Source of the DNA: Lachnospiraceae bacterium
Lineage (GTDB): Bacteria; Bacillota; Clostridia; Lachnospirales; Lachnospiraceae
Direction: 5' to 3'
NCBI GenBank assembly: GCA_030524705.1
Contig: JAUNGD010000032.1
Span: 1-38,931 of the forward strand
DNA: 38,931 bases
Every line of letters begins with the position of its first letter. Position 1 is the stretch's first letter. The translations under genes and the position numbers were made by a program. Under the pieces are notes generated by a model. That model saw only the letters and a program-made list of their open reading frames with translations. It ran no database searches and was not told where the DNA came from. Below, piece by piece: positions 1 to 38,931 of the stretch.

Positions 1-290
1 TACCCGCATTGTTTACCAGAACATCCGGGCTTCCCCATACGCTCTCAATATCATCGAGGGCCTTCTCCAGATCTTCTTTTTTCACAATATCAACCTGGTA
101 AAATCTGAGATTATCATCCTTAATACCGCCAAATACTTTTTCGATTTTATCCGGTCCGGCATGACGTCCAAACACCGCCACCTTTGCCCCTCTTTCGTGA
201 AGAGCCTTTACATACTGAAATCCTAACTGTCCAAAACCACCGGTCACGATACAAACTCTGTCCCGTACACTAAACAACTGGTCTTCCATG
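1..290 (-). CDS. SDR-family NAD(P)-dependent oxidoreductase, N-terminal part (cut by window edge)
   Basis: The visible 96 residues are the nucleotide-binding half of a short-chain dehydrogenase. A glycine-rich Rossmann turn (VTGGFGQLG) lies near residues 15-23. An NNAG motif sits at the cut edge, where the fourth strand of the SDR fold is expected. Such enzymes reduce or oxidise an alcohol/ketone pair with NAD(P)H in the cytoplasm. The catalytic Ser-Tyr-Lys lies outside the window, so the substrate cannot be named; sugar-acid or polyol reductases are possible. The ATG at 290 is preceded by a GGAGG site with good spacing. Confidence 0.85.
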
Positions 291-320
291 TTTTTTACCT
301 CCATTAATAATATTTGCCCG

Positions 321-330
321 TGACATGTCA
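321..330. promoter_or_regulatory. Palindromic TGACATGTCA, candidate operator upstream of the SDR gene
   Basis: A perfect 10-bp palindrome lies about 30 bp upstream of the SDR start codon. Eight of its bases (TGACATGT) recur at 414-421. A TATAAT-like hexamer for leftward transcription lies between the two copies near 367-372, but its -35 box is poor. Two spaced copies around a weak promoter suggest a regulator site. This is inference only. The rest of 291-667 holds no convincing gene. Confidence 0.3.
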
Positions 331-539
331 TAATCCGATATTCGAAAACAACATTTATCTCAGCTGATTATAGAACAAATTCAGCCTGTTTTCTTGCATC
401 ATGTGAGATTGTATGACATGTTGTGATATTATTATACTACCATTTTGCAGGCATTTTTTCAATGAAAAATATGCACAAAATTCGCAATGTTTTTTTGTTG
501 AAGGTGAGGGCCGGACAACGGCGTGGAAACGCAAAATCC

Positions 540-562
540 CCCCAATTCTACGCGAGTTGGGG
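540..562 (-). terminator. Candidate terminator hairpin after the DUF262 gene
   Basis: CCCCAA and TTGGGG form a 6-bp stem with an 11-nt loop, about 110 bp past the leftward stop of the DUF262 gene. On the minus strand it is followed by GGATTTTGC, a short T tract, so it would be a weak terminator at best. Confidence 0.35.
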
Positions 563-667
563 TAATCCGCACGTAATCAAATTCTGTTTTTTCAGTCCTT
601 TTAATCCTGTATATCATTACCGGAAATAAAGCTTTACAGCCTCCTTATGTCTGTCTCGTGTCCCTTG

Positions 668-3196
668 CTATCCCTTTATGTACGGTACAATCACATCGTA
701 AAATTTTTTCGTCCACTCAGCATGGAAATTCGCCATCTGAAGCCAGTCCGTCTCGTTTTCAATACTGACATGGTTCAGCTGAATACTGACCTTTGACGAT
801 TTGATGTCATCACCACGATTCCACTGGAGAGCTGCTCCCAGCTTTGATTCAATTTCAGGTTTATGCGCATACAGGCTGTCAAATGCGTCTTTGTTTTCCT
901 GCTTGTTTCCTCTGCCAAATACGACCTCCGCCCGCGCCGCATCATAGTTTGCCACACAGCTCAGGCAAAAGCCGCCGATGCCAAAGAATCCGCTGATCCA
1001 GTTATCCCTGCCGGGTTTTACATTTGAGAAAGGACCGTCTGCACCATGAGCCTTCTGAATAACCGGCAGTGCATAAGCCCAATACTTTCTTCTTAATTCA
1101 TATCGGCTTCCCGGCTCATCTGTATTAACCTCGCTGTCATCACGGAGGTAAAATACCAGATCCGTCAAATCTTCATCGTAGAGTTTGAACAAACGGCTCA
1201 GAACGGATAGCTTGCTCTGAGTATTTGTATTCGTCCAGACATAGATTCCATCACCTATTTCCAGACACTTTGTGAAAGCATCCGGATCAGTACTAAAATG
1301 CAGAGCGATATTTTCCTCCCCGGACATGGCCAGTTTCGTGATGATCGCCTTATCTTCCGCATATAAAATCTGAATGACCTTCTGGAACATTTCCACCCAG
1401 CTTGTCACCGGCTGCTCCGTATTTTTAAACGCAAACTTTGCAATCAGGCGGCCAGTTAATTCGTCTTCATCCTCAAGTGTACAGGTATCCATCTGCTTTT
1501 CTGCCGGCCTATAGTCTGTTGCCGGCGCCGTCCATATCCTCAATGCTCTGTCCATAAGGTACTGGCTGCGTTCTTCCAGTTCTGCCCGCGTCCACTTATC
1601 CTTCCTGGCGATCCATGTGTTCATACGGATGCCGCTATCCTCAAATCCGTTCTGCATGGTTTTCTTTTCGATGAAGGAGCTATTTCCATATTTCGAGTTA
1701 TAGGCCGTCAGCGTCAGGTTGGCGATCCTGTGCAGCCATAATTCGTGAATCTGCTCATAGTCGCTGCCCAGCTCCTTCTGCCATATTGGAGTTAAATGCT
1801 GCGGCATAATATGCTCAATTGAATAAGTCCCGTCATCACAGTGACGGTACACATCCTTGTCCTCTGATGTGCCAAAATTTTCAAGCCGTTCAAGGATGTA
1901 GATTTTGTTCTTGCTGTTCATCAGATAAACAGGCTTCTCCACGAATGCCTGTGAGAATTCCTGATCTCCAGGAAAACGGGCCCGTTCCTTCTTCGAAAGG
2001 AGAGTATATTTAAACTTATCAACATAATTGTCCTCTTTTCCGTCGTACCGGACGATTTCGCGATGCAGCAGCAGAAAGATTTTGTTCAGAGCATTGGTTG
2101 GAAGATCACACATGCTTCTGCGAAACAGATAATTTTCAGTGGTCAGGAATATCTCCGTAACCTGCCCCACTGCCAGTCTGCCTTCATTATACAGACGCAG
2201 CACCTCAAGAAAAAATGGCCTCGTTACAGTTGTCTCTAATCTGTTCAGCCGGAGAATGCACGCGTCCAACGCAGCATTTCCGGTGTTACCGTCGAGAAGA
2301 ATCTGATAGCGTCTGGCATAGGCCAGCATATCTGTCAGAAGAGGCTCCGTTTTAATCTTCCCAAATTCAACATAATCCTTAAAATTGGTATAAATTTTCT
2401 TCTGCTGTGGAATTGCCTGCTGCTTCACGCTCAGATAATCTCTGATGAACGCACTGGCATCGTATTTCGTGCAGACTTCGATCTTGTTCCAGTATTTCTC
2501 ATAGTATTCTTCCTGTTCCCTGGAAGACAGCCCCATCAGGATAAAGTTCCTGATCTTATCTCCTTCGCTCAGATCAAGACCTGTGGAGTTCAGGCTTTCA
2601 AAAATCAGCTGCGGATTGTCTTCCTTATCCAGCCGGATATTAATGATCTCCAGACAGCAAATGGCATCGTAGAGCTGATCAATGGTGATTTCCTGTTTTT
2701 GGATCCTGTCATAAAAATAGTCATAATTGACAGTCAGGTTCGATTCACGAATATGATCTGCTGGGTCAGAGAACAGCTTTCCAAAAGCCTTCTGGTCATT
2801 TTTAACTGGCTTTAGTTTGATCCGGGTATCCTCCGGTTTCCATTTGTCAACAAGGTATTCCTCAAAAATCCGCTGTTTCAGATTGGAGGCCTCCGGCACA
2901 ACAATTCCTTTATCGATCAGATTATGCATTGCAAGAAACAGCAGCGACACTGTGGTCAAACGCTGCTGGCCGTCAATAATCAGGAACTCCTCATTGCGGC
3001 CATCTGGATCGTACACCGAAACAATGCTCCCGAAAAAATGGCTTTTCCGATTACCCTTGATGATTTTTACAAGGTCATCGTAAAGCTGCTTGCAGTTCTC
3101 TGTCTTCCAGTCATAATTTCTCTGATAAACCGGAATGACAAAGCGTTTATCAGAACCCTCCATGTATTTTACAAATTTGCATTCTGTACCCTTCAT
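668..3196 (-). CDS. DUF262/DUF1524 GmrSD-like restriction protein (type IV family)
   Basis: This 842-aa protein has the fused architecture of GmrSD-type modification-dependent restriction enzymes. The N-terminal ParB/Srx-like DUF262 domain carries IPVYQRNYDW (residues 21-30) and IDGQQRLTT (74-82), the nucleotide-binding motif of the family. An HNH-like DUF1524 domain follows, with IEHIMPQHL near residue 460 and a conserved RIANLTL stretch. The last 150 residues resemble the DUF4268 family. Known relatives cut phage DNA carrying modified cytosines and use NTPs; whether this one does is inference. It stands alone among metabolic genes, outside the rlmD-linked island. The protein is full length with no visible break. 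Confidence 0.85.
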   Translation of the reverse strand: MKGTECKFVKYMEGSDKRFVIPVYQRNYDWKTENCKQLYDDLVKIIKGNRKSHFFGSIVSVYDPDGRNEEFLIIDGQQRLTTVSLLFLAMHNLIDKGIVVPEASNLKQRIFEEYLVDKWKPEDTRIKLKPVKNDQKAFGKLFSDPADHIRESNLTVNYDYFYDRIQKQEITIDQLYDAICCLEIINIRLDKEDNPQLIFESLNSTGLDLSEGDKIRNFILMGLSSREQEEYYEKYWNKIEVCTKYDASAFIRDYLSVKQQAIPQQKKIYTNFKDYVEFGKIKTEPLLTDMLAYARRYQILLDGNTGNAALDACILRLNRLETTVTRPFFLEVLRLYNEGRLAVGQVTEIFLTTENYLFRRSMCDLPTNALNKIFLLLHREIVRYDGKEDNYVDKFKYTLLSKKERARFPGDQEFSQAFVEKPVYLMNSKNKIYILERLENFGTSEDKDVYRHCDDGTYSIEHIMPQHLTPIWQKELGSDYEQIHELWLHRIANLTLTAYNSKYGNSSFIEKKTMQNGFEDSGIRMNTWIARKDKWTRAELEERSQYLMDRALRIWTAPATDYRPAEKQMDTCTLEDEDELTGRLIAKFAFKNTEQPVTSWVEMFQKVIQILYAEDKAIITKLAMSGEENIALHFSTDPDAFTKCLEIGDGIYVWTNTNTQSKLSVLSRLFKLYDEDLTDLVFYLRDDSEVNTDEPGSRYELRRKYWAYALPVIQKAHGADGPFSNVKPGRDNWISGFFGIGGFCLSCVANYDAARAEVVFGRGNKQENKDAFDSLYAHKPEIESKLGAALQWNRGDDIKSSKVSIQLNHVSIENETDWLQMANFHAEWTKKFYDVIVPYIKG

Positions 3197-3251
3197 GAAT
3201 CGTTAATCCTCCTTCTCGATCTTTGCACTTGGGAATTCAAATTCTCAACGC

Positions 3252-3407
3252 TTATCCCCTATGTTCTTCCTCACAAACACCTTTAAAAAATCGCCGATAC
3301 ATCCTATATGCATAATTATTCCTATTTACACTAAGAGAAGCTTTTTCATAGGCTTTCCATTTATTCAGGCAATATGCTTTAATATCTTCCAATCTCGTAT
3401 TCATCAT
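3252..3407 (-). CDS. Small basic 51-aa protein, translationally coupled to the alpha/beta hydrolase
   Basis: An ATG at 3407 overlaps the TGA stop of the upstream hydrolase (ATGA), with an AGAAGGA ribosome site inside the hydrolase 3' end. The peptide begins MMNTRLEDIK, is rich in Lys, Arg and Tyr, and ends in an acidic stretch. I do not recognise the family and see no signal peptide or membrane segment. The overlap suggests coupling. It could instead be a chance extension past the hydrolase. Confidence 0.4.
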   Translation of the reverse strand: MMNTRLEDIKAYCLNKWKAYEKASLSVNRNNYAYRMYRRFFKGVCEEEHRG

Positions 3408-4180
3408 CCTTCTAATTCTGAAAACAAAACCCTTGCAAATTCCTCTCTCGCATATTTTTCTCTCCACGGAGTATGACCGCACTTATCCAGCACGTATGAT
3501 TTTATATCCACATTGCGATCTCTTAATGGCTGAATAACACCTTCTGACGGATGCGGATCAACCGCTCCCTGAATCAGCACCAGCGGACAGGAAATTCTCT
3601 CAAACCTTTCCAACAGTTTTCCGGATTTTCGCAATCCGGCAGCTTCCTTCCAGACTTTTTCATACAGCTCTCCGTTTACTTCTGCCTTGTCGCTCAAAGA
3701 TTTTTCTTCCTGATATCCATCTGCTCTGTCACATATTTCACCTAATCGCCGCAGGTATTCATCCTTTTCTCCCAAAACCTCCTCAAGCTGACGCAGAATC
3801 TGGTCAAATTCTTTCGCTTCCTCTGGTGACATATTTCCTTTTCTGCGTTCTCCGATTTTGGAAACATAAGCTTCATCCAAAGGAGGGCAGCCAATCAAAA
3901 TTACTTTTTCCACTTTATCCGGAAATCTTTCCGCAAACAATCCTGCCAGCCATGCACCCCAGGAATGTCCCGCCAAGATAACTTTTCCAGAGCAGTTCTC
4001 TTCAATTTGCTCTCTTAACTCTTTTTCCTGTTCCATAATTGTGTATTTTGACTGCATCGGTTCAAGGACGCCAAACTCTTTTGAAATCAATCTGGCAAGT
4101 CCGAATGCCGAGCCTGCCGCTCCCGGTCCACCGTGCAGAACCACAATATGATATGGCTCTTTTCCATGTTTTCTGACCAT
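3404..4180 (-). CDS. Alpha/beta hydrolase (proline iminopeptidase-like)
   Basis: A 258-aa alpha/beta hydrolase with the oxyanion-hole motif HGGPG (residues 16-20), as in prolyl aminopeptidases. The nucleophile elbow is GHSWG with Ser73. A likely acid is Asp208 in GAVDPHP and the catalytic His is His236 in KCGHTPW. A helical cap lies between about residues 100 and 190. There is no signal peptide, so it should act in the cytoplasm. The substrate is unknown: peptides with N-terminal proline, or small esters, are possible. GGAGG precedes the ATG. It follows a GNAT gene by 25 bp and overlaps the small downstream ORF. Confidence 0.85.
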   Translation of the reverse strand: MVRKHGKEPYHIVVLHGGPGAAGSAFGLARLISKEFGVLEPMQSKYTIMEQEKELREQIEENCSGKVILAGHSWGAWLAGLFAERFPDKVEKVILIGCPPLDEAYVSKIGERRKGNMSPEEAKEFDQILRQLEEVLGEKDEYLRRLGEICDRADGYQEEKSLSDKAEVNGELYEKVWKEAAGLRKSGKLLERFERISCPLVLIQGAVDPHPSEGVIQPLRDRNVDIKSYVLDKCGHTPWREKYAREEFARVLFSELEG

Positions 4181-4205
4181 AATACTCCTCCTTTACAGCC
4201 GCTTT

Positions 4206-4688
4206 CTATACAGACAAATTCCCGCCCCTCTCTTTTTCCATAGTATGGTAGCAGAGGAAATCTCCGTTTTCTGTTTCAATTTTCTCATAGGAAACAATCT
4301 GATATCCACGTTTCAGATACATACTTTCCGCAGGGAAAGAAGCGTCTATATGAACCTTTGAATAATTTTCAAAAATCCTTGCTTCCAGTAAATCCATCAA
4401 TCTGCTTCCATATCCTTTTCCCTGATATTCCGGCAAAATAAACAATCTGCAAATCTCATTCCTCCGAATGCTCCCGGTTCCTATCATATTTCCCCGCACC
4501 ATCGCAAGATAGATTTCTTCAGAAGACATCCTCTCTTTTATTTCCACTTCACTGTGCTGATTAAAAAAGAACAGCACTGCGCCTGACGGATAATAGTGAG
4601 GATATATTTTTTGTATTGTTTCTCTTACAATAGCAGCTACCTGCTTCGGACAATCTGCCAATTTTAATTTTACATCAGACTCAAACAT
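4206..4688 (-). CDS. GNAT-family N-acetyltransferase
   Basis: A 160-aa protein with a GNAT acetyl-CoA binding loop, IRRNEICRLFILPEYQGKGYG, around residues 77-97. The R/Q-x-x-G-x-G/A element reads QGKGYG. A C-terminal RGYQIVSYEKIE strand is typical of the fold. It would transfer acetyl from acetyl-CoA to an unknown amine. It starts 4 bp after the SnoaL-like gene upstream and is probably cotranscribed with it and the hydrolase. Confidence 0.85.
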   Translation of the reverse strand: MFESDVKLKLADCPKQVAAIVRETIQKIYPHYYPSGAVLFFFNQHSEVEIKERMSSEEIYLAMVRGNMIGTGSIRRNEICRLFILPEYQGKGYGSRLMDLLEARIFENYSKVHIDASFPAESMYLKRGYQIVSYEKIETENGDFLCYHTMEKERGGNLSV

Positions 4689-4691
4689 GGC

Positions 4692-5129
4692 TTAATTTTC
4701 TCCTGATTTATCTGTACAACCTTTAGGCATTATAAGCCCTTCCTGAAACAATGTTTCAAATGTATTTACCGCTCCCCCGTGCTCCACGATTTTCCCATCA
4801 GTCACTTTGTCTACATCTACCCCGGTGAAGACCAGTTTTTTATTCGTAGGCTTCATTCCCAGCCATTCTCCTTTATGCGTCCCTTCCATGATAAATTCTG
4901 AGATAACATAATCACCGTCACAATATTGCTTTATAATCTTCATAGAATAATCGGGATATGTGTTCTTTACTGCAATCAGATGATCTCTCATTCCTTCAAT
5001 TCCTATTGGAATCAATTCTTCTCCGCTTTTAAGCACGCAGTCCTCAGATACATATTGGTCCACTTCTTCCAACAGATGATTTGTTACCACTATTTCATAA
5101 AAATATTTCACGATTTCTTTTCTGTCCAT
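4692..5129 (-). CDS. SnoaL-like (ester cyclase / NTF2-fold) protein
   Basis: This protein of about 145 aa has the SnoaL-like NTF2 pattern: an N-terminal helix (EIVKYFYEIV), the GIEGMRDHL segment, and a core strand series including EGTHKGEWLGMKPTNKK, FTGVDVDKVTDGKIVEHGG. Relatives include small enzymes and binding proteins of unknown substrate. An AGGAGG five bases upstream picks the ATG at 5129 over the GTG just before it. It lies in a compact leftward cluster with GNAT and hydrolase genes. Confidence 0.8.
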   Translation of the reverse strand: MDRKEIVKYFYEIVVTNHLLEEVDQYVSEDCVLKSGEELIPIGIEGMRDHLIAVKNTYPDYSMKIIKQYCDGDYVISEFIMEGTHKGEWLGMKPTNKKLVFTGVDVDKVTDGKIVEHGGAVNTFETLFQEGLIMPKGCTDKSGEN

Positions 5130-5148
5130 CACGACCTCCTAGGCAAAA

Positions 5149-5697
5149 TTACTTTTTCTTTCTCAATTTTAACACAATCCCCTGCTTATCTGCCGCCTTC
5201 TGAAACTGCCCGGTCACATAAGCAGCCTTTTCTTTTAATGATAGTTCTCCAAATGTTTCATCTGATTTTATCTGCTCCATCACGTTTCTCACATCTTCCA
5301 ATTCCAGAAGATTCACAGCCACACAGAAAAATGTCTTTTTCCGCCCGTCATTACAGTTTTGCAGCAGCCACTTCAGAATACGGATTTTCTCTTCCTGCTC
5401 TGCCCTGTACGCCTCCACACCGATTTCCTGCTGCTTCTCCAAATCTTTTTTCTGATTCTGATGTGTGACAAACGAATCGAACGCATCAATATCCTCATGT
5501 TTTTCACATGGAAACTCCCGACATTGGTTGCAATATTCCGGTTTCCTATGCTGTAGGCTGCATCTCGCTATTTTGCAGGATTGGTTTCCATCTCCGCCGC
5601 CGCATCCGGGACAATGCCTATCCAGGTGCATAGGACACAATCCGCAATTTAAACCACACAGAGAAAATATCAAATCTGTTCTTTTAAAATCTTTCAA
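5149..5697 (-). CDS. DUF3795 cysteine-rich protein
   Basis: A 182-aa protein whose first 65 residues are packed with cysteines: CGLNCGLCPMHLDRHCPGCGGG, then two further pairs including YCNQCREFPCEKH. This fits DUF3795, a putative zinc-binding family common in Clostridia and of unknown function. The rest is helical and charged. The start appears to be TTG with a GGGGAGAG ribosome site. Loose spacing to neighbours gives no functional hint. Confidence 0.8.
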   Translation of the reverse strand: MKDFKRTDLIFSLCGLNCGLCPMHLDRHCPGCGGGDGNQSCKIARCSLQHRKPEYCNQCREFPCEKHEDIDAFDSFVTHQNQKKDLEKQQEIGVEAYRAEQEEKIRILKWLLQNCNDGRKKTFFCVAVNLLELEDVRNVMEQIKSDETFGELSLKEKAAYVTGQFQKAADKQGIVLKLRKKK

Positions 5698-5797
5698 AAC
5701 ATTCTCTCCCCATAAGGCCCTGCCCGTTTTGTACTCTGCTCAAATTTTTCCATCCATACAGAACCTTAGAAACCTGATTTTCCTCAAACAATTACAG

Positions 5798-6565
5798 TTA
5801 CATAGATAACCCGCACTCAAAGGCCAAAAGCATATATTTTTCAGCATTCGTAAATCCGTATAGTTCCAGATCCCTGATTTCCCATTTGTCAGAACTAAGG
5901 TTATCCGCCCCGTATAAAAACTGGATAAAGGGAATCTTTCTGTATTGTGAAACGGCCAGCATAGAAGCACACTCCATTTCAACAACAAGGCATCCCTCCT
6001 GCCTGCGTTCATAAATAGTAGGTATCGTTTCTCTGTAAATAGCGTCCGAAGTCCACGTTTTTCCTTTTACATACGAATAACCGCAGCCTTTTAAAACCTT
6101 TTCTAATATCTGAATCGAATGTTCGTCCGCTTTGATTTCGGCTGAAGGCGCTATATAATGATAGCTTGTTCCCTCATCGCGGACAGCCGAAACAGGAACA
6201 ATAATATTCTCCTTTACCTTCTCATCATCCAATACTCCGCAGGAACCAAACAGAACAAATTTTTTTGCCCCCATGGCAATGATTTCTTCAAAGCCCGCAA
6301 CACAGGCCGGCGCACCGACTCTGGATAGATAAAATGCAATATCTCTATCCTTGTAGCGGAGCTTGTAAACAGGTATTGCTCCATTTGCGGTATGCAACTC
6401 TGCTATCCTCTCGGTATGATTCAGTGAAGCAAACTTTTGAATTATATTTTCCGAAAATGTGGAGACACAGATTTCCGGGAAAGCCTTCACCGCTTTCGTG
6501 GTGTCGAAGGGTGTAAACAGAGCCGGTTCCGTTATTTCGCTTCTTTGAAAAATTGTTTTCCCCAT
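5798..6565 (-). CDS. Nucleoside phosphorylase (PNP/UDP family, uridine phosphorylase-like)
   Basis: About 255 aa with the trimeric/hexameric phosphorylase signature. FVLFGSCGVL lies in the phosphate/substrate loop region. VVEMECASMLAVSQYRKI is the family purine/ribose motif, where the Met-Glu pair contacts the ribose 2'-hydroxyl. It would split nucleosides with phosphate for salvage; whether uridine or purines are preferred cannot be told. An AAGGAGG six bases upstream selects the ATG at 6565 over an in-frame ATG 18 bases earlier that overlaps this ribosome site. A promoter with two direct repeats lies just upstream. Confidence 0.85.
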   Translation of the reverse strand: MGKTIFQRSEITEPALFTPFDTTKAVKAFPEICVSTFSENIIQKFASLNHTERIAELHTANGAIPVYKLRYKDRDIAFYLSRVGAPACVAGFEEIIAMGAKKFVLFGSCGVLDDEKVKENIIVPVSAVRDEGTSYHYIAPSAEIKADEHSIQILEKVLKGCGYSYVKGKTWTSDAIYRETIPTIYERRQEGCLVVEMECASMLAVSQYRKIPFIQFLYGADNLSSDKWEIRDLELYGFTNAEKYMLLAFECGLSM

Positions 6566-6609
6566 ATAAATCCTCCTTGTCAAGGCACCTCTTCACCATG
6601 TTAAACAGT

Positions 6610-6655
6610 AGCATACTATTTTATCAGAATAATATCAATGTTATCTGAATAATAT
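6610..6655 (-). promoter_or_regulatory. Promoter with two phased direct repeats upstream of the phosphorylase gene
   Basis: For leftward transcription, a -35 TTGATA (6633-6638) and a -10 TATGCT (6610-6615) are separated by 17 bp. Two 15-bp direct repeats, TTATCAGAATAATAT (6621-6635) and TTATCTGAATAATAT (6641-6655), differ at one base and are exactly 20 bp apart, about two helical turns. The first covers part of the spacer and -35, so a dimeric repressor is a reasonable reading. The protein that binds is unknown. Confidence 0.5.
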
Positions 6656-6662
6656 TTCTTAT

Positions 6663-7102
6663 TTATCGGCATAGTATCAGACTGCCATTGACAGGAAATT
6701 CAAAAACAATCTTGCCGTCTATGATTGCCTGCGGATTGAACCAGGTCACGACGCAGGCGGAGGAAATCGTCGTCCATATAGATGGGTCTATTTCTGTTTT
6801 TTCCAGTTCCTCCACCTTCGACCTTAACAAGCCAATCCCTATGTAAATCACAATCAGACTCCCGTCAAACAAAACCAGCAGCTGCAGCCATTCATAGCGC
6901 TGCATCACGGCGCCAATTCCGAAGAAGCACGCCAATGCCAGTGTGACGTCAAAGAAAATGACAATCAGTGCAGTGAGCAAAGCCCTCCGCCGTGGATGTG
7001 TCAATGCCGAATTAATGCCGAATTGATCACAAATAAATTCTGAAGTCCAATAGGCGCAGCATAGGCAAGCCCCATGGTCAATCCCTGTAAAAAATAGCTC
7101 AT
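6663..7102 (-). pseudogene. LysE/RhtB-type amino-acid exporter, broken
   Basis: The start at 7102 (MSYFLQGLTMGL) leads into PIGLQNLFVINSAL, the N-terminal pattern of LysE/ArgO exporters. The reading frame then fails because an 11-bp unit (ATTCGGCATTA/ATTCGGCATTG) is present twice in tandem near 7008-7030. Removing one copy restores ALTHPRRRALLTALIV and further membrane helices up to WFNPQAIIDG. After that motif the family sequence stops and an unrelated 16-residue tail runs to a stop at 6663. The gene has therefore lost its frame and its last membrane segments. The 265 bp upstream (7103-7367) shows no gene I can support. Confidence 0.8.
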
Positions 7103-7367
7103 TATCTTCTTTCCTAACCCAACCAAACAGAAGATGATATTTTGAAGCGAACCCCACCCATACAAATAGAATGGAAACCAGATAAAAAAGGGTGAATGTA
7201 TAAAAAAACAGCAGGAGCAAGGTTCTGGGAGACGCATTCGAATACCCCCTGATGACTAGCCTGAGCAATCGTGCCATCATCTGCCGCCTATAGGCTGGCC
7301 TCGTTGAATTATGTCTTCGTTTACCGGATAGCCTCCCCGCCGCTGACATCACTTCCTGCTTGGAAGC

Positions 7368-8159
7368 TTAAAGAAACTTGCTTATATTATCGCCAAGCAC
7401 CATATTAGCAATTTCCCTGGTGGGGCTCACAAATTCAATTAATTGCCTATATAAGAATGGTTCGCCATAAGGCGCATCCGAACTATAAAGGCAACGCTCA
7501 GGCAGCTCGTAAATTGCTGTTTTGGTGGCAATCGAGGCAAATGCTGCCGAAAGATCCAAATATATCTGTCGGTGCAACCTTGCATAGTCAATCACATCCA
7601 GCCAGTTTGCTCCGCCCATGTGTCCGAAAATAACGGGAACATTTGGGAACTGCTCACACAGCTGCATCAGGAGCTTTATACCCGACATCGTAACAGGATG
7701 AAACGTATGTATCCATAACGGAAAATTTTCATAATCGCTGGCAGCTTCAAAAACAACCTGCAGCTGCCGAATCTGCTCATCCGATCCCGGGGTAAATTCC
7801 CCCACCCCTTTAAAATCATTTTGAATCACATATTGAAAAATCCACTCTTTTGTTTCTTCCACTGACAGGCCCAAGGGGACGGCTCCAAACCCCAAAAACC
7901 GATCCGGGTATTTTTTAATATGATCTTTTTGTTCTGCAAGATTATTTATGAATCGTTGTTTACTTGCTTCTGTACTCTTTTCACCTGCCAGCGTCCTATA
8001 TAACGCAGTCATTTCTTCTTTCAATTCATCTAAACCTGTCGTCCGCTCTGGATGCGGTGCTGACGGAAATAATATTGCTTTGTCTACTCCCGCCTGATTT
8101 AATTTTTCAATCTGCAGCTCCGCCGGCAACATAACATGCTGGTGACTGTCAATAATCAT
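7368..8159 (-). CDS. Amidohydrolase family protein (TIM-barrel metal-dependent hydrolase)
   Basis: A protein of about 263 aa starting MIIDSHQHV, the HxH metal-binding motif at the end of the first barrel strand. Later metal ligands are likely the His in LWIHTFHP, the His in VIFGHMGG and the Asp in YSSDAPYG. This order is the Amidohydro_2 pattern. The substrate is unknown; a decarboxylase or lactonase-type reaction is possible. GAGGAGG eight bases upstream selects the ATG at 8159 over one 30 bases earlier, which would put the ribosome site inside the coding sequence. Confidence 0.8.
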   Translation of the reverse strand: MIIDSHQHVMLPAELQIEKLNQAGVDKAILFPSAPHPERTTGLDELKEEMTALYRTLAGEKSTEASKQRFINNLAEQKDHIKKYPDRFLGFGAVPLGLSVEETKEWIFQYVIQNDFKGVGEFTPGSDEQIRQLQVVFEAASDYENFPLWIHTFHPVTMSGIKLLMQLCEQFPNVPVIFGHMGGANWLDVIDYARLHRQIYLDLSAAFASIATKTAIYELPERCLYSSDAPYGEPFLYRQLIEFVSPTREIANMVLGDNISKFL

Positions 8160-8272
8160 TTTCAAATCCTCCTCAATAAATTTGATCAAACCTGCGGAAT
8201 AAGAGGACGTCCCTGAGCAGCTTCGGGGGCATCTTTATGGTATAAAATATTTTTAAGCTTCATGCGAATCTC

Positions 8273-8779
8273 TTATTCACAGGCAAGTATTTTTACTATC
8301 TCCGAAATATACATGATAGGATAATCCTTATTAGGAAACCATTTTGCATCGTTTTCCTTTTCAAGAAAATTTACCGGAGGCATCGTGTCCTGATATAGTT
8401 TTTTGCAAACAAAAATCATTTTGGCCTCCTGAAAGGCCGTCGTTCCATCAATAAAGCAGGGGGTTAATCCGGCCTCTGAAGCTTTATCGCAATCTCGGCC
8501 AGAAAGAGTACCGCATATGTTAAGAGCTTTTTTATATTCAGGTTTGAAAAAGGAAAGCGTGAATAGTTCATTATTATCAATAAATTCCCTGGTATAACGC
8601 TGAGGCCGGACATATATGGTCGCGGTATTTTTGTTCCAATATACACCCACTCCGCCCCAACTGGCAGTCATAGTATTAAACTTCTTTTCATCTCCTGCTG
8701 TAATAAGCATCCAATCGGATCCGATGGTGCTAAAAGGATTAAATTGCAAATCTTTTATATCAATTTCTTTAAAGTTCAT
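8273..8779 (-). CDS. Flavin reductase family protein (FMN-binding split barrel)
   Basis: About 168 aa with the split-barrel flavoprotein pattern: LITAGDEKKFNTMTASWGGVGVYWNKN (FMN phosphate contact), YVRPQRYTREFI, and FTLSFF followed by a Cys-containing CGTLSGRDCDK. Relatives bind FMN and use NAD(P)H or act as small oxidoreductases. AAGGAGGAGA upstream selects the ATG at 8779 rather than one 36 bases earlier. Its upstream region carries a motif shared with the ArsR-type gene next door, so it is probably that repressor's target. Confidence 0.85.
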   Translation of the reverse strand: MNFKEIDIKDLQFNPFSTIGSDWMLITAGDEKKFNTMTASWGGVGVYWNKNTATIYVRPQRYTREFIDNNELFTLSFFKPEYKKALNICGTLSGRDCDKASEAGLTPCFIDGTTAFQEAKMIFVCKKLYQDTMPPVNFLEKENDAKWFPNKDYPIMYISEIVKILACE

Positions 8780-8841
8780 AATAATATCTCCTCCTTGCTT
8801 TACATTAGTAATCATTTTTCCTTCTCCTTATAATTTTGTAA

Positions 8842-8861
8842 TTCTAAAAATATAGAACTAT
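8842..8861. promoter_or_regulatory. Candidate ArsR-type operator upstream of the flavin reductase gene
   Basis: TTCTAAAAATATAGAA (8842-8857) has perfect 5-bp inverted half-sites, TTCTA and TAGAA. It matches 14 of 16 bases with a site upstream of the arsR-like gene at 9246-9261, and both continue into AYTAT. The site lies about 65 bp upstream of the reductase start. Confidence 0.5.
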
Positions 8862-8901
8862 TAAGGCAAAAATATTCTTGACACCTTGCCGCCCTGCCGG
8901 A

Positions 8902-9195
8902 TTATAAGGTATCAAGAAAATTTGGCAAATACTTTTCAAATGTTTCTTCACGCAATGATACATAGATGTTAAGAGATTCTTTACGAGTTCTGGTCAGGCC
9001 AGCCTCTCTAAGCGTTCTAAAATGATAAGAAGCTGTTGACTTTGGAATGTCAATACACTCTCCTATTTCCCCGCAGCTCATTTCGCCTCCCTTATCTCTT
9101 AATATTTTTATAATCTCAAGTCTGGTCTTATCAGATAATGCGCGAAAGATTTTTGTTAAAACCTCATATTGATTTTGCTCTGAATATTTTTCCAT
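8902..9195 (-). CDS. ArsR-family winged-helix transcriptional regulator
   Basis: About 97 aa with the ArsR winged-helix core: FRALSDKTRLEIIKIL, then MSCGEIGECIDIPKSTASYHFRTLREAGLTRTRKE, where the recognition helix reads STASYHFRTL. No clear metal-binding CxC is visible in the ArsR alpha-3 position, so the signal may not be a metal. The ATG at 9195 is preferred because the family alignment begins there; an upstream ATG at 9234 has no ribosome site. It is transcribed toward the flavin reductase gene and shares an operator motif with it. Confidence 0.85.
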   Translation of the reverse strand: MEKYSEQNQYEVLTKIFRALSDKTRLEIIKILRDKGGEMSCGEIGECIDIPKSTASYHFRTLREAGLTRTRKESLNIYVSLREETFEKYLPNFLDTL

Positions 9196-9245
9196 GGCTT
9201 TAGTATACCTTCTCCCTGGATAAAAATCAAGCATAAATTCATTAG

Positions 9246-9265
9246 TTTTAAAATTATAGAATTAT
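9246..9265. promoter_or_regulatory. Candidate autoregulatory operator of the ArsR-type gene
   Basis: TTTTAAAATTATAGAA (9246-9261) is the second copy of the motif found before the flavin reductase gene, about 50 bp upstream of the regulator's ATG. One half-site is imperfect (TTTTA instead of TTCTA). The location fits autorepression. Confidence 0.45.
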
Positions 9266-9335
9266 GACTTCTGCTATTTCGCCCAGCTCATCTGCGTTAA
9301 ACCAGTTTTCTTTAAATTCAATATATCACTCCTGA

Positions 9336-9413
9336 CTACTTTTCCTGGTCTTTAATACGATAGTAGTCTTCCAGATCCAGACTCAATTTCACATGAGTAT
9401 CCGATTTTAATTT
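9336..9413 (-). pseudogene. Displaced 3' tail of rlmD, in frame with the recombinase
   Basis: Continuing the recombinase frame past its TGA gives 25 more codons ending in TAG at 9336. They contain DLEDYYRIKD, identical to residues 535-544 of RlmD encoded at 30803-32455, then QEK and a stop. Upstream residues (SDTHVKLSL) are similar but not identical to the RlmD equivalents (PDTKVRIDV). I infer that the part left of the 23-bp repeat is the original end of rlmD and the part right of it belongs to the element. Confidence 0.75.
9355..9377. repeat. Left 23-bp direct repeat, candidate attachment site
   Basis: The sequence from ATACGATAG to TTCCAGATC is identical at 9355-9377 and 30831-30853, in the same orientation. 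On the minus strand it encodes the DLEDYYRI part of the RlmD C-terminus in both copies. It lies directly beside the serine recombinase gene, as expected for an attachment site. The exact crossover bases cannot be read from sequence alone. Confidence 0.8.
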
Positions 9414-11105
9414 TCAATTGCTCTTCTGAAGTAAAGCGATAGTTTCGACTGTGTTTTGTTTGAGCAACCGAATTTGATCACCCTCAGAACCTTCGTAAAA
9501 CACCGGAAATCCTAAGCTTAGCTGCTTTAAGATGCGTCCGTCATCCTGTCGTTCAGGATAAAGTTCTATCTCTTCGATGAAGTCCCTCATAAACTGCTTC
9601 TTTTCGAGGTCTGTCATCTTATAGTACATTTTATCAAAGTTCAGGAGAACTTTATACAGCTGATTTGCGGTTATCTTCTCTCCGTATGCACCGCTGATCT
9701 TCACTTCAATATCAGCTATCATATCCTCCAGCTCTGATATCCGGTCGTACAGGATATCCAGTCTGTCGTGCATATCCTGATACTTCCTGTCGTAGTGCTT
9801 ATCATTTACATCCAGCCGGTCCAGCATTTCCGTCAGCTTCTTCTTCGCTCCCATGACCTGTCGAAGCTGTTCCCTGACCTGCTCACTCTCCGTTTCCAAT
9901 GATGAGACATCCACTTTTTCATCGATCTTCCTTACCATGTAATCCTTGAATTCAGGATCCGCCACCATGTCCAGAATGATCTCTTCCACCTGACTGTTGA
10001 TCTCATCTTGACTTAAGACTAACCGGAAGTTACAGAAATGAGTTTCGTCTATCTTCTTCCTGTGCAGGCACTTGTAATAGAAATCATCCTTATACTCACC
10101 GGACTTCTTATTTTTACGCCGCCTCAGGGTTCCTATAAGCCCTGTGCCGCAGATCGGACACTTGATCAGCCCCGATAAGATATGTTCATGATCAAGGCTG
10201 TGCGTCTTAACCCATCTCTTCCCTGTTTCCAGTCGCTTCAGCTTGGTTGCTTCCCACGTTTCCTGATCGATAATCGCCTCATGGATCCCGTCAACCAACA
10301 TATAGTCATCAGCCCTTACCCTCTTATATTCGTCTCTGCTGCCTTTGACCTTTTCCGTTGCAATCCTGCCGTAGGCAATCTTCCCGACATAAACCGGATT
10401 ATCGAGTATCTTCATAATGAGGCTGCGGCCGAAATAGTTAATCTCATTCTTTTTGACCTTCTTCTTTGTATATCCGTGCTGATTCAGATAATCACAAATA
10501 CTGTCGGCTCCCATCCCTTCATTGATGAATTTGCTGAAAATGATCCTGACGATCTCCGCCTCTTCCGGATTGACGATAAGCGTGCTGTTCTTGGAATCCA
10601 ACGTATATCCGAATGGTGCCTGTCCGCCGTTCCATTTCCCCTCTCGGGCTTTCTGCCTTCGCCCTTCCATCGTCTATACCAGGATGTTTTCTCTTTCTAT
10701 TTCGGCAACAGCGGACAAAACTGTTATAGTCAGCTTGCCAGAATCTTTGGAAGAATCTATCCCGTCCTCCACACAGATCAGGTTTACACCGAAATCCTGT
10801 ATGTATTGAAGGGAATTGAGCACATCCGCCGCATTCCTGCCGAATCTGGAAAGCTTGAATACCAGAATGAAATTCACTCCATCACGGTCTTCAGCCACAT
10901 CATTCAGCATCTGAGAAAACTCTGGCCTGCCTGTAATATTCTTACCGGATTTACCTGCGTCACAATATTCTCTGACGACCTCTATGTCCTGAAAATCTGC
11001 AAACTTGTTAAGCCGTTCCCTCTGAGCTTCCAAACTATAGCCCTCTACCTGCATCGATGTGGAAACCCTGATGTAGGTATAACATTTTAACTTTTTCTTC
11101 TTCAT
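9414..11105 (-). pseudogene. Large serine recombinase interrupted by an in-frame TAG
   Basis: Residues 1-143 form the resolvase catalytic domain (YIRVSTSMQ with the nucleophilic serine, KLSRFGRN). They end at a TAG at 10674-10676. The same frame continues at once as TMEGRRQKAREGKWNGG and on through the recombinase domain, a zinc ribbon (CPICG...CLHRKK...CNF) and a long coiled coil, to a TGA at 9414. The full length would be about 563 aa, normal for the family. TAG differs by one base from CAG (Gln), which fits the family sequence here. GGAGG six bases before the ATG at 11105 supports the start. Such enzymes integrate and excise elements. With the stop the enzyme should be inactive unless the stop is suppressed or is a sequencing error. 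Confidence 0.85.
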
Positions 11106-12277
11106 GCACTGCCTCCATATATTCTGTATCTTCCGTCAGCATCCTGAATGCCTTAAGTGCATCCATAATTGCCAGTTCCTTTTCCTTCGGGCATATAGGT
11201 ACCCGATTCTTATTCTTCTCCGGTTTGTTGTATGCTATCCCGATATCAATACCGTATTTCCGTTTGATCTGAGCAATATAGAGCGAAGACACCTTCATCC
11301 CTGTATGTTCCAGCACATAAGCCCGGATCTCCGCATAAGTGGCCTTTGCCTCCGCCACTGTCACCTGAACCTCGCTACAGTCAAAGACAAAGGCAATCTC
11401 TTCATCCGGCTTACCCTCAGCCCGGATCCAGGTCTCGATGGTGTTACTCTCCCCGTATCGAACCGGGAAGCGGAACCAGATGTTTTTCAGTACCCTTCCG
11501 TCTTCCTGTTCCTCCGGATAAACCTCAATCCACTCAATAAACTGACGGTAAAGCTCCCTTTGCTCTTCACAGGTCATCTTCTCAAAGAATTTACTGAAGT
11601 TCTGTAATATTGTCCGAATTCCGTCCACGGACCGGATCCCCTTCTGTGCTTCCTTATATTTCTTCTTAAGTTTCTTCAGCGAAAGCTCCAGCGACTCTAT
11701 CCTGTCATAGATATCATCAATCTCGTCCTGGATTCTTTCATAATCTGAATCATAAGCATCCGATAAGACATCCAGATTATCCAGTTCCTCACCAAGCCAA
11801 TTCTTCTCATGCTCCTGATGGTACAGGTCTTTTCTGATTGCCTTCATCCGTTTCTCATAGGCTTCAACTGATTCCTCCCCGCCATATGCCTTAGCCATCG
11901 CTTCCTCAAATGCCGGATGAGTACCAAGATTGCTTACAATTTCATAAACCGCAGAATCGATCTTCGCCTGATTATACGTGTGCTTAAAATTGCACGCCCT
12001 CCCGGCTGATTTTCTGTAATACCGGCAGGAATAATAATGAATGGTCTTGTAGTGTCCGCCACGATTTTTATTTACATGCTTGCTCTTAGAAGCAATAAGA
12101 CCATTTCCACAAGCAGGACACTTGATCAGACCGGACAACAAACTCACATGCTCAGGTTCATCCACCTTTTCATTGTTGGCAGAAGTCGCTTCTCGCTTTG
12201 CCCTAACCTGCTGCCACAGATCTTCTGGTATTATCGCTTCATGGATCCCGTCGACCTCAACTATGTCTTTTGGCTTC
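11035..12277 (-). pseudogene. Second large serine recombinase, N-terminally truncated
   Basis: Only the C-terminal part survives: PKDIVEVDGIHEAIIPEDLW of the recombinase domain, a zinc ribbon (CPACGNG...CRYYRKSAGRACNF), and a coiled coil. It ends with about 90 residues (ATYAEIRAYVLEHTGMKVSS onward) of a type I recall from the C-termini of clostridial RlmD proteins and rlmD-targeting recombinases. The catalytic serine domain is missing; homology stops at the 32-bp palindrome at 12278. Its stop lies 71 bp inside the next recombinase gene, so the two overlap. This arrangement suggests an older rlmD-specific element next to the present one. Confidence 0.8.
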
Positions 12278-12309
12278 CCGACTTTATGCGAAGCTTCGCA
12301 TAAAGTCGG
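12278..12309. repeat. Perfect 32-bp palindrome at the junction of two truncated genes
   Basis: Two 16-bp arms with no spacer meet at a HindIII-type AAGCTT centre. The arm CCGACTTTATGCGAAG is followed by its exact complement. To the left lies the truncated recombinase (minus) and to the right the truncated polymerase (plus). Both lose family similarity here. A further 6-bp inverted pair, GTCTTT (12265-12270) and AAAGAC (12311-12316), lies outside. It could be an excision or rearrangement scar, or an assembly artefact. Confidence 0.85.
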
Positions 12310-13866
12310 CAAAGACCTGATCAGATACTTCTGCACTCCTTGCAAACCTACTAAGTCAAACGGTGGACACACCCGAAACCTCCCTCAGCATGACAGCGAA
12401 AAGTGGATCCGCTTCAAGGAATACAACGCCCGGGACGTGGAAGTAGAAATGTCAATAAAAAAGCGTCTGGCCAAATATCCTGTTCCAGACTTCCTTTGGG
12501 ATGAATATCACCTTGATCAGGAAATCAATGACAGAGGAATCATGCTGGATATGCAGGTGGTAGAAAACGCCATTGCCTTTGATGAAAAATCAAAATCAGA
12601 ACTTATGCTGTCAATGCAGAATATCACAAATCTTGACAATCCGAACAGCGTAGTTCAGATGAAACAATGGCTCTCTGATCAGGGCGTGGAGATGGAATCT
12701 CTCGGAAAGAAGGAAGTCGCACAGTTTGTCAAGAACTCTGACGGTAACGCTAACGGTAACATTACTGATGCTTTAAAGCTTCGCCTTCAGCTTGCAAAAT
12801 CGTCCGTAAAGAAATATCAGGCAATGCAGAATGCGGTCTGCAGAGACGGCAGAGCTCACGGCATGTTTCAATTCTACGGAGCAAACCGTTCCGGCAGATG
12901 GGCCGGACGCCTGATACAATTACAGAATCTTCCGCAGAATCATATGAATGATCTTGCAGAAGCCAGAACCATCGTGAAATCCGGTGATTACGATACCATG
13001 CAGCTGCTTTATGACGATATTCCGGGCACGCTGTCACAGCTGATCAGAACAGCCTTCGTACCCCGTAGCGGATACAAGTTTATTGTCAGCGACTTCTCCG
13101 CTATTGAAGCCAGAGTCCTTGCTTATCTTGCAGGTGAGACCTGGCATTCCAAAGTATTTGCTGAAGGAAAAGATATCTATTGTGCCTCCGCTTCTCAGAT
13201 GTTCGGCGTGCCGGTAGAGAAGCACGGCATCAACAGCCACCTCAGACAGAAAGGCAAGATTGCAGAATTAGCTCTCGGATATGGCGGATCCGTCGGTGCC
13301 CTGATCTCGATGGGCGCCCTGGATATGGGGCTTCCGGAGGAAGACCTGCAACCGCTTGTAAATGCCTGGCGTAACTCTAATCCTATGATCACGGCATTCT
13401 GGTGGGACGTTGACCGCGCTGTGAAAACTGCTATCACTCAGAGGATCAAAACCGAAGTCCGCGGTATCAGTTCTTTTACAAAAGCGGAATGCTCTTCATC
13501 CAGCTTCCTTCCGGACGCAGGCTTGCATATGTGAAGCCCCGCATCGGAACCAATCAATTCGGCGGAGAATCTGTCACCTATGAAGGCATAGGCTCTACAA
13601 AGAAATGGGAACGCATCGAATCCTACGGACCGAAATTCGTTGAGAATATCGTCCAAGCCATCAGCCGCGATATCCTCTGCTATGCCATGAAGACCCTCCG
13701 GCACTGCTTCATCGTCGGGCACGTCCATGATGAACTGATCATCGAATGCGATCCCAGAATTGATCTGAAGGCGGTCTGTGAACAGATGGGCAGATCTCCG
13801 GACTGGATGCCGGATATCCTTCTCAGGGCGGACGGATATGAGACTGATTTTTATAAAAAGGACTGA
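12310..13866 (+). pseudogene. Phage-type family A DNA polymerase, truncated and frameshifted
   Basis: The surviving part has a piece of the 3'-5' exonuclease domain (EYNARDVEVEM). The polymerase motifs follow: motif A FIVSDFSAIEARVLAYLAGE, motif B around RQKGKIAELALGYGG, and motif C VGHVHDELIIE. The N-terminus is gone at the palindrome. Near 13468 the frame slips: RGIS goes out of frame and the true continuation, FFYKSGMLFIQLPSGRR, is one base away. A single-base deletion explains it, after which the second frame runs to 13866. It is the only long rightward gene between the recombinases and the right-end genes, and is a prophage remnant. Confidence 0.85.
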
Positions 13867-13869
13867 CAG

Positions 13870-13906
13870 AAAAAGCCTCCCGTCCAACTATATGGATGAG
13901 AGGCTT
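13870..13906 (-). terminator. Terminator at the end of the leftward defence/GNAT run
   Basis: AAGCCTCCCGTCC pairs with GGATGAGAGGCTT (one mismatch, one wobble) across an 8-nt loop. Read leftward the stem ends in GGCTTTTTCTG, a good T tract. Read rightward it has only a weak T-rich tail, though it also sits just after the polymerase remnant. Confidence 0.7.
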
Positions 13907-14039
13907 AACTTCTTGTTGATAATTGATCATACTTCACTTCCTCATCCGTGAGCTTTTCCGAATAATCGCTTCGAACATATCTCATATCCCCGGTAGGAAG
14001 CACTCTTGTATTTAAAGTCGTCTGTGATATCGATCCCAT
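13905..14039 (-). CDS. Small 44-aa ORF coupled to the last GNAT gene
   Basis: The ATG overlaps the GNAT stop as TAATG. The peptide begins MGSISQTTLNTRVLPTGDMR and continues with YSEKLTDEEVKYDQL before a stop inside the terminator stem. I do not recognise it. The ordered, hydrophilic composition looks protein-like, and it may be the truncated start of a longer gene. No clear ribosome site is present, so expression would rely on coupling. Confidence 0.35.
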   Translation of the reverse strand: MGSISQTTLNTRVLPTGDMRYVRSDYSEKLTDEEVKYDQLSTRS

Positions 14040-14485
14040 TATTTATCCATCCCAATCCACTGTATAAAAGCCGTCTTATCACTGCTGTTGTATCCGGCTT
14101 TCTCATAAAAGTTAAGCGTCTCCGGTCTTTTGGATCCGGTAAGTAACATCATTTTATAGCAGTTTTCCTGCCCAGCTATTTTTTTCGCAAAGTCCAAACA
14201 TTCCGTCGCATAACCTTTTCCTCGATAATCTGCATGTGTTACCACATTCTCGACAAACGCATACGGCCTGACATTTCTGGTTAGGTTTGGAATAATCACG
14301 CACACACAAGATGAAATAATCTTTCCTTCCACTTCACAGACAATCAGATGATGATTCGGGTCACTTATTATCTGCTCCCACGTTTCTTCAAGGTGACTAT
14401 TCTTTTCCGGAATGCTATCCTCATGAAGAAACAGATATAATTCAAGCAAAGCATCTAAATCTTCTCGTTTCGCTTCACGGATCAT
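14039..14485 (-). CDS. GNAT-family N-acetyltransferase
   Basis: A 148-aa protein: MIREAKREDLDALLELYLFLHED at the start, the acetyl-CoA loop VVTHADYRGKGYATECLDFA (RGKGYA), and NFYEKAGYNSSDKTAF near the end. The order and length match single-domain GNAT enzymes. The acceptor is unknown. It overlaps the upstream GNAT by 11 bp and is the last clear gene of the leftward run before the terminator. Confidence 0.85.
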   Translation of the reverse strand: MIREAKREDLDALLELYLFLHEDSIPEKNSHLEETWEQIISDPNHHLIVCEVEGKIISSCVCVIIPNLTRNVRPYAFVENVVTHADYRGKGYATECLDFAKKIAGQENCYKMMLLTGSKRPETLNFYEKAGYNSSDKTAFIQWIGMDK

Positions 14486-15002
14486 AAATCATCTCTCCTA
14501 TCTCCAATCTCTTCTCCGCCACCAGCTTTGTCCAGCCGTTCACATCAGCCTCAGAGATTACTTCAAAACCGTTCTTCTTCCAAAAATGTGAAGACTGTGG
14601 ATTACCTTTATCTATTGCCAGGCGAACCGCTGTCTTTCCTATGTTTTGCAAATAGTCAAAAACCTCACCAACAATAGCTGTTCCTATCTGCTTCCCCTGA
14701 TACTGCGGATTCATCATAAAAAAGCCAATATACGCAATCTCCGGTTTAGGATACCCATTGATCAGATCCATAATAGCTACCAGCTCCCGGTCATCAAAAA
14801 AGCCAAAGTAGTATTTATCTTCCATAGTTATTCCTGGCGGAGTCGCATGCATATCGTCAAGGATGTTTTCTCTGGTTGGACGTGCCTCGGTATATTCATA
14901 AAAAACTGTATTCTGTCTACGGATCTCTACAAGCATCTCTACATCCGTTTCTTCCAAGATGCGAGCAAAATAATCCTTGCTAAGCTTTGAAATATCAATC
15001 AT
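14475..15002 (-). CDS. GNAT-family N-acetyltransferase
   Basis: About 175 aa. Its ATG at 15002 overlaps the upstream stop (ATGA), so the start is placed here and not 99 bases earlier inside the neighbour. The fold shows IAYIGFFMMNPQYQGKQIGTAIVGE (acetyl-CoA loop QGKQIG) and HFWKKNGFEV. It is one of four consecutive GNAT genes at the 3' end of the defence run; the substrate is unknown. Confidence 0.85.
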   Translation of the reverse strand: MIDISKLSKDYFARILEETDVEMLVEIRRQNTVFYEYTEARPTRENILDDMHATPPGITMEDKYYFGFFDDRELVAIMDLINGYPKPEIAYIGFFMMNPQYQGKQIGTAIVGEVFDYLQNIGKTAVRLAIDKGNPQSSHFWKKNGFEVISEADVNGWTKLVAEKRLEIGEMIYDP

Positions 15003-15793
15003 AGCGTATACAACTCTCCCATAAAATACTGCTCCTGAAAACCGATGGCATCCAGAATATCCTCTGCAGGAATCGTCTCTCCGTCCAGACTTACGATCCA
15101 CTTATCTTCGTTATCGTTCAGGCGGTGATATACACCAACTACCTTACCGGTAAATGTATTTAACGGTTGATCCGTCCCCAATACATACACATCCTGCTCA
15201 GCTCCATCCCCAGCAAATACTCCATCCACATAACCATAATTGATGGGATATATCATATCCGGATGTCTTAAATGAGCGCTTCCAAGCGGTCTGTCAATCG
15301 TTCCTCTCACAACGGTTCCCAGCACATCACTGTAATCTGCTTTGACAACATCCGTTTTATATACACGACTATCTTCCCCACAGGCATCCTTCATGATTTT
15401 CCAGAAACGGTATCCATACTTCTCATAAAGCCCTGTCTCGCCTGTAGAGATATAAATATGCTTATGCCCATCATTCTTTGCAAGCATATACGCATATTCC
15501 AGCAGCTTTCCCACACGCCTCTTTCCTCTGTATTCCGGGGAAGTATATACAAAACCAACCCAAGGTGTCAGAGATGGCTCCCGTACATCATCCTGCTCGG
15601 CATATGTACAGAAAGACAGCAATTTATCTTCATCAATAAGAAGGAGCACTTTGGTTGATTCACCGCACAGCTCCCTCAATTTCTGATCCCGGAGCAATTC
15701 GTATAGATATTTCCCCGCGCCCCAGTCACTCTTTTGTATTTCAGAAAGCCAGTGACCCTTATTGTCACTGGCAAAAAAATCAATGATTTCCAT
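14999..15793 (-). CDS. GNAT acetyltransferase fused to an inorganic-pyrophosphatase-like domain
   Basis: Residues 1 to about 145 are a GNAT domain, with VYTSPEYRGKRRVGKLLEYA as the acetyl-CoA loop and YEKYGYRFWK near its end. From about residue 155 the sequence changes to GTVVRGTIDRPLGSAHLRHP, YPINYGYVDGVFAGDGAEQD, GKVVGVYHRLNDNEDKW. This is the pattern of short pyrophosphatase-like domains (YPxNYGY, GDGxxQDxYVLG). Such fusions are known in Firmicutes but their reaction is not established. It is cotranscribed with flanking GNAT genes through overlaps on both sides. Confidence 0.8.
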   Translation of the reverse strand: MEIIDFFASDNKGHWLSEIQKSDWGAGKYLYELLRDQKLRELCGESTKVLLLIDEDKLLSFCTYAEQDDVREPSLTPWVGFVYTSPEYRGKRRVGKLLEYAYMLAKNDGHKHIYISTGETGLYEKYGYRFWKIMKDACGEDSRVYKTDVVKADYSDVLGTVVRGTIDRPLGSAHLRHPDMIYPINYGYVDGVFAGDGAEQDVYVLGTDQPLNTFTGKVVGVYHRLNDNEDKWIVSLDGETIPAEDILDAIGFQEQYFMGELYTL

Positions 15794-16301
15794 TAAATTT
15801 CTCCTTCAGCAGCCCGGTCATACAAAAATCATAAATCTTATCTCCCTTTGCCACTCCATTTTTCCGGGTACCTTCATATTCAAATCCAACCTTTTCAAGC
15901 ACCCTGCCGGATGCTGCGTTTGGAGCATAATACACACCGGTAATGCGGATTATATTGAGTTTCTCAAAAGCTATCCTGCAAATCTCTCTGGCCGCCTCTG
16001 TCATGATTCCTTTAGACCAATAATCTGTCAGAAGCAGATACCCGATCTCACCGTCCTTATGATATACATCCTGCCTCTGCTCAACAGATATATTTCCAAC
16101 AAGTTTTCCATCGACATATATTACGCGCCATACACCGTTTTTTCCGTCATTCTCTGCGACCATATTTATCCACCATTCAGCGGATTCATCTGTATATGGA
16201 TACGGCAGACGGTCAGACAGATATTTTCGGTCCACAGCATTGCAGACTGCCTTCAGCCCCTCTTTATCTGCCATAGTCGGTATCTTAAGTTCAATTTTCA
16301 T
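15780..16301 (-). CDS. GNAT-family N-acetyltransferase (RimJ/RimL type)
   Basis: A 173-aa protein with the RimJ/RimL-like arrangement: EIGYLLLTDYWSKGIMTEAA (acetyl-CoA loop variant SKGIMT), then IRITGVYYAPNAASGRVLEK and VGFEYEGTRKNG. It probably acetylates an amino group on a protein or small molecule. It overlaps the AlbA-type gene upstream by 11 bp and the fusion gene downstream by 14 bp. Confidence 0.85.
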   Translation of the reverse strand: MKIELKIPTMADKEGLKAVCNAVDRKYLSDRLPYPYTDESAEWWINMVAENDGKNGVWRVIYVDGKLVGNISVEQRQDVYHKDGEIGYLLLTDYWSKGIMTEAAREICRIAFEKLNIIRITGVYYAPNAASGRVLEKVGFEYEGTRKNGVAKGDKIYDFCMTGLLKEKFNGNH

Positions 16302-17652
16302 TTACTGTAACCTCCCACCGGCCATAGCGCTTTCCTCCAGTACGTGTAATCTTTCCAGCCTCTCGCAGCTTCTTTATTTCCCTCTCGACTGTTCTTGTCG
16401 TAACACCAATATTTTCCGCCATAGCCGGAATCGTGATGCTCGGCTCATCAGATATTAATTCTATGATCTTATCCGCCAAACCGACATCTATACCGACATC
16501 CTTCCCGACGTCCTGTCGGTTTGGAGTTTTGGAAACATCAATCAGAGCGCTTTCCAATGCCTTGAAGCTAATCCGCAGTGTGGTTCCCTTCAGCTCATAT
16601 ACCGGAAGCTCTGCTCCTAAGTTCTGACACTCATCACAGATTTTTTGGATTCCCTGACCCCAGTTTTCAATAAACCCAGCCCGGTAAAACACCCTGGCGA
16701 TATCCGGATTATACGGTTTTGACTCATGCGGCTCCATCAGTGTATCCACAGTCCATCCATCCGGCAGGATGCAGCTATTGCTGATTGTAATCGCATCATC
16801 CATCACCCTTATCTGTATCGGTGTGCCATACATATAGCAATTATGTGCAATAGCGTTATAAACAGCCTCGCGGATAGCCTCTCTTGCAAAAGGATATTCT
16901 TCGACTCTTACATCGTGCTCATAACTGATCTTTGCTTTCAGGTACATTTGAAAGATCAGATCAATTACTTTGCTGGCATTTACAATCAGAGATTCTTCAA
17001 GGTCATTATGATAAACAACCCTTCCCCACTCATCAAACTTCCCGACCTTCACAAAACTGCCGTTTTGAATAATTTCCGGATCATTATAAAACAAAAGAAC
17101 CGCAGACCTTTTCAATTTCCCATCATGGATCAGATGAAGCTTAGTAAGAAGCTCTTCATTGGAAACATTTAATTCCGCTTCTGTCATACGCTTCTTGCGC
17201 AAAGCCTCACGACGAAAAATCTTAAAGCTTTCATCATCCAAATCATCGACGGTAATTCCATCGACCGTCACATCCTCCCACCTGACACCGGTCTTCTTTG
17301 TGATAAACTCCGTCAAAGCGATACCTGTCAATTGCTGCTTGGTAGCACCGCTCCGGTAATGAAATTCACCATGATAGCTGATGGGAAATGAACTCGGATT
17401 AACCTTTATTTCAATATAGTCTTTCCCATCCTTTGTCAGCTTATTCACGTCAGCCACTATTCCAAGACCCGTCTGGATCTTGTTTGGTATATCCTCCAGC
17501 AGCTTCTTCACATTCTTCACGCCGACAACATTGCCGGCATCATCAATCCCGATATAGATGGTGCCGCCCTGAGCATTGGCAAAGCCGCACACCCATTTCA
17601 GGTATTCATCCCTCCAGGACTCCTTATATTCGATGTTTTGACTTTCTGCCAT
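16291..17652 (-). CDS. AlbA/Schlafen-type putative DNA-binding protein with GHKL ATPase-like domain and C-terminal HTH
   Basis: About 453 aa. The N-terminus has the AlbA_2 motif: NIEYKESWRDEYLKWVCGFA, then GGTIYIGIDDAGNVVGV. A middle domain contains REAIREAVYNAIAHNCY, matching HATPase_c_4. The C-terminal 55 residues carry a winged-helix-like segment (MAENIGVTTRTVEREIKKL). Relatives are common beside restriction and defence genes; a role in regulation or defence is inference. Three 12-bp units coding D-V-G-x (16481-16512) make a short in-frame repeat linking the domains. GGAGG nine bases upstream favours the ATG at 17652. Confidence 0.85.
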   Translation of the reverse strand: MAESQNIEYKESWRDEYLKWVCGFANAQGGTIYIGIDDAGNVVGVKNVKKLLEDIPNKIQTGLGIVADVNKLTKDGKDYIEIKVNPSSFPISYHGEFHYRSGATKQQLTGIALTEFITKKTGVRWEDVTVDGITVDDLDDESFKIFRREALRKKRMTEAELNVSNEELLTKLHLIHDGKLKRSAVLLFYNDPEIIQNGSFVKVGKFDEWGRVVYHNDLEESLIVNASKVIDLIFQMYLKAKISYEHDVRVEEYPFAREAIREAVYNAIAHNCYMYGTPIQIRVMDDAITISNSCILPDGWTVDTLMEPHESKPYNPDIARVFYRAGFIENWGQGIQKICDECQNLGAELPVYELKGTTLRISFKALESALIDVSKTPNRQDVGKDVGIDVGLADKIIELISDEPSITIPAMAENIGVTTRTVEREIKKLREAGKITRTGGKRYGRWEVTVNEN

Positions 17653-17693
17653 AAACATGTACCTCCGACTTCGTAATCTCCTTTGACAGCAGC

Positions 17694-18254
17694 TTATTTT
17701 TTATCAAAAAGATCTAAACGAAACTCATTGTTTAGAACTTTCACTTCTATTTCAGCTCCCCTTCTAACAGTAAGTGTGTCTCTACTTATAACAGTCTTCT
17801 CTACGGCATTGTTATCTTCATTCACAAGCTTGCACTCATACATCCTATAATGCATCAGTTCAAGAATAATATTCACACTGAAATAATTATGCCTTATACA
17901 CAAAAATCCAAAAACAAAGAAGAAAATCAGGAACTTGACTACCTCATCCCATTGTGTGAAATCAAATGCAAAAAGGGGAAGAATATACGAAAGCAAAAAC
18001 TCTGCTGTGATTGTTTTGCTTTCCTTAGCCTCTTCAATTCGATATGTGTATTTTTCATCATCAGTCACATAAAACTTTACGAACAATGCAATCAATGAAA
18101 ACAACGCGCAAGCCAATATCACTGTTATGCTGATGATCTCTGTGTACTTATTCTCCCCACCATCTATCAAGCTTTTCACATCAATAAATAGTATGGTCAG
18201 CCATAACGGTGCAAAGGAAAGAAAATACATGCTAAAAGATATAATTAAAGACAT
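17694..18254 (-). CDS. kwaA: Probable Kiwa membrane subunit KwaA
   Basis: A 186-aa membrane protein with four predicted transmembrane helices (about residues 5-27, 38-62, 84-98 and 104-122) followed by a cytoplasmic tail of about 60 residues. Size and topology match KwaA, the membrane sensor of the Kiwa anti-phage system. I infer identity mainly from pairing: it begins 9 bp after a DUF4868-like gene, the KwaB family. The order here is kwaB then kwaA in transcription. GGGAG six bases upstream supports the start. It could be another membrane partner of DUF4868 proteins. Confidence 0.7.
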   Translation of the reverse strand: MSLIISFSMYFLSFAPLWLTILFIDVKSLIDGGENKYTEIISITVILACALFSLIALFVKFYVTDDEKYTYRIEEAKESKTITAEFLLSYILPLFAFDFTQWDEVVKFLIFFFVFGFLCIRHNYFSVNIILELMHYRMYECKLVNEDNNAVEKTVISRDTLTVRRGAEIEVKVLNNEFRLDLFDKK

Positions 18255-18263
18255 ATTCGCTCC

Positions 18264-19202
18264 CTAACTAACCCAATCCTTTGAACCGTCTACTTCAACC
18301 GGTACCTCTTCCAGAATATCCCACATAGCTTTCCCACACAGAAGCTTCACCAGATTCTCCGCATCGTTTTTTTGACTGGTATTGAATTGTTTCTTATCTT
18401 CTGTCAATGGAATATTGAAAGCCTTCGCCGCTTTTTCTCTATTTTTCTTCTTAGAGAGAAGCTCTAACTTCGATTTACTAAACGCCGCAAACCTTCTTGG
18501 ATTCTGGCCCGATGTCGCCGTATCACGGAACATTTCCGAATCCGAAATGATATTCATTTCTTCAATCTCTTCTACTGCTTCATTGCATTTAAGTTTATAG
18601 GCTCTCTCCATGTTAAACAAAGTCTCGCCTGACATATCCAGGAAATATACAGTCTTATCAAAAATGACCACATTCATCGTAGTACGCAGGTTCAACACCT
18701 TGTCAGGGATTTCATAAAACTTACCCTTATCATGAAGAAATCTGTTTTTCAGTGTAGTTATAGGAATATTCATAGAAATCAGCTTTACCCGATGCTCGTC
18801 TCCACCGCATTTCATGGTTCCACAGAGAATATATGCTTGCGCTTTTACTTCAAGTGGATTAGCTTCGGTATCCGACTCAGAAACACTTTGCAGAAGTGTA
18901 TCCAGATCTATCTGAATATCAGCATTATCCTCGCTTATTCTATAAATAGATGTTCCATTGCATGTTCCGTCATATTCTCTTACATCAACATATTTCAATA
19001 ACCTATTTTTAGTTGTTCCGCTGTAGCCCGCACTGATCTCCTCGATTAAAGATACCATCCTGCCGGCTGGCTCAATCTCAATCCGCCTACAATTAAATGA
19101 TGTTCCATGCCTTTTTGAATGTGTAAAACCAAGCAAATGAGCATGCCACTCCTTGCATTCAGGTAATCTTTCAAATATTTCCTTTATCAATTTCAATGAC
19201 AT
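18264..19202 (-). CDS. kwaB: Probable Kiwa effector KwaB (DUF4868)
   Basis: A 312-aa soluble protein. Its C-terminal half shows the DUF4868 pattern: LNLRTTMNVVIFDKTVYFLD, the phenylalanine-bearing METLFNMERAYK-like segment, and an end helix LVKLLCGKAMWDILEEVPVE. DUF4868 is the KwaB family, reported to bind DNA and act with membrane KwaA against phages. The length matches (about 310-320 aa). It starts 23 bp after hsdR, so restriction and Kiwa are transcribed together. No catalytic motif is evident. The family call is from pattern memory and needs a profile search. Confidence 0.72.
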   Translation of the reverse strand: MSLKLIKEIFERLPECKEWHAHLLGFTHSKRHGTSFNCRRIEIEPAGRMVSLIEEISAGYSGTTKNRLLKYVDVREYDGTCNGTSIYRISEDNADIQIDLDTLLQSVSESDTEANPLEVKAQAYILCGTMKCGGDEHRVKLISMNIPITTLKNRFLHDKGKFYEIPDKVLNLRTTMNVVIFDKTVYFLDMSGETLFNMERAYKLKCNEAVEEIEEMNIISDSEMFRDTATSGQNPRRFAAFSKSKLELLSKKKNREKAAKAFNIPLTEDKKQFNTSQKNDAENLVKLLCGKAMWDILEEVPVEVDGSKDWVS

Positions 19203-19225
19203 AAACTCATTGCCCCTTTACTGTG

Positions 19226-22200
19226 TTATATCAGTCCTCTGAACTTCTCAAAGTAAGCCATCAGTCTTCTTATCAGAGCCTTTTTTCTTTTATCTCTTCC
19301 TGCACCGCCAAAACGGGATACCGGAGGCATGATCTTATCGATATCTGTTCCAATGGTCTTTAATTCATCATCCCTGAAGGATCTCTCAATATAAGCCCTG
19401 GTCTCTTCCGGCTTAAGCTTCTCGGTCTCAATAAGAATTGTGAGCTCTTTTTCTTTCATTTCTACTACATAGTCATGCCAAACATCCATGACATCATCAA
19501 TGTCGTTCACGCCTGCTATAAAGGACTCTATCAGAGCCTTCTTGCTGCGAAGCTCAGGACTGGCATCAACAGCCTTCCTGATCGTAACAAGCAGTTCTTT
19601 ATCCTCTCCGTGGCTGTCATGGTATTTCTTTACCAGCATAAGGATGTAGTCTATGTTAATCTCAATCTGCTTGATGAGCTCTATCTCAAAGACGATATCA
19701 TCGGTGATATCCGTGCTCTCGCCATTTTCACGCTTACGCCTCCATTCATCACGCAGATCCTGATATTTACCCAGATAATCCTGAAGGTCCCTCTCGCTGA
19801 TGATTTCCTTACCGGCAAAATCATCAAAAGAAAGCAGCAGGTTCCGCATCTTCAGGATTGCGCCAAAGAGCGCAATAAACTCCTTTTGATTCTGCTCTCC
19901 GACAATCTGCGGCATATCCACCGGGAACTTCGTGGTCAGATCTTCAATCATATCCACATAACCCGGCATCGGCTTTCCATCCACGGACTCGTAGCCGTAA
20001 TAATAGTCCTTAAAACTCTGCATCAGGACGATGCCGCCCGCATTCTTATCTCCGAACAAAGATATAGCAGCATCCACACGCTTCTGCAGATTACGGAAGC
20101 ATACAATGTTTCCGAAGGTCTTGATGCTGTTTAGGATACGGTTGGTACGGCTGAATGCCTGAATCAAGCCATGCATCTTCAGATTCTTATCAACCCAAAG
20201 CGTATTCAGCGTGGTGGCATCAAAACCTGTCAGGAACATATTGACGACAATCAACAGGTCAAGTTCCTTATTCTTCATACGGAGCGATACATCCTTGTAG
20301 TAATTTTGAAATTTATCACTTGATGTATCATAATTCGTATGGAACATCAGATTATAATCCTGAATGGCCGCCTCCAGAAAATCCCTGGCATTCTGATCAA
20401 GAGCAGATGTATCTTCTGAATTCTCTTCTTCCAGTATGCCATCAGCCTCTTCCTCATTTGCAGCATAGCTGTAGATAACGGCAATCTTCAGATCCTTAGT
20501 CGGATCTTTCTTGATTATCTTACGGAATTCATCATAGTAGAGCTTTGCCATGGGCACAGAAGCAACGGCAAAGATAGAGTTGAAACCACTGAGTCTCTGC
20601 TTCTTTTTTATCTCCTCGACCTTGCCCCGATCTGCCGATGCGACCTCGGCAATGTTGGTCAGAGAGTTATAAACATAGGTCTTATCGCCTCTGTAGGTCT
20701 TCTGGTCAAAGTGATCGAGAATATAATTCGCTACCAGTGATATTCTCTCCGGTGCCTCAAACGCTTTCTTGCGGTCAATGTCCCAGACTTCCTCGTCATC
20801 GATATCCGCATCGGTATCCATTGTCTTAATGTAATCCACACGGAAAGGAAGCACGTTTTTGTCATTGATGGCATCCACGATCGTATAAGTGTGAAGCTGA
20901 TCGCCGAAGGTCTGTTCCGTCGTGGCAAACTGAGGATTTTTTACACTGCTACCTGCATTCGCCGGGAATATAGGAGTGCCCGTAAAGCCAAACATGTAGT
21001 ATTTCTTGAAATACCTGACAATTGCGGCATGCATATCTCCGAACTGGCTGCGGTGACATTCGTCAAATATGATAACAATCTGCTTGTTATATACATCATG
21101 CTCTTTGTTCTTCTTTATGAAAGTGGAGAGCTTCTGGATTGTGGTAATAATAATCTTTGACTTGTTGTCTGCCAGCTGCCTCTGCAGAATTGCCGTGGAT
21201 GTATTACTGTTTGCTGCCCCCTTCTCAAACCTGTCATATTCCTTCATGGTCTGATAATCCAGATCTTTTCTATCCACCACGAAGAGAACCTTATCGATGA
21301 AACTCAGTGTGGATGCAATACGCGCTGTCTTGAAGGATGTGAGCGTCTTCCCTGAACCCGTAGTATGCCAGATGTATCCGCCACCTGCGATATCCCCATA
21401 CTTCTTGTAATTATGAGCTATCTCGATGCGGTTGATGATCCTCTCGGTTGCCGTTATCTGATAAGGTCTCATGACCATCAGCATATTTTCAGATGTGAAA
21501 ACACAATACTTTGTCAGAATATTAAGCAGCGCATGCTTTGCAAAGAAGGTTTTCGTAAAATCAATCAGATCCGGGATAACCTGATTATTTGCGTCCGCCC
21601 AGAAGGATGTAAACTCGAAGCTGTTACTGGTTTTCTCCTTCTTGATCTTGCCGGAGGTGGCATCCTTTATCGCATTATGGCGGGTGCTGTTAGAATAGTA
21701 TTTTGTATTCGTTCCATTACTGATAACAAAAATCTGGACAAACTCAAACAGACCGCTTCCCGCCCAGAAAGAATCCCTCTGGTAGCGGTCGATCTGATTA
21801 AAGGCCTCTCTGATAGGTACGCCCCTGCGCTTAAGCTCAATATGAACCAAGGGCAGACCGTTGACAAGGACGGTGACATCATAACGGTTATCGCATTTTG
21901 CCCCTTCTTCCTTGCCGATAACATACTGGTTGATGACCTGAAGCCGATTGTTGTGGACGTTGGTCTTATCAATCAATGTGATATTCTTTGACAAGCCATC
22001 ATCCCTCTTTAAGACCTGGACATAATCCTCCTGAATCTTCCGGGTTTTCTCCACGATATGTTCATTCGGATTAGCGATGACGTCCTTAAAGAACCGCTCC
22101 CATTCTTTATCGCTGAATTTATAATCATTCAGTTCTTCCAGCTGCGCACGGATATTGGCTATCAGATCCGTTTCTGTATGAATGGGCAGATAGGTGTACC

Positions 22201-22339
22201 CCTGCTCACAGAGCATCTTGATAAATTCCTGCTCCAGGGCAGCCTCGCTCTGGTACTGATCTGAGCGGCGTTTTACCGGCTCGTATTCGGTAACCACTGT
22301 GTTTTCATTTGTCTGAGCGACGATGTTAAAATATGGCAT
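19226..22339 (-). CDS. hsdR: Type I restriction endonuclease subunit R
   Basis: 1037 aa, a normal length. The N-terminal nuclease domain has the PD-(D/E)xK core with Asp154 in RYDVTVLVNG and Glu168/Lys170 in VHIELKRRG. The helicase motor follows: IWHTTGSGKT (Walker A), VIIFDECHRSQFG (DEAH-type box) and YMFGFTGTPIF. The RecA2 motif QAFSRTNR is present, and a helical C-terminus contacts the methylase. It translocates DNA with ATP and cuts unmodified DNA as part of R2M2S1. GGAGG precedes the ATG. The frame is intact, so the system should be functional. Confidence 0.95.
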   Translation of the reverse strand: MPYFNIVAQTNENTVVTEYEPVKRRSDQYQSEAALEQEFIKMLCEQGYTYLPIHTETDLIANIRAQLEELNDYKFSDKEWERFFKDVIANPNEHIVEKTRKIQEDYVQVLKRDDGLSKNITLIDKTNVHNNRLQVINQYVIGKEEGAKCDNRYDVTVLVNGLPLVHIELKRRGVPIREAFNQIDRYQRDSFWAGSGLFEFVQIFVISNGTNTKYYSNSTRHNAIKDATSGKIKKEKTSNSFEFTSFWADANNQVIPDLIDFTKTFFAKHALLNILTKYCVFTSENMLMVMRPYQITATERIINRIEIAHNYKKYGDIAGGGYIWHTTGSGKTLTSFKTARIASTLSFIDKVLFVVDRKDLDYQTMKEYDRFEKGAANSNTSTAILQRQLADNKSKIIITTIQKLSTFIKKNKEHDVYNKQIVIIFDECHRSQFGDMHAAIVRYFKKYYMFGFTGTPIFPANAGSSVKNPQFATTEQTFGDQLHTYTIVDAINDKNVLPFRVDYIKTMDTDADIDDEEVWDIDRKKAFEAPERISLVANYILDHFDQKTYRGDKTYVYNSLTNIAEVASADRGKVEEIKKKQRLSGFNSIFAVASVPMAKLYYDEFRKIIKKDPTKDLKIAVIYSYAANEEEADGILEEENSEDTSALDQNARDFLEAAIQDYNLMFHTNYDTSSDKFQNYYKDVSLRMKNKELDLLIVVNMFLTGFDATTLNTLWVDKNLKMHGLIQAFSRTNRILNSIKTFGNIVCFRNLQKRVDAAISLFGDKNAGGIVLMQSFKDYYYGYESVDGKPMPGYVDMIEDLTTKFPVDMPQIVGEQNQKEFIALFGAILKMRNLLLSFDDFAGKEIISERDLQDYLGKYQDLRDEWRRKRENGESTDITDDIVFEIELIKQIEINIDYILMLVKKYHDSHGEDKELLVTIRKAVDASPELRSKKALIESFIAGVNDIDDVMDVWHDYVVEMKEKELTILIETEKLKPEETRAYIERSFRDDELKTIGTDIDKIMPPVSRFGGAGRDKRKKALIRRLMAYFEKFRGLI

Positions 22340-22356
22340 CTGTGTCGCCTCCTCTG

Positions 22357-24198
22357 CTATTTTTCGTTAAATGACAACAGCATGTCTCTGTAATATTCGT
22401 ATTGCTTTTTTCTTGCTTCTATCTCTGCCGGTATTCCACTCTCAAAATCATTGCAAAGTGAATCAAACCTATCAAGGATACTGACCATTTCTTTTTGCCG
22501 ATTTATGCTTGGAAGGAGGAAATTAATTTTCATAATCTCATCTCCTCGGACATGCGGCACACCTGCTCCTCTTTTCATCTCATGCAGCTTCTCCTGCTGA
22601 GACTTGAGGACATGGTATAAATAACGGATTTTGCAATTATCATTCGTCTCAAGCATAAAACCATCGGAGACAAAGATATCCTCATTCCAGAACGACACAA
22701 ATCCAGCATTCGCTCCACTTCGCGATACCACAATCACCTCGCCAGAATGATTACTTCTATCCGCATAGTATGCAGGCTCAGTCCCACCAAGAATAACCGG
22801 GATGTCTCCAGCCTTCATACTCTTCTGTGTCACATACTCTCCTCTAAGCATTTTTGCTACTTCATTCATAGTTACAGGCGCATATCCAAACACATACTGC
22901 AAAAGCTTAATTACGCTCTGTCTGTTTGTCTGTCTGTCTGGCTGTCTGTATGTAAGGATGATGCTCCCTGTCTCAGCGAATGTCAAGAGCAAATCCCTAT
23001 AATATTCATATTGTTTCTGACGGGCCTCAATCTCGGCTGGAAGACCAATGTTTAAGTCAGAACAAATTGTCTCGAAATTATCTAATACGTTTACAATTTT
23101 TTTCTGTAATCCTAGATTCGGAACCGGAATCTTGTAATCAAGGATTTTAGAAAACTCAAGTGAGTCAACTGTTCCACCCTGCTTTTTTGTCTTTACCCTT
23201 ATATCATCCCCATACGCCTGCATGGCATGTGCAACATACTTGGACAAAATTCCTTCTTTAACAACCAGAATTTTTATATCCTGATTTATCGTAGTCTTAA
23301 AAGGGACATAAGCAATCGGAAATGTATGTTTCAAAATTCCAGACCGTGTAACTATTGCTATACACCCCTCTGGATATAATGTCATTCCAGCCTCTGACAA
23401 AGCTTTTTCGGTAATATGATCTTCTGTTTCCTCAAGTATCGGTTTCTTCATGTCTTTAGATGATATCCAAGGTATTGTACCATCTAACCAATAGCTCTTT
23501 TCTCCCATTGAAGGAGTTTTTCCGCCGGACCATTTTCCAAGATCTCCTATAGCCACTATTTCAATGTCAGGCTTTAAGTCATCCAGTATTTTTGTTCTGT
23601 AAAATTCATACTGTTTTCTGCGAGCTGAAAGCTCCGCTGAAAGTAACGTGAAATTGTCCAGCACGCGGACAATTTCGCGTTGTACCTCCAGAGGAGGTAC
23701 AGGGATTTTCACCTTCTCCATCAGCTTCTTTGAAACATTAAATCTTGTAACACCGCTTGCTGTTTTCCCAATTTGATAACGTAATTCGCCAGATCTAAAC
23801 AAATGCTTGGAAAAATCCGGAAGCATAATAGCCGGATCATCAAATCTAAAAACAAAGCAGAAACTATTAAGGTATAATTTTTCATCTGTCTTTCTCGTAA
23901 CAACTGACGATATTCCACATTCGTCGGGTGTTTCCGACGAACCGGTAAAAATCACATCTGCATACTCAAGCGTTCTCTGCTTTTCACCTTCAGCTATTTT
24001 CACCCTATCTTCAGCATCCAAATCCAAAGCCGGATTAGAATACACATTTCTGTAAGTTATAAATTTTGCATTACCATCCTTGAAGTCGTCCTTGGATTTT
24101 CCAGTCAAGCCGCCGTAAAATTTTCCTAACTCGCCCAGCGTGTAATACCGAACCCCGTCTGGGCAGTACTCCATAATAAGGTCATTGATTTTACTCAT
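22357..24198 (-). CDS. hsdS: Type I specificity subunit S with three target-recognition segments
   Basis: 613 aa from the ATG at 24198, chosen because AAGGAGG lies eight bases upstream. Usual HsdS proteins have about 400 aa and two target-recognition domains. Here three recognition-type segments end in near-identical central repeats: LSARRKQYEFYRTKILD (about residue 195), IEARQKQYEYYRD (about 395) and IEARKKQYEYYRD (C-terminus). Each is preceded by a conserved block ending in a VLDNF- or ILDRF-like helix. A TCTG-type repeat tract interrupts the gene at codons 416-427, just before the third segment. In both other frames a TAA follows immediately, giving proteins of 427 or 431 aa. The subunit sets the DNA sequence recognised by methylation and cutting. 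Confidence 0.93.
   Translation of the reverse strand: MSKINDLIMEYCPDGVRYYTLGELGKFYGGLTGKSKDDFKDGNAKFITYRNVYSNPALDLDAEDRVKIAEGEKQRTLEYADVIFTGSSETPDECGISSVVTRKTDEKLYLNSFCFVFRFDDPAIMLPDFSKHLFRSGELRYQIGKTASGVTRFNVSKKLMEKVKIPVPPLEVQREIVRVLDNFTLLSAELSARRKQYEFYRTKILDDLKPDIEIVAIGDLGKWSGGKTPSMGEKSYWLDGTIPWISSKDMKKPILEETEDHITEKALSEAGMTLYPEGCIAIVTRSGILKHTFPIAYVPFKTTINQDIKILVVKEGILSKYVAHAMQAYGDDIRVKTKKQGGTVDSLEFSKILDYKIPVPNLGLQKKIVNVLDNFETICSDLNIGLPAEIEARQKQYEYYRDLLLTFAETGSIILTYRQPDRQTNRQSVIKLLQYVFGYAPVTMNEVAKMLRGEYVTQKSMKAGDIPVILGGTEPAYYADRSNHSGEVIVVSRSGANAGFVSFWNEDIFVSDGFMLETNDNCKIRYLYHVLKSQQEKLHEMKRGAGVPHVRGDEIMKINFLLPSINRQKEMVSILDRFDSLCNDFESGIPAEIEARKKQYEYYRDMLLSFNEK
22917..22952. repeat. Tetranucleotide TCTG tract inside hsdS, candidate phase-variation switch
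   Basis: Nine 4-bp units: TCTG, TCTG, TTTG, TCTG, TCTG, TCTG, GCTG, TCTG, TATG; six are perfect. On the coding strand they read as R-Q/D-R-Q/T-N-R-Q. A change by one unit shifts the frame into GCGTAA or CGTAATTAA directly after the tract. Tetranucleotide tracts in restriction genes are a known route of slipped-strand phase variation. Confidence 0.8.
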
Positions 24199-24520
24199 CC
24201 TTTTGACCTCCTTCAAGCACGGCCTTCATAGTTCTACCGTCCTTCGACTTCCAGACAATAAGACCATTTGTACTTGCACCAGTAACAAAATTAGCAGCTG
24301 TCGAGGCACTCTTAAACTGGACATTTTTTGTGACAACACACTCCACAACAACTCCGTTCCCTCGCGCCCTCTCTATAGATTTGGCACCACGGAATTTTTC
24401 GCTATGAGCAATTGAATCAGATACTCTGCTACCCTTAAGAACAATAAAGAGTTTTTTCTCTTTGTCATACTCAAGAATGGCATCCACATTCGATTTGTCC
24501 CTCTTTATATAAAATTTCAT
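24191..24520 (-). CDS. DUF4357 protein in the type I restriction operon
   Basis: A 109-aa protein whose C-terminal half carries the DUF4357 pattern (VQFKSASTAANFVTGASTNG followed by a Trp and DGRTMKAVLE). This domain is often found next to or fused to restriction-modification proteins; its function is not known. The first half is a short beta-rich region (MKFYIKRDKSNVDAILEYD). It overlaps hsdM by 4 bp and hsdS by 8 bp, so its translation is tightly coupled to both. Confidence 0.8.
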   Translation of the reverse strand: MKFYIKRDKSNVDAILEYDKEKKLFIVLKGSRVSDSIAHSEKFRGAKSIERARGNGVVVECVVTKNVQFKSASTAANFVTGASTNGLIVWKSKDGRTMKAVLEGGQKDE

Positions 24521-26088
24521 GATTCCACCTCGATTTCTGCGATGATCTTATCTATCTCATCACGTAATACCTGCTCATGGGCGACAATTTCTTTAATCTC
24601 CGCATTTAGTTTAACGATGTCAATCTTTTCTCTGGTGTCTTTCTGCTCTACATAGGTGCTTACTGACAGGTTGTAATTCTGTTCTTTAACTTCATCATAG
24701 GAAACCAGCCTGCATAGATACTCCTTATCCTCACGCTCTGTAAAGGCATCAACAATGTGGTCGATATTCTCCGGAGTCAGCTTATTATTATTCGTAACCT
24801 TAATGCACTCGTTAGATGCATCAATGAACAGAACCTTGTTATCTGTCTTCCCCTTCTTCATAACCATGATACAGGTTGCAATCGAGGTGCCAAAGAACAG
24901 ATTGCTTGGAAGCTGAATGATGCAATCAACATAGTTGTTATCAATCAGGTATTTCCTGATTTTCTGCTCAGTGCCCCCACGGTACATGATACCGGGGAAG
25001 CAGACAATGGCTGCCGTTCCGTTCGGTGCCAGCCACGAAAGGGAATGCATGATGAACGCCAGGTCTGCCTTACTCTTCGGAGCCAGCACGCCTGCCGGTG
25101 CAAAACGAGGATCATTAATCAGCAACGGATTTTCATCTCCTGCCCACTTGATGGAATACGGCGGATTGGAAACGATCAGTTCAAACGGCTCGTCATCCCA
25201 GTGCTGCGGATTGGTAAGCGTATCCTCACACTCAATATCAAACTTGTCGAATCCGATATCATGCAGGAACATATTTATACGGCATAGGTTATAGGTAGTG
25301 ATGTTTATCTCCTGTCCGAAGAAGCCGATCTCGACAGCATCCTTGCCCAGCACTTTCTCAGCCTTAAGAAGCAGAGAACCTGAACCGCAGGCCGGATCGT
25401 ATACCTTATTTATCTTCTTTTTTCCGACCGTTCCAAGCCTTGTAAGCAGCTCCGAAACATCCGCAGGCGTAAAGAATTCGCCGCCGGACTTACCGGCATT
25501 GGAGGCATACATGGTCATGAGATACTCGTAGGCATCCCCGAATGCATCAATATCGTGATTCTTGACGGAGCCAAGATTCATTGCCGCAACGCCATCAAGG
25601 AGCTTCGCCAGACGCTCATTTCTCTTTGCCACGGTGCTACCGAGCTTATTGCTGTTTACATCAAAGTCATCAAACAGCCCTGCAAAATCAGCCTCCGACT
25701 GGCTTCCTTTTGCCGAGTTTTCTATATTGTTAAAAACACGCTCCAGAGTTTCATTCAGATTGTCATCGTTTGCGGCCTTAGCTCTGACATTACAGAAAAG
25801 CTCGCTCGGCAGAATAAAGAACCCCTTCTCTGTAACCAGTCCTTCTCTCGCCTCCTCTGCCTCCGCATCAGACATATGGGCATAACTGAAATCAGGATTG
25901 CCCGCATCGATCTCGCCCTGGTCAATATAGGCAGCCAAGTTTTCCGAGATGTACCTGTAGAACATCGTACCAAGTACATAGTTCTTGAAATCCCATCCGT
26001 CAACTGCTCCGCGCAGTTCATCCGCAATCGCCCAAATGGCGCGATGCACTTCTTCTCTTTCTTTTTCTTTCTTGCTATCTACAGCCAT
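24517..26088 (-). CDS. hsdM: Type I DNA adenine methyltransferase subunit M
   Basis: 523 aa. The N-terminal HsdM helical domain (WDFKNYVLGTMFYRYISENL) is followed by the methylase core. The S-adenosylmethionine motif is VYDPACGSGSLLLKAE and the catalytic motif IV is LIVSNPPYSIKW (NPPY), typical of N6-adenine methylases. With two copies and one HsdS it forms the methylase that protects host DNA. GGAGG eight bases before the ATG lies at the 3' end of the HTH gene. The frame is intact. Confidence 0.95.
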   Translation of the reverse strand: MAVDSKKEKEREEVHRAIWAIADELRGAVDGWDFKNYVLGTMFYRYISENLAAYIDQGEIDAGNPDFSYAHMSDAEAEEAREGLVTEKGFFILPSELFCNVRAKAANDDNLNETLERVFNNIENSAKGSQSEADFAGLFDDFDVNSNKLGSTVAKRNERLAKLLDGVAAMNLGSVKNHDIDAFGDAYEYLMTMYASNAGKSGGEFFTPADVSELLTRLGTVGKKKINKVYDPACGSGSLLLKAEKVLGKDAVEIGFFGQEINITTYNLCRINMFLHDIGFDKFDIECEDTLTNPQHWDDEPFELIVSNPPYSIKWAGDENPLLINDPRFAPAGVLAPKSKADLAFIMHSLSWLAPNGTAAIVCFPGIMYRGGTEQKIRKYLIDNNYVDCIIQLPSNLFFGTSIATCIMVMKKGKTDNKVLFIDASNECIKVTNNNKLTPENIDHIVDAFTEREDKEYLCRLVSYDEVKEQNYNLSVSTYVEQKDTREKIDIVKLNAEIKEIVAHEQVLRDEIDKIIAEIEVES

Positions 26089-26091
26089 TTG

Positions 26092-26301
26092 TCATTCCTC
26101 CGCGTTATTCTGTTTATCTGCATCGGCGCTCTCGCCGCTTTCTACCCAGGCATCAACCTCTGAAAGTCTGAATTTATATTGCCGTCCTATTTTATGAAAC
26201 GGGATGGTTTCTTTTTTTATCCATGACCTTATCGTATCCTTGCTGACACCTATATGCTTTGATATTTCTTCAAGGCTTAACCAGCGTTCAACTTCACTCA
26301 T
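26092..26301 (-). CDS. Small excisionase/MerR-like helix-turn-helix protein
   Basis: 69 aa with a clear winged-helix DNA-binding motif: LSLEEISKHIGVSKDTIRSW, then KIGRQYKFRLSEVDAWVESG. This matches the excisionase-type HTH_17 family. It lies 3 bp from both the NACHT gene and hsdM. Similar small HTH genes often precede clostridial hsdM. Regulation of the restriction operon is more likely than excision, given the position, but neither is shown. Confidence 0.85.
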   Translation of the reverse strand: MSEVERWLSLEEISKHIGVSKDTIRSWIKKETIPFHKIGRQYKFRLSEVDAWVESGESADADKQNNAEE

Positions 26302-26304
26302 TAC

Positions 26305-28677
26305 TTAGACCTCCATGAATATTTCCTTATCTGCGTGTTTATCCATCAATTCCCTGTAGTATGCCTTTATCCTGCAAAAGCCTTTCCAGACTCCTTCATT
26401 TTCGGTTTTCAAGACTTCTATCAGTGGCTGATAGTTATCAGGTGTTTTTTCAATCACGCTGAAATCCGCTTTATACTCATGTCCGAAGCAGACAAGCTGC
26501 TTTTTATCATCCCGGACAAAATCGCTCCCCTGATTCTTCTCTTCAAAATCCGGAAGGTTCTCTACGTCCCTTCGGAAGATTCTTCTGGCCACTATGGTTT
26601 TCTTCTTTGCGTTCCCATCGTAATAATTTTCCCCAAATATCCCTGCTGTCATAAAGTTAGGATAATTCAAGGCATTCTCAAACACCGCAAAACACAGTAA
26701 TCCGTCAACATCGGCCTGCTTCAGTATCATGGAGAATACGACATTGGACGGTTCCGCGATAGCGGGCTTAAGCGGCTGCCATTCCGCTCCGGCCTTTACC
26801 ATATACTGTGATACCAGATCCGTATCCACCACCTGATAATCAATCTTATGATATCCGTTCTTCAGGAAGGATATAAATGCGGCTTCATCCGTCTTGCCTT
26901 TGAAAACCTCATTTAAAAGAGGAATGAAATATGTCAGTTCCACTTTCTCCATAGAGAACTCGCAGAACATATCAAAGGCGCTTCCATCCTCGAATGCGCC
27001 GAGCGGCGTAGACCATAGCTGTTTTCCGAAAGCAATGGTCTTTACCGGATCCTCAACCCTGTTATATTCCGCAAACAGATATTCCTGAAATCCGGGATCG
27101 ATGTATAAAAACTTATAATCCGCTTCATACATCATGCAGGCGGTCGCACAGGCATCATGTATGAAGTTCTCTTTTGTCATGATTTTCCGGTTATTCAGCT
27201 TCTCGACCGTCGTAAGCTTATTGAAATATTCTTCAAAATCAGCGTAACCGAATTCATGTATGCGGTCTCTGTATGTGATGGCACAAAATTCCCGGAATAC
27301 CATCGTAAATTCCTCAGAATCACGTGCACTGTGATATATCCGGTCGTAAGCTTCCTTATCCCTGTCATGCACCCTGACCATCGTGTCATATGCCTCATGA
27401 TAGAACAGATGCTTCTGACCGTGGAAAGTCTCCACAAGCGGAAACTTCATGATGACGAAGGTCAGCATCATCGGATTGGTCCGGAAGATGTTATGACGCT
27501 GAATGAACTCCTCATCCAGATACCTGTTTATATTATCCCTGAGCTCTGCGTCCTCCGGTTCCGGAAGCAGCCTGTTGATCAATTCATCCGGCTGGTTTCC
27601 TTCAAACGCTTTCAGATACAGCCGCTTAAACCGGTTCTTTAGTCCACGCACCATGTCGCACTCCCGAGACGCGATGACATACTGATTGTGCGGATATTTG
27701 TCCATAAGATCAAAAAGCTGTCTCTGAAAGGCTATGACATCGGACTGGTCAATTTCATCCGCCGCATCCAGCAGAATCTGACATTTCCCAGAATTCATCA
27801 GATCCCTGACATTTTCTTCCGTAAAGGTATTATCCAGCAAAGACACCGCCTTCAGGATATAGTCCTTAAAAAGATCGTTCTCCTCACTGAAATTCCTAAG
27901 TTCTACCAGTATCGGCACAATGCCGGTCTTATCATGTTCCTTTATCGATTCATAAAACAGATGCTGCAGCATCATCGATTTTCCCATACCGCCGATGGCG
28001 ATAAGAGATACATGCCTGTGGTAGCCTGCAATCTTCTCAAGCGTCGCATCCTCAATAATCACTTCAGCAGATCTGTTCCTAGCTGACCTTCTTCCACCAC
28101 TGCTGCTGCCCATCCTGCTGCTAAGCTTATTGCAGACATATATTTCATCCAGCGGGCGCTCATCATCTTCCTCTGTAAACGGCAAAGTCACCTTACCGTA
28201 TTTATCGACTGCACGTTCCTGATACTTTGCGAAAACCTTTATATGTGCGTCCGGCTTGTAATAATCCTTTGCTTCTTCTTTTGTCTCTCCGTTGCCGCAG
28301 GCTATAGCATAGAGCACCTTCCCTAAGGCAAACGCCAGCAGCTTTTTGTCCGGTGCGGTTCCCTCTTTAAGCGAAATCCCGAACCTGATCATGAGCTGTG
28401 TAAGAGTGTTATCATTCAGGTCTTTAGACAAGCTGTCTATAAATCCTGTTTCATTAAACTCATTCGCCAGTACTCCCCATAAATTCCCATCCGGCGTCCT
28501 TGTTCCATCAAGCCATTTTCCATAGGTGCTGTTGGAAGTGGGCAGCATACCCCAGTGTTCCTCCGGCAATGCTGCTCTCATGATATATTCCGGTATCTTT
28601 TCCTTTGACTTATGACCAACAATACCTCCAGCAGTCCTACCCATATAAAAATTGCTGAAAAACTCGTTATATTTCAA
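26305..28677 (-). CDS. NACHT/STAND NTPase, candidate anti-phage sensor
   Basis: 790 aa. The N-terminal 150 residues form a helical domain (DSTYGKWLDG-like pattern at residues 48-60) seen in a family of clostridial NACHT proteins. The NACHT NTPase has Walker A IAIGGMGKSMM (226-236) and Walker B QILLDAADEID (300-310), with the extra acidic residue typical of NACHT. A helical winged region follows (NPMMLTFVIMKFP, FLYIDPGFQEYLFAEYNR). The last 200 residues lack visible repeats. Bacterial NACHT proteins are known anti-phage sensors; activity here is inference. The start is TTG with a GAGG site seven bases upstream. It is the first large gene of the leftward defence operon. Confidence 0.85.
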   Translation of the reverse strand: MKYNEFFSNFYMGRTAGGIVGHKSKEKIPEYIMRAALPEEHWGMLPTSNSTYGKWLDGTRTPDGNLWGVLANEFNETGFIDSLSKDLNDNTLTQLMIRFGISLKEGTAPDKKLLAFALGKVLYAIACGNGETKEEAKDYYKPDAHIKVFAKYQERAVDKYGKVTLPFTEEDDERPLDEIYVCNKLSSRMGSSSGGRRSARNRSAEVIIEDATLEKIAGYHRHVSLIAIGGMGKSMMLQHLFYESIKEHDKTGIVPILVELRNFSEENDLFKDYILKAVSLLDNTFTEENVRDLMNSGKCQILLDAADEIDQSDVIAFQRQLFDLMDKYPHNQYVIASRECDMVRGLKNRFKRLYLKAFEGNQPDELINRLLPEPEDAELRDNINRYLDEEFIQRHNIFRTNPMMLTFVIMKFPLVETFHGQKHLFYHEAYDTMVRVHDRDKEAYDRIYHSARDSEEFTMVFREFCAITYRDRIHEFGYADFEEYFNKLTTVEKLNNRKIMTKENFIHDACATACMMYEADYKFLYIDPGFQEYLFAEYNRVEDPVKTIAFGKQLWSTPLGAFEDGSAFDMFCEFSMEKVELTYFIPLLNEVFKGKTDEAAFISFLKNGYHKIDYQVVDTDLVSQYMVKAGAEWQPLKPAIAEPSNVVFSMILKQADVDGLLCFAVFENALNYPNFMTAGIFGENYYDGNAKKKTIVARRIFRRDVENLPDFEEKNQGSDFVRDDKKQLVCFGHEYKADFSVIEKTPDNYQPLIEVLKTENEGVWKGFCRIKAYYRELMDKHADKEIFMEV

Positions 28678-28689
28678 TCTCTCGACCTC

Positions 28690-28770
28690 ATTTCATCTAC
28701 AAATTCTTTCCTGTCCGAATTGTCCGAATGATGTCCTAATCCGTCCGTATAATGTCCGTTTCCCTGTCGG
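28690..28770. repeat. Phased CGGACA-type direct repeats upstream of the NACHT gene
   Basis: On the minus strand six copies of a C/A-G/C-GACA/G-like hexamer (CCGACA, CGGACA, CGGACG, AGGACA, CGGACA, CGGACA) lie between about 28710 and 28770. Four successive steps are 9-11 bp, about one helical turn each. They lie between the promoter candidate and the NACHT start, where a regulator such as the operon's small HTH protein could bind. Confidence 0.5.
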
Positions 28771-28882
28771 TGAAGCAGACTTCAAAACCTTTTATCATAA
28801 AACCATCGACAGCGATAAGGAGCACCGCCGTGATATTGAAAACCGAACTCTTGCTGATTTTTGGTTTTACCCACTTATTCAT
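28736..28882 (-). CDS. Possible 48-aa leader peptide upstream of the NACHT gene
   Basis: The ORF begins ATG at 28882 and codes MNKWVKPKISKSSVFNITAV, followed by a hydrophobic stretch (LLIAVDGFMIKGF) and a charged tail. AGGA lies seven bases upstream. The hydrophobic core could span a membrane once. The promoter predicted at 28893-28921 would start transcription only a few bases before the ATG, so the ORF would be almost leaderless, which lowers confidence. No family is recognised. Confidence 0.3.
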   Translation of the reverse strand: MNKWVKPKISKSSVFNITAVLLIAVDGFMIKGFEVCFTDRETDIIRTD

Positions 28883-28892
28883 ACTTATTCCT

Positions 28893-28921
28893 ATTATACA
28901 GCAAGGGAGAGATTTTCACAA
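28893..28921 (-). promoter_or_regulatory. Promoter for the leftward defence operon
   Basis: A perfect -10 TATAAT (28893-28898) is 17 bp from a -35 TTGTGA (28916-28921) on the minus strand, about 215 bp upstream of the NACHT start. It is the best sigma-70-type promoter found before the run of genes from 28677 down to 14039. Confidence 0.6.
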
Positions 28922-28955
28922 GAAGAAGATGTCCGGAATGACAGAAAACTATCAC

Positions 28956-29086
28956 CTCATCAGACGGTGAGTCAGCCCTGATCAAGCCGACGCCCGAAAG
29001 CCAACTGATGAGCGCAACAAGTAACTCGGTCCAGTCTATAGGGCAACTGACCATTCACGAAAAATAGGAGGATTTCCTATGAATGG
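28956..29086 (+). ncRNA. Possible pseudoknotted leader RNA with a hairpin hiding a ribosome site
   Basis: CTCATCAG (28956-28963) pairs perfectly with CTGATGAG (29005-29012). GTCA-GCCCT (28971-28979) pairs with AGGGC (29040-29044) and TGAC (29048-29051). The helices cross, which makes a pseudoknot. Next, CCATTC (29051-29056) pairs with GAATGG (29081-29086) and ATAGGA with TCCTAT inside it. This places an AGGAGG site and an ATG (29079) within the hairpin. It lies 70 bp before the sigma-like gene. No known riboswitch class is recognised. Confidence 0.45.
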
Positions 29087-29246
29087 CCGATTGAAGACAC
29101 AACCTAACAAATGCCATGCGGATTTCCTCCGCGCCAACCCAAGGAGGAAATTAACATGGCACGTAAAGCAGATTACAGTAACACACAGAAGTACAGCAAC
29201 CGTAAATCATTTGACGGACAGCCCGTCCCGGAAGGCAAGGTCTTAG
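29079..29246 (+). CDS. Possible 55-aa leader ORF overlapping the sigma-like gene
   Basis: The ATG at 29079 has AGGAGG seven bases upstream, both inside the hairpin described for the leader RNA. It codes a basic peptide beginning MNGRLKTQPNKCHADF and ends 90 bp inside the sigma-like gene in another frame. Translation of such a leader could couple or uncouple the main gene. It is not a recognised protein and may be only a regulatory peptide. Confidence 0.35.
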   Translation: MNGRLKTQPNKCHADFLRANPRRKLTWHVKQITVTHRSTATVNHLTDSPSRKARS

Positions 29247-29875
29247 TCCCCTTCCTTAAAGAGAAGTTCGGCTTGCAGAAAGGCGACTACATCCAGGACA
29301 ACTTCACCACCATGCATCTCGGGGAGTTTTCCTTTGAGATCGGATTCATGGCCATCAGTGAAGACCATTATGCTTCTTACATGAAGGATTTCTGGGATGA
29401 ATTGAACAAGGATATGGAAATGCGCCGCGAAGGCCGCTGCATCATCGGAAAGAATCCGGACGGAACAGACAAACTCTGCCCTTACACTAGACGTTGTAAG
29501 GGTTGTCCGAACAAAGGTCTTCTTGAACGCTTCAATCCGAAGCGTGTAGAGATCCTGTCTCTCGATTATGAATATGACGGCGAAACCTTTGACATCGAAG
29601 ATACCTCTCAGCCGTCAGTGGAGGATCAGGTTCTGGACAAGCTTTGCCCAGAACCCACCGAAGAGGAACTTCTGATCAAGCTTCTGGCTCACTTCGATAA
29701 GAAGAACCCCCGCTATGCGAAGATCATCCGCCTGAGCCTGCAGGGAATGTCCATTGACGACATCTGCATCGAGATCAATCTGAAACCCAGCCGTGGCCGT
29801 CAGGAGATCAACAATGCCCATGATGCCGTCTGCGAATACCTGAGACTTCGCCACTGTAAGAAAAATTGCAAATAA
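29156..29875 (+). CDS. Integrative-element protein with sigma-region-4-like C-terminus
   Basis: 239 aa from the ATG at 29156, preceded by AAGGAGG; an in-frame ATG 45 bases earlier has no ribosome site. The N-terminal half is acidic/aromatic with a cysteine cluster (CPYTRRCKGCPNKG) that may bind metal. The C-terminal region (YAKIIRLSLQGMSIDDICIE and on to SRGRQEINNAHDAVCEYLR) resembles the HTH of sigma region 4. Such proteins are recurrent in clostridial conjugative elements, where a regulatory role is assumed. It is transcribed rightward, opposite to the defence operon, and ends at a strong terminator. Confidence 0.7.
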   Translation: MARKADYSNTQKYSNRKSFDGQPVPEGKVLVPFLKEKFGLQKGDYIQDNFTTMHLGEFSFEIGFMAISEDHYASYMKDFWDELNKDMEMRREGRCIIGKNPDGTDKLCPYTRRCKGCPNKGLLERFNPKRVEILSLDYEYDGETFDIEDTSQPSVEDQVLDKLCPEPTEEELLIKLLAHFDKKNPRYAKIIRLSLQGMSIDDICIEINLKPSRGRQEINNAHDAVCEYLRLRHCKKNCK

Positions 29876-29902
29876 GACAACCTCATAAATCAAAACAGAG
29901 AA

Positions 29903-29943
29903 AGAGCGGTAACATCCATATCGGGTGCTACCGCTCTGCTTTT
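29903..29943. terminator. Bidirectional terminator between convergent genes
   Basis: AGAGCGGTA pairs with TACCGCTCT, extended by CATCC/GGGTG after one mismatch, around a short loop. Rightward it is followed by GCTTTT. Leftward it is followed by TTCTCTGTTTTG. It serves the sigma-like gene from the left and the small genes from the right. Confidence 0.85.
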
Positions 29944-30226
29944 AATGCTTATGGACTGGCTTCCCGCCGTTCAGTTGAAATTGATCATGGTACTTGATAT
30001 CTCTGATCGCCCTCCGAAGTGTCCCACACTTGGAATGGTTGTGATAAGAGTGGCTGATATGGTGCTTATGATAGACCAGACAAAGGTTCCGGTCGGCAAG
30101 CTTCACATTGTGAATATACCAAACATGACGAGTGTTATTGCTGATCAGAGTCACATCATATGCATCCGCCACAATCACTGTGAAGTATTTCCGGTCAATC
30201 GCCTGTAATTCTTCCATGGTAAACAT
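29942..30226 (-). CDS. Conserved small integrative-element protein, function unknown
   Basis: 94 aa from the ATG at 30226, chosen because GAGGTGG lies just upstream; a GTG at 30235 is the alternative. It starts MFTMEELQAIDRKYFTVIVA and has a histidine-rich middle (YHKHHISHSYHNH) and a FQLNGGKPV end. I recall close relatives beside SymE-like genes in Lachnospiraceae mobile elements, but not a function. The histidines might bind metal. It follows the SymE-like gene with almost no gap. Confidence 0.6.
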   Translation of the reverse strand: MFTMEELQAIDRKYFTVIVADAYDVTLISNNTRHVWYIHNVKLADRNLCLVYHKHHISHSYHNHSKCGTLRRAIRDIKYHDQFQLNGGKPVHKH

Positions 30227-30228
30227 GC

Positions 30229-30528
30229 TTACCACCTCGTTCCCGACTCCGCCACCATCTGAGCCCGAATTTTGACTTTCTTGGCCTCATAACGCCTCTT
30301 CAAGGCTTTCATCTCCCTCTCCATGAACTCTGCCTCTGCGGCCGCTGCAGCGGCTCTCTCGGCGTCCTGGGTGATGATGATCTTGCCGTCCTCGCAGGTG
30401 ATGGAGATATAATCCCCGATATCAAAACCGGCTTCCTTAAGCCACTGCCCCTTCAGCATGATCGTTGGCGTCTCCCGATACTTATAGCCGCTCTGTCCGT
30501 AAACCTTAACACTTCTCTTCTTTACCAT
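30229..30528 (-). CDS. SymE-like toxin-fold protein of mobile elements
   Basis: 99 aa. Residues 3-57 fit the SymE/AbrB-like fold: VKVYGQSGYKYRETPTIMLK, then GQWLKEAGFDIGDYISITCE and GKIIITQDAERA. The family was named for an SOS-induced toxin, but many clostridial members are of unknown role. The remaining residues are an alanine-rich then basic helix. GGAGG eight bases before the ATG supports the start. It lies at the right end of the island, upstream of the small His-rich gene. Confidence 0.75.
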   Translation of the reverse strand: MVKKRSVKVYGQSGYKYRETPTIMLKGQWLKEAGFDIGDYISITCEDGKIIITQDAERAAAAAAEAEFMEREMKALKRRYEAKKVKIRAQMVAESGTRW

Positions 30529-30539
30529 TATGATTTCCT

Positions 30540-30802
30540 CCGTTTCTCAGATTGTCATTGATTGTCAGGTTCGATTCCAAGACCACCGGATCCAGATCAT
30601 AGGCACCACCTCCCTTCGGCGAGGTCTCAGAGACAAGCTCTGAGACTGTCGCGGCGCTCGTCAAATCTCCCCATAATGCCGTCTTTTCGTGTAAACACGA
30701 AAGCCGTCACTATGGCTCGATTTTCCTCACTACTCGCGAAAAAAATAAGCTGCCAATGCTTTTACGCATCAGCAGCTAATCGCTTCTGTTCGGTATTCTA
30801 TT
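30540..30802. other. Non-coding region rich in hairpins next to the right attachment site
   Basis: Three inverted repeats occur in 260 bp. GTCTCAGA/TCTGAGAC is at 30624-30646. TTTCGTGT/ACACGAAA is at 30685-30702. AGCTGC..ATGC/GCAT..GCAGCT is at 30748-30777. No gene is convincing. Dense hairpins at an element end could be recombinase accessory sites or an old transfer origin. None matches a structure I can name. Confidence 0.5.
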
Positions 30803-32455
30803 TTAGTTCTGAGTTTTCTTTGCGTCCTTGATACGATAGTAGTCTTCCAGATCAACATCGATCCGTACTTTCGTGTCAGGTTTTCGGTTGCTCAAGAGAC
30901 ACACAGTCTCCACATGATTTGTAAAAGGAAACATATCATACGGCCATGCCCCTTCCGCCCTATACCCATGCTTTGTCAGATACCTCAAATCCCTCTCCTG
31001 GGTCTCTGGATTGCAGGAAATATAGACAACCCGTTTCGGAGCTAGCTTCACCACAGAGGAAAGAAATGCTTCGTCGCTCCCTGAACGCGGCGGATCCATG
31101 AAAACAACATCTACCTTTTCTCCATTCTCCGCCATCTGCACCATAAACCGGCCTGCATCATTCTGATAAAAACGTACATTTTCCGCTTTATTGGCCTTTG
31201 CATTGCGTACCGCATCCCGCACTGCATCAGGATTCAGTTCTACTCCAATTACCTCACCGGCCTGCTTTGCAGCAACCAGACCGATCGTTCCGATACCGCA
31301 ATACGCATCAATGACTCGCTCCTTTCCGGTCAGTCCGGCCAGTTCCATCGCTTTTCCGTAAAGCAATTCTGTCTGCACAGAGTTGATCTGATAAAAGGAT
31401 TTTGCAGAAATGCGGAACCGACAGCCGCACAAAACATCCTCAATATAGCCCTTGCCATAAAGTACCGTCTCCCGGTCGCCCAACACCATACTTGTCTTCT
31501 TGTCGTTCACATTCAGGACAATCGTCGTTATTTCCGGGTGAAGTGCCAGCAGCGCTTTGACAAAATTATTTTTGGAGGGCAGGACGGGCGAACCCAGCAC
31601 CAGAACCACCATGATCTGCCCTGTCTGATGCGCCGTGCGGATCAACGCGTGTCGGAAAAGACCGTATCCCGTATCCTCATTGTATGTCTTTATTTTAAAT
31701 GATTTCAGCAATTCACGGATACTCGCAATGATCTCATCCGCCTTTTCGTTCTCCAGCAAGCATTGTTCCACGGGCACAACAGCATGTGTCCCTTCCTCAT
31801 AAATTCCTGAAATAATATTTCCATTCCCACGGTGGGTAAATACTGCATGTACTTTATTGCGGTAATGAAAGGGATGCTCCATTCCTACAATCTCGTGTAC
31901 CGGACAGTAAGCTCTTAGCAGCTTCTGTACTATACTCTGTTTTATAACAAGCTGTTCCTCGTAAGTACGATTCAGGTACTGGCAGCCGCCGCAGCGCTTC
32001 TCCACCGGGCATTTCTGTCCCGGCACCGTCCCTCTGGCCGAACTTTTCTTCGCACCTTTTGAGGTATCTGTCTTTCTTTTCGCGGCCGTTTTTGTATTAT
32101 CCCTTGTACCCTTTTTCGCAGTTATTTCCATGTTCGCTTTCATACTCTTTTTCACTGCCATTTCCGCACTCGCGTTCATACCCCTTTTTGCTGCTATTTT
32201 TTTACCGCTCTCTATTTTTCCTTTTTCATTTTGCCCTGCATCCTTTTCCAGGTCTCTTTCAGCATTTTTACGCTGGCCTTTCCCGAACGTTTCTTTCTCT
32301 GCCTTTTCCTTCCCTACCTTTTCTTTCCCGAATATTTTCTCCTCTGATTTTTCTTTTCTCTGTCTCTTTTGACCTGCCTGTTCTTTCTCTCTATTTCCCT
32401 TCCTTGTCTTTTTTTCTCCGTCTTCAAATTTTTTCTGCATCTTCGTCTTCCTCAT
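30803..32455 (-). CDS. rlmD: 23S rRNA (uracil-5-)-methyltransferase RlmD/RumA type
   Basis: 550 aa. An N-terminal extension of 148 residues is very rich in Lys, Glu and Ala. The enzyme proper follows: an iron-sulfur site CPVEKRCGGC (Cys149, 155, 158, with a later Cys in VEQCLLENEK), the S-adenosylmethionine motif DAYCGIGTIG, MDPPRSGSDE, and the catalytic Cys481 in YISCNPETQERDL. It methylates a uracil in 23S rRNA (U1939 in E. coli). TAGATG joins it to the upstream radical SAM gene and GGAGG lies just before, so the extension is truly at the start. Its last six residues are probably supplied by the inserted island, since the 23-bp repeat lies within codons for residues 535-544. Confidence 0.92.
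   Translation of the reverse strand: MRKTKMQKKFEDGEKKTRKGNREKEQAGQKRQRKEKSEEKIFGKEKVGKEKAEKETFGKGQRKNAERDLEKDAGQNEKGKIESGKKIAAKRGMNASAEMAVKKSMKANMEITAKKGTRDNTKTAAKRKTDTSKGAKKSSARGTVPGQKCPVEKRCGGCQYLNRTYEEQLVIKQSIVQKLLRAYCPVHEIVGMEHPFHYRNKVHAVFTHRGNGNIISGIYEEGTHAVVPVEQCLLENEKADEIIASIRELLKSFKIKTYNEDTGYGLFRHALIRTAHQTGQIMVVLVLGSPVLPSKNNFVKALLALHPEITTIVLNVNDKKTSMVLGDRETVLYGKGYIEDVLCGCRFRISAKSFYQINSVQTELLYGKAMELAGLTGKERVIDAYCGIGTIGLVAAKQAGEVIGVELNPDAVRDAVRNAKANKAENVRFYQNDAGRFMVQMAENGEKVDVVFMDPPRSGSDEAFLSSVVKLAPKRVVYISCNPETQERDLRYLTKHGYRAEGAWPYDMFPFTNHVETVCLLSNRKPDTKVRIDVDLEDYYRIKDAKKTQN
30831..30853. repeat. Right 23-bp direct repeat inside rlmD, candidate attachment site
   Basis: Identical to 9355-9377 and in the same orientation. 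On the minus strand it codes the DLEDYYRI part of RlmD. The sequences to each side differ from those of the left copy, as expected after recombination at a shared core. Confidence 0.8.
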
Positions 32456-33379
32456 CTATTCTCCCTCCGGCAGTACACCCTGGCAGTCGAAGGCCGGAAT
32501 AAAGCTTTCCTTCGCCGTCTCGCCCTCCTGATAAAATCCCTGGATAATGCCGATTTCCTGTGCAAAATCCAGCAGCCGCTCATACTCTCTTTTTGTTACC
32601 CGGCGATGCAGCAGCGGATCCTCCGCCACCGCAGGCCCCGGCGTATATTGATTCATCATACTGATATAGATTTTCTCCCCATACTCCTGATGAAGATACT
32701 CCAGTACGCGCTTCGCCTCTCTGACGTGGCCCGGCAGCAGCAAATGCCGTACCACCACCCCCGCCGTCATAATTCCTCTCCGGTCAAACTGCGGCTGCGG
32801 CCTTTGCCGCACCATCTCCCGAATTGCTTTTCTGGCCACTGCCGGATAATCCGGCGCACTGGAATACTGCTCCGCAAGAACAGGATCCATATATTTAAAA
32901 TCCGGCAGATACACATCCACCAACCCCTCCAGCCATTTCAGCGTTTCCACTTTTTCATAGCCACTGCTGTTATAAACCACAGGAATATGAAGTCCGGCAT
33001 TCTTCGCCGATTCCAGTGCTTCAATCACCTGCGGTACGTAATGCCCCGCCGTCACCAGATTAATATTGTTTGCGCCCTGTGCCTCCAGCTCAAGAAAAAT
33101 ATCGGCCAGCCGGCTGACCGAAATATCCATTCCACTTTTACCGCCGGAAATCTCCCGGTTCTGGCAATACACACAGCCCAGAGAACAGCCCGAAAAAAAT
33201 ACGGCGCCGGAGCCCTCTGTTCCCGAAATGCAGGGTTCCTCCCACATATGAAGAGCGGCCCGGGCCACGCGTACCTGTGCATTTACGCGGCATCTGCCGC
33301 GCTGTCCCTGCTTTCGGTTCACACCGCATTCTCTGGGACAAAGAATACAGTTCTGCAAAATAGAATCTGCTGACTTCAT
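32456..33379 (-). CDS. PflA-like radical SAM protein
   Basis: 307 aa with the radical SAM cluster motif FFSGCSLGCVYCQN (Cys65, 69, 72), a CxxxCxxC site. An extra N-terminal cysteine set (CILCPRECGVNR, GRC) is typical of the group annotated as pyruvate-formate-lyase-activating-like. It would cleave S-adenosylmethionine to a 5'-deoxyadenosyl radical. A glycyl-radical partner is not visible nearby, so the target is unknown. Its TAG is directly followed by the rlmD ATG. Confidence 0.88.
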   Translation of the reverse strand: MKSADSILQNCILCPRECGVNRKQGQRGRCRVNAQVRVARAALHMWEEPCISGTEGSGAVFFSGCSLGCVYCQNREISGGKSGMDISVSRLADIFLELEAQGANNINLVTAGHYVPQVIEALESAKNAGLHIPVVYNSSGYEKVETLKWLEGLVDVYLPDFKYMDPVLAEQYSSAPDYPAVARKAIREMVRQRPQPQFDRRGIMTAGVVVRHLLLPGHVREAKRVLEYLHQEYGEKIYISMMNQYTPGPAVAEDPLLHRRVTKREYERLLDFAQEIGIIQGFYQEGETAKESFIPAFDCQGVLPEGE

Positions 33380-33591
33380 ATCCCTTTATTTTCCTTTTCC
33401 TAAAATAAATTCATGCTCTGCTTATTTTTTCATCCCGGCCATCCGCATTTTCCCAGGTCTTCGCCTAGCCGCATTTTATACATATCCCTTAAAATCGCAA
33501 TCATTCAGCGGCATTCCTTCCGCATTTCCTGCAATTCTTATTGTACCAGATTTTGTCCATTTCCGCGCTTTCACATAGTTCAGCAATATTC

Positions 33592-34503
33592 TCACGCCGC
33601 CTGCTTTCCCGTCGGTATCGCCAGTATAAATATTGTCGCAATAATCATCACAAATCCCAGCAGGTCGATGGGCGCAAATTCCACCTTCATCCACGCCGCT
33701 GCCAGCACAGGCGCCGCCACCGGCTCCACGCAGGCGTAAAGTGAAGCCTTCACAGAACCGATCAGCTTGACACTATGCATATACAGTGAAAAGCCCCCTA
33801 TCGTCCCAAACAAAATGATATAAGACAATACAGTCAGCATTTCACGGTCCACCACCGGCATATGCTTCCAGGGCCGAAACACTGCTGACAATACAATCCC
33901 GCCGATCAGCATTGCCCAGGCAAGAATCAGTGGCGCATCAAACTGCTTCAAAAGCCGTCCCGGCTGCACCGTATAAATAACAACAGAAACTGCCGACAGA
34001 AGTCCCATAATCAGCGCCCGCCGCGAAAGCACCAGAGTTCCCGGATTGCCATGGGTCGCGATCAGAAAAATTCCTCCCAAAGCCAGTATGACGGAAATCA
34101 CTTCCTTCCGCTCCGGTCTCCTGTGGGTCGAAGCGCAGACATATACCACAATCAGCGCAGGCCCAAGATACTGTATCACCGTTGCCGTCCCGGCATTCGA
34201 CCACTCAATGGTCTGAAAATAAGAAAACTGGCAGAACATCAGCCCTGCAAGGCCATAGATTACGATGTCCCGGGCATTGCGTTTATCCTTCCATACCTCC
34301 ATAGCCTTTTCTCGGCTGCGTATCATAAAAAAACAAAGCAGCAAAAATCCTGCCGTAGACAAACGAATCGGCACGAGCCATCGTGCCGTTACTTCCTTAT
34401 TCTGAAACAGAAACTGTCCGCATACACCGGAAACGCCCCAGAGTATTCCTCCCAGTATCGCAAAAACCATTCCGATTATATTATTTCTTTTCTCTGTATT
34501 CAC
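33592..34503 (-). CDS. EamA-family (drug/metabolite) transporter
   Basis: 303 aa with about ten hydrophobic helices in two EamA repeats. The first contains GGILWGVSGVCGQFLF, and the second WAMLIGGIVLSAVFRP with VEPVAAPVLAAAWMKVEFAP. Such proteins export metabolites or amino acids; the substrate is unknown. It follows another EamA gene by 31 bp. The 212 bp downstream (33380-33591) shows no clear gene or strong terminator. Confidence 0.9.
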   Translation of the reverse strand: MNTEKRNNIIGMVFAILGGILWGVSGVCGQFLFQNKEVTARWLVPIRLSTAGFLLLCFFMIRSREKAMEVWKDKRNARDIVIYGLAGLMFCQFSYFQTIEWSNAGTATVIQYLGPALIVVYVCASTHRRPERKEVISVILALGGIFLIATHGNPGTLVLSRRALIMGLLSAVSVVIYTVQPGRLLKQFDAPLILAWAMLIGGIVLSAVFRPWKHMPVVDREMLTVLSYIILFGTIGGFSLYMHSVKLIGSVKASLYACVEPVAAPVLAAAWMKVEFAPIDLLGFVMIIATIFILAIPTGKQAA

Positions 34504-34534
34504 TTTCCTGTACTCCTGTGTACTTTAATTTCGA

Positions 34535-35497
34535 TTATTTTTTCTGCGGAATCTGCGCCAGAATGATCGCGGCAAACATCAGCACGCAGCCGGAAAGCTC
34601 CCTGGGACTTAGCTTCTGTCCCAGGATCAGCCATCCCGCCAGTACAGAAACCACGGACTCCAGGCTGAGGATCAAAGAGGCCACCGTCGGATTCATCCCC
34701 TTTTGTCCTACAATCTGCAGCGTATACGCCACGCCGCAGGACATTACGCCTGCATACAGAATCGGCATCCAGGCCATCAGAACAGCGTTCAGGTCAAACT
34801 GCTCTGTGAACAGCATGGCTATCCCCGACAACAGACCGCAGACAAAAAACTGAATACAGGACATCCGCACCCCGTCTACCTTCGGTGAAAAATAGTCGAT
34901 TACCAGAATATGTACAGAAAAGCATAACGCACAGAGCAGCACCAGAAAGTCTCCACCTCTGATGGAAAAACCATCCGTAATGCAAAGCAGGTACAGTCCG
35001 GCAACCGTCAGCGCAACGCTGATCCAGATTTTAAGTCCCACCGCCTTTTTCAGGAAAATTCCAAGAAGAGGAACCAGCACAATATAAAGCGCCGTGATAA
35101 AGCCGGCCTTCCCCACCGTTGTATATTTGATGCCGAACTGCTGCAAATTGCTGGCTACAAAGAGTGCCGTACCACAGCAGATTCCACCGACGAACAGTTC
35201 CTTTTGTTTCCACGTATACTGCGGCTCACTTTCTACTCCGGAAACCGATCTTCCTTCTGTTTTCTCTTCGCTTTTCAAAGAAGCTCTGTCCGCTTTTTCA
35301 GCGGATGCCCCGCCCCTGACACGGTCCAGCAAAAAAATACATGGAATCAACACCAGTCCGCCGATCATACTGCGGACAAAATTAAACGTGAACGGTCCCA
35401 CGTATTCCATTCCCACACTTTGCGCAACAAAAGCTACTCCCCAGATTACCGCCGTTAAAAGCAGCAACAGGGGATTCCTGAATGATGTCTTTTTCAT
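34535..35497 (-). CDS. EamA-family (drug/metabolite) transporter
   Basis: 320 aa, about ten helices in two repeats (LLTAVIWGVAFVAQSVGMEY; SLILSLESVVSVLAGWLILG). A hydrophilic insertion of about 40 residues (AEKADRASLKSEEKTEGRS and following) lies between helices 2 and 3, unlike its neighbour. GGAG seven bases before the ATG supports the start. The two tandem transporters are too different to be a recent duplication and could form a pair. Confidence 0.9.
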   Translation of the reverse strand: MKKTSFRNPLLLLLTAVIWGVAFVAQSVGMEYVGPFTFNFVRSMIGGLVLIPCIFLLDRVRGGASAEKADRASLKSEEKTEGRSVSGVESEPQYTWKQKELFVGGICCGTALFVASNLQQFGIKYTTVGKAGFITALYIVLVPLLGIFLKKAVGLKIWISVALTVAGLYLLCITDGFSIRGGDFLVLLCALCFSVHILVIDYFSPKVDGVRMSCIQFFVCGLLSGIAMLFTEQFDLNAVLMAWMPILYAGVMSCGVAYTLQIVGQKGMNPTVASLILSLESVVSVLAGWLILGQKLSPRELSGCVLMFAAIILAQIPQKK

Positions 35498-35549
35498 AAT
35501 GTTCTCCTCATTTTTTCATAACCTTATCTATCATTTACCGCCATACAGA

Positions 35550-36035
35550 CTACGTCTCCTCCCGCCTTAGCTCGCGGCCGTCCAGCGACGCGTATTTCAG
35601 CACATCCCCCTGGTACATAAGCTTCAGCGAGAAAAACGGAGCGTCCTCCGCGATCAGCTTCAGAAAAATCTTATCGCCTTCCCAGAGATTCAGCTTCATC
35701 AGTTCTTCCTTCGGCACCCACTCCAGCGTTCCTTCGTTGCAGGGGATCATCGTTCCCTCAAATCCGTCCGCAGTATACAGGCACATATATTCCGTCGGCC
35801 ATCCCTCCGCAATAAAAGTCACTATCCCGCGAAACCGCCATGAAGTCAGAGTAAGCCCTGTCTCCTCCTTTGCTTCTCGCAGCAGACACTCCTCCGGGCT
35901 TTCTCCTTCCTCAAAATGGCCTCCTATGCCGATCCACTTGTCCTTATTTACATCATTCTTTTTGCTGACACGATGCAGCATAAGGTACTTCCCATCCTTT
36001 TCGATATAACATAATGTCGTCAACGGAGATTTCAT
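35550..36035 (-). CDS. NUDIX hydrolase (8-oxo-dGTP diphosphatase-like)
   Basis: 161 aa with a full Nudix box, GGHFEEGESPEECLLREA followed by KEETGL, at about residues 38-61. The N-terminus TLCYIEKDGKYLMLHRVSKK and WIGIGGH match the MutT-like group that hydrolyses oxidised nucleotides. The real substrate is not shown. It overlaps the stop of the nucleotidyltransferase gene (ATGA), so the two are translationally coupled. Confidence 0.9.
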   Translation of the reverse strand: MKSPLTTLCYIEKDGKYLMLHRVSKKNDVNKDKWIGIGGHFEEGESPEECLLREAKEETGLTLTSWRFRGIVTFIAEGWPTEYMCLYTADGFEGTMIPCNEGTLEWVPKEELMKLNLWEGDKIFLKLIAEDAPFFSLKLMYQGDVLKYASLDGRELRREET

Positions 36036-37378
36036 ACTTCTGTCTCCTCCCGCATTTTCCTGCTGCGTTCCAGCAGGTATTCCCTGTCATTTTTCTCCGG
36101 ATATTCCAATACCTCCATCAGCAGCCGGTTCAATATTTCTCCCACTTCCGGTCCCGGCTTCATTCCATCTTCTATGAGATCTCTCCCGCCAAGTCTCAGC
36201 TCCTTCAGTGAAAGACAATCCGAATGCAGCTGGATGTCCTTCCATATATGCTCCACTTCCTTCAGATAATCCAGCTTCTGCTGAACCACATTCGGATGAT
36301 GCGCCATAATATCCGCATGCTTGACCTTTAAAAAAGATTCAAATAATTCGGGTCCTATACGGTAAGCACAGAATCTCACGTCTTTTCCAGTCAGCTGGGG
36401 ATACCAGGAATGGTTTCGGATCAGGTTGCATACGGTACGTGTCGTATCATTGTCAAATTTTAGATTTTTCATGATCCGGGCCGCAATTTTCTCGCTATAA
36501 GCGGCATGTCCCTTAAAATGATCCCTTCCATTTTCATCCGTCATAAAGACCTCCGGCTTGCCCATGTCATGAAACAGCATAGTCAGCCGCAGTACCTTAT
36601 CCGCCGGAATATTCTGCAGTGCGATCAGCGTATGCTCTCCGGTGGTATAGGCATGATGCGGATTGTTCTGCCGCTGCACCATGATCCGGTCAAATTCCGG
36701 CATGATCACAGAGGTAATGCCGCATTCATATGCCAGACGGAACCAGTGGGGATTCGGAGATACCAGCAGCTTTACCAGTTCTGTCTGTATGCGCTCCGCA
36801 CTGATACAGTCCAGCGCATCAGCCATCTCGCGAATAGCATCCCGCACCTCCTCATCCAGCTTAAATCCAAGCTGTGCAGCAAAGCGAACAGCCCGCATCA
36901 TCCTGAGCGCATCCTCTGAAAACCGTTCCCGGGCAGCTCCGACACAGCGAATCACATGGTCCTTCAAATCCTGCATGCCGCCGAACTCGTCCACCAGACC
37001 GCTCTCATGCGAATATGCCATCGCATTAATCGTAAAATCCCGGCGTTTCAGATCCTCGGTCAGATTCGATGTGAAAACAACCTCCTTCGGATGACGGCAG
37101 TCCTCATACGCTCCATCAATCCGGTAGGTCGTCACCTCAAAGCCCTCTTTGCCCATAAGCACGGTAACTGTTCCATGCTCAATCCCTGTATCAATCGTTC
37201 TTTCGAACAACTCTTTCACCTGTTCCGGGGAAGCCGAAGTCGTAACATCCCAGTCTTCAGGCTGCCGCCCAAGAATTGAATCCCGGACGCATCCGCCCAC
37301 CACATAGGCCTCAAAACCATTCCGGTGCAGCGTCTGCAATATCTGCTCCGCTTTTTCTGGAATCTCAATATATGTCAT
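36032..37378 (-). CDS. cca: CCA tRNA nucleotidyltransferase-like protein with HD domain
   Basis: About 448 aa. The class II nucleotidyltransferase head shows AYVVGGCVRDSILGRQPEDW and the catalytic aspartates in DWDVTTSA. The ribose/template motif is RRDFTINAMAY. An HD domain follows (LFHDMGKPEVF, GHAAYSEKIA). The enzyme adds CCA to tRNA 3' ends; some relatives are only poly(A) polymerases. The ATG at 37378 is favoured by AAGG nine bases upstream; the ATG at 37411 lacks a ribosome site. Confidence 0.88.
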   Translation of the reverse strand: MTYIEIPEKAEQILQTLHRNGFEAYVVGGCVRDSILGRQPEDWDVTTSASPEQVKELFERTIDTGIEHGTVTVLMGKEGFEVTTYRIDGAYEDCRHPKEVVFTSNLTEDLKRRDFTINAMAYSHESGLVDEFGGMQDLKDHVIRCVGAARERFSEDALRMMRAVRFAAQLGFKLDEEVRDAIREMADALDCISAERIQTELVKLLVSPNPHWFRLAYECGITSVIMPEFDRIMVQRQNNPHHAYTTGEHTLIALQNIPADKVLRLTMLFHDMGKPEVFMTDENGRDHFKGHAAYSEKIAARIMKNLKFDNDTTRTVCNLIRNHSWYPQLTGKDVRFCAYRIGPELFESFLKVKHADIMAHHPNVVQQKLDYLKEVEHIWKDIQLHSDCLSLKELRLGGRDLIEDGMKPGPEVGEILNRLLMEVLEYPEKNDREYLLERSRKMREETEV

Positions 37379-37472
37379 TTTATCTTTCCCTTCACTTCTT
37401 TTCTTCATCATAGCACAGCCGACTTTTTCTGAAAAGATAAAAGTGAAAAAACTGTGTCTTTGTGGAAAACCA

Positions 37473-37502
37473 TTTACAATTTGCTGTCAAAAATGTTATA
37501 TT
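37473..37502 (+). promoter_or_regulatory. Promoter for the trigger-factor-like lipoprotein gene
   Basis: A -35 TTTACA (37473-37478) and a -10 TATATT (37497-37502) are 18 bp apart, in an AT-rich stretch about 45 bp before the lipoprotein ATG. Confidence 0.5.
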
Positions 37503-37545
37503 TTTTTTAAAAATATATTTCAAAAAATAGAGAAAGGAATTTGCT

Positions 37546-38802
37546 ATGTCTAAAAAATATTTACTTATCCTGTCTGGAATCATTATGGCATCGGCATTGT
37601 CCGGATGCGGCCAGAAAAAGACGCCGGAAACGGAATCTTCCGCTGTTGCTCCCTCGGGTACGGCAGAAGAAGACGTTGATCCGGATGCACTTTCTGACTC
37701 TCCGGAAACCGCCGAAGAGCTGGATCCCATCACCCCGTCTGACTATCTGATAAAAGATGTATCAGAGTACGTTACCCTTGGTGACCTGAACGGCCTGGAG
37801 GTGACACAGTATTCCTACGAGATCACGGATGATATGGTACAGGAAAGGATCCTGAGCGAACTGGAGGCATATGGAGAAGAAGTCGAGGTCAACCGTGCAG
37901 CTGCCGAAGGAGATATCATCTACGCCGATATTACCTCCACGATCCACGGGGAGCCGGATACCGCCTTCACTGAAAGTACATATATGACCCTGGGCGACGA
38001 AGAATACAGTGCAGATTTTGACAAGAAACTCCTCGGTGCCTCTTCCGGCGATACGCTGAAATTCACCTGTTCCTTTGATAATGATACCTGGATGGATGAA
38101 TGGGCCAACAAAAGTGTGGATTTTGAAGTGACCATCACCAGTGTGTGCGAAATGGATATTCCGGAATATACCGAAGAATATGTTGCAGAAAACACCGATT
38201 TTTCCAATAAGAGCGAGTATGAAGATTATACTCGGGAGCTGCTTCTCAGCGAATATGACGAGGCTGCCTACAATGATACAATAGAAGCGCTTTTCCAGGC
38301 CGCCATAAATGAATCCAAATTCTCCGGATACCCGGAGGACCTTTACGCCAGCTGTAAGGAAGAAGTATTATCCCTCTACAGTGCCTTTTTAGGTGATACA
38401 GATGAGCAGGCAATCTATGAAGCTTTCGACCTCTCTCCCGACGACATCAGCACTGAAGTTCTTTCCGCAGTTAATCGCCGTCTGCTTGTCAGCGCAATCT
38501 GCGAGACAAACGATGTCGAAGTGACCGAAGAGGCTTACGCTGAATTTGTAAATGATTATGCCGGTTTTTACGGCTATGACAGTGCCGTTCAGTTTGAGGC
38601 CGATTATACCCGTGAAAGCCTCGTATGGGCATTGTACGAAAATGAAGCTGCTGCTATTCTGTACGATGCTGCAAAAATTTCCCTGGTACCTTACGATGAA
38701 GAATTTTCATTCGACGATGAAAACATTGAAGAAATCCCCGATTCTGACAATTCTTCAGAGACAGAGTCAGAGGTAATCGAAGAATTTTCTTTAGATGAAT
38801 AA
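37546..38802 (+). CDS. Trigger-factor-like lipoprotein (PPIase/chaperone-type)
   Basis: 418 aa with a lipoprotein signal peptide: lysines, a hydrophobic run and lipobox LSGC with Cys21. A low-complexity acidic linker follows. From about residue 70 the protein resembles trigger factor: VTLGDLNGLEVTQYSYEITD, GDIIYADITSTIHGEP (FKBP-like region), GASSGDTLKFTCSFDNDTW, VDFEVTITSVCE, and a helical C-terminal part. It is probably a surface-attached folding helper. AAAGGA precedes the ATG. Trigger factor itself is cytoplasmic and longer at its ribosome-binding end, which is absent here. Confidence 0.8.
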   Translation: MSKKYLLILSGIIMASALSGCGQKKTPETESSAVAPSGTAEEDVDPDALSDSPETAEELDPITPSDYLIKDVSEYVTLGDLNGLEVTQYSYEITDDMVQERILSELEAYGEEVEVNRAAAEGDIIYADITSTIHGEPDTAFTESTYMTLGDEEYSADFDKKLLGASSGDTLKFTCSFDNDTWMDEWANKSVDFEVTITSVCEMDIPEYTEEYVAENTDFSNKSEYEDYTRELLLSEYDEAAYNDTIEALFQAAINESKFSGYPEDLYASCKEEVLSLYSAFLGDTDEQAIYEAFDLSPDDISTEVLSAVNRRLLVSAICETNDVEVTEEAYAEFVNDYAGFYGYDSAVQFEADYTRESLVWALYENEAAAILYDAAKISLVPYDEEFSFDDENIEEIPDSDNSSETESEVIEEFSLDE

Positions 38803-38849
38803 AACGCCGAAATAACTTCGTAAATTAACTGAATTTTCTTTCATTTTAC

Positions 38850-38877
38850 TTGACAGCACTTTAGATTGTGCTATAAC
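38850..38877 (+). promoter_or_regulatory. Strong promoter for a gene beyond the window
   Basis: TTGACA (38850-38855), 16 bp, then TATAAC (38872-38877). The spacer begins GCAC and ends GTGC, a 4-bp inverted repeat that could be a repressor half-site pair. The promoter points rightward out of the window. Confidence 0.7.
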
Positions 38878-38931
38878 CTGACTTTTGCAGATAAAAAGGA
38901 TAAAAAATAGCCGCATCCCCAGTATTTATGC

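Follow-up and report, generated by a model that had tools for sequence, protein, structure and literature searches.

A probable two-/three-TRD phase switch in a family of type I HsdS proteins, with a decayed repeat in a Lachnospiraceae copy

Introduction

The NgoAV system of Neisseria gonorrhoeae is described as changing its specificity by means of a poly-G tract, which fuses or separates a further recognition segment of HsdS and shifts the motif from GCAN8TGC to GCAN7STCA (PMC9577141). A second precedent comes from Helicobacter pylori J99, where JHP1422 (Hpy99XV), an HsdS with three recognition domains (TRDs), is reported to methylate two motifs, while constructs that carry two of the three TRDs methylate one motif each (PMC3936762). 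HsdS proteins with three TRDs are also noted elsewhere (PMC3077401, PMC3510504), and PMC12429846 cites Atack et al. 2020 for them. Repeats are reported in 7.9% of hsdS genes, a REBASE figure of Atack et al. 2020 that is repeated in PMC7394358.

Here we describe an hsdS gene from a Lachnospiraceae bacterium that has three TRDs and a tandem repeat between the second and the third, together with its relatives in other genomes. A tract at this place is not described in the literature passages that we surveyed. As Atack et al. 2020 (FASEB J) examined repeats in type I genes and is cited for three-TRD HsdS, the layout of three TRDs with a tract may already be in print there.

Results

The hsdS gene and its surroundings

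The window, by which we mean the whole stretch of 38,931 nucleotides that was analysed (contig JAUNGD010000032.1), carries a type I restriction-modification operon on its minus strand, in the order hsdM, a DUF4357 gene, hsdS and hsdR. The hsdM gene lies at 24517-26088 (PF02384, E 1.8e-116; PF12161), the DUF4357 gene between hsdM and hsdS at 24191-24520 (PF14267, E 6.8e-14), and hsdR at 19226-22339 (PF12008, PF04313 and others), with its start, judged by the coordinates, 17 nt past the hsdS stop codon.

The hsdS gene itself (22357-24198, minus strand) translates from an ATG into the 613-aa protein that the original prediction had given. Its three recognition blocks were likewise confirmed, by a domain search that could have returned only two. 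PF01420 (Methylase_S, E 1.2e-53 for the protein) matches three stretches within the single open frame: segment 1, TRD1 with its conserved region CR1, at 23614-24162 (E 5.6e-13); segment 2, TRD2-CR2, at 23023-23568 (E 1.1e-19); and segment 3, TRD3-CR3, at 22414-22878 (E 1.9e-18), all on the minus strand. The ARxKQYExYR motifs start at 23625, 23025 and 22416 on the same strand, and the three CRs are mutually 67-73% identical at the DNA level. Methylase_S domains with conserved regions, next to hsdM and hsdR, are what is expected of an HsdS. The layout departs from the usual two TRDs; a change of one repeat unit would leave two. Three TRDs in one open frame are the arrangement of Hpy99XV. By sequence, the best match among solved structures is the EcoR124II specificity protein (7bst, E 2.2e-69).

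Other genes of the window also resemble defence genes. A Kiwa-like pair (17694-19202, minus strand) follows directly behind hsdR on the same strand, 23 nt after it, and consists of a KwaB-like gene (18264-19202; PF16162, E 5.8e-11) and a KwaA-like gene (17694-18254; PADLOC, E 1.5e-16). A GmrSD-type restriction protein with a C-terminal DUF4268 is encoded at 668-3196 (minus strand). Together, the type I, Kiwa-like and GmrSD-type genes look like a defence island. Upstream of hsdM, a gene at 26305-28677 (minus strand) encodes a 790-aa protein with a weak NACHT match of 26.4 bits, slightly under the Pfam cut-off of 26.7 bits; it had no PADLOC match.

The repeat and the junction of the window

Between segments 2 and 3 lies a degenerate CAGA tract (TCTG on the plus strand) at 22917-22953, minus strand, for which Tandem Repeats Finder gives 9.2 copies at 84% match with no indels. 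The tract exceeds chance: 28 of 33 positions match at period 4, and of 200 simulated first-order Markov sequences as long as the window 0 equalled this, the best of them reaching 23. The nine TCTG-like units that had been read here are present as an array, but not as a clean one, since no perfect run exceeds 14 nt (3.5 units, 22927-22940). The frame arithmetic of the original prediction was correct on recomputation, with 427 aa after the loss of one unit and 431 aa after the gain of one.

Directly behind the tract is a conserved junction at 22886-22913, minus strand, with the junction-pattern match at 22886-22911. Within it, TAATTAA at 22907-22913 holds stop codons in both other frames and is at the same time part of the codons for VIKLLQYVFG. 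The repeat of the window is 37 nt long and impure; the long and pure non-triplet repeats of phase-variable genes are seen in its relatives. Because of this imperfection, with no perfect run beyond 14 nt, the window copy is probably frozen: the tract has decayed by substitutions while in the fused frame, and the HsdS is expected to be effectively locked in its three-TRD form.

The repeat site in relatives

A genome scan with the HsdS protein as query gave 26 loci, and 54 of 194 related genomes had some match. Many relatives carry a perfect GACA tract at the equivalent site (in the loci with a measured pure tract, 70-73 nt behind the beginning of the CR2 motif), and the conserved junction behind it encodes an IKLLQYVFG-like peptide in the frame of the third segment. 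So that loci would not be picked by their repeat, we searched for the junction only. It matched in 9 of 299 genomes at family level and, with a slightly looser pattern, in 5 of 47 at genus level and 6 of 391 at class level, with overlap between the three; a reversed control pattern had no match among the results listed for these searches.

The junction-anchored set comes to 17 distinct genome loci, the window included. In all 17 an array of period 4, 5 or 7 stands directly upstream of the junction, and in 16 it is perfect over at least 28 nt (in two of these, to either side of a stretch of N), the window being the exception. Across the 25 complete three-segment loci, units of 4, 5 or 7 nt occupy one site behind the second conserved region. 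Seven repeat units are found there (GACA, AGCA, GAAC, AATGC, AGCTC, CAGCAAG and ACGAGCA, a count that also takes in two loci whose tract is gapped), and none has a length divisible by three. These sequences are most simply read as those of a site at which frame instability is maintained and where the tract was rebuilt on several occasions.

Tract-bearing three-segment hsdS genes were also seen on contigs from a viral collection (L128, L161, L226, L233, L234 and L273). Prophages or other mobile DNA may carry the gene; alternatively, what is seen on these contigs may be host flanks. Searches for more copies gave 1,161 plasmid records and 10 phage records, all below 60% identity.

Some loci differ in the place or the host gene of the tract. 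Of 30 loci listed for a six-unit GACA pattern (L063-L092), 9 show the hsdS motif next to the tract and 21 lack it; in several of the latter (e.g. L066, L084, L085 and L089) the tract stands at the start of other long ORFs, possibly other contingency genes. In L052 a GACA tract follows a CR1-type region and has a single TRD to either side, and L053 has a one-unit remnant there; these are an NgoAV-like two-segment version of the same element. In a Muribaculaceae hsdS (L029), nine G behind a CR1-type region (~2045-2053) separate halves in different frames, likely an NgoAV-like switch in Bacteroidota.

Reading frames of the third segment

Among the 25 complete three-segment loci, segment 3 is fused in 7 (the window included) and out of frame in 18 (9 + 9). 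Cultured relatives with long tracts show both states, for example Blautia sp. An81 (L012), whose tract of 58 nt leaves segment 3 out of frame, and Bacterium 1XD42-76 (L024), where it measures 90 nt and segment 3 is fused. Comparison with equal thirds gives a chi-square p of 0.85, which is descriptive only, since the loci are related; the same non-independence holds for all counts across loci. No alignment of at least 300 nt at 88% identity or more was reported among the 25.

The census leaves out L052 and L053, in which the tract or remnant follows a CR of the CR1 class, so that a single TRD stands to either side, L016 (third segment out of frame, no tract found) and L045 (segment 3 not open to the tract). 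Also left out are L036/L222 and L037/L224, with a run of N in the tract; L074, L079, L213, L214 (copy L090), L219, L220 and L228, which are cut at the tract; and L115, which is part of the contig of L273. In L009, L017, L018, L019, L039, L046 and L108 the locus ends in the tract and segment 3 is absent from the contig. Some census loci (L067, L075 and L086) were found through the GACA pattern, which is frame-neutral and by which none of the 17 junction-anchored loci was found.

Copies in different frames are accompanied by stop codons in the off frames. In all 33 junction loci (L052 retained) both off frames run into a stop no more than 8 codons past the tract, and in 31 of them no more than 6 codons past it, a distance at which 14.6% of 3,918 control positions inside the TRD3 coding sequence have both stops. 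A single stretch, TAATTAA or TGATTAA, supplies the stops in many loci and is shared with the codons of the conserved peptide. Because the junction is homologous across loci, this is a matter of conservation and not of 33 independent events.

An all-against-all comparison of 50 hsdS loci found no tract-length difference between copies of one locus; everything it matched was either a duplicate at 100% identity or a partial match at 88-95%, and duplicates between collections were 100% identical. We considered contig ends inside the tract (L009, L017, L018, L019, L039 and L046) as a sign of length variation and dropped the idea, since a tract longer than k is enough to break an assembly. Tract runs of 76 and 54 nt at contig ends would fit breaks at k of 77 and 55.

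Conservation of the third segment

The frame of segment 3 is open from the junction through CR3 in 18 of 18 out-of-frame census loci, an open frame having been a condition of the tally; L045, a further out-of-frame locus, fails it and is decayed, with a segment 3 that is no longer open to the tract. Segment 3 is under purifying selection, out-of-frame copies included: pairwise dN/dS in TRD3 is 0.04-0.22 for pairs with finite dS (many dS values are saturated) and 0.09-0.22 for the four finite pairs in which both copies are out of frame.

The conserved regions fall into classes. Many relatives have TAEL-type repeats in CR1. In CR2, an I stands two places before the LPAE-type motif in 25 of 26 cases, the exception being L052 with its CR1-type region. 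At the same position of CR3 it is found in 0 of 33 (another residue in 27, pattern unmatched in 6). The C-terminal CR of 11 plain two-TRD proteins is mostly CR3-like, with the I in 2. Tandem duplication of a TRD was not seen, and because CR2 and CR3 belong to different classes, the three-segment layout is not a fresh tandem duplication.

Discussion

In our judgement the window HsdS probably belongs to a phase-variable family that toggles between two-TRD and three-TRD forms, and its own tract has decayed, probably leaving it frozen in the fused state. The near-random split of frames, the non-triplet repeats at one site and the off-frame stops make a two-/three-segment toggle well supported for the family. 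The toggle first proposed for the window gene is supported in its relatives, where seven non-triplet units, near-equal frames, off-frame stops and an open segment 3 come together, and is doubtful for the window copy, whose tract is interrupted.

Building on the anatomy, the frame states across genomes and the open, conserved third segment, we infer slippage, the proteins made and a change of specificity as follows. The family layout would be TRD1-CR1-TRD2-CR2, then a non-triplet tandem repeat, then TRD3-CR3. Slipped-strand mispairing would change the number of units and so set the reading frame of segment 3. In one phase out of three, segment 3 would be in frame and a three-TRD HsdS would result; in the other two, a stop just behind the tract would leave an ordinary two-TRD HsdS. 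Whatever the frame, a four-base unit read in threes encodes one cyclic peptide (DRQT for GACA), so the linker itself hardly changes. The two-TRD form would methylate one bipartite site, and in the three-TRD form TRD3 might pair with another half, adding or replacing a site as in Hpy99XV. By analogy, the fused phase most likely adds or alters a motif, because NgoAV and JHP1422 supply the two halves of such a mechanism.

A broader proposal, a little more likely to be wrong than right, is that these genes form an old class of HsdS, widespread in Clostridia, whose slippage tract inserts or drops a complete third recognition module and so switches the enzyme between one methylation motif and two, or between different ones. 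The tract would have been repeatedly rebuilt from unrelated 4-, 5- and 7-mers, with the conserved junction ensuring clean stops in both off phases.

Several other readings have to be weighed. It is unlikely that the tract of the window still switches often enough to matter. Its 37 nt at 84% match are there, one unit more or less gives 431 or 427 aa, and relatives with perfect tracts occupy all three phases; against this, slippage declines with short or interrupted tracts, and the longest perfect run of 14 nt compares with perfect arrays of at least 28 nt in the other 16 junction-anchored loci. Slightly less likely still is that an out-of-frame segment 3 has a start codon of its own and is made as a separate half-HsdS, pairing in trans. 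Half HsdS subunits are reported to dimerise (PMC3874165; PMC3936762), segment 3 is conserved when out of frame too, and an ATG, GTG or TTG is near its beginning in 32 of 33 loci. These start codons, however, share no conserved position, and in 5 of 33 loci one of them has a Shine-Dalgarno-like stretch ahead of it. Furthermore, most of them come after IKL.QYVFG, and the open frame reaches back to the tract; a separate gene would have no use for this.

The tract could also act mainly on HsdR, as ribosomes in the fused phase end just before hsdR and might be coupled to it, while in the other phases they stop ~600 nt earlier. The 17 nt between the two genes of the window fit this, as does an hsdR close behind TRD3 in L013 and L128. 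Yet L010, L011 and L015 have the tract and the junction, but the first long frame that opens with an ATG behind their TRD3 does not, by eye, resemble hsdR, and the conservation of a whole TRD-CR unit would be left unexplained; we regard this as very unlikely. Least probable, to the point of being hardly credible, is a silent reservoir or leftover for the exchange of TRDs by recombination, with its frame irrelevant. Movement of TRDs and the gain of a third by recombination at repeats are documented (PMC3077401), and L045 is decayed. The CRs of the window, though, are only 67-73% identical in DNA, TRD3 is under purifying selection, and a reservoir leaves unexplained why one site should hold a non-triplet tract in seven units. 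That segment 3 serves mainly for recombination between CRs was judged unlikely.

If the motifs of the fused and out-of-frame forms differ, as the proposed two-/three-TRD toggle would have it, single cells of gut Clostridia could switch methylation without a recombinase, which would bear on phage defence, DNA uptake and gene regulation. To our knowledge, the use of a third TRD has so far been studied in one H. pylori enzyme only. The phase variants in genome collections are natural two- and three-TRD forms for such studies.

Comparison with known systems

EcoR124I/II (type IC) resembles the family in that EcoR124II is the best solved-structure match and TAEL-type repeats are found in the CR1 of many relatives. 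EcoR124I and EcoR124II have two TRDs and a repeat that is a multiple of three, which changes spacing and not frame. Tetra-amino-acid repeats of type IC hsdS are mentioned in PMC10030836.

Hpy99XV likewise combines three TRDs and their CRs in one HsdS, and shows that such a protein works (PMC3936762). It differs in that its TRD2 and TRD3 are identical, and a slippage tract is not mentioned in the passages of that report on which we draw; the present family shows no tandem TRD duplication, and its CR2 and CR3 belong to different classes.

NgoAV shares with the family a repeat inside hsdS that decides on the fusion of a further recognition segment, and both of its forms are described as active, with different motifs (PMC9577141). 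In NgoAV, however, the poly-G lies behind the first segment and the choice is between one segment, in a truncated form of 208 aa, and two (PMC9577141), whereas here a 4-, 5- or 7-base repeat behind the second segment decides between two and three. The tract of the window is thus not between the first and second segments; that NgoAV-like place is taken by the tract behind the CR1-type region of L052, and by the remnant in L053. The precedents exist separately: tract-driven switching between a half and a full HsdS in NgoAV, and a three-TRD HsdS with two motifs in Hpy99XV.
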